Positions 1-39,807 of a DNA stretch of 39,807 nt are shown piece after piece. Every line of letters begins with the position of its first letter. The first letter of the stretch is position 1. Source of the stretch: Actinomycetes bacterium (GTDB lineage: Bacteria > Actinomycetota > Coriobacteriia > Anaerosomatales > Anaerosomataceae); NCBI GenBank assembly GCA_021372825.1, contig JAJFTR010000031.1, positions 1 to 39,807 of the forward strand, read 5' to 3'. A model generated the notes under the pieces. It did not search any database, was not told the DNA's origin, and saw nothing but the letters and a program-made list of their open reading frames with translations. Position numbers and translations under genes: made by a program.

Positions 1-184
1 GGATGTCCGGTTTTACGTACACAAGCGAGCAGCCCTGCAAAGCGGGGTACACCGAGGAGACCCGCTGGCCCGCCTCCGCGGTCGACGTGACCATCACGAG
101 TTCGAATCCAGGATGTCCAGACACGAGCCGCGTGAGTTCGACCCCGGCGTAGCCGGTGGCTCCTACGATAGCCGCCTTGCGCAT
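1..184 (-). CDS. argC: N-acetyl-gamma-glutamyl-phosphate reductase, N-terminal part (window edge)
   Basis: This is the first 61 codons of a gene that continues past base 1. The protein starts MRKAAIVGATGYAGVELTRL, the NAD(P)-binding Rossmann entry GATGYAG typical of ArgC. ArgC reduces N-acetylglutamyl phosphate to the semialdehyde in the cytoplasmic arginine pathway. The ATG at 184-182 is preceded by GGAG at a spacing of 7. It lies downstream of pheT on the same strand, but a 146-base gap with its own promoter-like signal suggests separate transcription. The catalytic cysteine lies outside the window, so only the N-terminal identification can be made. Confidence 0.9.
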   Translation of the reverse strand, partial: MRKAAIVGATGYAGVELTRLVSGHPGFELVMVTSTAEAGQRVSSVYPALQGCSLVYVKPDI

Positions 185-219
185 GTGCACACTCCAGACC
201 TTCTTGAATCGGTCTGTAA

Positions 220-248
220 ATCGTATACGATAAGCGCATAGCAGTCAA
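220..248 (-). promoter_or_regulatory. Putative argC promoter with palindromic operator over the -10
   Basis: Reading the minus strand, TTGACT (248-243), a 17-base spacer and TACGAT (225-220) form a vegetative-type promoter about 36 bases upstream of the argC start. A perfect 12-base palindrome, ATCGTATACGAT (220-231), covers the -10 element, which is where a repressor such as ArgR could bind. The match to a known ARG box is not clear. A 6-bp inverted repeat (195-200 with 211-216) lies just before the ribosome binding site. Confidence 0.5.
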
Positions 249-330
249 ACGATATGCATTTCCGCTGCAAGTAATGCCGCACGCTGAGTCAGAACGAATG
301 CAGATGCGGCTCTTTCGCATACGCTCCGAT

Positions 331-2763
331 CTACGAACGGACCTCGGCACCAACAGCAGCACAGACCTTGCGGACGACGCGCTCGTGGATCGATCTCACC
401 TCGTCGTCTGTGAGCGTTCGATCCGCTGCCCGATAGGTGAGCGAGAATGCCAGGCTCTTGGCTCCCTCGCGCACACGTCTGACCGTCGCGCCCTCCGGGT
501 CACGGTACACGTCGAACAGTCGCACTGACTCGAGCAGGGGACCGCCTGCCGAGCGGATCGCCTGCCCGACGCGCTCTGCCGTGACACTGTCATCCACGAC
601 GAGAGCGACGTCCACTTTGACTGCGGGGAACCGCGGTACCTCGCGGTATCGCACGTCTGTCGCGACTGCCTTCACAAGTGGTTTGACGTCGAGCTCGAAC
701 ACCGTCACCGCTCCGGATACGTCGTATGCCTCGAGCACAGGCGGCGCGACCTCGCCGAGCCACCCCACCACATCGCCTGCCACGATGACGTCGGCAGAGC
801 GTCCTTTTTGCAACCACGGGTGCTCGGCGGCCCTCATCTTCCAATTCGTGACGTCGATCTCATCGAAGAGCGTCTCCAGGACACCCTTGCCATCGAAGAA
901 GTCGAGCGCAGGCGCGGGATCGTTCCAACCGGGACGGTTCCACGAACCAGCAAGTACGCCTCCCACCACGCCACGCTCGCGCGGGAGTTTCCTGCCCTCG
1001 GCCGTCTTGAACACGGTTCCCATCTCGTACAGATGCACATCGGGCACGTCGTGACGCTGGTTATGCGACACCGCTCTCAGCAGCCCGGGCAGAACCGTCG
1101 TGCGAAGGTGCGACTGCTCCTCAGACATGGGATTGAGCAGCTCGACCGGACCTTCACCCGGCCCGAACGTCCAGCCGATGCGCTCAAGGTCGGTCAGGCT
1201 GATGAAGGCGAGGCCGATGTGCTCGTTCAGACCGGCAGCGCGCAATGCCTCACCGATCCGGGCATGCACCCGCTGCTCCTTGGTCAGGCGCCCTACTCGC
1301 GCGCGGCCCCCGGGCAGGGTGGAGGCGACTCGTTCCATCCCCCAGATGCGCACCACTTCTTCATAAAGGTCGATCTCCCTTGCCAGATCGGGCCTGAAGG
1401 TCGGCACCACACAGGTGAGTACACTCCCCTCGCCAGCCACATCGATGCCGAGCGAAGACAGGATCTGCCGCACTTCCTCTTCCACCAACGTCGTGCCGAG
1501 AAGTGCGTTCATCCGGTCGACTCGCAAAGTCAGTTCGATGGGCTTGGCCGGCAGCGGGTAGACGTCGACGATGCCCGGAGCCACCCTGCCGCCCGCGACT
1601 TCAGCGATCAACGCAGCCGCTCTGTCGGAGGCCCTCCTCGCAAGCTCGGGATCGACACCACGCTCGAAGCGAAGAGCCGCTTCAGAGATCAGGCCAAGGC
1701 GCCGGCTGGTACGACTTACCGAGACGCGATCAAAAGAAGCAGCCTCGAGCAGGATGTCCACCGTCCGCCCTGACACTTCAGTAGCTGCCCCTCCCATCAC
1801 GCCCGCCAAGGCGACTGGGCCGCACGGGTCGGCGATGACAAGTGTCTCGGCTGAAAGCTCGCGATCCTGACCGTCGAGAGTGACTAGCCTCTCGCCCGGC
1901 TTCGCTGTCCGTACGGCGATCGATGCGCGCCCCTGCGCGGTGCCGATGGTGGCGAGGTCGAAGGCGTGAAGCGGCTGCCCAAGTTCGAACATGACGTAAT
2001 TGGTGACATCTACCACGTTGTTGATCGGGCGAGCGCCTGATGCGACGATTCGCTCCGCCAACCAATCGGGCGACGGCCCGATCGTGACGCCCCGGATCAC
2101 ACGTGCAGTGTAGCGGGGACATAGGGACGCGTCCTCGATCTGTACGTCCACGGCCTCACCGACCGGGCTTCCGCTCTCAGTGAGCACCCACTCCGGCGTA
2201 CGCACGGCCGTCCTGAAGACAGCTCCGGCCTCCCTTGCCACTCCTACCATCGAGAGGCAGTCGGGACGGTTCGGGGTGATCTCCAACTCCAGAACGGTGT
2301 CGCCCAGCCCCGCCCACTCCGAAAACGGGACGCCGACCGGAGCATCTTCAGGAAGAATGAGGAGACCTGAGGCGTCGCCTCCCACCCCAAGCTCTCGCGC
2401 CGAGCACATCATTCCTTGTGACTCAAGTCCACGCAGCTTCGCTCTTTTGATAGTGACTCCGCCGGTGAGTATGGTCCCCACGGTAGCAACGGGAACTTTG
2501 TCTCCGGCTTTGAAGTTCGTAGCCCCGCATACGATCTTCAGCGGCTCGTCTGCACCGATGTCTACCGTGCAGTACGACAGCTTGTCAGCATGAGGATGCT
2601 TGTCCTTGGTGAGCACTTGACCGATTAGGACACCGTCGAGCCGCTCTCCGAGAACATGGACGGTTTCCACTTTCGTACCCGTCATGTCCAACCGGTCGAT
2701 CAACTCCTCCAGCGGGACGGGGATATCGACGAGCTCTTTGAGCCACTTCAGAGATACGCGCAT
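331..2763 (-). CDS. pheT: Phenylalanyl-tRNA synthetase beta subunit
   Basis: This 810-residue protein is full length for bacterial PheT, the large subunit of the cytoplasmic (alpha-beta)2 enzyme that charges tRNA-Phe. The N-terminus MRVSLKWLKELVDIP is typical. An OB-fold tRNA-binding segment follows (about 40-150, with GLESQGMMCSARELG), then the B3/B4 editing region (about 210-380, with NNVVDVTNYVMFELGQPLHAFD), B5, the catalytic-like core and a C-terminal anticodon-binding FDX-ACB domain (about 715-808, RYREVPRFPAVKVDVALVVD). It follows pheS after 58 bases that can form an unusual RNA fold. The weak AGCAGGG just before the ATG serves as ribosome binding site. Confidence 0.97.
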   Translation of the reverse strand: MRVSLKWLKELVDIPVPLEELIDRLDMTGTKVETVHVLGERLDGVLIGQVLTKDKHPHADKLSYCTVDIGADEPLKIVCGATNFKAGDKVPVATVGTILTGGVTIKRAKLRGLESQGMMCSARELGVGGDASGLLILPEDAPVGVPFSEWAGLGDTVLELEITPNRPDCLSMVGVAREAGAVFRTAVRTPEWVLTESGSPVGEAVDVQIEDASLCPRYTARVIRGVTIGPSPDWLAERIVASGARPINNVVDVTNYVMFELGQPLHAFDLATIGTAQGRASIAVRTAKPGERLVTLDGQDRELSAETLVIADPCGPVALAGVMGGAATEVSGRTVDILLEAASFDRVSVSRTSRRLGLISEAALRFERGVDPELARRASDRAAALIAEVAGGRVAPGIVDVYPLPAKPIELTLRVDRMNALLGTTLVEEEVRQILSSLGIDVAGEGSVLTCVVPTFRPDLAREIDLYEEVVRIWGMERVASTLPGGRARVGRLTKEQRVHARIGEALRAAGLNEHIGLAFISLTDLERIGWTFGPGEGPVELLNPMSEEQSHLRTTVLPGLLRAVSHNQRHDVPDVHLYEMGTVFKTAEGRKLPRERGVVGGVLAGSWNRPGWNDPAPALDFFDGKGVLETLFDEIDVTNWKMRAAEHPWLQKGRSADVIVAGDVVGWLGEVAPPVLEAYDVSGAVTVFELDVKPLVKAVATDVRYREVPRFPAVKVDVALVVDDSVTAERVGQAIRSAGGPLLESVRLFDVYRDPEGATVRRVREGAKSLAFSLTYRAADRTLTDDEVRSIHERVVRKVCAAVGAEVRS

Positions 2764-2773
2764 ACCCTGCTCT

Positions 2774-2809
2774 TCCTCGTGTGAGGCCCGTCCCCACGAG
2801 GAGACGGGC
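2774..2809 (-). promoter_or_regulatory. Possible H-type pseudoknot in the pheS-pheT spacer
   Basis: On the minus strand, GCCCGTC (2809-2803) pairs with GACGGGC (2792-2786). CCTCGTG (2801-2795) pairs with CACGAGG (2781-2775). The two 7-bp stems interleave, with linkers of 1, 2 and 4 bases, which is the order expected of an H-type pseudoknot. Alternatively they are two mutually exclusive hairpins. The structure ends 11 bases before the pheT start codon, so it could set pheT translation relative to pheS. The pairing is read directly from the sequence; the function is inferred. Confidence 0.45.
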
Positions 2810-2821
2810 TGTTCGGTGTCG

Positions 2822-3883
2822 TTAGAACTGGCGAAGGAACCTCATGTCGCCTTCGACCAGAAGGCGAAGGTCCGGCACCCCGTACTTCAAGGCCGCGATT
2901 CGCTCGGCGCCCATCCCGAATGCGAAACCGCTATAGCGCTCGGGATCGATCCCCACGTAACTGAACACGTTCGGGTCGACCATCCCGCAGCCGAGCACCT
3001 CGAGCCATCCCTCGCCCCCGCACGAACGACACCCCTCTCCGCCGCAGATCCCGCACGACACGTCCACTTCCGCAGACGGCTCAGTGAACGGGAAGAAGTG
3101 GGGCCTCAGGCGGACGCGTCTCGTTGAGCCGAAGACCTCTCGCACGAAATGCTCCAGGGTGCCCTTGAGATCGCCGAACGTGATGCCTTCGTCCACGACG
3201 AGTCCCTCTATCTGTGTGAAGCGAGGCAAATGGCTTGGATCGGCCACATCGCGCCGGTAGACCTTGCCAGGCACGAGCACATAGATGGGCGGCGCCTGAC
3301 GCTCCATGACACGGACTTGAACGGGCGACGTGTGAGTCCGGAGGAGCACGTCGCACTCACCCGGCACGTTGGAGGCTTCATCAGACAAGTCACGCACGTA
3401 GAACGTGTCTGTGGCGGCCCGCGCCGGATGTTCCGGAGGATGATTGAGAGCAGTGAAGTTGTAGTACTCGAGCTCGACTTCGGGACCTTCTGCGACACAG
3501 TAGCCAAGCCCGACGAACACCGCGGTGATCTCATCTACGATCTGATGTATGAGGTGCTGCTTGCCGGGTGAACGTTTTCGACCGGGCAGTGTGACGTCGA
3601 CTGACTCGGCCTGGAGCCGTGCGGCAAGAGCCTGAGAGGCGAGCTCGTCTCTGCGGGTTGCGATCGCTTTTTCGAGTTCCTCGCGTATCTGGTTGGCAAG
3701 CTGACCTATCACCGGCCTGTCTTGCGGCGCAAGAGCGCCAAGGCCTCTTAGTACCGAGGTCAGCGACCCCCTCTTACCGAGGAACGCCACACGTACCGCT
3801 TCGAGGGCGGTCAGGTCATTCGCGGACGCGACTGAATCGAGCGCTTCGTCGCGTAGCGAACTCAAATCTTCCGCAACACCCAT
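2822..3883 (-). CDS. pheS: Phenylalanyl-tRNA synthetase alpha subunit
   Basis: The protein has 353 residues, the normal length. An N-terminal coiled-coil arm (about 1-90, for tRNA contact) precedes a class II catalytic core with motif 2 (RFTQIEGLVVDEG) and motif 3 (GFAFGMGAERIAALKYG). The cysteine-rich insert CGICGGEGCRSCGGEGWLEV is common in PheS of this type. I chose the ATG at 3883 because GAGGAG sits 5 bases upstream; a TTG three bases further up is also in frame but less likely. It is the first gene of pheST and is controlled by the T-box leader upstream. Confidence 0.97.
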   Translation of the reverse strand: MGVAEDLSSLRDEALDSVASANDLTALEAVRVAFLGKRGSLTSVLRGLGALAPQDRPVIGQLANQIREELEKAIATRRDELASQALAARLQAESVDVTLPGRKRSPGKQHLIHQIVDEITAVFVGLGYCVAEGPEVELEYYNFTALNHPPEHPARAATDTFYVRDLSDEASNVPGECDVLLRTHTSPVQVRVMERQAPPIYVLVPGKVYRRDVADPSHLPRFTQIEGLVVDEGITFGDLKGTLEHFVREVFGSTRRVRLRPHFFPFTEPSAEVDVSCGICGGEGCRSCGGEGWLEVLGCGMVDPNVFSYVGIDPERYSGFAFGMGAERIAALKYGVPDLRLLVEGDMRFLRQF

Positions 3884-3910
3884 CAAGGCTCCTCATCTCT
3901 ACAAGCGCAA

Positions 3911-4217
3911 GAGCCGCTCCCCCTCGGGGATTCACCCAAGGACGGGAGCGGCTCCCGCGGTACCACCCTGGTTGGCGCCACACACGCACGCCCACTCATA
4001 GCAGATGTACGACATCTGTTGCTGGACTGAGCCCAGCCTCCCGATATCGGCGGGAACCGGCTTGCCTACTAGGTTCACAGGACCCGTTCAGGTCGCAGCT
4101 GCTGGAGTGAACCGCCCCCTGCACTCCATGGGCCCTTCCAGTCGACGGGGCCCTTTCCTGGTATGGGGTGTGGCTCGAGGACGCCTCTCCGTCATCGCCA
4201 TAGCACTGTTCGATTGG
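3911..4217 (-). promoter_or_regulatory. T-box riboswitch leader of pheST (UUC specifier)
   Basis: The minus-strand leader contains the T-box core AGGGTGGTACCGCGG (3969-3955), followed by a competing hairpin: an 11-bp perfect stem, 3954-3944 with 3921-3911, whose loop is about 22 bases. Stem I can be followed. The base helix CAGTGCT (4208-4202) pairs with AGCA-CTG allowing one bulge, and GGAG pairs with CTCC below a loop that carries TTC at 4111-4109. UUC is a Phe codon, so uncharged tRNA-Phe would be the ligand. The hairpin is followed by only a weak T-run (TTGCGCTTGT), so whether control is by termination or at translation is uncertain. The leader is about 330 bases long and ends at the pheS ribosome binding site. 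Confidence 0.93.
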
Positions 4218-4223
4218 TGGCTG

Positions 4224-4232
4224 AGTATACCA
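4224..4232 (-). promoter_or_regulatory. Extended -10 promoter of the pheST T-box transcript
   Basis: The minus strand reads TGG TATACT: a near-consensus -10 with an upstream TGn extension. It starts just after the stop codon of the signal peptidase gene, and its expected start site falls about 10 bases before the T-box base helix. No good -35 lies at 17 bases; TTGGAA occurs at a spacing of 20. Confidence 0.6.
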
Positions 4233-4234
4233 CA

Positions 4235-4633
4235 TCACCTCAGGCGCTCTTCCAATGCCGAGGCCGTCTGCCCTGTGGGCAGCACGGCCACGACAACACC
4301 CAGCACATCGGCCCTCGTCACCGGATCCCGGTCGGAGACCTCGTTGGCGTCGCCTCGCGTAGTGATGGTCCGGTCCGGACGGATGGCGACGACCCTGTGC
4401 AACACCTTGTGTGTGTCCCCGGCTCGACGGAACAACACGATGTCGCCAGCCGATAGAGCACACTCGTCTCGCTTGTAGATCACGATGTCTCCGGCTTCAA
4501 GAGCCGGAGACATCGACCCGCCGCGCACGATAGCTACACCATGTACCCGCAGCACAAGTCCCCACGCGACCAGTGCCATAAGGCCAAGAGCACGCCTGAG
4601 CACACGATAATCATGCGAGGGCTCCTCTGCCAT
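4235..4633 (-). CDS. Signal peptidase I, SipW/archaeal (S26B, Ser-His) type
   Basis: This 132-residue membrane protease has one N-terminal membrane helix (about 13-32). The nucleophile box is GGSMSPAL (Ser40). LHRV follows with His79 where bacterial LepB-type enzymes carry lysine, then the TRGDAN box with Asp95. A Ser-His pair is the hallmark of the ER/archaeal-like SipW subfamily. Members of that subfamily process secreted fibre or camelysin proteins. The start overlaps the upstream stop (TGATG), so it is translationally coupled to the TasA-like gene, which is its likely substrate. It is short because the domain II insertions of LepB are absent, as is normal for this type. Confidence 0.9.
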   Translation of the reverse strand: MAEEPSHDYRVLRRALGLMALVAWGLVLRVHGVAIVRGGSMSPALEAGDIVIYKRDECALSAGDIVLFRRAGDTHKVLHRVVAIRPDRTITTRGDANEVSDRDPVTRADVLGVVVAVLPTGQTASALEERLR

Positions 4634-5115
4634 CAGTGGACCTGCTCGGCATCGAAGTACAACGTGATCTTGACGTAATCGCCGGCCAGATCGTTCCCCG
4701 CCGTCGCCGGCATGCCGATAGCGAAACCGAGGCGCGACGTTGCACCGGGAGCAAGTTCGAACGCCTCAGTGCGTAGCAAGCTCAGAGGTCCATCGTAGAC
4801 GGCCACCCCGTTGCTTGTGACTCGGCACGTGAGCGCGTTGTAGAAATCGGTGATGCCTGCCTTCTTGGCCGCCGTGACCACAACGCTTGAGGGCAAGGAT
4901 CCACTGTTCAGTACAGAGACGGAGCGCTCGACGATAGCGCCCGGAGCGAGTGACTCGATCGAGATGGCGGCAGATGTAGGCTCCGTGGAGACGGAGACCG
5001 CACCGCCCTTGATGATGTTGTCAGGCACCTCCGATTGCCCGGTGAAATACGCTCCCGCCGTTCCGATGCAAGCAGCAAAACCGATCGCGAGCACCACCAT
5101 GAGGAATCGTTTCAT
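4633..5115 (-). CDS. TasA/camelysin-like secreted protein with SipW-type signal peptide
   Basis: This protein of 160 residues starts at the ATG at 5115, which has GGGAGAG upstream; a longer in-frame reading lacks a ribosome site. The N-terminus (Lys-Arg, a hydrophobic stretch, then GTAGAYFTGQSEVPDN) matches the SipW-dependent signal peptide seen in TasA and CalY proteins. The rest is a beta-rich domain with the alternating pattern SVSVLNSGSLPSSVVVTA, typical of camelysin-like folds, and it ends ITLYFDAEQVH. It is translationally coupled to the adjacent S26B peptidase. The family forms extracellular fibres or metalloprotease-like coat proteins, but I cannot assign a specific function here. It is a single-copy two-gene system with no other fibre subunit beside it. 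Confidence 0.8.
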   Translation of the reverse strand: MKRFLMVVLAIGFAACIGTAGAYFTGQSEVPDNIIKGGAVSVSTEPTSAAISIESLAPGAIVERSVSVLNSGSLPSSVVVTAAKKAGITDFYNALTCRVTSNGVAVYDGPLSLLRTEAFELAPGATSRLGFAIGMPATAGNDLAGDYVKITLYFDAEQVH

Positions 5116-5268
5116 AGCGACTCTCCCTTCGGTAGGGCCACCCGAGGGGAGGACGGCACATGATCTACTGGCCACGGTCGCGGCCACGGCGAGCATCTCA
5201 CATGCTACTTGCCGCTTCCTGAACGTTATTCGAACAGAATCTGCACACACGCTTCCACAGCACCACGC

Positions 5269-5300
5269 GAAGAAGCGGCCTCCGTAGAGGCCGCTTCTTC
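5269..5300 (-). terminator. Terminator-like hairpin after rplT
   Basis: A perfect 12-bp inverted repeat, GAAGAAGCGGCC (5269-5280) with GGCCGCTTCTTC (5289-5300) and an 8-base loop, lies 27 bases beyond the rplT stop. No long T-run follows on either strand. It most likely ends the infC-rpmI-rplT transcript. Confidence 0.65.
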
Positions 5301-5326
5301 AGGCTGGTCTCGCAAACGGGCGCGGT

Positions 5327-5686
5327 TCAGACCGATACCTTCTCCTTGGCGATCTCGACCAATTTGGCGAAAGCACCCGGATCGTTCACCGCCATGTCCG
5401 AAAGCACCTTGCGATCGAGTTCGATCTCGGCCTTCTTCAGCCCGTTCATGAACGCCGAGTAGGACATCCCGTTCATGCGAGCCGCGGCGTTGATACGCGT
5501 GATCCAAAGACGACGGATCTCCCGCTTCTTGTTGCGCCGATCGCGATACGCGTACTGCAGCGAGTGCTGGACTTGTTCCTTGGCGGCGCGGTACGAACGG
5601 CTCTTCGCCCCGTAGTAGCCTTTCGCTTGTCCGAGGACGGTCCGCCGCTTCTTCTTGGCTGTAACGCCACGCTTCACCCTAGGCAT
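5327..5686 (-). CDS. rplT: 50S ribosomal protein L20
   Basis: This 119-residue basic protein starts [20 protein letters not shown] and carries the [17 protein letters not shown] and [16 protein letters not shown] blocks typical of L20. It binds 23S rRNA early in large-subunit assembly. It is the last gene of infC-rpmI-rplT. In several bacteria L20 represses this operon through its mRNA, so the long leader upstream of infC is the place to look for such control. Confidence 0.98.
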
Positions 5687-5719
5687 CTTCGATATCTCCT
5701 CTTATCACGCGGCGCCGGC

Positions 5720-5917
5720 CTAGCCGATGCCAAGGTTCTTCTTCACGACCGCCTCATCTGAGGGATGGACGAGCGAAGGCTCGCGGAACGCCCTCTTGCG
5801 CTTGGGGCTCTTCTTCTCAAGGATGTGGCTCTTGTAGGCGTTGGCTCGCACGAGCTTACCGGTACCGGTGAGGCGGAACCTCTTGGCCGTCCCTTTGTGT
5901 GTCTTCATCTTTGGCAT
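5720..5917 (-). CDS. rpmI: 50S ribosomal protein L35
   Basis: A 65-residue protein starting [20 protein letters not shown], the standard L35 sequence, with the normal basic middle ([15 protein letters not shown]). It is a structural protein of the large subunit. It sits between infC (30-base gap) and rplT (33-base gap) in the conserved order. Confidence 0.98.
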
Positions 5918-5947
5918 TCGGATACTCCTTATCGCCTCGTCGTGCTG

Positions 5948-6541
5948 CTACTCGGTATCGCTCACGGCCTCGGCGGCCGTCGTGGGCTCAGGTTCTGGGT
6001 CGGCCTTCTTCTCAGGCTTAGCAGGCTCCTTCTTCACCGGCGCCAGGATCATGAGCATATTCCGTCCCTCGAGCTTGGGCTGGCTTTCGACCGTAGCGAG
6101 GTCGCTCATTTCTCCCGCAAGGCGCTCAAGGATCGCGAGGCCGCGCTCCGCATGCACCATTTCGCGGCCACGGAACATGATCGTGACCTTGACCTTGGCG
6201 CCACTCTCGAGGAACCGCTGCACGTGGCGCTTCTTCGTCTCATAGTCGTGCTTGTCGATCTTCGGGCGGAACTTGATCTCCTTGATCTGGATCGTCGTCT
6301 GGTGCTTCCGCGCTTGCTTGGCCTTGATCGCCTGCTCGTACTTGTACTTGCTGTAGTCCATGATGCGGCACACCGGGGGATCCGCGTTCGGCGCGATCTC
6401 GACCAGATCGAGACCCTGCTCGTCGGCGATCCGCAGCGCGTCGCTCACATTGAAGATGCCGAGCTGCTCTCCGTCCTCGGAGATGAGTCTGCATCGCTGG
6501 ACGCGGATGCGATCGTTGATCCTCGGCTCCGTCGTGCTGAT
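5948..6541 (-). CDS. infC: Translation initiation factor IF-3, apparent AUC start
   Basis: IF-3 binds the 30S subunit and checks start-codon pairing. The protein has the N-domain (RINDRIRVQRCRLISEDGEQLG), the linker KYEQAIKAKQARKHQ, and the C-domain (KEIKFRPKIDKHDYETKKRH, VTIMFRGREMVHAERG), then an acidic, proline-rich tail. I place the start at ATC (6541-6539), giving ISTTEPRINDRIR, 197 residues. A strong GGAGG lies 10 bases upstream (6556-6552), and this is the normal IF-3 start position. An in-frame GTG 14 codons upstream (6583) has no ribosome site. Rare AUU/AUC starts are known in infC and allow IF-3 to repress its own translation. Confidence 0.95.
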   Translation of the reverse strand: MSTTEPRINDRIRVQRCRLISEDGEQLGIFNVSDALRIADEQGLDLVEIAPNADPPVCRIMDYSKYKYEQAIKAKQARKHQTTIQIKEIKFRPKIDKHDYETKKRHVQRFLESGAKVKVTIMFRGREMVHAERGLAILERLAGEMSDLATVESQPKLEGRNMLMILAPVKKEPAKPEKKADPEPEPTTAAEAVSDTE

Positions 6542-6556
6542 AGGCGTTCCACCTCC

Positions 6557-6753
6557 ACTACCGGCGACACGTGCGTGCCGCACCCTACAATGCGAACGTC
6601 CCGACGGCGCTGCCGACGGGACGAATCAATGATCCGCCCACAAGGCGGATCCGTGCTCGACCCGGCAGCTGCACTGTTGCGCCGTCAAGGTGGGGACCAG
6701 TCGCGACCCCGAGGGGCGGGGTCCCACTTCTCCTTTATTCGATTGGCCGTGTG
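6557..6753 (-). promoter_or_regulatory. Structured 5' leader of infC-rpmI-rplT
   Basis: About 200 bases of untranslated leader precede infC. It holds three hairpins: 6693-6698 with 6720-6725 (a long loop containing a smaller CCCC/GGGG stem), a perfect 8-bp stem with a 5-base loop at 6631-6651, and a compact near-perfect 11-bp stem with a 3-base loop at 6598-6622. The position matches the L20 or IF-3 control leaders known for this operon in other bacteria. I do not recognise a specific L20-binding mimic. Confidence 0.55.
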
Positions 6754-6783
6754 AGTATACGCATCCGGCGGGGGCCCTGTCTA
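6754..6783 (-). promoter_or_regulatory. Promoter of the infC operon
   Basis: On the minus strand TAGACA (6783-6778), an 18-base spacer and TATACT (6759-6754) give two near-consensus vegetative elements. A small inverted repeat (6774-6778 with 6783-6787) overlaps the -35 and could be the end of the upstream kinase transcript. Confidence 0.7.
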
Positions 6784-6842
6784 GGGCGACCCGGCGGCTC
6801 ATGTCTCACACCCAGCGCGAGCGGTGGTGACCTAGGCGCTAT

Positions 6843-8969
6843 CTACCCACTGCTCGAGCGAGGCAGCACCAGTGTGAACACGGAGCCCTCACCCGGAGTG
6901 CTCTTGGCTTCGAGATGCCCGCCGAGATGCTCCGTAAGCCGCTTGGCGATGCTCAAGCCAAGGCCCGTACCCGCAGGTCCCCCAGGCGCCTGGAATCGCG
7001 TGAACTTGTCGAAAGCGGCATCCAGTTGTTCGGCCGTCATGCCCGGGCCGGAGTCGCTCACCTCGAACAGCACACAGTCGCCGCATTCTTCCACACGAGC
7101 GCGAACGAACCCCTCCTCTGTGTACTTGATCGCATTGCCGAGCAGGTTCCAGAGTATCTGCTGGAGCAGACGAGGGTCTGTTCGCATGCGGATGCCGGGA
7201 GGCGTCACAGCATCCAGCACAACGCCTTTGTCGGCGACGGTCGTGCGCAGAGAATCGAGTATCTCGGCGACGGTCGCGGAGACGTCCACGTCATCCATGC
7301 GGACGTCGACCTGTCCCGACTCGATCTTCGCGAGGTCTAGCACATCGTTCACAAGACCGAGAAGGAGCCTGCCCGAACCCTCGATCATCTCGATCTGCTT
7401 GTGTTGCTCTTGGTTGAGACGGCCTGGCAGTTCCTCTCCCAGAAGATGCGCGAACCCGATCACCGAGTTAAGCGGCGTGCGGAGCTCGTGGCTCATGCTC
7501 GTCAGGAAGTCGTCCTTGGCGCGATTCGCCGACTCTAGTTCTTCCATCGCTGCGCGGAGCTCGGCGGTGCGTGCCTCGACCTGCTCCTCGAGCCGAGAAC
7601 GGTACTGCGCCAGCTCCCGCTCGGCTTCCGCGCGTTGGGTGACGTCGTGCAGGATCGTGTAGAGCAAGGTTCGGTCGCCGAAACGGATCGGGGTCGAATA
7701 GATCTCGACGTCACGCGTGCTGCCGTCGCTCACGACGTGCCGATAGGTGCCGACCTGCTTGGACTGGCTGGCCGTGGCAGCCGCTTCTGCAAGTACGCGA
7801 TCCCTCTCATCGACACTCACATCGGCGACGGTCATGCGCCTCAGCTGATCCAACGGATAGCCGTAGAACGCAGACGCCGCGTCGTTCGCTTCCACGATGC
7901 TCACGTCGGCGGGGTCGACCAGCAGCATCGGCTGCTGGCTGTCGAAGAACAGCGAACGGTAGCGCTCTTCGCTCTCAGCGAGTGCCCTCTCGGCCATCCG
8001 CTGTTCTGTGACATCGTGTACGATCGTATGCAGCAGCTCACGATCTTCCGATGGGATCGGCCCGGAGAACACCTGCACGTCGCGTACCTCTCCCGACGCC
8101 AGCCGATGACGGAACGCGAACGTCGACTGACCGCGCGTGCGCGCCGCCCCCATCGCCTCGGTGACCTGGTCGGGCGGCAATGTGTTGATGTCGAAGATCG
8201 TCATCGACCGGAGCTCCTGGCGGCTCCATCCGTAGAACCGCTCGGCGCGCCTGTTGGCGTCGACGACCCTGCCATCACTAGGATCGACCACTAGCATCAC
8301 AGAAGCGCTCTCTTCGAAGAGCGCGCGGTACTTGGCCTCGCTCGTCTGCAGACGACGGCGCGTCTCCTCGAAGTAGCTCACGAGCACCCCGAGCGCCACT
8401 GCGATTGCAAGGAGGGTGCTCAGCATGAACCCGAGCGGAGCAAAGGCGCTCGCTGTGCCGAGAAAAGGGAAGTCGAACTTGTGAACGCCCCACGCGATGA
8501 ACGCGACAGCGGTCGTCTTCGTCCAACTCAGCGCCGCGCCCCTCATCCTCCACCATGCCGCACCGGTGATGATATGAGCTGTCCCCTGGACCACAAACGA
8601 TGGGAGAAGCACCCACACCGTCGGCACGTTCATGGCGAGCAACACGACGACACTCGCGAACGTGACCAACCCCACGAGCCACAGCACGCGCCGCGGCGGC
8701 CTCAGGCCGACATAGCGATACGTTCCCGCGAGAAGCAACATGCTGGAGCCCACCGCCGCCGCCTGGCCCACCACGAGCGCCGCGACGTCGACTCCCTGAA
8801 CACACGCGCCCCACAGATCGCATCCGAGGCGTACCGCATACACACCCCACGCGGCCGACCATGACACCAGGTACGGCTGACGTTCGGTGGTCGCCAGGTA
8901 CACGAAGACGGCGAACAGAAGGACGATGCTCGCGAGAGCGGCGGCGATCGATACCGCGAGGAAGTCCAC
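6843..8969 (-). CDS. Membrane sensor histidine kinase, seven-helix domain plus two PAS domains
   Basis: This 708-residue kinase has about seven hydrophobic helices in residues 4-202. Two PAS domains follow, about 210-335 and 340-460, each opening with a similar SE-x-YR-LF block and each ending in an HDVT motif. After a coiled coil comes HisKA with the H-box SMSHELRTPLN (His494), then an HATPase_c domain (about 595-705) with the N box NLLGNAIKYTEEG, DSGPGMT and GTGLGLSIAKRL. There is no receiver domain and no response regulator gene beside it, so its partner is unknown. It follows thrS by 24 bases and may be co-transcribed. The membrane part could sense a membrane or small-molecule signal, but the ligand cannot be read from sequence. 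Confidence 0.9.
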   Translation of the reverse strand: MDFLAVSIAAALASIVLLFAVFVYLATTERQPYLVSWSAAWGVYAVRLGCDLWGACVQGVDVAALVVGQAAAVGSSMLLLAGTYRYVGLRPPRRVLWLVGLVTFASVVVLLAMNVPTVWVLLPSFVVQGTAHIITGAAWWRMRGAALSWTKTTAVAFIAWGVHKFDFPFLGTASAFAPLGFMLSTLLAIAVALGVLVSYFEETRRRLQTSEAKYRALFEESASVMLVVDPSDGRVVDANRRAERFYGWSRQELRSMTIFDINTLPPDQVTEAMGAARTRGQSTFAFRHRLASGEVRDVQVFSGPIPSEDRELLHTIVHDVTEQRMAERALAESEERYRSLFFDSQQPMLLVDPADVSIVEANDAASAFYGYPLDQLRRMTVADVSVDERDRVLAEAAATASQSKQVGTYRHVVSDGSTRDVEIYSTPIRFGDRTLLYTILHDVTQRAEAERELAQYRSRLEEQVEARTAELRAAMEELESANRAKDDFLTSMSHELRTPLNSVIGFAHLLGEELPGRLNQEQHKQIEMIEGSGRLLLGLVNDVLDLAKIESGQVDVRMDDVDVSATVAEILDSLRTTVADKGVVLDAVTPPGIRMRTDPRLLQQILWNLLGNAIKYTEEGFVRARVEECGDCVLFEVSDSGPGMTAEQLDAAFDKFTRFQAPGGPAGTGLGLSIAKRLTEHLGGHLEAKSTPGEGSVFTLVLPRSSSG

Positions 8970-8993
8970 GGACCCTCCGAAGAACGTGAACCT

Positions 8994-10910
8994 TTACGGG
9001 TGCTCGGACACTACCCTCTCCGCGAACGTGGCGATGTCCATGCCTCCGATATCTCCGGCCGTCCGCTCGCGCACGCTCACGGTGTGTGCTTCGGCCTCTT
9101 TGTCCCCCACGACGAGCATATACGGGACCTTCTGTTGCTGCGCTTTGGCGATCTTGATCCGCATGGGTTCGTTCTCGGCCAGGACCTCGGCCCTCACCCC
9201 GGCCGACTCAAGCTTCTCACGAACCTTGGCGGCGTAGTCGAGATGTCTGTCGGCGATCGGGATCACCACGGCTTGCACTGGCGCCAACCACGTGGGAAAC
9301 GCTCCCGCGTAGTGCTCGATCAAGATCCCGAGGAAGCGCTCCATGCTGCCAAGGATCGTGCGGTGAAGCATGTAGGGCTGCGCTTCGGTGTTCTCGGCGG
9401 TCCGGTACGTGAGTCCGAAGCGAGAGGGGAAGTTGTAGTCCACCTGTATCGTCGAGCACTGCCACGTGCGTCCGATGGCGTCCTTGAGCTTGATGTCGAT
9501 CTTCGGCCCGTAGAAGGCCCCGTCTCCCTCGTTGATCTCGTAGGCGAGGCTGCGCGCGTCGCACGCGCTCTTCAGCGATTCGGTCGCCACTCGCCAGAAC
9601 TCCTCATCCCCGATGGACTTCTCGGGCTGGGTGGAGATCTCCGCGCTGTACTCGAACCCGAAGACCTCGCGCATCACGTAGTCGACCAGCTCGAGCATGT
9701 GCACGACCTCGTCGTGTACCTGCTCGGCTGTGCAGAATATGTGCGCGTCGTCCTGCGTGAAGCCCCGTGCACGCATGAGACCGTGGACGACGCCTGACAT
9801 CTCGTGCCGGTAGACCGTCCCGAACTCGAAGATCCGCATCGGCAAGTCACGGTAGCTGCGAACGTCGTTGCCGAAGATCATCACATGCCCGGGACAGTTC
9901 ATCGGTTTGACGCCGTATTCGTTGACGCGGCCGTCGCCCTCGTCGATCTCGAAGAAGTACATGTTCTCCCGGTAGAAGTCGTAGTGTCCCGAGATCTTCC
10001 ATACGTCGGCCTTGTAGATGTGGGGGGTGATCGCCTCAACATAGCCGCGGCGGTATAGCTCGGCGCGAAGCCAGTCTTGTAGCAGGCGCAATATGCGTGC
10101 GCCCTTTGGGTGGTAGATGGGCAAACCGGCACCCGCGATCTCGTGGAAACTGAACAGATCGAGTTCGCGCCCCAGCTTCCGATGGTCCCGGCGCTCCGCT
10201 TCTTGAAGTCGCTCGACATAGTCGTTCAGATCCTTCTCCGAGAACCAAGCGGTGCCGTAGATACGTTGCAGCATGGGCCGTCGGGAATCTCCTCGCCAGT
10301 ACGCGCCGGCGACGTTCATCAGCTTGAAGGCCTTGATCCATCCCGTGTGCGGCACGTGCGGTCCGCGGCACAGGTCGGTGAAGGCGCCCTGTGTGTACGT
10401 GGAGATGACTTCACCCTCGGGAAGCTCCGCGATGAGTTCTTGCTTGTACGGCTGCCCTTCGAAGGCGTCCAGGGCTTCGAGTCTGTCAAGAACCCCGCGC
10501 ACGAACGGCTTTTCCTCGGCCACGATCTCACGCATGCGGTCTTCGATGGCTGCGATGTCCTCCGGAGTGAAGGGCCGCTCGACGTCGAAATCGTAGTAGA
10601 ACCCATCCTCGATGGCAGGGCCGATCCCAAAAGCCGCTGTCGGGAAGAGGTCCTTCACCGCCTCGGCCATCACATGCGCGGCTGAATGACGAAGGATGCC
10701 GAGAGCTTCGGGGCTCTTCTCGGTCACGATCTCGACCTGGTCTCCGTCCTCGACCGTCTTTGTGATGTCGACGAGCCGCCCGCACACCTTGCCCGCAATG
10801 GCAGCCTGCGCAAGCCGGGGACCGATCGCTGCCGCGACATCCGCGACAGTGGCGCCTTGGGGCACCGCGATCACCCTGCCGTCAGGAAGCGTGACTGATA
10901 TCTCGACCAT
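8994..10910 (-). CDS. thrS: Threonyl-tRNA synthetase
   Basis: The protein has 638 residues when started at the ATG at 10910, which has GGGAGG at a good distance; an in-frame extension upstream lacks support. Domains in order are TGS (1-62, VTLPDGRVIAVPQGATVADV), the editing/SAD domain (HSAAHVMAEAV, with zinc-type His residues), the class II core (motif 2 region FGTVYRHEMSGVVHGLMRARGFTQDD shortened here, motif 3 LHRTILGSMERFLGILIEHY) and a C-terminal anticodon domain (VQAVVIPIADRHLDYA). It charges tRNA-Thr in the cytoplasm. I see no T-box in the 94 bases upstream, unlike pheST. Confidence 0.97.
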   Translation of the reverse strand: MVEISVTLPDGRVIAVPQGATVADVAAAIGPRLAQAAIAGKVCGRLVDITKTVEDGDQVEIVTEKSPEALGILRHSAAHVMAEAVKDLFPTAAFGIGPAIEDGFYYDFDVERPFTPEDIAAIEDRMREIVAEEKPFVRGVLDRLEALDAFEGQPYKQELIAELPEGEVISTYTQGAFTDLCRGPHVPHTGWIKAFKLMNVAGAYWRGDSRRPMLQRIYGTAWFSEKDLNDYVERLQEAERRDHRKLGRELDLFSFHEIAGAGLPIYHPKGARILRLLQDWLRAELYRRGYVEAITPHIYKADVWKISGHYDFYRENMYFFEIDEGDGRVNEYGVKPMNCPGHVMIFGNDVRSYRDLPMRIFEFGTVYRHEMSGVVHGLMRARGFTQDDAHIFCTAEQVHDEVVHMLELVDYVMREVFGFEYSAEISTQPEKSIGDEEFWRVATESLKSACDARSLAYEINEGDGAFYGPKIDIKLKDAIGRTWQCSTIQVDYNFPSRFGLTYRTAENTEAQPYMLHRTILGSMERFLGILIEHYAGAFPTWLAPVQAVVIPIADRHLDYAAKVREKLESAGVRAEVLAENEPMRIKIAKAQQQKVPYMLVVGDKEAEAHTVSVRERTAGDIGGMDIATFAERVVSEHP

Positions 10911-11004
10911 TTCTGACCTCCCGAGAAGGCAGCCGCCTGGCGCGCGCGAGGCGACGGTCTTGTATGCGTCCGTCTGTCCACCGTACTCAGATATCACCGC
11001 GCGA

Positions 11005-11451
11005 CTACTGCTTGGTCTTGCAGTAGGGGCAGACGCTCCAATCGAGTTTGAGCGGACGGCCGCAGCTGATGCATTCCTTCTTGAGCTTCTTCATGCATGA
11101 GGGGCAGATCAAGAAGTCGTTGTCCACCGGCTTCAAGCACGCAGGACAGACGGGGTCCTCGCGTGCAAGCTCCGCTTCGCGCGCCCGGATCTCCAACTCC
11201 CGTTCACGTGCGTCTTCGAGCGATTCAGGCGGTCGCACGACCATGTAGATCGCCCAGCCCGCGACATTGAACAGCACCACGACGAGTGCCCAGAACCAGG
11301 GCATGGCCCCGCGGCGGTTCGCATCCCTCCACGTCCAGAAGACGAGAGCGACGGTGAAGACAGCGAAGAACAGCCAGCATAGGCGCTGAGACAGCTTGAC
11401 GACCGGGTTGTTGAGGATCGGTCCGAGAAGCTCACTCACAACACTGTCCAT
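11005..11451 (-). CDS. Small membrane protein with C-terminal double zinc ribbon
   Basis: A 148-residue protein. Two membrane helices (about 23-42 and 51-71) are followed by a charged helix (about 75-97, rich in Arg/Glu) and a cysteine-rich tail with four paired CxxC-type motifs: CPAC, CPSC, CISC and CPYC (about 100-145). This is a double zinc ribbon as in DZANK-type domains. The helix-ribbon arrangement suggests a membrane-anchored adaptor with a cytosolic zinc domain. The function is unknown. It is followed by thrS after a 94-base gap and has its own upstream extended -10 signal. Confidence 0.75.
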   Translation of the reverse strand: MDSVVSELLGPILNNPVVKLSQRLCWLFFAVFTVALVFWTWRDANRRGAMPWFWALVVVLFNVAGWAIYMVVRPPESLEDARERELEIRAREAELAREDPVCPACLKPVDNDFLICPSCMKKLKKECISCGRPLKLDWSVCPYCKTKQ

Positions 11452-11485
11452 GGAGTCCCCTTCGCCATCTTCGGTGTCGCCAGCA

Positions 11486-11509
11486 CAGTAGTGGTCCCGC
11501 AGTAGTGGT
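11486..11509 (-). repeat. 10-bp direct repeat upstream of the zinc-ribbon gene
   Basis: CAGTAGTGGT occurs at 11486-11495 and again at 11500-11509, a 14-base period. The pair lies between the predicted start site and the start codon of the zinc-ribbon protein gene. It could be a binding site or a chance duplication. Confidence 0.45.
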
Positions 11510-11528
11510 GCTGAGCGCGACTATGGGG

Positions 11529-11537
11529 ATTCTAACA
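11529..11537 (-). promoter_or_regulatory. Extended -10 promoter of the zinc-ribbon gene
   Basis: The minus strand reads TGT TAGAAT, a TGn extension and a 5-of-6 match to the -10 consensus, in the 128-base gap after folC. No clear -35 is present at the usual distance. Confidence 0.5.
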
Positions 11538-11579
11538 GAACGCGACCGCTCGTCGCCTAAGTGTGCCCAGGACTCACGC

Positions 11580-12899
11580 TCAGCACGCCATATCCGCTCC
11601 GAATGCCGCCAAGACCTCACCGGCGACGTAGATGCTTCCCGCCGCAACGATGCCCGCGGCCGCTGCGGTCTCGGCCATCCGCACCGCCGACGGCACGGTT
11701 CGCGCCACGCCCAGCACCGCGCCGCCTCGTACCGCCACCACCTCGGCGAGGATCTGCGGGTCCATGGCCCGCGGAGACCGGCTCGCCGTGCACACGAATC
11801 CCGAACTCACGGGGATGAGTTCGCTCACGATCCCCGATACGTCCTTGTCGGCCATGACACCCAGCACGAAGACGGGCCTGGCGGCTCCGAATGCTTCGCG
11901 CACCGCTCCCGCGAGGACATGCGCCGCCTCGGGGTTGTGCGCTCCGTCGATGACGAGGAACGGCGTTTCACGGAGCACTTGGAAGCGTCCAGGGAAGCGC
12001 GTCTGCGCGAGTGCATCCCGGATCGACGTCGCCTCGAGCGGCGCTCCCAGCGCTTCTTCAGCTGCCGCCACTGCAACGGCAACGTTAGGAGCCTGGTACG
12101 ACGGCGCCTGCACGCGCAAAGAGCGATAAGCCGCTCGACGGGTCTTGACGTGCATGACCAGCGAGCCCCCGGGACGGTTCGGGGCCTGTTCAAGGTCCCA
12201 GCTGACTTCAGCGCCGGGCATTCCCACGCGCACGACAGAAGCGCCTTGCTCGCGTACCCGGTCAAGGATCACGTCTTCTACTCCCGAACAGCCCGGTCCG
12301 AGCACCGCTACCCCACCTGGCTTGATGATGCACGCCTTATCCGCAGCGATCGCTTCTCGCGTCGAGCCCAAACGTTCCGTATGGTCCAGGGCCACGCCAG
12401 TGATCACAGCCACACGGGGGGTGACCACACTTGTCGCATCCCACCGCCCGCCCATCCCTACCTCCAGGCACGCCCATTGCACTGCGGCGGTGCGGAAGGA
12501 CTCAAGCGCTGCGGCTGTGATGAGTTCGAACTCCGTGTACAGGTCTTGCCTGACACCCGTCGCCGGTACCGCATCAAGAACCGCCTCGACGGCCGCCACC
12601 AAGTCGTCGCGCGCGATCGGAGACCCCGCGATACCGATGCGCTCGACATACTCCACCAAGTGTGGGCTCGTGTAGCACCCGGTCCGATGACCATGGGCCT
12701 CGAGAAGCGCCGCGATGAGTCTGGTGACGGACGTCTTGCCGTTGGTTCCGGTCACCTGGACGCTCGTGAAGCCGCGCTCTGGGTGACCGAGTGCGTCAAC
12801 AAGTCCCCTGATCCCGTCCAGCGAGGGGCGGATACCGAATTGCAGCGCCGCTTCCAAGGCCGCGACCGCTCTATCGTACGCGCCCGAACGGCTCACCAC
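11580..12899 (-). CDS. folC: Folylpolyglutamate synthase / dihydrofolate synthase
   Basis: A Mur-ligase family enzyme that joins glutamate to dihydropteroate or folates using ATP. The P-loop VTGTNGKTSVTRL lies near the start, then the folate-type block GCYTSPHLVEYVERI, a central domain with LEVGMGGRWDATSVV and ITGVALDHTERLG, and a C-terminal domain with VIDGAHNPEAA. I start it at GTG (12899), which has GAGG 5 bases upstream and lies just past the valS stop; an in-frame GTG inside valS has no ribosome site, and the adjacent GTG (12896) is an alternative. About 439 residues is normal for the family. It is coupled to valS, a common pairing. Confidence 0.93.
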   Translation of the reverse strand: MVSRSGAYDRAVAALEAALQFGIRPSLDGIRGLVDALGHPERGFTSVQVTGTNGKTSVTRLIAALLEAHGHRTGCYTSPHLVEYVERIGIAGSPIARDDLVAAVEAVLDAVPATGVRQDLYTEFELITAAALESFRTAAVQWACLEVGMGGRWDATSVVTPRVAVITGVALDHTERLGSTREAIAADKACIIKPGGVAVLGPGCSGVEDVILDRVREQGASVVRVGMPGAEVSWDLEQAPNRPGGSLVMHVKTRRAAYRSLRVQAPSYQAPNVAVAVAAAEEALGAPLEATSIRDALAQTRFPGRFQVLRETPFLVIDGAHNPEAAHVLAGAVREAFGAARPVFVLGVMADKDVSGIVSELIPVSSGFVCTASRSPRAMDPQILAEVVAVRGGAVLGVARTVPSAVRMAETAAAAGIVAAGSIYVAGEVLAAFGADMAC

Positions 12900-12906
12900 G
12901 GCGACC

Positions 12907-15582
12907 TCAGCCGAGAAGGTCCGAGATCTGAGCACGGAGCTTGTCTACCTGGTCCGCAAGCTCAGCCGCTCTGGTGCGGTCCTTCTCGATCACTTCCGAA
13001 GCAGCCTTTGCCAGAAACGCGTCGTTGCTGAGCTTGTGTGTGACTCTCGTCAACTCCTGTTCGGCCTTGGAGAGTTCCTTGAGCATCCGCTGACGCTCTG
13101 CCTCGAAATCGACCAGCCCTTCGAGAGGGACGAACAGTTCCATCCCGGCCGCGATACCCACCGCCGCGTGCGCAGGCTTGGCTGCGGCCCCGTCGATCAC
13201 CAGATCCCCCACTCCGGCAAGGTCACGCAGATAATGCTGCTGTGACTCCACGAGCAGCGCGTCGGCGCCCGACGCGCGGACGATGACCGTCACCTGTGTG
13301 CGGGGAGGCAAGCTGTATCGCGCACGAATCGCACGTACCTCGGTAACGAGCTCCTGGAGCGCTCGCATCGAGCTTTCGGCATCGTCGTCGCGGTGGACCT
13401 GCAGTCCACACGGCCAGGCCGCCACCATGAGAGAAGCTGCCTGATCTTCTTCCATGAGCGGAAGGCGACGCCATATCTCCTCGGTGATGAACGGCATCAT
13501 GGGGTGGAGCAGCCTTAGTGAGCGATCGAGGACGAACACGAGGTTGCGCTTCGCCGTGAGCGCAGCCTCGGCGCCAGCCGCCAGACGGCCCTTCGCAAGC
13601 TCGATGTACCAGTCGCAGAACTCACTCCAGAAGAAGTCGTACAGCGAGCGCGCGACCTCGCCGAACTGGAATGCGTCCACCTCCGCTGAGCGGGCCCTGT
13701 CCACATCGAGTCCCACATCGACGGTTTCGGCGAGTGCCGCAAGCCGAGACAGGATCCACTTGTCAGCCACGGTCTCGGCGACAGGCGGACCGGGCACGTA
13801 GTCGTCGCCCAGGTTGAGCAGCACGAAACGGCTCGCGTTCCAAATCTTGTTCGCGAAGTTACGGCTGCTCACCAGCTTCTCTTCGGAGAACTTGATGTCC
13901 TGACTGCCGGTGGCCTGCAGCATCAGTCCGAACCGCATGCCATCAGCACCGTAGTGCTCCATCAAATCGAGCGGGTCCACACCTGTGCCGAGCGACTTGC
14001 TCATCCGCTTTCCCTCGGCGTTGAAGACGGTCGGGTGGATGATGACCTCCGAGAACGGCACGTCGCCCACGAACTTCAAGCCCTGCATGATCATGCGCGC
14101 GACCCACAGGAACAAGATGTCTCGCGCCGTGGAGAGTACCGTCGTGGGATAGAAGTAGTCGAGTTCTCGCGTCTCGTCGGGCCAGCCAAGAGTGACGAAC
14201 GGCCAGAGCGCCGATGAGAACCAGGTATCCAGCACGTCGGGGTCCTGGCGAACGGGACCGCCGCAGGCGGGGCAGACGGTGATGTCTTCGACACTGGCCG
14301 TCATCTCTTTGCACGCATCGCAGTAGTACACGGGGATCTGGTGCCCCCACCACAGCTGACGCGAGACACACCAATCCCGGATGTTCTCCATCCACTGGAA
14401 GTAAACGGCCTCCCAGCGCCCCGGGTGGAAACGCACGCTTCCGTCCCGGACCGCGGCGATCGCGGGGCTGGCAAGCGGCTGCATGTCGACGAACCACTGG
14501 TCTGACAACCAAGGTTCCACGACAGTGTGACAGCGGTAGCAGTGGCCGACGGAATGCACGTGGTCGTCAACGCCCACGAGCAGACCTTGCGACTCGAGGT
14601 CAGCCACCACCCTCTCACGCGCGGCGTAGCGATCAAGTCCGGCGTAGGGTCCACCGGCTTCACTGACCACGGCTTGAGCAGTGAAGATGTTGATCTTCTC
14701 GCACCCATGCCGCTCGGCTATCTCGAAATCGTTGGGGTCGTGCGCGGGCGTCACCTTCACGACGCCTGTCCCAAAACTGGGGTCCACATACGCATCCGCC
14801 ACGATAGGCACTTCGCGACCCGTGAGCGGCAACACGACAGTGGCGCCCACCAGCGAACGGTAGCGGTCGTCGTCCGGGTGCACCGCCACGCAGGTATCCC
14901 CGAGCATCGTCTCGGGCCGGGTGGTCGCGACGATCACGTGATCGCGCCCTTCGACCGGCTCCTTCAGCGGATACCGGATCCTCCAAAGGTGACCGTCGAT
15001 CTCCTCATGCTCCACCTCGATGTCCGACAAGGCCGTCGTACACCGCGGACACCAGTTGATGATGCGCTTGCCACGGTAGATGAGTCCCTCGTTGTAAAGG
15101 TCGACGAAGACCTTCTTCACTGCCCTCTGGTACGCGGGATCCATGGTGAAATGCTCGTCTTCATAGTCACACGAGCACCCCATGGCCTTGAGCTGGTTGA
15201 TGATCGTCGAGCCATGCTCGGCACGCCACTCCCAGCACATCTCGACGAACCGTTCGCGACCCACGTCATAACGACTGAGTCCCTGCGCCGCAAGCTTCTG
15301 CTCCACCTTGTTCTGCGTCGCGATCCCTGCGTGATCGGTGCCCAAGACCCAGCGCGTCGGACGCCCGCTCATCCGCGAACGCCGGATGATCACGTCTTGG
15401 ATGGTGTTGTTGAGCGCGTGACCCATGTGCAGCGAGCCGGTCACGTTCGGAGGCGGGATCACGACCGTGAAGGGCTTCTCCCCCTCGACGATGTTCCAGC
15501 CGAAGTACCCGCCCTCGGTCCAGGACCGGAAGACTTCGGGCTCCACAGCTGCAGGGTCATACGCCTTGGGCATGTCGTTCAT
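12907..15582 (-). CDS. valS: Valyl-tRNA synthetase
   Basis: A class I enzyme of about 891 residues. The signature GSLHMGHALN (HIGH box) lies near the N-terminus (PPPNVTG before it), then the editing domain (TTRPETMLGDTCVAVHPDDD), the zinc-type cysteines (CDACKEM, CPACGG), the GKRMSKSLGTGVDP box (KMSKS), a DALR-type anticodon domain and a C-terminal coiled coil (about 825-890). I favour the ATG at 15582. The ATG at 15573 is nearly as good, and a further in-frame start at 15669 would add 29 residues with no homology. No strong ribosome site distinguishes them. It is followed immediately by folC. Confidence 0.96.
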   Translation of the reverse strand: MNDMPKAYDPAAVEPEVFRSWTEGGYFGWNIVEGEKPFTVVIPPPNVTGSLHMGHALNNTIQDVIIRRSRMSGRPTRWVLGTDHAGIATQNKVEQKLAAQGLSRYDVGRERFVEMCWEWRAEHGSTIINQLKAMGCSCDYEDEHFTMDPAYQRAVKKVFVDLYNEGLIYRGKRIINWCPRCTTALSDIEVEHEEIDGHLWRIRYPLKEPVEGRDHVIVATTRPETMLGDTCVAVHPDDDRYRSLVGATVVLPLTGREVPIVADAYVDPSFGTGVVKVTPAHDPNDFEIAERHGCEKINIFTAQAVVSEAGGPYAGLDRYAARERVVADLESQGLLVGVDDHVHSVGHCYRCHTVVEPWLSDQWFVDMQPLASPAIAAVRDGSVRFHPGRWEAVYFQWMENIRDWCVSRQLWWGHQIPVYYCDACKEMTASVEDITVCPACGGPVRQDPDVLDTWFSSALWPFVTLGWPDETRELDYFYPTTVLSTARDILFLWVARMIMQGLKFVGDVPFSEVIIHPTVFNAEGKRMSKSLGTGVDPLDLMEHYGADGMRFGLMLQATGSQDIKFSEEKLVSSRNFANKIWNASRFVLLNLGDDYVPGPPVAETVADKWILSRLAALAETVDVGLDVDRARSAEVDAFQFGEVARSLYDFFWSEFCDWYIELAKGRLAAGAEAALTAKRNLVFVLDRSLRLLHPMMPFITEEIWRRLPLMEEDQAASLMVAAWPCGLQVHRDDDAESSMRALQELVTEVRAIRARYSLPPRTQVTVIVRASGADALLVESQQHYLRDLAGVGDLVIDGAAAKPAHAAVGIAAGMELFVPLEGLVDFEAERQRMLKELSKAEQELTRVTHKLSNDAFLAKAASEVIEKDRTRAAELADQVDKLRAQISDLLG

Positions 15583-15758
15583 GCGCGCGGTCAGTCCTTC
15601 CCACTCGTCCGTGTAGCAACCGATGATACGCAAACGCCCACGTGATGGCGAATCCGCTGCGCTTGCCATTGCACGCGCGTCAAGACGCCGAAATGGTCAT
15701 AAACCCTATGGATCATGTCGTGGAACATGTGCTCGACGACAGTGCGAGGAGGACAGCG

Positions 15759-15983
15759 ATGGCCGACTGCGAATGTCTCTCCACCTGCATCTTCTTCAAC
15801 GACCAGATGGCCGAGATGCCCGCGATGGCGGAGATCATCAAGAAGCGATACTGCCGAGGCAGCAACATCCACTGTGCGCGGCACATGGTGTTCCGGACAC
15901 TTGGCAAGGACGCGGTGCCCGTCGACCTGTACCCGAGCCAGATCGAGTGCGCCGAGGAGATCATCGCTGCGAAGCGCTCGTGA
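15759..15983 (+). CDS. Small conserved cysteine-rich protein, function unknown
   Basis: This 74-residue protein is the only plus-strand gene in the first 37 kb. The ATG at 15759 has GAGGAGGA 7 bases upstream. It has five cysteines: CEC and C in the first ten residues (4, 6, 10), then YCRGSNIHCAR (31, 38), followed by a C-terminal PSQIECAEEII with a further cysteine (65). The middle FFNDQMAEMPAMAEIIKKRY is amphipathic. I recall similar short proteins or domains in anaerobic and sulfur- or metal-reducing bacteria, sometimes fused to sensor proteins, but I cannot give a family name. It may bind a metal or an iron-sulfur cluster. It lies between valS and clpX, facing both. Confidence 0.75.
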   Translation: MADCECLSTCIFFNDQMAEMPAMAEIIKKRYCRGSNIHCARHMVFRTLGKDAVPVDLYPSQIECAEEIIAAKRS

Positions 15984-15989
15984 CTCCCG

Positions 15990-17252
<1,263 letters not shown>

Positions 17253-17254
17253 GC

Positions 17255-17869
17255 CTATCCCGCACTCTCACTCGCGCGCTGCTCCATCACGGCATCCACG
17301 AGACCGTACTCGGCCGCCTCGGTGGCGATCATGATGTTGTCTCGCTCGGTGTCGGCGTGGATCTTGTCGACAGGCTGGCCCGTATGACGCGACAGGATCT
17401 GGTCGAGCTGGTCGCGCATGCGCAGGAGTTCCTTCGCCTGGATCTCGATGTCGGTCACTTGGCCCTGCGTGCCGCCCCATGGCTGATGGATGAGGATCCG
17501 GCTGTGAGGCAGCGCGAAACGCTTACCGGGTGCGCCCGACGCGAGCAGGATTGCGGCCATCGATGCGCATTGACCGATACAGATGGTCGACACGTCCGGG
17601 CGGATGTACTGCATCGTGTCGTAGATCGCCAGGCCCGCTGTCACTGACCCGCCGGGTGAGTTGATGTACAGGCTGATGTCCTTCTCGGGATCCTCGCTCT
17701 CGAGGTGCAGCAGCTGGGCAATCACCAGGTTGGCGATGACGTCGTCGATCTCATTGCCGAGGAAGACGACGCGATCGTTGAGCAGCCGCGAGAAGATGTC
17801 GAAAGACCTCTCCCCTCGTGATGTCTGCTCCACGACGATCGGCACGAGACCGAATGCTTCTGAGGCCAT
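17255..17869 (-). CDS. clpP: ATP-dependent Clp protease proteolytic subunit
   Basis: A 204-residue serine peptidase that forms the double-heptamer chamber. The catalytic set is visible: Ser103 in [12 protein letters not shown], His128 in [10 protein letters not shown] and the Asp in TERDNIM. The processed N-terminus begins around [17 protein letters not shown], which is conserved. It lies between tig (3-base gap) and clpX (2-base gap), the standard order for co-expressed chaperone and protease. Confidence 0.98.
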
Positions 17870-17872
17870 GCT

Positions 17873-19258
17873 TCACTCCTCCTTCGCGGGTGCGGCTTTC
17901 TTCTTCGCCGCCCGCTTCTTCTTAGGTGCAACTTCCGTGTCCGCCGTCTCGCCGACGGAGGGTTCATCTTCGGTGACGATGACGTTGTCGAGCAGCCATT
18001 CCAACGCCCGCTGATGCATCAGGCTTTCGCGGACGATAGGCGTCGCACCTGCATCGGTGAGGTTCGCGCGTAGGGTAGCGACTTCGTTCTGATCTCCGCC
18101 CGCAAGGTCCAGAAAGGCCTTGTCCATGTCCTCCGGCGTGATCTCCATGTTCTTGGCACGGAACAGGGCTTCGAGCGCAAGCTCCTCCCGGACTCGTTTG
18201 CGCGCTTGTTCTTGGATATCGGCCTGGATCTGCTCGGGTGACACTCCCGTGGCGTTCACGTAGTCCTCGAGCGTCAACTGCTGACTGTCCAGCGACTCGA
18301 AGAAGTCACGGGTCATGCTCGCGGCGCGGTTGTTGACCAGTACTTCGGGCACTTCTCCTTCAAGTCTGCTTGTAAGCAGCTCTAATGCCAGAAGTTCGAT
18401 TCGCTTCTTTCTTCCCGCGGCCTTGCTCTCGTCGAGCTTCTTGCGTATGTCGTCCCTCAATTCCTCAAGGGTGTCGAACCCTCCCACGCTCGTCGCGAGG
18501 GCGTCGTCGAGGTCCGGCAGGACCTTCGCCTTGACCTCATGGACCGCTATCTCGAAACGGGCGGTCTTGCCCACGAAATCAGGATCCGACGACGTGTCCG
18601 GAATGGTGAACTCGGCGACGACCCTGTCGCCGGCCTTGGCGCCGAGGAGCGCCTCATCGAACTCGGTAGGCATGAGTCCACGTTGGGTCTCGTACAGATA
18701 GCGGTCGACGGTGTTGCCCTCGTACGGCTCACCGTCCACCGTGCCGACGAACGACAGTTGGACGAAGTCGCCCGGCTCGACGGGGCGATCCGCCGTCTCC
18801 AGGGTGGCAAAACGCTCGCGATAGTAGTCGAGCTGCGCGTCCACCTCGCGCTCGGTCGTCGCGACAGGTCCTGCGGCGACGACGAGATCGTCAAGTGAAC
18901 TCAACGTCAGCTCAGGACGGACGAGTATCTCGGCAGAGTAGGTGAACGGCTCGCCAGACACCAACTGATCCAGATCGCCTGTGTCCGGCGCATCGATCGG
19001 TCGCAGTCCCGTCTCATCGATGGCTCGCGGATAGGTCCGGTCGACGAGTGCCTCCTGCGCCTGCGCAAGGATCACGTCGCGGCCGACATGGGTATCTATC
19101 ACGGGACGCGGCACCTTGCCCTTGCGGAATCCAGGAATCCTCAGTCTTCCGCCTACCTCACGATATGCTTCATCGATAGCCGCATCGACTTCGGCGGCAG
19201 GCACCGAGACGGTCAGCTTGACCAGTCCGCCGTCCATGTGTTCTACATGTGTCTCCAA
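17873..19258 (-). CDS. tig: Trigger factor, ribosome-associated chaperone and prolyl isomerase
   Basis: The protein starts with a TTG at 19258, read as Met-ETHVEHMDGGLVKLTVSV, the usual trigger-factor opening, with AGGAGG 4 bases upstream. A longer in-frame reading runs into the tRNA-Leu gene and is not real. The ribosome-binding signature is GFRKGKVPRPVI (about residues 43-54). The FKBP-type isomerase domain follows (PVEPGDFVQLSFVGTVDGEP), then the long helical C-terminal chaperone domain and a lysine-rich tail (KKKRAAKKKAAPAKEE). The total of 461 residues is typical. It is the first protein gene after tRNA-Leu, and they probably share a transcript with clpP-clpX. Confidence 0.95.
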   Translation of the reverse strand: METHVEHMDGGLVKLTVSVPAAEVDAAIDEAYREVGGRLRIPGFRKGKVPRPVIDTHVGRDVILAQAQEALVDRTYPRAIDETGLRPIDAPDTGDLDQLVSGEPFTYSAEILVRPELTLSSLDDLVVAAGPVATTEREVDAQLDYYRERFATLETADRPVEPGDFVQLSFVGTVDGEPYEGNTVDRYLYETQRGLMPTEFDEALLGAKAGDRVVAEFTIPDTSSDPDFVGKTARFEIAVHEVKAKVLPDLDDALATSVGGFDTLEELRDDIRKKLDESKAAGRKKRIELLALELLTSRLEGEVPEVLVNNRAASMTRDFFESLDSQQLTLEDYVNATGVSPEQIQADIQEQARKRVREELALEALFRAKNMEITPEDMDKAFLDLAGGDQNEVATLRANLTDAGATPIVRESLMHQRALEWLLDNVIVTEDEPSVGETADTEVAPKKKRAAKKKAAPAKEE

Positions 19259-19314
19259 CGATCCTCCTGTGGTAGTCACGACCATCGATGTGTCCGAGGT
19301 CGGGTCCGCTGTCG

Positions 19315-19399
19315 TGGTGCGGGCGAGAGGACTCGAACCTCCACGGGTCTCCCCACCGGGACCTAAACCCGGCGCGTCTGCCAGTTCCGCCACGCCCGC
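19315..19399 (-). tRNA. tRNA-Leu (anticodon UAG)
   Basis: The acceptor stem GCGGGCG pairs with CGCCCGC, a long variable arm is present (class II tRNA), and CCA is encoded. The anticodon loop TTTAGGT between CCGGG and CCCGG gives UAG. It lies 57 bases upstream of tig on the same strand. Confidence 0.96.
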
Positions 19400-19427
19400 G
19401 CTGAAGTCCGCTCAGAGCCGGACAACC

Positions 19428-19436
19428 ACTATAGCA
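19428..19436 (-). promoter_or_regulatory. Extended -10 promoter of the tRNA-Leu-tig-clpPX transcript
   Basis: The minus strand reads TGC TATAGT, an extended -10 whose expected start is about 20 bases before tRNA-Leu. It directly follows the terminator of tRNA-Lys. No clear -35 is visible, since that zone is the terminator stem. Confidence 0.5.
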
Positions 19437-19468
19437 AAAAGGCCGCCCACTCACGCGGACGACCTTTG
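19436..19468 (-). terminator. Intrinsic terminator after tRNA-Lys
   Basis: Minus strand: a stem of about 13 bp (19467-19455 with 19450-19438, a few G-T pairs), a 4-base loop, then five Ts. This is the best rho-independent terminator in the window, and it separates tRNA-Lys from tRNA-Leu. Confidence 0.8.
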
Positions 19469-19475
19469 TCGCAAA

Positions 19476-19551
19476 TGGTGGGCCGTATAGGGATCGAACC
19501 TATGACCTTGGGATTAAGAGTCCCCTGCTCTACCAGCTGAGCTAACGGCCC
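19476..19551 (-). tRNA. tRNA-Lys (anticodon CUU)
   Basis: Cloverleaf with 5' GGGCCGT and 3' ACGGCCC plus encoded CCA. The anticodon loop CTCTTAA gives CUU. D-arm and T-arm (GGTTCGATCC) are standard. It has its own promoter and terminator. Confidence 0.96.
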
Positions 19552-19565
19552 GGCAACGCTCGCCT

Positions 19566-19593
19566 ATTCTACCGCCTCGACAACGAAATGCAA
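19566..19593 (-). promoter_or_regulatory. Promoter of tRNA-Lys
   Basis: Minus strand TTGCAT (19593-19588), a 16-base spacer and TAGAAT (19571-19566). The predicted start lies a few bases before the tRNA 5' end, so tRNA-Lys seems to be a single-gene unit. Confidence 0.55.
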
Positions 19594-19630
19594 GGGACGC
19601 GAGCAGGACCGCTTGCGCTTCCTGGACGGG

Positions 19631-19658
19631 CGAAGCCCCCGTCTGCACGGGGGCTTCG
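19631..19658 (-). terminator. Terminator-like hairpin after tRNA-His
   Basis: A perfect 12-bp stem with a 4-base loop (19631-19642 with 19647-19658) lies 9 bases downstream of tRNA-His. No T-run follows, so it may act as a terminator or as a processing and stability hairpin. Confidence 0.65.
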
Positions 19659-19667
19659 AAAGTCAAC

Positions 19668-19745
19668 TGGGGTGGGCAACGGGACTCGAACCCGCGACCT
19701 TCGGAGCCACAGTCCGACGCTCTAACCAACTGAGCTACGCCCACC
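19668..19745 (-). tRNA. tRNA-His (anticodon GUG)
   Basis: Cloverleaf with an additional G at -1 (19745), as tRNA-His requires, acceptor GTGGGCG with TGCCCAC, discriminator C and encoded CCA. The anticodon loop CTGTGGC gives GUG. Confidence 0.96.
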
Positions 19746-19755
19746 ACGTGATACC

Positions 19756-19832
19756 TGGCACGCCCGGAGGGATTCGAACCCCCGACCTAGAGATTAGAAG
19801 TCTCCCGCTCTATCCACCTGAGCTACGGGCGC
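19756..19832 (-). tRNA. tRNA-Arg (anticodon UCU)
   Basis: Cloverleaf with acceptor GCGCCCG and CGGGCGT (a G-U first pair), discriminator G and encoded CCA. The anticodon loop CTTCTAA gives UCU, reading AGA/AGG codons that are rare in high-GC genomes. Confidence 0.96.
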
Positions 19833-19896
19833 AGATCTCATCGACTCCAGGATGCCGCGAAGCGTTACGGTACCTGCGCCGATGTATCGTTGTCAA

Positions 19897-19971
19897 TGGA
19901 GCGGCGGACGGGACTCGAACCCGCAACAATCAGCTTGGAAGGCTGATGCTCTACCATTGAACTACCGCCGC
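19897..19971 (-). tRNA. tRNA-Gly (anticodon UCC)
   Basis: Cloverleaf with acceptor GCGGCGG and CCGCCGC, discriminator T and encoded CCA. The anticodon loop CTTCCAA gives UCC. Confidence 0.96.
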
Positions 19972-19976
19972 ATCCT

Positions 19977-20053
19977 TGGTCGGGCCGGCCGGATTCGAAC
20001 CGGCGGCCCCCTGCTCCCAAAGCAGGTGCGCTACCAAGCTGCGCTACGGCCCG
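19977..20053 (-). tRNA. tRNA-Pro (anticodon UGG)
   Basis: Cloverleaf with acceptor CGGGCCG and CGGCCCG, discriminator A and encoded CCA. The anticodon loop TTTGGGA gives UGG. It is the first gene of the Pro-Gly-Arg-His cluster, only 5 bases before tRNA-Gly. Confidence 0.96.
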
Positions 20054-20104
20054 ACCTTCGCCCAAGAGCGCCTCGCCGGACGACCCGCCTCGAGGGCGAG
20101 AAAC

Positions 20105-20110
20105 AGTATA
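20105..20110 (-). promoter_or_regulatory. -10 element of the tRNA-Pro-Gly-Arg-His unit
   Basis: TATACT on the minus strand, about 50 bases before tRNA-Pro. The -35 region is not convincing. Confidence 0.45.
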
Positions 20111-20378
20111 GGCGGGCGGGCGGAAGAACGCTACCCGCTCCCGAAACGAGCGCGAACCATGCGCCGCGTGATCGCCTACTCCGAACCGCGACCCAACGTC
20201 GCGGGAACACTGCCATTTGCGTTCTGGACCGATACCAGATGGTGACCGGTCACACTCGGCCAGGCAACGGGCACTTCCGGCCCCGCACATCCGGGCTGTG
20301 GCTGTTCTGCCGCGCCCCTTTGCTCGCCGCCCTCAACGGCCTGGCCGTCGACCACAGTGGCCCAACCCTTCCGGCGCC
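20111..20378. other. Non-coding gap between the 4Fe-4S membrane protein and the tRNA cluster
   Basis: About 270 bases with no gene I can support. It holds a short perfect inverted repeat, ACGGCC with GGCCGT, near 20336-20348, which might lie at the end of the upstream transcript. I see no T-run terminator, tRNA or known riboswitch. Confidence 0.4.
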
Positions 20379-21893
20379 TCAGGACGTCCTGCCCCGCACT
20401 CGGATCGCTGACTCTCGCGGCACCGGGCAGTGGAACTCGCACACACCGCATCCGATACAGCGATCCGGCACCACGTGCGGACGCTTGACCACGATCGCCT
20501 CCCCCGCCGGTGTGACGACATCGTCCTCGGTGAACACGATCGCCTTGTCCACCACTGGACAGAGCTCCTGGCACACCAGACACTGACCCAGGTCGGCCCA
20601 TGGGATGCAGCGCGTTGTGTCGATGTACGCGCGGCCGATCGCTGTCTTGCGCTTCTCCTCGAGCTCCAGCCGCTGGATCGCGCCGGTGGGGCACACCTTG
20701 CCGCACTCGGCGCATGCCCAGTCGCAGTTGCCCACCCGATAGTCCATCTCGGGCGTGAAGAATCCCTCCATGCCCGCTTTGGAGAACGACGGTTGCAGGA
20801 CGTTGGTGGGGCACACCTTCATGCACTGCCCGCAGCGCGTACACAGCGCGAGCAGCTCGCCTTCGACCCGCGCGCCCGGCGGGCGCACAAGGAAGCGGTC
20901 AGGTGTGCGCCGTGAGAGCCCCGTGAAGGTGAAGAATCCGGCCAGCAGACCCAGGCCCGCGACCCCAACGAACGCCCGCCGTGACGGCCGGTACGCCGAC
21001 TTGGCCGGGCGCATCCCGATCGCTATCGCGTCGGTAGGACAAACGTCCGCGCACTCGAGACACAGCTGGCACCGGGATGTGTCGGTAGCGTGAAAACCAT
21101 CGCGCACAGCATCCATCGGGCACACGCGGTCGCAGGCGCCGCACGAGATACAGGCATCGACGTCCACCGTACGGTTGCGGAAGCCGAAACGCCCCACGGC
21201 GCCCAGTAGCGCCCCGAGCGGGCATAGGTAGCGGCACCAGAAGCGCCGCTCCACCAGATTCAGACCGAGAATCGCAAGGAGCATACCAAGCACGGCGACC
21301 GCCAGGCCGTACACGCGCGGTGCCGCGTAGATGATCCTGCCCGCGAGAGCAGTGGTCACTGCATCCACGGCGCCTCGCAGCGCGGGCACGAGGTACAGCA
21401 CGTCGCCGATCAAGCGCGTCATGCGATCGACGAACGGGAACAGCAGCACAGTCGCCGAGCGCGTGAGAGTGGCAAGCGGGTCGAAGACGAGGTACGCGCC
21501 GCTCGCGAACAGGAGCATCCCCGCCGAGAGGAGCAGCACGAAGACCGGCACGCGCCTCCAGCGCTCTCGCCCCGCGTCGGTGAGACCGTGCTTGCGCCTC
21601 GCTGGCGAGGTCCACTCGACGACGGCGCCCATCGGGCACACATAGCCACAAAAGGCCCTTCCAAGCACGAGCGGCGCAGCCATCATCACCAGCGCCAGCC
21701 ACATCGCGGGCTTGATGACGCCGTTCACCGCGGAGTTCAGGGCAACGAGCGGGTCACCGATTAGGAACGCGCCGAGGTAGACGCTGCCGAGCGGCCACAC
21801 CGTGAACGCCAGAAGTCCGATGAACAAGATGAGGAAGACGACCTGGAACCACCGCCGGAAACGATGCAGGCCGTGACGCGGTGGTCGAGGCAT
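20379..21893 (-). CDS. NapH-NapG-like fused 4Fe-4S membrane protein
   Basis: This 504-residue protein looks like a fusion. The N-terminal half is NapH/MauN-like: about five membrane helices and two CxxxCP motifs facing the cytoplasm (FCGYVCPMGA, WCRYLCPLGA), then two 4Fe-4S ferredoxin clusters (CISCGACDRVCP, CQLCLECADVCP). A Tat-type or internal RRAFVGVAGLGLLAGF segment (about 309-324) comes next. The C-terminal half is NapG-like with four further cluster motifs (CTRCGQCMKVCP, CAECGKVCP, CLVCQELCP, CIGCGVCEFHCP). Such proteins pass electrons from quinol towards periplasmic reductases. No reductase catalytic gene is adjacent. It starts directly at the end of the DUF362 gene, so they form one operon. 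Confidence 0.88.
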   Translation of the reverse strand: MPRPPRHGLHRFRRWFQVVFLILFIGLLAFTVWPLGSVYLGAFLIGDPLVALNSAVNGVIKPAMWLALVMMAAPLVLGRAFCGYVCPMGAVVEWTSPARRKHGLTDAGRERWRRVPVFVLLLSAGMLLFASGAYLVFDPLATLTRSATVLLFPFVDRMTRLIGDVLYLVPALRGAVDAVTTALAGRIIYAAPRVYGLAVAVLGMLLAILGLNLVERRFWCRYLCPLGALLGAVGRFGFRNRTVDVDACISCGACDRVCPMDAVRDGFHATDTSRCQLCLECADVCPTDAIAIGMRPAKSAYRPSRRAFVGVAGLGLLAGFFTFTGLSRRTPDRFLVRPPGARVEGELLALCTRCGQCMKVCPTNVLQPSFSKAGMEGFFTPEMDYRVGNCDWACAECGKVCPTGAIQRLELEEKRKTAIGRAYIDTTRCIPWADLGQCLVCQELCPVVDKAIVFTEDDVVTPAGEAIVVKRPHVVPDRCIGCGVCEFHCPVPRESAIRVRGRTS

Positions 21894-22898
21894 CTACGCC
21901 GACCCCTCGTGGATATTGAGCGCCGTAAGGTCGATGACGCCGACGCCTCGCTCGGCAGCGTTACGTAGATAGTCGAGGTCGGTCGGTTGCATCCCGAAAA
22001 GGGTGGTGCCGTAGGCGTCCACCGAGGCCATGTTCGTCCCGGCGACGACCGTCTTGGGCGTTTCCACGTCCTTGAGTGAGCCGCCCGTGGGGCCGTTGCG
22101 CACCATGATACGATAGGCGTCCAGAATCACGAGATGCGGCTTCACCACCGTGGCAACGTCGACGATCTTGTGATAGAACTCCTGGTGCATCTTGCCGCGT
22201 TCGCCACCGAGGATGCCCATCAGGTTCTTCATCGCCATCGTGAGGATGGCCATCCCATGGTTCTTCGCGATCGGCATGTCCACGAAGGTATCCGCCTCGA
22301 AGACGTCCGTCACCATGGGCCACGAAGGCAGCGACCTCGCGTCAGGGATCTCGATGCGTTCGAAGTTGCGATCGGTGAGCACCTTCATCGCGCCCCCAGC
22401 CTTCTCCACCGCGTCTTGTATCCCGCTGACCGTGTAGGCGGTATACGGGTCGCCGGTGGGCCGATCGAACACGATCACCTCAGACGCGCCCGCTTCGTAC
22501 GCCATGCTCACCACTGCCGCCACGGCCTGGGGGTTGGTCGTCGTGGCAAGCTCCGGCTCGCGGCCGGTGATGATGTTCGGCTTGATAACGACACGCGCGC
22601 CCGGTTTGACGAAGCGCTCCATCCCGCCGAGCGCGAGCACCGCGGCTCGTGTGTTTTGCGCAGGGTCTTCGCCACGGAACACTGCGAGGTCTGGCGGTTT
22701 CGAAGCGTCGAAAGGCGTCGGCGCCTCACTGGCTTCGGCCGTCACAGTAACGTCCTGCGAGCCGCCCATAGTCACCGTGCGTCCAGTGCCGGTGTCCTGT
22801 GCGGACCACTCGAGCAGGCGCGCGCAACCCGCGAGCCCTCCTGCACAACCGACGACGGCGCACCCCAGAACCAATCGACAGAACTCGCGCCGCTCCAT
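21894..22898 (-). CDS. DUF362 family protein with Tat/lipoprotein signal
   Basis: A 334-residue protein from the ATG at 22898; a TTG two codons earlier is possible. The N-terminus ERREFCRLVLGC carries a Tat-like RR motif, and LAGC (about Cys24-25) is a lipobox, so it is likely exported folded and anchored as a lipoprotein. The DUF362 core follows: VVIKPNIITGREPELATTTN, then DMPIAKNHGMAILTMAMKNL and GERGKMHQEFYHKI. DUF362 proteins are common next to ferredoxins in anaerobes, and their reaction is not established. The stop codon abuts the next gene, so it may serve the NapH-NapG-like protein. Confidence 0.85.
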   Translation of the reverse strand: MERREFCRLVLGCAVVGCAGGLAGCARLLEWSAQDTGTGRTVTMGGSQDVTVTAEASEAPTPFDASKPPDLAVFRGEDPAQNTRAAVLALGGMERFVKPGARVVIKPNIITGREPELATTTNPQAVAAVVSMAYEAGASEVIVFDRPTGDPYTAYTVSGIQDAVEKAGGAMKVLTDRNFERIEIPDARSLPSWPMVTDVFEADTFVDMPIAKNHGMAILTMAMKNLMGILGGERGKMHQEFYHKIVDVATVVKPHLVILDAYRIMVRNGPTGGSLKDVETPKTVVAGTNMASVDAYGTTLFGMQPTDLDYLRNAAERGVGVIDLTALNIHEGSA

Positions 22899-22931
22899 TG
22901 GCAACCGTCTCTTCGCCTCCGCCTTGTCAGA

Positions 22932-22960
22932 TTCATACCCGAGTCAACAACCCGAGTCAA
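22932..22960 (-). promoter_or_regulatory. Promoter of the DUF362 operon
   Basis: Minus strand TTGACT (22960-22955), exactly 17 bases, then TATGAA (22937-22932), about 34 bases before the start codon. A second TTGACT lies within the spacer as part of a direct repeat. Confidence 0.65.
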
Positions 22961-22962
22961 CA
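22938..22962. repeat. Tandem 12-bp direct repeat in the DUF362 promoter
   Basis: CCCGAGTCAACA occurs at 22938-22949 and 22951-22962, a 13-base period. One copy provides the -35 and the other fills the spacer, so a regulator binding both copies would control this promoter. Confidence 0.6.
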
Positions 22963-23203
22963 TGTGATCGAACGGGCCCCCACTGCGGCAGAAGAGCGCC
23001 TGCGCCGCATCACCCCTCGTAGCTCACGAGACAGAGCACAAGTCTCCTGGACCTGGTTCCGCAGGTGCGAATCGTGCCGAAGGTACCCTCGAAATGCCGG
23101 AGGAGCGCACCACCTAGGCATCCGGCCCTCAGCAGAATCCCGCGGGGCATGCTCCTACCCGACGTCGCTCCGGGACCGCCGGCGGCCCCTCCCCCCCGAG
23201 ACC
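22963..23203. other. Non-coding gap with several short inverted repeats
   Basis: About 240 bases after rdgB. Short stems are visible: CTCGT/ACGAG near 23024-23038, ACCTG/CAGGT near 23051-23066 and a GC palindrome near 23173-23192 that could end the rdgB transcript. I searched by eye for SRP RNA, tRNA and 6S RNA signatures and did not find them. Confidence 0.35.
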
Positions 23204-23809
23204 TTACGCCAGGCACTCCTCGGCCAGTAGGTCGTGCAGCTTGCGCAACGCAGCACCGCGATGGCTGATCGTGTTCTTCTCGGCCAGATCGAGCTCGGCC
23301 ATAGCACGGCCCGGGGTGGCATCGGGAAGGAACAGCGGGTCATAACCGAAGCCATGTGTGCCTACCGGCCTGAACCCGATGCGGCCCTCGCACACGCCAC
23401 CGGCCACGAGTTCCCGGCCCTGGGGCCAGGCGAGTACTACCACTGAGCGGAATCGTGCCGTGCGAGCCTCTTCGGGCACCCCCTCCATCTCGCTCAAGAG
23501 CCTCGCGTTGTTGGCCCGATCGTCGCCGGGTTCTCCCGCATAGCGCGCCGAGCGGACTCCGGGAGCGCCTCGCAGCGCATCCACCTCCAGGCCGCTGTCG
23601 TCCGCGAGAGCGGGCATCCCAAAGTGCTGCGCGTACGCCTTGGCTTTGAGGCGAGCGTTGTCCAGGAAGGTCTCGCCGGTCTCCTGGACCTCCAGAGGTT
23701 CGGCGCCGAGATCCTCGACGGTGATGAAGGCCCAGCCCGGCGTGCTCAGTGCCGAGCGGATCTCAGCGACCTTCCCTGCGTTGGTACTGGCGATGATCAC
23801 GCGAGGCAT
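23204..23809 (-). CDS. rdgB: dITP/XTP pyrophosphatase (RdgB/HAM1 family)
   Basis: This enzyme cleaves non-canonical purine nucleoside triphosphates. The ATG at 23809 gives 201 residues with the family opening PRVIIASTNAGKVAEI, then LADDSGLEVDALRGAPGVRSARYAG and the C-terminal HGFGYDPLFLPD and ISHRGAALRKL motifs. It begins 4 bases after rph, the common rph-rdgB pairing. The ribosome site is weak (GGTGAG). Confidence 0.95.
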   Translation of the reverse strand: MPRVIIASTNAGKVAEIRSALSTPGWAFITVEDLGAEPLEVQETGETFLDNARLKAKAYAQHFGMPALADDSGLEVDALRGAPGVRSARYAGEPGDDRANNARLLSEMEGVPEEARTARFRSVVVLAWPQGRELVAGGVCEGRIGFRPVGTHGFGYDPLFLPDATPGRAMAELDLAEKNTISHRGAALRKLHDLLAEECLA

Positions 23810-23813
23810 GCGC

Positions 23814-24563
23814 TCACCACCGCGCCTCGTACACATCCAAACCCTGGGCGATCACCGTGCGCTGCAGGTCGACCAGTGCCGCAGCGCCGCTCACCGCCAG
23901 GTCGAGCAGCTCGTCCAAACGTGCGCGATCGAACGGGGCGCGCTCGGCCGTCCCCTGCACCTCGACGAACCGGCCCCTCCCATCGACCACCACGTTCATG
24001 TCCACTTCGGCATTGCTGTCCTCTGTGTAGTCCAGGTCGAGCAGTGCCACGCCGTCGACAACGCCGACCGAGGTCGCCGCAAGGAAGTCGATCACGGGAA
24101 GATCGGCGATCCGCCCAGCATCGCGCCATGTGCTCAGCGCATCATAGGCGGCAAGGAACGCACCCGTGATCGCCGCTGTGCGCGTGCCGCCGTCCGCTTG
24201 GATGACGTCGCAGTCGACGTTCATCGTGACTTCACCGCCCAGGCCGGACATGTCGATGACCGACCGGAGCGCGCGTCCCACGAGACGCTGGATCTCATGT
24301 GTACGCCCGCTCGGACTTCCTGGACCCACTTCACGGCGTGAGCGGGTGTGCGTGGAGGCGGGCAGGAGCGCGTACTCGGCGGTCACCCACCCCAGTCCTG
24401 AGCCTCGACGCCACTGGGCGACCGTGTCGCTCAAGTTGGCGGCGCACAGCACCCTGGTGTCTCCCAACTCGATAAGACAAGAACCGTGGGCATGCGTGAG
24501 GTAATGCCGGGTCACACGAACCGGTCGCAGCGCGCCTGCGGGTCGTCCATCGCGACGTTGCAT
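23814..24563 (-). CDS. rph: Ribonuclease PH
   Basis: A 249-residue phosphorolytic 3' exonuclease for tRNA maturation. It has RDGRPAGALRPVRVTRHYLT at the start, then AEYALLPASTHTRSRRE, the GRALRSVIDM block, VDCDVIQADGGTRTAAITGA (phosphate site) and a C-terminal LLDLDYTEDSNAEVDMNVV region. It is full length. It abuts the MBL-fold gene upstream (0-base gap) and is followed by rdgB. Confidence 0.97.
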   Translation of the reverse strand: MQRRDGRPAGALRPVRVTRHYLTHAHGSCLIELGDTRVLCAANLSDTVAQWRRGSGLGWVTAEYALLPASTHTRSRREVGPGSPSGRTHEIQRLVGRALRSVIDMSGLGGEVTMNVDCDVIQADGGTRTAAITGAFLAAYDALSTWRDAGRIADLPVIDFLAATSVGVVDGVALLDLDYTEDSNAEVDMNVVVDGRGRFVEVQGTAERAPFDRARLDELLDLAVSGAAALVDLQRTVIAQGLDVYEARW

Positions 24564-25322
24564 CTACTCCTCCTCGCCGATCGATATCTCTTCGAGTTCC
24601 TGGGCCACCGTCACAGGACCGCCGAACGCGCGTGCAGCGTCCGCAAGCGCCTTCACGCGGTCGACGCTCGGCCACAGATGGGTGAGCACAAGGCTCCGGG
24701 CGCCGCAGTCGTGCGCCAGCTGCCCCGCCTCTGTTGCCGTCATGTGCGCCGACCGCCCTGCGTATTCGTCCGGCAGAGTCGCGTCCGCCACCAGAAGGCC
24801 CGCCCCTGCGCTTGCCGCTCGTGCTGCCGCCCCGGCTCGAGTGTCAGACGTGTACACGAGTCTTGACCCGTCACACATCGCACAGAGCGCGTAGGTCGGC
24901 TCGACGTGGTCGACCCGGTATGCCGCGACGGTGAGTGCCCCGACGTGGAGCGGGACGCCCTCCTCGATCTCATGGACGTCGAACGCCTCGGCCAGCTCCG
25001 CTCGGCCCGTCGTGCCGAGCACGGCGCCCATCTTGGCGAAGAGACCGACAGGCACATATAGCGGCAGGGAGGGCGCAGGACCAGACGGTGCGTAACGCAA
25101 GGCTGCTTGAAGCGCATAGATATCGGCGAAATGGTCGATGTGTTCGTGGGTGATGAACACCGCGTCGAGCGCCGTGGGCTCGAGCACCCGCGACAGGTTG
25201 GCGATGACTCCGTTGCCGCAGTCGAACAGCACCGAAGTGCTCCCGCATCGAACGAGATACCCTGCGCAGGCCCTGCCCGCATCCGCGTAGGATGCCGACG
25301 ACCCCAGAACAGTCAGTCGCAC
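24564..25322 (-). CDS. MBL-fold metallo-hydrolase, RNase Z-like
   Basis: A 252-residue protein with the zinc motif THEHIDH (His59, His61, Asp63, His64), a later VDHVEPTYAL, SDTR and LTHLWP. The opening LTVLGSSASYADAGRACAGY is the RNase Z/ElaC-like superfamily start. It overlaps murI by 10 bases and abuts rph. A role in RNA processing would fit the neighbour, but many such proteins are phosphodiesterases or beta-lactamase-like hydrolases with unknown substrates. It lacks the long exosite arm of true tRNase Z. Confidence 0.85.
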   Translation of the reverse strand: MRLTVLGSSASYADAGRACAGYLVRCGSTSVLFDCGNGVIANLSRVLEPTALDAVFITHEHIDHFADIYALQAALRYAPSGPAPSLPLYVPVGLFAKMGAVLGTTGRAELAEAFDVHEIEEGVPLHVGALTVAAYRVDHVEPTYALCAMCDGSRLVYTSDTRAGAAARAASAGAGLLVADATLPDEYAGRSAHMTATEAGQLAHDCGARSLVLTHLWPSVDRVKALADAARAFGGPVTVAQELEEISIGEEE

Positions 25323-26248
25323 GCCATCTCACCCGCCTCGTACCGGGCAAGCGCATCGAGAAGACCAGCGTCCAGCAGCGACTCGAGCTCTGTGATGGGC
25401 GCGCTCTCGACGTCGCCTGTCGACCACCCCAGCACGCGCGACCCGAGCACTTCGAACTCACGAGGGTCGCCGGTCGTCGCGAAGGTGTGGCGTGGAAGGG
25501 TGCCGACCGGGGCCAGCTGACCTCGGACCTCAAGGATCTCTGCGACCTCGCGGGCAGTCTCCTCGGCCGATGAGATCAGCCGAACATCAGGACCCACCGA
25601 TCGTTGGATCGCCGCCGACAGCAGAGGGAAATGGGTGCATCCGAGCACGAGCGTGTCGATGCCCGAGCCTTTCAGCGGATCAAGGTAGTCCTGCCCGAGC
25701 TCGAACAAGGATGGCTGCATGAGCGCGTCACCGCTCTTGGACATCCAGTCCTCCACGGAGCTGTCATCCATTCTAAGCCCTGCCTCGACGATGTCGACGA
25801 ACTTCGGTGCTGCCGCCGAGAACACCGCCACGCCTGCATCGAGTGCGTGCACAGCGCGGCTATACGCGCCTGACTGAACGGTGCCCGTGGTCCCGATCAC
25901 GCCGACGCGGCGGTTCTGCGTCGCCATCACGGCGGCCCGAGCCCCGGGTTCGATGACACCGATGACAGGAACTTCGAACGCCCTCTGAGCGAGCGTGAGA
26001 CCGGCGGCCGTTGCCGTGTTGCACGCGATGACCATGAGCTTGATGCAGCGCGAACGCAGCCACGCGCCTATCTCGAGCACGAACCTGCGTACTTCGCGAG
26101 GATCCCGAGGACCGTAGGGACACCGGGCCGTGTCCCCCAGATAGATGATGGACTCCCGTGGGAGCGCGCGACACAGCTCGCGGACCACCGTCAGACCGCC
26201 AAGACCGGAGTCGAACACACCTATGGGCAAGTCGCGTGTATCAGGCAT
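25313..26248 (-). CDS. murI: Glutamate racemase
   Basis: The enzyme makes D-glutamate for peptidoglycan. It carries DSGLGGLTVV (Asp13, Ser14), the first catalytic cysteine in ACNTATA (Cys76) and the second in GCTHFPLL (Cys204). The total of 311 residues is longer than the usual 260-270, because a tail of about 35-40 residues (from about 272) follows the domain. The promoter -10 lies only 7 bases before the ATG, so the message is probably leaderless. It heads murI-MBL-rph-rdgB. Confidence 0.95.
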   Translation of the reverse strand: MPDTRDLPIGVFDSGLGGLTVVRELCRALPRESIIYLGDTARCPYGPRDPREVRRFVLEIGAWLRSRCIKLMVIACNTATAAGLTLAQRAFEVPVIGVIEPGARAAVMATQNRRVGVIGTTGTVQSGAYSRAVHALDAGVAVFSAAAPKFVDIVEAGLRMDDSSVEDWMSKSGDALMQPSLFELGQDYLDPLKGSGIDTLVLGCTHFPLLSAAIQRSVGPDVRLISSAEETAREVAEILEVRGQLAPVGTLPRHTFATTGDPREFEVLGSRVLGWSTGDVESAPITELESLLDAGLLDALARYEAGEMACD

Positions 26249-26255
26249 GCTAGGC

Positions 26256-26261
26256 AGTATA
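26256..26261 (-). promoter_or_regulatory. -10 element of a likely leaderless murI promoter
   Basis: TATACT on the minus strand ends 7 bases before the murI ATG, so the transcript would start at or next to the start codon. No ribosome site is visible, and the -35 is weak. Confidence 0.55.
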
Positions 26262-26291
26262 GCGTGTGGCCAACACAGCCGTCCGGACCCA

Positions 26292-27344
26292 TCAGCAGTG
26301 AGTGACCCGTACGATCTCCTCAGCGATGTCCTGGACTGGCAGGATCTTGCTTACCGCTCCTGCGTCGATCGCCGCCTTGGGCATCCCGAAGACAGTGGAA
26401 GTCTCCTCGTCTTGGGCGATGGTGGGTGCCCCGGCGTCATGAAGCATCTTGAGCCCAACGGCGCCGTCTGCACCCATGCCGGTGAGTAGGACTCCCACCG
26501 CCCGCCCGCCGTGTGATCGGGCCGTGGTCTCGAACAATGTGTCTGCCGAGGGTACGTACAGCTGGTCCTTACGCGGCACGCCGAAGCCGACCTCCATACC
26601 GCGCACCTCGAGGTTGAGCCCCGTCGGGGCGAAGTAGGCGACCCCCGGCTCGACAGTCTGCCCGTCCTCGGCAGCTCTCACCGAGATCCGGCACGCCGCG
26701 TCCAGCCAGCTGACCAGACCGGGGACGAACCCGTCTGCGATGTGCTGCGCGATCACGATCGGCACGGGCAAGTCCCGAGGAAGGCCGCCGAGAACAGACA
26801 TGAGGGCGGATGGACCACCTGTCGATGAGCCGATGGCGATGATCGACCGGCGGATCCCCTCGCGAAAGGGAGCTACTGCGACCGCAGGACCCTGACGACG
26901 GGGCCTGCGGCCCCGTATGTGCGTGATGACCTTCACCTTGGCGAGGATCTTCACCTTGTGGATGATCTCTGTCCCGATACGCTGTAAGTCAGCCCAGTCC
27001 CGAGGCTCCGGTTTCTTGATCACTTCAAGGGCGCCCGCGGCAAGAGCGTCGAAAGCACGCCCGATGCCCTCGCCGTGAACCGACGACGACACCACCAAGA
27101 TCGGCGTTGGAGTGAAGGCCATGATGCGCTCGACCGCTTCGATGCCATCCATGTGTGGCATGTGGATGTCCATCGTCACGAGGTCTGGGCGCATCCGTGC
27201 GACCATCTCGACGGCCTCGCGCCCATCACGAGCGGTCCCCACCACCTCGATAGCGGGGTCAGAGGACAAGATCTGCGTGAGCATCTCCCTGGCGACGAGG
27301 GAGTCATCCACGATGATGACCCTAATGGGTGCCTCGGCACTCAA
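26292..27344 (-). CDS. cheB: Protein-glutamate methylesterase/deamidase CheB
   Basis: A 350-residue two-domain protein. An N-terminal receiver carries VDDS and the phospho-acceptor in VTMDIHMPHMDGIEAV. The C-terminal methylesterase has the triad regions IGSSTGGPSALM (Ser), AQHIADGF (His) and LTGMGADGA (Asp). It removes methyl groups from chemoreceptors. The start is a TTG at 27344, with GGGGAGGG 8 bases upstream. It is the last gene of the chemosensory operon, after cheA (34-base gap). Confidence 0.95.
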   Translation of the reverse strand: MSAEAPIRVIIVDDSLVAREMLTQILSSDPAIEVVGTARDGREAVEMVARMRPDLVTMDIHMPHMDGIEAVERIMAFTPTPILVVSSSVHGEGIGRAFDALAAGALEVIKKPEPRDWADLQRIGTEIIHKVKILAKVKVITHIRGRRPRRQGPAVAVAPFREGIRRSIIAIGSSTGGPSALMSVLGGLPRDLPVPIVIAQHIADGFVPGLVSWLDAACRISVRAAEDGQTVEPGVAYFAPTGLNLEVRGMEVGFGVPRKDQLYVPSADTLFETTARSHGGRAVGVLLTGMGADGAVGLKMLHDAGAPTIAQDEETSTVFGMPKAAIDAGAVSKILPVQDIAEEIVRVTHC

Positions 27345-27378
27345 CTGATAGACCCTCCCCCGTCTCCGTCTCGCGCCT

Positions 27379-29706
27379 TCACCGTATCAATCTGTCGACG
27401 GTGTCGAGAAGGGTGTCCTGGTTGAACACTGACTTGGTGATGTAGGCGTCTGCGCCTGCCTCGATCCCTTCGGCCTTCTCTTCCTCTCGCTCGAGAGAGG
27501 TGACGATCACCACCGGGATTCCCTGCAGGATGGCATCGGCTTTGATCGCCTTCGTGAGCTGGAACCCCGTCATGTTCGGCATTTGCACGTCGGTGACGAC
27601 CGCGTCCACTTTCAGTCCCTCACGGAGCTTTGCGAGACCGGCGGCACCGTCCACGGCGGTCTCCACTTCATAGCCCGCCGCTTCGAAGATCGACCGCTCC
27701 AACTCCCGCGTCGTGAACGAATCCTCGCAGATGAGGATCCTTCTCGGCCCCTTCTCGACCTGCTCGGCCGCAGTAGGCTCTCTTCTACGAAGCCCTGACA
27801 GCTGCCGCGCGTTGTTCATCAAGTCAGGCACATTGAGGATCGGCACGACTTCGCCTGCGCCAAGGACCGTCACTCCTGCAACGTTGTCCACACGCTGGAG
27901 ATGGGTGCCCAGTGTCTTGATCACTATCTGCTGCTCGCCGACGAACGAGTCCACGATGAAGCCCATCCGGTGACCCGAGAAGCCCAGCGTGACGACAGGC
28001 GTCTTGTTCGTTCTCGCCGCGCTGCCCGTCACTCCGAGGACCTCGCTCAGGTGCACGATCGGAATCGTACGACGTTGCCGCCGGATCACCTCGCGGCCCT
28101 CGACCTTGATGATCTCCTGAGGGTCGACCCGTAGAGTCTCCTCGATGGATGCTGTGGGAAGCGCGAACACCTGCTCGCCGACCCTCACGAGAAGAGCACG
28201 GATTATCGCAAGCGTCAGAGGGATCGTGAGCCGGAACATCGTGCCTTGGCCAAGCTCCGAGAAGACATCGAGCGATCCCTTGAGTTTGTCGACGACGAAC
28301 TCCCGGACGACATCCATCCCCACCCCACGGCCGGAGATCTCGGTGATGATGGCACTCGTCGAGAAGCCTGGCTCGAAGATGAGGTACATCGCTTCGCGGT
28401 CCGACATCGACTTGGCTTCAGTGGCTGTGATGAAGCCCTTTCGCAACGCCGCGGCCCTGACCTTGTCCGGGTCGATACCTGCTCCGTCGTCGGAGACCTC
28501 TATCACGATCTGGTCTCCTTCCTGACGAGCCGCCAGGCGGATCGTACCCTTGGGCGGCTTGCCCGCTGCGATGCGGTCGTCGACGGGCTCGATGCCGTGA
28601 TCCACCGCGTTGCGCATGATGTGTATGAGCGGATCGTTGATCTCCTCAAGGACCTTCTTGTCGAGCTCGGTGTCGCCTCCCTCGATCACGAGGTTCACGT
28701 CCTTCTTGAACTGGTGCGCCAGATCCCTCACCGCACGCGGGAAGGAGTTGAACACGGTGGAGACAGGCAACATGCGCAGCCCCATGCTGTGCTCTTGCAG
28801 ATCGGAGACGACCGTCGATGTGCGAGACGTATCGTCTGCATACTCCTTGGCTAACGCAGCCAGCTGACGCCACTCGTCGGACATCAACCCTTCCAGGATC
28901 TCGATATCCTCATCCAAAGACGAGTCCGCGCCGTCTTCCACATCTGCCAGACGAGCGCGCACGCGGCTCCACGCCTGATGGACCTCGTTGGAGAGCGCTT
29001 GCACAGCGCGTAGATCACGAGCGTGCTGTTCCGTCTTGATCTGAGAGATGACGACCTCGCTCACCAGGTTCAAGAGCCGGTCGACCTGCTCGGTGCGGAT
29101 GCGCACGGTCTGCTGCACGCGTGTCTGCAGCTTCTCCTCGGCGGCAGCCTGGTGTGGGGCACCTCGCCGAGCAGCCGACGGCGCCTGCCGCACCTGTGAC
29201 TTCTGAAGGGGTTCCACAGAGGATGTAGATGGCTCGGAAGCAGACGCCTCCATACCTTGCTCCGGCGCAGACACAGGCGCTGCGACCTCCGGGGTCGAGG
29301 GGGGCTTCGATGGCTCGCCAGAGGCAGCGACTGCGGACAGACGGTCCAACACGGCAGGGATGTCTATCTGCTCCGACACGTCCTTTCCAGCGTTCTCCGA
29401 GAGGAACACGATCGTGTCCAAAGCCTCGAAGAAAGCGTCCGACATGCCGGGGGAGTACCGCATCTCGCCGTCGCGCACCTTGACCATGATGTCCTCGAGC
29501 TTGTGTGAGACGTCCGAGATCTCGATCAAGCCGACCATGCGCGACGAGCCTTTGAGCGTGTGCGCGTCGCGCAACATCTGGTCGATGAGCTCGCGGTTGT
29601 CCGGGTCGCTCTCCAGCGTGATAACGCCCTCGTTCAGCCGCTGAAGGTACTCGCTGGCTTCCTCTTGGAACTTCTTGATGAAGGCGGTACGGTCGAACTC
29701 GACCAT
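27379..29706 (-). CDS. cheA: Chemotaxis histidine kinase CheA with C-terminal receiver domain
   Basis: A 775-residue hybrid. The Hpt domain has its phospho-histidine in MLRDAHTLKGSSRM (His49). A proline/serine-rich linker (about 130-200) without a visible P2 domain follows, then the dimerisation helices (about 205-275), an HATPase domain (NAVDHGIEP, DDGAGID), a CheW-like domain and a receiver (about 655-775) with VDAVVTDVQMPNMTG. The CheA-REC layout matches the FrzE/PilL-type kinases of twitching or gliding systems rather than flagellar CheA. ATG with GGAGGG upstream. Confidence 0.95.
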   Translation of the reverse strand: MVEFDRTAFIKKFQEEASEYLQRLNEGVITLESDPDNRELIDQMLRDAHTLKGSSRMVGLIEISDVSHKLEDIMVKVRDGEMRYSPGMSDAFFEALDTIVFLSENAGKDVSEQIDIPAVLDRLSAVAASGEPSKPPSTPEVAAPVSAPEQGMEASASEPSTSSVEPLQKSQVRQAPSAARRGAPHQAAAEEKLQTRVQQTVRIRTEQVDRLLNLVSEVVISQIKTEQHARDLRAVQALSNEVHQAWSRVRARLADVEDGADSSLDEDIEILEGLMSDEWRQLAALAKEYADDTSRTSTVVSDLQEHSMGLRMLPVSTVFNSFPRAVRDLAHQFKKDVNLVIEGGDTELDKKVLEEINDPLIHIMRNAVDHGIEPVDDRIAAGKPPKGTIRLAARQEGDQIVIEVSDDGAGIDPDKVRAAALRKGFITATEAKSMSDREAMYLIFEPGFSTSAIITEISGRGVGMDVVREFVVDKLKGSLDVFSELGQGTMFRLTIPLTLAIIRALLVRVGEQVFALPTASIEETLRVDPQEIIKVEGREVIRRQRRTIPIVHLSEVLGVTGSAARTNKTPVVTLGFSGHRMGFIVDSFVGEQQIVIKTLGTHLQRVDNVAGVTVLGAGEVVPILNVPDLMNNARQLSGLRRREPTAAEQVEKGPRRILICEDSFTTRELERSIFEAAGYEVETAVDGAAGLAKLREGLKVDAVVTDVQMPNMTGFQLTKAIKADAILQGIPVVIVTSLEREEEKAEGIEAGADAYITKSVFNQDTLLDTVDRLIR

Positions 29707-29740
29707 GCGTGCGATCCCTCCGGCTTCGAGATGATCGGCC

Positions 29741-30970
29741 CTAACCTACGATCCGGAAGGCCGCTCCGACATGACTCGACTCTTTTGCGATTGCGGCGAG
29801 TTGCTCGGCAGCGTTGGCGACCTGTCGCGAGCCGGCGGCGGTCTGTTGTGCGACCGCGGCGACCTCACGCATCGCGTTCACCACCTGTTCGGTCGCGCTC
29901 TTCTGCTGCTGCGTTGCGGCCGAGATCTCCTTGGCGGCGACCGTCGTCTGCTCGATCGTCTCCAGGATCTGATCGAGGCCCTCTCCCGTGACGTGCGCGA
30001 GATCGACACCGACGTTGACCTGCTTGAGCTCTTGCTCCGTGGAGATCACCAGGTCGTTCGCCGCAGTCTGTATCTCCGTCATGATCGTCTCGATCTCGCC
30101 GGTGGAATCCACCACGGAAAGGGCGAGTTTGCGAATCTCGCTCGCAACGACCGAGAAACCCTTGCCCGCTTCACCCGCGCGCGCCGCCTCTATGGCAGCG
30201 TTCAACGCCAGGATCTTGGTTTGGTCGGCTATGTTGTTGATGATCGCCAAGACCTGTCCGATCTGCTGGCTGCGCTCGCCCAGTTGAAGGATCTTGTTCG
30301 CCGAGGATTGCGCTCTGGCCTTGATCTGGTCCATAGCATCGAGCGTGTTCATGACGGCCTGCTGGCCTGACTCGGCGTTACCCAAGGACGTCTCGGCCAT
30401 GTGGACGACCTGGTTCGCGTTATCGGCAATCTGACGGTATGTCGAGGCCAGCTCCTCCATGGTAGCCGTCGTCTGTGAGATCGAGGCGGCCTGCTCCGCC
30501 GCGCCTGACGCTTGCTGCTCGGTCGCCGACAAGATCTCGGAGGATGCCTGCGCGAGACGGGTCGATGACTCCTGAGTCTGTGTGATGAGGTACATGATCA
30601 GATCGAGCATCTGGTTGTATGAGCGGGAGAGCACACCGAACTCATCCTTGGAATCGATCTGCACCTTGTGCCCGACTTCGCCCTCACATGCAGCCTTCAC
30701 GCTCTCGACCACGTGGAAGAGCGGCGCCATCATTCTCTTAGCGATGGCCGATTGGACGTAGGCGAACACGACGAGTACTCCTATGAAGACCGCCACCACG
30801 ATCACCAGTTTGCGGATGACATTCGCATCGATGGTGAGCTCGTCGGCAAGGACTGTAGACGCGACCCCGAGTTGGATGAGGTTCGCCACGGCGATAAGCG
30901 CGAGGTTGATCACCGAGTACTTGAACAGAAAACTACTGCTCATCTTACCGAGTAGCTTCTTGATCATCAT
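29741..30970 (-). CDS. Methyl-accepting chemotaxis protein with minimal extracytoplasmic part
   Basis: A 409-residue receptor. Two membrane helices (about 15-40 and 52-75) enclose a loop of only about 10-15 residues, so it has no classical ligand-binding domain. A HAMP domain follows (about 75-130, [20 protein letters not shown]), then the signalling helices with the conserved hairpin tip [20 protein letters not shown]. There is no C-terminal CheR-tethering pentapeptide. It is likely to sense membrane state or an intracellular or partner signal. Two ATGs occur; the second (30967) is better placed from the AGGAG. It stands between cheW and cheA. Confidence 0.92.
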
Positions 30971-30979
30971 CGACTCCTG

Positions 30980-31534
30980 TCAGACCGGTTCGCCTACGGG
31001 TTCGAGCACCTTCTCGAGGTTGATGATGCCGACCAGGCGCTCCTGCGTGTATACAGAGGCACTCACGAAGTCGGCCTGGTTCTTATCCAGCGTGGACAAC
31101 GGCGGTTCGAGCGAATCGCGCGGCACGTCGATGATGTCGCCTATCTCATCGACGACCAGGGTGCTCACGAACGGCTCGCTGCTCACGATGATGCCATTGG
31201 GCTCTCGCACACCGCTATGGTCTTGATCTGACGCGACCCGCATGAGAGCCGCTACGTTGATGACCGAGATGATCTCTCCGCGGACGTTGATGACTCCTAG
31301 TACGTGCGACGGCAACCGGGGGATCCGTGTCACCTCGAAGTCGTTGTAGATCTCGCGCACACCGTCGATCCGCACCGCGTACCACTCCTCGGCGAGACGG
31401 AAGAGCAACAGCCCGATCGTCTCAACGGCGGACTGCTCCAAGTCGACCTGCGCGAGGGACTCAGCTCGCTGCCGCAGGATCTCGGCCGCGCGACCCGCGA
31501 GTGCTGCTGTGGGCGAGGTGTCATTCTCGCTCAT
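30980..31534 (-). CDS. CheW-like coupling protein (second)
   Basis: A 184-residue CheW-domain protein; the ATG at 31534 has GGGAG upstream. The core FRLAEEWYAVRIDGVREIY, RLPSHVLGVINVRGEIISVI is typical of adaptors linking receptor and kinase. It begins inside the 3' end of the other cheW (14-base overlap), so expression is coupled. An N-terminal extension of about 45 residues, partly helical, precedes the domain. Confidence 0.88.
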   Translation of the reverse strand: MSENDTSPTAALAGRAAEILRQRAESLAQVDLEQSAVETIGLLLFRLAEEWYAVRIDGVREIYNDFEVTRIPRLPSHVLGVINVRGEIISVINVAALMRVASDQDHSGVREPNGIIVSSEPFVSTLVVDEIGDIIDVPRDSLEPPLSTLDKNQADFVSASVYTQERLVGIINLEKVLEPVGEPV

Positions 31535-32129
31535 CACCCGGTCTCCCTTCTGCGCCTTCATTCGCCGAGGCGAGCAACACCTGTGGCACAAGGCGATCGG
31601 GGTCCAGGACTATGACGAGTGTCGAACCCGATCGGCAGACCCCGATCATCTTGTCCGCGAGAGCGTAGATCCCCGACGGCGCCTGAACGGAGCCTTCCGG
31701 GACTTCGAACACGTCTTGAACCTCATCGACGATCACTGCCACGAGCTGCCCCCGACTGTGAAGAAGAATCATCGGAGTATCGAGCCGGTACTCCCGTGGC
31801 GGCACCCCCAGTAGCAACCGCAGATCGATCGCAGGGACCACCGACCCCCGTACGTCCAATATGCCGACAAGTGCTGGCGACGAGTCCGGCACCGGCGTGA
31901 ACTCGACGATCTGCTGGATCTCCTGCACGTTCTCGATGGGAACCGCATAAAGCTGATCGCCCAGACCGAAGGTCACCACCTGTCTGAGACTCGCGGTGTC
32001 AGCCGCCTGGCCATGCTCAGGTTCGACGGCGACCTCCTCGGCCACTGCACTCTTCTCGGGCTGTGTCGCGACAGCTTCGGGCGGTTCGGCTTTCTTCTTG
32101 CGTGGCACTTGTTTGCTCCAGCCGGTCAC
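31521..32129 (-). CDS. CheW-like coupling protein (first)
   Basis: A 202-residue adaptor with a charged 45-residue N-terminal tail (KKKAEPPEAV) and a CheW domain (QVVTFGLGDQLYAVPIENVQEI, ALVGILDVRGSVVPAIDLR). It starts at a GTG overlapping the stop of the PilB-like gene by 4 bases (GTGA). It differs clearly from the second CheW, so the two may couple different partners, for example the receptor and the pseudo-ATPase. Confidence 0.88.
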   Translation of the reverse strand: MTGWSKQVPRKKKAEPPEAVATQPEKSAVAEEVAVEPEHGQAADTASLRQVVTFGLGDQLYAVPIENVQEIQQIVEFTPVPDSSPALVGILDVRGSVVPAIDLRLLLGVPPREYRLDTPMILLHSRGQLVAVIVDEVQDVFEVPEGSVQAPSGIYALADKMIGVCRSGSTLVIVLDPDRLVPQVLLASANEGAEGRPGDERE

Positions 32130-33997
32130 GTGAACCTAAGGACTCGATCGAGCTCATCGGCACTGACCTGGCCCGAGATGACGCGCGCCAAGCCGGACGC
32201 AATGAGCGGGCGCATGCCTGCAGCCTCTGCGGCGGCGGCGATCTGCGGCGCCGACCCACCCGCGGCGACCACCGAACGAACCGGTTCGGTGAACGGAAGC
32301 ACCTCGAAGATACCCGTCGCACCCCGGAACCCGGTCTTGCCGCAGTTGGGACACCCTGTACCCGCCTTGTTGACCGTCCCTTCGGGCACGCCGGGAAGCT
32401 TGGCGAGCGCCGCGGAAGGCGCCTCCTGCGTGCAACTCCTGCAGTTGAGCCGTACCAATCGCTGACCGACGCCAAGAGTGAGCGCCGAGGCGAGACTGTG
32501 CGGCTCCACACCCAAGGCGAGCAACCGGCTCACGCCGGACGCGACGTCTGCAGCAGGGAACGTTGCGATCACAAGCTTGCCGAGCCCCGCCGCTTCGACC
32601 GCGATGTGCACATCCTCCACCGACCGGATGCTGTCGACTGCGATGACATCAGTGTCCTGCCTGAGACCCGCAGCGATATAGTTCGCCGCGGGCACCGGTG
32701 AAGCCGTGTTCACCACGACCTGGGCGACTGCAGGTATCTCGTAGTCGATGGAGTACTCGACCGAGTACACGGTCTTGCCGACCTTCGCCGCATGCGCGAG
32801 CAGCGCGTAGTATGTGCTGCTCGCACCGGCGGCGACCGGAGCGCACAACAAGAGCAGCCCGCGCCCTCGCTCGACCATCGCATGGAGCGCCCTCGCTTCG
32901 GCATCAGACATGCCGAGCTCTGACAGACCCTTAGGCTCTGGCCGCTGACCCTCCAGCGAGATCACCATGCGCTGCCCGGCTATCGTCGGGACGGAGGAGA
33001 CCGTCACCACAAGGTCGCGGTCACCAACCCGTGTGCGTGTACGAGCGAAGGACGGGTTGGAGCCAGTCTCCACGGACATCTTTGCAAAACTCTTGAAGGC
33101 GTCGATCAAGGCGCCCTGGAGCGACAAAGGAGCGCTGGCGACCTTCTCGAGAACCCCTTTGACGCGGTAGACCAAGAAGAAGTCGTCTTTGTAGGGCAGG
33201 AGGTGGATCATCGAGGCGCCTCGGCTCACCGCATGCTCGAGGATCTCTGTCACGAGGACGGCGACTTTGCGTGAGTCGGCAACCGCCAGGATGTCCAGAT
33301 CGATCGCCGGTGGACCTTCGGGAGGAGGAGCCTCCACCATCTCCTGGATCGTCTCGACCGGTTGGCGCGCCGGTTCCTCCGCTGCCTCGGCGATCGGGAC
33401 CACCGGTACCGATGGAGTCGCTTCTTCCTCGGAGTACTCTCCGAAGAAGTCGGATACCGCAAGCCCAGGCGTGCCCGCGCTCGACGTAGATCCCGGCTCC
33501 GCAGACGCACCCGTCTCTCCAGACACGCGTGGTGCGGGACCCGGCTCGGCAGCAGCCTCGCCGTAGTACTGGGCGATGGCAGCGCTCACTGCTGCAGGAT
33601 CTGCCAGGACCGGCTCTACCTCGACTCCGAGCTCGGCCGCTAGATCGTCAAGCGTGAAGACGTCCATCGGCTCGCCTACGGCGACGGTGAGCATGCCCTC
33701 GATCTCGAAAAGCGGCAGAACGCGCCTGGTGCGGGCGATCGTACTCGGCACGAGCGCGAGTGCCGAGTCCTCCGGCGCGTAACTCGAAAGATCGACGTGC
33801 GGCACCCCCATCTCATGCTCGAGCACGGATTCGATATCCGCGGAGGAGACCAAGCCCCGTTCGATCAGTGCCGAACCGACAGAAACGCCCGCCTCGGCCG
33901 CCTGGCGCTCGAGCGATGAGATCTGCTCGGGAGTCAGCAACCCCGCAGCGCTCAGGCTGTCGAGGACCCGGCTCGTGATGCCCGACGGATCTATCAT
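32126..33997 (-). CDS. PilB/GspE-like protein lacking ATPase motifs (pseudo-ATPase)
   Basis: This 623-residue protein has the architecture of a type IV pilus/type II secretion ATPase. An N-terminal MshEN-like helical module (about 1-140, with GLLTPEQISSLE and GLVSSADIESVL) and a low-complexity acidic linker (about 145-235) precede the N2-like and motor domains. The catalytic residues are absent. Walker A reads APVAAGASS (386-394) instead of GPTGSGKTT, so the lysine is Ala392. Walker B reads DVIAVDSIR (450-458), with Ser for Glu. The His box reads ATFPAA. The Asp box ASDIH is ASMIH. The four zinc cysteines remain (519, 522, 549, 552), with CPNCGKTGFRGATGIFEVL intact. It lies inside the chemosensory operon, overlapping cheW. 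I infer a non-catalytic scaffold or c-di-GMP-responsive output. Confidence 0.85.
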   Translation of the reverse strand: MIDPSGITSRVLDSLSAAGLLTPEQISSLERQAAEAGVSVGSALIERGLVSSADIESVLEHEMGVPHVDLSSYAPEDSALALVPSTIARTRRVLPLFEIEGMLTVAVGEPMDVFTLDDLAAELGVEVEPVLADPAAVSAAIAQYYGEAAAEPGPAPRVSGETGASAEPGSTSSAGTPGLAVSDFFGEYSEEEATPSVPVVPIAEAAEEPARQPVETIQEMVEAPPPEGPPAIDLDILAVADSRKVAVLVTEILEHAVSRGASMIHLLPYKDDFFLVYRVKGVLEKVASAPLSLQGALIDAFKSFAKMSVETGSNPSFARTRTRVGDRDLVVTVSSVPTIAGQRMVISLEGQRPEPKGLSELGMSDAEARALHAMVERGRGLLLLCAPVAAGASSTYYALLAHAAKVGKTVYSVEYSIDYEIPAVAQVVVNTASPVPAANYIAAGLRQDTDVIAVDSIRSVEDVHIAVEAAGLGKLVIATFPAADVASGVSRLLALGVEPHSLASALTLGVGQRLVRLNCRSCTQEAPSAALAKLPGVPEGTVNKAGTGCPNCGKTGFRGATGIFEVLPFTEPVRSVVAAGGSAPQIAAAAEAAGMRPLIASGLARVISGQVSADELDRVLRFT

Positions 33998-34004
33998 CGT
34001 CCCG

Positions 34005-34382
34005 CTACCCTTGCGCCTTGGCGAGCTCTTCGGCTACCGCGGCGAGGAGAGTATCGGGCTCGATGGGCTTGGTGAGGTACTGGTCGGCGCCCGTACGGAT
34101 GCCCGTCGCCATTGCCTGCTCCTCGGTCTTGGCCGTGAGCATGATGATCGGGATGTTCTTGTAGTTCTGGTCGAACTTCAAGAGCCGGCACACCCGGTAC
34201 CCGTCGAGCTTGGGCAGCATCACGTCGAGCAGGATCAGTTCCGGCTTCTCATCGCGTGCGGTCTTGAGAGCCTCTGCTCCATCTGAAGCGGTGATCACCT
34301 CATAGCCCCCGGATTCGAGAATCGCCTTGATCATCTCAAGGATGGTCGGGCTGTCGTCGACCGCGAGTATTCGTGCGCCCAC
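34005..34382 (-). CDS. Stand-alone receiver-domain response regulator (CheY/PilG-like)
   Basis: A 125-residue single receiver domain. Acidic pocket VDDS, phospho-acceptor in LILLDVMLPKLDG, Thr in MLTAKT and Lys in YLTKPI are all present. It starts at a GTG with GGAGGGAG upstream and lies 7 bases before the PilB-like gene. As the only stand-alone receiver in the cluster, it is the likely diffusible output of the kinase. It could bind the adjacent PilB-like protein. Confidence 0.93.
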   Translation of the reverse strand: MGARILAVDDSPTILEMIKAILESGGYEVITASDGAEALKTARDEKPELILLDVMLPKLDGYRVCRLLKFDQNYKNIPIIMLTAKTEEQAMATGIRTGADQYLTKPIEPDTLLAAVAEELAKAQG

Positions 34383-34456
34383 TGCTCGCTCCCTCCTGGG
34401 TATCTGCTCCCGCGAACATCATCGACGTTCCGGCCGCAGCACTTCAGCGACTTCAC

Positions 34457-35995
34457 CTATGCCGCACCCATCGCCTTCCGACACTCTAGCAGACTGCGCT
34501 CGCACGTCTTCGCGAGAAGATCCGCCTTGAATCCGCCCAGGAACTCCGTCCAAGCTCCTTCGGGGCTCTTGTACAGGGCCCGAAGAGCGTTCTCGTACTC
34601 ACGTGCAGCAGCGTCCCATTTGCGCTGAGCCTTGTAGATATTGGCGAGGTTCAGGTGCGCAAGAGCGAACTCCGAGTCGATGTAGATGGTCTTCTTGAGC
34701 TCGCTCACAGCGCGAACAGAGTCGCCTTGACGCTGGTAGATGATCCCCAGGATGTAGCGGGCAACGGGAAGAAGCGGATCGATCGCGAGCGCCCGGTGGC
34801 ACGCTTCGAGCGCCAGCTCGTAATCACCCGAGTCTGCGTGCACATATGCAGACAGGAGATGGGCTTCGGCGTTGTTCGGATCACGCTCGAGTAGCTTCCC
34901 TACGAGTTCCAGGACGCGCTCCGGATGGCCATGCTCCATGTTGTGCCGGGCGCTCTCAAGCAGGTCTTCCTCCGCCGGAGCCTGTGGCGTGCGCGGAGGA
35001 TCGGCAGAGCCACGTGACGGCCGCGAAGCGGGCGCGGCTTCGGCTCGCCGCTTCGTGGCCGCGGACCCCGCCGAGCCCTTAGGCCGTGAGTCCACGGCCA
35101 CGTCTTTGAGCGAGAACCCTGTCACCGGTCTTGTAGCGCTGTGCCGACGCTTCTTGGGTTTGCGATACAGGAACACCCCGCCCACTTCCAGCGGCTCGAA
35201 TGCGTCGCTGATCGAGGAGAGCGTCTCGGAGTGTCCGATGAACAGGTAACCACCCTCGTTCAGGCTGTTGTAGAAGTTCTCGACCACGCGTCTGGTCGAC
35301 TCCAGGCGGAAGTAGATCGTGACGTTCCTGCAAAAGATGACGTCCCAGTTCCCCATGAGTGACAGCGGATATGGTTCCTTGATCAGGTTGTGATAGCCGA
35401 AATCGACGAGTGATTTCACGTGAGGCGCCACCACATACTTGTCGCCTTTGACCTCGAAGTGCCGGGCGATCGTTTCGCGCGGCAGGTTGAGGACCGACCT
35501 GTGGGTGTACTCCCCCTTCTTGGCCATCGTCAGGGCCTTCGTGGACACGTCCGTGCCCAGCACCTGCACCTGCCAGCCCAACCCAGGGATCCCCGCATCG
35601 ATGGCGGTCATGGCGATCGAGTACGGCTCCTCACCGGTCGAGCAGCCGGCGGACCAAATGCGGATCGTGCGGTTGTGCGCTGGCTTTCCTGCCATGATCT
35701 CAGGAAGCACGCGCGTACGAAGAGCATCGAACTGTTGTGGGAATCGGAAGAAGCTGGTCTCGTTGATCGTGATGAGGTTCATCAACTCGTTGAACTCACG
35801 TTCATCATTCGCAAGTGCCTGATAGTACCCGTCAAAGTCAGGGTAGTTGAGCCGCGTTGCGCGGGTCACGAGCGAGATGCGCAGCGAATCGAGTTTACTG
35901 TCTTCGAGGTAGATCCCGGACGCTTGGTGGATGAAGTCACGGAAGCGGGCGAACTCCTCGGGTGTGAGGTCCTTCGCAAGGCCATCGCCGTTCAT
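34457..35995 (-). CDS. cheR: Chemoreceptor methyltransferase CheR with C-terminal TPR domain
   Basis: The protein has 512 residues. The N-terminal CheR domain is followed by the SAM-binding methyltransferase core (IRIWSAGCSTGEEPYSIAM, DVIFCRNVTIYF, HSETL; about 1-280). After a basic, alanine/proline-rich linker (about 282-340) come three to four TPR repeats (about 345-485, for example EAHLLSAYVHADSGDYELAL). CheR-TPR fusions such as FrzF are typical of surface-motility chemosensory systems. The start has only a weak ribosome site. It follows the DUF4388 gene by 13 bases. Confidence 0.93.
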   Translation of the reverse strand: MNGDGLAKDLTPEEFARFRDFIHQASGIYLEDSKLDSLRISLVTRATRLNYPDFDGYYQALANDEREFNELMNLITINETSFFRFPQQFDALRTRVLPEIMAGKPAHNRTIRIWSAGCSTGEEPYSIAMTAIDAGIPGLGWQVQVLGTDVSTKALTMAKKGEYTHRSVLNLPRETIARHFEVKGDKYVVAPHVKSLVDFGYHNLIKEPYPLSLMGNWDVIFCRNVTIYFRLESTRRVVENFYNSLNEGGYLFIGHSETLSSISDAFEPLEVGGVFLYRKPKKRRHSATRPVTGFSLKDVAVDSRPKGSAGSAATKRRAEAAPASRPSRGSADPPRTPQAPAEEDLLESARHNMEHGHPERVLELVGKLLERDPNNAEAHLLSAYVHADSGDYELALEACHRALAIDPLLPVARYILGIIYQRQGDSVRAVSELKKTIYIDSEFALAHLNLANIYKAQRKWDAAAREYENALRALYKSPEGAWTEFLGGFKADLLAKTCERSLLECRKAMGAA

Positions 35996-36008
35996 CGCGC
36001 GCTCGCAA

Positions 36009-36755
36009 TCACTCGGCCACGCTCTCGACGTCGACCCCGATGCGCTCGATCAGCCCAGCGGCGTACATCCCGTACAGGATCTTGGCTGTTTCAAAGTCGT
36101 TGTAGCCGGTCAGTTCCACGAGTTCACGGACTGAGCGTCCTCCGTGCAAGTAGCACAGGAGCATCCACTCACGCGGTTTCAGGTGGATCTCCATCGACTT
36201 GTCACCGGGAGCCGATGCCATCACGAACTCAGTGTCGAGCGACGGGATCTTCTGGCGGATGCGGCCCCACAGTTCGAGGCGCCGAGACGCCTCCATGATG
36301 ATGTTCTCCACCGACACCGAGATGCCGATGTCCTCTTCCTCGCATGCCTCATCGGCCTCGAAACGCAGCTGCCCTTCGTCCCAGCGGAAGAGGTCGAACA
36401 ACGTGTCGTGTATCTGCTCCTGGATGAAGCTTTCGAGAACCTTCGCGTCCAGGTAGCCTTCGTCAACCAGGATCTGCCCAAGCCGACGGTCGGCCTTCTC
36501 CTTCTTCTGGATCTTCTGAAGACCCAACGCCTGTCGCAGCTGCTTCTCCGATATGACACCCGCTTTCACGAGCCTGCGCCCGAGCGATTCCCGATGCCAA
36601 TTCGAGGAAGCGAAGAACACGCGTCCCTTCTTGAAGCAGACCTTGCCCTGAGCATCAGGGCGCTCGAGGTAGAGCGTACCGGTCTTGCGACCCGACGCCA
36701 ACAAGCGGAACATATCCGCAAGCGAGAAGTCCTTGAGGTTGCCCTCGAGGGCCAC
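36009..36755 (-). CDS. DUF4388 (PatA-like) protein
   Basis: A 248-residue protein starting at GTG (36755) with GGAGG 5 bases upstream. The N-terminus LEGNLKDFSLADMFRLLASG is the DUF4388 signature, ending near FKKGRVFFASSNW. A helical part follows with two MshEN-like stretches (LGRRLVKAGVISEKQL, RRLGQILVDEGYLDAKVL), then LFRWDEGQLRFE and a C-terminal winged-helix-like segment (LKPREWMLLCYLHGGRSVRE). DUF4388 proteins often sit in chemosensory or GTPase clusters and are thought to be regulatory. It is the first gene of the operon. The shared MshEN-like motif with the PilB-like protein suggests a common ligand or fold. Confidence 0.85.
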   Translation of the reverse strand: MALEGNLKDFSLADMFRLLASGRKTGTLYLERPDAQGKVCFKKGRVFFASSNWHRESLGRRLVKAGVISEKQLRQALGLQKIQKKEKADRRLGQILVDEGYLDAKVLESFIQEQIHDTLFDLFRWDEGQLRFEADEACEEEDIGISVSVENIIMEASRRLELWGRIRQKIPSLDTEFVMASAPGDKSMEIHLKPREWMLLCYLHGGRSVRELVELTGYNDFETAKILYGMYAAGLIERIGVDVESVAE

Positions 36756-36980
36756 GCCTTCCTCCCAACTGTTCCGTCTAAGCCTCGCCGGAGGGCCCGA
36801 CACGGGGCCGAAGAGATGTGCACGTGACAGTACCGTCACCGCATTGGTGCACAAGCGAATCCTAGCACGCAGACGCTGTCGACAGGTAGACGTACGCCGC
36901 CCGGCCCGCATCGGATCGCGCTCACGTGCGGGGTGCCGCTACCGTTCACCGACAGGTGGCGCCGACGCTTGTGAAACCAC
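36756..36980. other. Divergent regulatory region between chemosensory and ArsR-led operons (left part)
   Basis: No gene I can support. On the minus strand, 36824-36839 holds an inverted repeat GTGAC...GTCAC with a 6-base gap, about 70 bases before the DUF4388 start. TAGGAT near 36863 is a poor -10 candidate. I could not place a convincing promoter for the chemosensory operon. Confidence 0.4.
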
Positions 36981-37009
36981 TTGCATTGCTTCTTAAGCAG
37001 TCTTATGCT
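36981..37009 (+). promoter_or_regulatory. Possible promoter of the arsR-led operon
   Basis: Plus strand TTGCAT (36981-36986), 17 bases, then TATGCT (37004-37009), about 58 bases before arsR. A 5-bp inverted repeat, TGCTT/AAGCA, lies in the spacer (36987-36999). An alternative pair is TTGAGC (37013) with TATCCA (37037). Moderate matches only. Confidence 0.4.
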
Positions 37010-37025
37010 GGTTTGAGCAACATTC

Positions 37026-37041
37026 GGATATTCGCATATCC
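37026..37041. promoter_or_regulatory. Palindromic operator upstream of arsR
   Basis: GGATATTCGCATATCC is a perfect 6-4-6 inverted repeat, 26 bases before the ArsR-family gene. Its size and AT-rich arms fit an ArsR/SmtB-family operator, so the repressor probably controls its own operon. Confidence 0.65.
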
Positions 37042-37067
37042 ACACAGCCTTTGCCGGAAGGTGCGTG

Positions 37068-37409
37068 ATGGACGAGCGCTTCTACTGTCTGCACTCAGAG
37101 GTCTGCAAGACACTGGCGAATGCCAAGAGGCAGATGATCCTCGAGTCTCTCCGCTCAGGCGAACTGACCGTCTCGCAAATGGTCGAGCGCACGGGCGTCC
37201 CGCAAGCCACCCTCTCCCAGCACCTGGCGATCATGCGCTCCAAAGGCGTCGTCGTCGCACGGCGAAGTGGCAACAACGTCTACTACTCACTCACCAGCCC
37301 CAAGATCCTCCAGGCCTTCGACCTCATCACCGAGGTCATGCGGGAGGCCGAGCAGGTGCGGAGTACTGCTGGTGACGCCGAACAGCGTGACGAGGTCGAA
37401 CCGGCCTGA
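37068..37409 (+). CDS. ArsR/SmtB-family transcriptional repressor
   Basis: A 113-residue winged-helix protein. The ATG at 37068 has GGAAGG 6 bases upstream. KTLANAKRQMILESLRSGEL, then VSQMVERTGVPQATLSQHLAIM (recognition helix) and VVVARRSGNNVYYSL (wing), are typical. Two cysteines sit near the N-terminus (about 7 and 13), and the usual metal ligands (ELCVC) are missing, so it may sense a redox or sulfur signal rather than arsenic. It leads the DsrE2-TusA operon after a 40-base gap. Confidence 0.92.
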   Translation: MDERFYCLHSEVCKTLANAKRQMILESLRSGELTVSQMVERTGVPQATLSQHLAIMRSKGVVVARRSGNNVYYSLTSPKILQAFDLITEVMREAEQVRSTAGDAEQRDEVEPA

Positions 37410-37449
37410 GGGCCGTGTCCTGTCATGTCGTCCTAACGAGGAGGAAGCG

Positions 37450-37938
37450 ATGCCCGATGAAGTGAACGAACAGAAGAAGCTCGCGATGGTGGTCATGAGC
37501 GGAGACATGGACAGGCTTTTCGGGGCGTTCATCATCGCCACCGGAGCCGCCGCCATGGGCATGGAAGTGACGATGTTCTTCACGTTCTGGGGCTTGAGGG
37601 CTCTCAAGAAGAACGTGCGGACAGGGACTTCTTTCTTTGGCAAGATGCTAGGCCTGTTCTATGGAGGAGACATCTCCAAGAGCAACCCGAGCAAGTTCAG
37701 CTTCGGTGGTATGGGACGCTGGATGTTCCGGAAGATGATGGGCGCTCACAACGTCGCGAGCTTGCCTGAACTGCGCGACCTCGCGATCCAGCTCGGCGTG
37801 AACATGTACGGGTGCCAGATGTCGATGGATGTCATGGAGATCCCACGCGAATCGTTCGTCGAGGGGGTCAAGGAACCCGTCGGTGTCGGGTTCTTCCTCA
37901 TGAAAGCACAGGAAGCCGAAGTCCAGCTCTTCATCTAG
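37450..37938 (+). CDS. DsrE2-type sulfur-transfer protein (DsrE family)
   Basis: A 162-residue protein with a ribosome site GAGGAAG. It has the DsrE2 pattern: KKLAMVVMSGDMDRLFGAFIIATGAAAMGMEVTMFFTF (shown here only as the region of residues 9-46), then an RWMF segment, and the active-site cysteine Cys122 in YGCQMSMDVME. It has a hydrophobic N-terminal stretch. DsrE2 proteins pass persulfide sulfur to partners such as TusA, which is encoded next. It has no other cysteine, so a single persulfide carrier is likely. Confidence 0.9.
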   Translation: MPDEVNEQKKLAMVVMSGDMDRLFGAFIIATGAAAMGMEVTMFFTFWGLRALKKNVRTGTSFFGKMLGLFYGGDISKSNPSKFSFGGMGRWMFRKMMGAHNVASLPELRDLAIQLGVNMYGCQMSMDVMEIPRESFVEGVKEPVGVGFFLMKAQEAEVQLFI

Positions 37939-37975
37939 CCGCTACAGGCGTTCGATCATCATTGGTGACCAGCCG

Positions 37976-37993
37976 CGCCGCTTGCGCGCGGCG
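37976..37993 (+). other. Small hairpin in the dsrE2-tusA spacer
   Basis: A 6-bp stem CGCCGC/GCGGCG with a 6-base loop lies just before the tusA ribosome site. It may stabilise or process the message; no T-run follows, so it is not a terminator. Confidence 0.35.
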
Positions 37994-38012
37994 AGATGAA
38001 AAGGAGACCGCC

Positions 38013-38255
38013 ATGTCCGACGAGAACAAAGTAGACCTCGAACTCGATCTCAAGGGATTGCTCTGCCCGCTCCCCATGGTGAAGGTGAGCCAGAACATCG
38101 GAAACGTCCCTGTAGGCGGCGTCATCCGTGCAGTCGCCACAGACCCCGGTGCTATGGCCGACATCCCCGCGTGGGCGAAGTCGACCGGCAACGAAGTCAT
38201 CTCAGCCGAGAAGGAAGGCAGTGAATTCGTCTTCCTCGTCAAGCGGGTGAAGTAG
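38013..38255 (+). CDS. tusA: TusA family sulfurtransferase
   Basis: An 80-residue protein with AAAAGGAG before the ATG. Its active-site motif is LDLKGLLCPLPMVKV, with Cys18 followed by the CPxP signature. TusA carries sulfane sulfur as a persulfide. It lies 74 bases after the DsrE2-like gene and 4 bases before the membrane subunit gene, so sulfur relay to the Dsr/Hdr-like enzyme is the natural reading. Confidence 0.95.
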   Translation: MSDENKVDLELDLKGLLCPLPMVKVSQNIGNVPVGGVIRAVATDPGAMADIPAWAKSTGNEVISAEKEGSEFVFLVKRVK

Positions 38256-38259
38256 GAGC

Positions 38260-38985
38260 ATGGAGACCTACCTCTGGATCACTGCCGTCTGGGGCGTCTA
38301 CTTGGCTGCCCTCGTGTTCTTCGTGGGCATCGGCTGGCGGATCTACCAGTGGGCGACCACCCCGAAGTCACCCGTGCCGCTGGGTCTCTTCCCGAAGCCG
38401 GCCACCAAGGGTGGAAGGTTCGGGAAGATGTTCGCTGACACGTTCCTGGCCCCTCACTCAGCGCGCATCGAGCCGACGATGTGGGCCTTCGCGATGATGT
38501 TCCACGTGGCGGCGCTTGCGGCTTTCGTCGGACATCTCCGCATCCTCGGAGAGTACCCGCTTCTCCCGAGCCTTCTCGGCCCTGACGGGATGAACTCGTT
38601 CGCTGCGTGGGCTGGCTCGATCGCGGGATCACTCATGTTGATCGGCGTGGTGTATTGGATCTCTCGGCGCACCTTCGGGCCCTACAAGAACCTCTCGGTA
38701 CCCGAGGACTACTTACTGCTCGCACTGCTCCTCGGCGTCGTTATCATGGGCGACCACATGCGTTTCGTGTACGGCGGCACGATCCATGCCGAGACGTACC
38801 GCGCGTGGTTCTTGAGCCTGCTCGCGTTCAGACCTGCGTTTCCTGAGCACCTGCTGCAAGGTAATGTCGGCTGGTCGCTCGGTACGCACATGCTGTTCAC
38901 GGACCTCTTCTTGATGTACTTCCCGTTCAGCAAGCTCGTTCACGCGATCGGCTCGTTCTCGACCAACCTGGTGAGGAGTGAGTAG
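38260..38985 (+). CDS. NarI/DsrM-like cytochrome b membrane subunit
   Basis: A 241-residue integral membrane protein with about five helices. Helix one starts at the N-terminus (ITAVWGVYLAALVFFVGIGW). Candidate haem-ligand histidines lie at MFHVAALAAFVGHLR and SKLVHAIG, with a GDHMRF loop between. The family links quinol to DsrK/HdrD-type subunits. It is 4 bases after tusA and ends one base before the next start, typical of a two-subunit complex. Confidence 0.88.
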   Translation: METYLWITAVWGVYLAALVFFVGIGWRIYQWATTPKSPVPLGLFPKPATKGGRFGKMFADTFLAPHSARIEPTMWAFAMMFHVAALAAFVGHLRILGEYPLLPSLLGPDGMNSFAAWAGSIAGSLMLIGVVYWISRRTFGPYKNLSVPEDYLLLALLLGVVIMGDHMRFVYGGTIHAETYRAWFLSLLAFRPAFPEHLLQGNVGWSLGTHMLFTDLFLMYFPFSKLVHAIGSFSTNLVRSE

Positions 38986-38986
38986 C

Positions 38987-39807
38987 GTGGACGCGCAGAC
39001 GATCACCACCATCACCGGCGTCATCGACAAGAAGATGAACCGTCAGCTGAAGCAGTACATGGACGTGTGCGCGCGCTGCGCGATCTGCAAGGATGCCTGC
39101 CACCAGTACGTGGGAACGGGTGACTTCAAGTACCTGCCCGCACGGCGTGCGGAACTCATCCGGCAGATCTACAAGAAGTACTTCGACAAGGCGGGCCGGT
39201 TCGTCCCGGCGCTGTACGAGGCCAGAGACCCCGACGAGAACCTGCTTGATGAACTGTACGAGTCCGTCTACGCGTGCACGGGATGCCGCCGCTGCATGTA
39301 CTACTGCCCGTTCTCTATCGACACACAGTGGATCGTCTCGGTGGGCAAAGCGATCCTGATCGCAGCCGGCCGTGGCCAGGAGATGCTCAGCCAGCTTGCC
39401 GATGCAGCGATCTTCAAAGGCGAGAATCTCGAGATGTTCCGCGACGTACTCGTGAGCGGCTTCAAGGACATCCAAGCCGAGGTCCAGGAGATCACCGGCA
39501 ACCCGCGTGCCGAGATCCCTGTGGACAAGCAGGGCGCCGACATCTTGTACGTAGCGCTCGCTGGCGCACACTCGATCCGGCCGGCGGCCGTGATCTTCAA
39601 CGAGGCCAAGGCGAACTGGACGATCTCGATGTTCGAGGCCGCCAACTACGGCTTCTTCTTCGGAGACACCGAGAAGGCGAAACTCATCGCCAAGCGGTTC
39701 ATGGATGAGGCCAAGCGGTTGGGGGTGCGCGAGGTCGTCGTGCCCGAGTGCGGGCATGCATACCGAGTGGCGGACATCTTCTACGAAGCTTGGACCCAAG
39801 AGAAGCT
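38987..39807 (+). CDS. DsrK/HdrD-like iron-sulfur subunit (3' end outside window)
   Basis: At least 273 residues from a GTG start (GAGGAG upstream) running off the right edge. Two 4Fe-4S cluster motifs are visible: CARCAICKDAC (Cys28, 31, 34, 38) and CTGCRRCMYYCPF (Cys97, 100, 103, 107). VPECGHAYR near the edge is the start of the CCG-domain cysteine pattern of heterodisulfide reductase subunits. With the membrane subunit before it, it forms a DsrMK/HdrDE-like module. A disulfide or sulfur-carrier substrate is inferred from the neighbouring TusA. Confidence 0.9.
   Translation, partial: MDAQTITTITGVIDKKMNRQLKQYMDVCARCAICKDACHQYVGTGDFKYLPARRAELIRQIYKKYFDKAGRFVPALYEARDPDENLLDELYESVYACTGCRRCMYYCPFSIDTQWIVSVGKAILIAAGRGQEMLSQLADAAIFKGENLEMFRDVLVSGFKDIQAEVQEITGNPRAEIPVDKQGADILYVALAGAHSIRPAAVIFNEAKANWTISMFEAANYGFFFGDTEKAKLIAKRFMDEAKRLGVREVVVPECGHAYRVADIFYEAWTQEK

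Follow-up and report, generated by a model that had tools for sequence, protein, structure and literature searches.

A Conserved PilB Relative without Catalytic Residues in a Chemosensory Operon of Flagella-Less Bacteria

The locus and its encoded proteins

The window, by which we mean the whole 39,807-nucleotide stretch of DNA analyzed, contains a nine-gene minus-strand operon in the order DUF4388-CheR-REC-pseudo-PilB-CheW-CheW-MCP-CheA-CheB (Table 1). This order was retained in 49 of the 49 loci inspected (a set in which some genomes are represented twice), as far as the contigs extend. CheA, CheW, MCP, CheR, CheB, and a receiver within a single operon are features of a type IV pilus-linked chemosensory system. 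The gene of interest encodes a PilB/GspE-like pseudo-ATPase (pseudo-PilB). A sequence-only reading of the window had placed it between a receiver gene and the CheW genes, and the fixed order across the 49 loci agrees. The same reading described overlapping starts and stops, which proved correct at the 3′ end (4 bp shared with the first CheW) and incorrect at the 5′ end, where a 7 bp gap follows the receiver gene. All five phosphorylation-site residues of the receiver, whose phospho-acceptor is Asp53, are invariant in 49/49 alignment rows. The MCP has no periplasmic sensor domain and, because so few residues lie between its membrane helices, probably senses through partner proteins. A Pfam scan of the nine operon genes returned neither CheC nor CheD. 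On the plus strand adjoining the operon (37065-38985), an ArsR-like regulator, DsrE-like and TusA-like sulfur-relay proteins, and a membrane protein resembling the nitrate-reductase gamma subunit were recognized by eye.

Table 1. Features of the chemosensory operon and of pseudo-PilB, in window coordinates
Feature	Position	Strand	Basis and remarks
DUF4388 (PATAN-type) protein	36009..36911	-	Pfam; true start probably near 36755; MshEN-type c-di-GMP motif above curated cut-off
CheR with TPR repeats	34457..35995	-	Pfam
Single-domain receiver (REC), directly upstream of the pseudo-ATPase	34005..34382	-	Pfam and alignment
PilB/GspE-like pseudo-ATPase	32126..33997	-	623 aa; ORF with Pfam MshEN and T2SSE; best PDB matches by sequence and fold are PilB
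MshEN-like N-terminal domain, residues 1-150	33548..33997	-	Degenerate c-di-GMP motif, with RVL in place of RLG and neither the second Arg nor the second Gln retained
Variable linker, predicted disordered, residues about 151-227	33317..33547	-	pLDDT <50 at 150-227; orthologues unalignable there
T2SSE motor-type domain, residues 241-618	32144..33277	-	Pfam
Degenerate Walker A APVAAGAS, residues 386-393	32819..32842	-	Orthologue alignment
Degenerate Walker B DTDVIAVDS, residues 448-456	32630..32656	-	Orthologue alignment
Lost His box TFPAAD, residues 479-484	32546..32563	-	Alignment; canonical box is TLHTND
Zinc tetracysteine Cys519/522/549/552	32342..32443	-	Invariant in 54/54 orthologues
CheW 1	31521..32129	-	ORF and Pfam; start overlaps pseudo-ATPase stop by 4 bp
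CheW 2	30980..31591	-	ORF and Pfam; longest ORF, true start may lie further in
MCP with HAMP and two membrane helices, about 17 residues between	29741..30970	-	Pfam; helices by eye
CheA: Hpt, kinase, CheW-like, and receiver domains	27379..29706	-	Pfam
CheB	26292..27344	-	Pfam

The Pfam scan of pseudo-PilB identified MshEN at residues 63-150 (67.9 bits, cut-off 23.1) and T2SSE at residues 241-618 (202.7 bits, cut-off 24.9), and PilB and GspE/EpsE are its nearest PDB entries both by sequence and by predicted fold. From the AlphaFold model (mean pLDDT 77.9, pTM 0.49), only the fold and the linker were taken, and no active-site detail. Against the PilB model TIGR02538, pseudo-PilB scored 294.6 bits, below the curated cut-off of 675.65, and against the GspE equivalog 264 bits, below the cut-off of 630.25. 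The three catalytic PilBs of the same genome (652.7, 661.2, and 618.9 bits) come much closer to the PilB cut-off without reaching it.

The earlier claim that the catalytic boxes are altered within a preserved PilB layout was borne out at every residue by the ORF translation and the alignments, including Cys519, 522, 549, and 552. Ala392 occupies the Walker A Lys position, Ser456 occupies the Walker B Glu position, and the His box, Asp box, and Arg region read ATFPAA, ASMIH, and DLVVTVSSVPT, respectively. Relative to the extension ATPase PilB (TIGR02538; 5tsg/5tsh, 5zfr, 6olj), pseudo-PilB shares the domain layout, fold, tetracysteine, and 45 structural positions, whereas the Walker A Lys, Walker B Glu, and His box are absent and the Asp box and Arg region are changed. 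Given that residues shaping the P-loop are still present (Pro387, Gly391, Ser/Thr393, and Thr395), weak nucleotide binding is possible. A protein with a PilB/GspE-type sequence does not have to be an ATPase.

Conservation, selection, and origin

Searching for orthologues with the same changes in the same operon, as the sequence-only reading had proposed, yielded pseudo-PilB at 53-71% identity in 58 of the 69 genomes of the order, which we take to be OPB41/Anaerosomatales. At a threshold of E 1e-60, genomes from the remaining orders of the class yielded no orthologue. When 84,980 species genomes were scanned, all matches of at least 54% identity were Actinobacteria/Coriobacteriia records and MAGs; a few weak matches at 24-28% were also returned. 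Changes first read from one sequence are common to 54 distinct orthologues. The Walker A Lys position is occupied by Arg (28), Ala (16), Ser (7), or Gly (3), and the Walker B Glu position by Gly, Ser, Pro, Ala, or Thr, with Lys and Glu each found in 0/54. Together with the His-box and Asp-box residues, they are gone from all or nearly all of the set, while the four zinc cysteines, Asp455, and Gly391 are unchanging in all 54. Comparison of the family with 59 canonical sequences gave 45 positions conserved in both and 9 conserved differently; a further 30 near-invariant canonical positions, the catalytic ones among them, are variable in the pseudo-PilB family. Leu267, Val276, Thr449, and Asp455 belong to positions that the pseudo-PilB family conserves and canonical PilB does not.

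Four independent species pairs gave pseudo-PilB dN/dS values of 0.06-0.08; a fifth gave 0.25, with CheR at 0.26 in that pair. The values resemble those for the operon CheA and CheR. Across the 69 genomes, pseudo-PilB and its partner CheA were both present in 56 and both absent from 10, with pseudo-PilB alone in 2 and CheA alone in 1 (Fisher p 2e-9, uncorrected for relatedness). In the two genomes with pseudo-PilB alone, the contigs break off inside the CheA gene or ahead of it. Gains and losses of pseudo-PilB coincide with those of its CheA. One could still suppose a decaying gene or an assembly artefact, given the missing catalytic residues and a Walker A Lys position that varies freely. The comparative data refute this supposition and leave it next to no probability: the gene occurs in 58/69 genomes with fixed synteny, low dN/dS, and no internal stops in its reading frame, and because the loss is fixed order-wide under purifying selection, simple decay is rejected. 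The simplest reading of the alignments is that catalysis was lost while strong selection acted on the rest of the protein. Order-wide conservation, dN/dS, and the 49 loci uphold the earlier proposal of a selected, full-length, non-catalytic PilB relative in a chemosensory operon.

A phylum-wide profile search for full-length relatives recovered three with comparable che operons in one other class (G611, G621, and G677). In G611, an intact PilB (GPTGSGKS) directly follows CheR and a receiver, and the same operon has CheW, CheA, MCP, and CheB. In G621 and G677, the gene order is DUF4388-CheR-REC-PilB-CheW-CheW-MCP-CheA, and the protein keeps the Walker A Lys and Walker B Glu with the His box and Asp box gone and the Arg also lost. 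The sequence-only reading had held that relatives with intact boxes would mark the window copy as simply decayed. Such relatives do exist, in full form in G611 and for Lys and Glu in G621 and G677, but since the loss is fixed across the whole order under purifying selection, they do not show decay. In a fourth relative, G399, an intact PilB follows genes for a histidine kinase and a receiver (HK-REC-PilB), with no che genes nearby. In an IQ-TREE phylogeny, G677, G621, G611, and G399 fall successively outside the window clade (UFBoot 100, 88, 100, and 78).

By this comparison, the protein descends from a true PilB that was paired with a receiver gene and was later placed inside a chemosensory operon, and the three che-operon relatives represent earlier states; the ATP-hydrolysis residues were lost afterwards, with the fold and zinc site retained. 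The putative first step, a receiver-PilB pair without che genes, rests on one genome, G399 (UFBoot 78). We also considered whether the pair is typical of the class of G399 and rejected this, as it was absent from two other genomes of that class. Because of this absence, and because the che-operon form occurs in only 3 of the 36 genomes of the class containing G611, G621, and G677, horizontal transfer is possible.

c-di-GMP motifs

The MshEN c-di-GMP receptor is built from two RLGxx(L/V/I)...LxxxLxxQ motifs (PMC5013675). Using the NCBIfam MshE-type motif model (cut-off 38 bits), the three PilBs of the genome scored 40.5, 59.8, and 56.2 bits, all above the cut-off, as did the operon DUF4388 protein (44.8 bits, with a spacer longer than usual). 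Pseudo-PilB scored 19.6 bits, below the cut-off. The Gly of the motif-I RLG is replaced by Leu (RVL). Neither Gln32 nor Arg38 is retained, and Gln61 has been substituted in most cases. The sequence-only reading had suggested that pseudo-PilB senses c-di-GMP through its own MshEN-like N-terminus, and the MshEN fold is indeed present with a clear Pfam score; of 25 orthologues, 18 match the motif weakly. However, the best of these reached E 1e-7, which is weaker than a 33.2-bit match in the same library (E 3.4e-8), so none of the 25 appears to reach the cut-off. On the sequence evidence of its own score and degenerate motif, we reject c-di-GMP binding by pseudo-PilB and regard a receptor role as highly improbable. 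In the DUF4388 protein, the second motif (RRLGQILVDEGYL...Q) is nearly invariant, and any entry of c-di-GMP into the pathway probably lies there.

Proposed coupling to the type IV pilus

FlhA was detected in 0 of the 69 genomes of the order, whereas four positive controls were detected. A flagellar role for the operon is therefore very unlikely, and flagellar chemotaxis was rejected. The chemosensory genes in this order of flagella-less environmental bacteria are not evidence of swimming. Canonical PilB-type ATPases occur in 69/69 genomes, and elsewhere the window genome encodes three intact PilB-like ATPases, PilT-like ATPases, and one PilC-family protein. The operon is not adjacent to pil genes in this genome. 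As judged from the genomes compared, these flagella-less bacteria, which carry PilB, conserve a PilB relative without the residues for catalysis within a complete chemosensory operon. Because it is strongly conserved despite the loss of its ATP-burning residues, pseudo-PilB has probably turned from an engine into a signaling part, a function that we infer with good circumstantial support.

The contact of chemosensory pathways with the pilus motor is poorly understood. We favor, at roughly an even chance, a model in which a nucleotide-free PilB mimic acts together with the intact receiver from the adjacent gene to connect CheA with the type IV pilus, as an output to the motor. Pseudo-PilB would probably remain permanently in a nucleotide-free, PilB-shaped state. 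CheA would phosphorylate the neighboring receiver, which, alone or with the DUF4388 protein, would bind pseudo-PilB and alter how it engages the pilus machine. In the simplest form, pseudo-PilB would occupy or release the pilus base, either the PilC-family platform or the real PilB ring, such that extension is switched with pseudo-PilB itself doing no work. Output to the motor is favored because the receiver is the oldest gene partner of pseudo-PilB. The earlier suggestion of a scaffold between CheA output and PilB is plausible. A purely structural part, for example one that holds the array or the receiver at the pilus pole and has no switching function, would account for a kept fold and zinc site with an active site free to vary, and for the adjoining CheW genes; it leaves unexplained the long-standing pairing with a receiver of invariant phosphorylation site, and we judge it improbable.

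We found no report in the open literature of an inactive PilB in a che operon or of DUF4388 linked with type IV pili, and we know of no PilB paralogue in the Pil-Chp operon of Pseudomonas aeruginosa. That system (PMC11656802) resembles the present one in its link to type IV pili and its stand-alone receivers but differs in that its outputs include cAMP. Synechocystis Tax/Pix likewise places type IV pili under che-type control with PATAN/DUF4388 proteins and receivers (PMC7690835). Binding to PilB1 has been reported for PixE, a PATAN-REC protein of Synechocystis (PMC7690835), and the DUF4388 gene of the operon is accordingly a second candidate link to the pilus motor. In contrast to Synechocystis, the present operon encodes PATAN and receiver as two proteins, and its PilB-like product is non-catalytic.

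The opposite direction of coupling has the better experimental precedent. In Myxococcus xanthus, PilB signals to the Dif chemosensory pathway, the signaling form is nucleotide-free, and a PilB with the Walker A Lys changed to Ala, which does not hydrolyze ATP, is similar to the apo form and sends a constitutive signal upstream of Dif (PMC5544727). The window protein naturally carries this same change. There, however, one motor is bifunctional, whereas here a separate non-catalytic paralogue lies in a che operon with intact PilBs elsewhere. A PilB-shaped reporter could accordingly sense the state of the pilus base and signal to the MCP-CheW-CheA array, an arrangement in keeping with a gene beside two CheW genes and a receptor devoid of a periplasmic sensor. 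A Geobacter study argued that receptors without a periplasmic part sense through partner proteins, with DifA as an example (PMC2577667). In those Dif-like Geobacter and Myxococcus clusters, too, the MCPs have two membrane helices and almost nothing in the periplasm (PMC2577667). Those clusters include CheC and CheD, whereas the present operon has CheB, CheR, DUF4388, and pseudo-PilB. This difference counts against the input direction, as does the receiver, an output part that is the closest gene partner throughout the evolutionary series; we consider the input direction possible though doubtful. To the same tentative degree, the two roles of PilB may have been split, with catalytic PilBs as motors and a dedicated nucleotide-free PilB reporting pilus state to the array, which, if true, would allow contact or the pilus to be sensed with no need for a periplasmic receptor domain. 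Output to the motor remains the favored direction, and both could be true.

Here, the signaling side of a PilB would have been separated from its motor activity, with graded intermediates kept. For this reason, the signaling surface should be findable by comparison and could be tested without crippling the pilus motor.

Other pilus and chemosensory genes were observed elsewhere in the window genome. A pilus motor cluster (C67, L131:11687-19708) reads PilB-DUF4388-Ras/MglA-like small GTPase-PilB-PilT, and its DUF4388 paralogue is 54% identical over 253 aa to the operon DUF4388 protein. A second chemosensory cluster (C93, L130:8925-14811) comprises CheA with a P2 domain, a weak CheC match, CheB, a receiver, CheW, and MCP. 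A PilT-like gene lies about 6 kb from this cluster, and the genome lacks FlhA. On the minus strand of C56 (L133:2489-4213), a 574-aa protein fuses a receiver to a PilT-type ATPase with an intact Walker A (GPTGSGKS).
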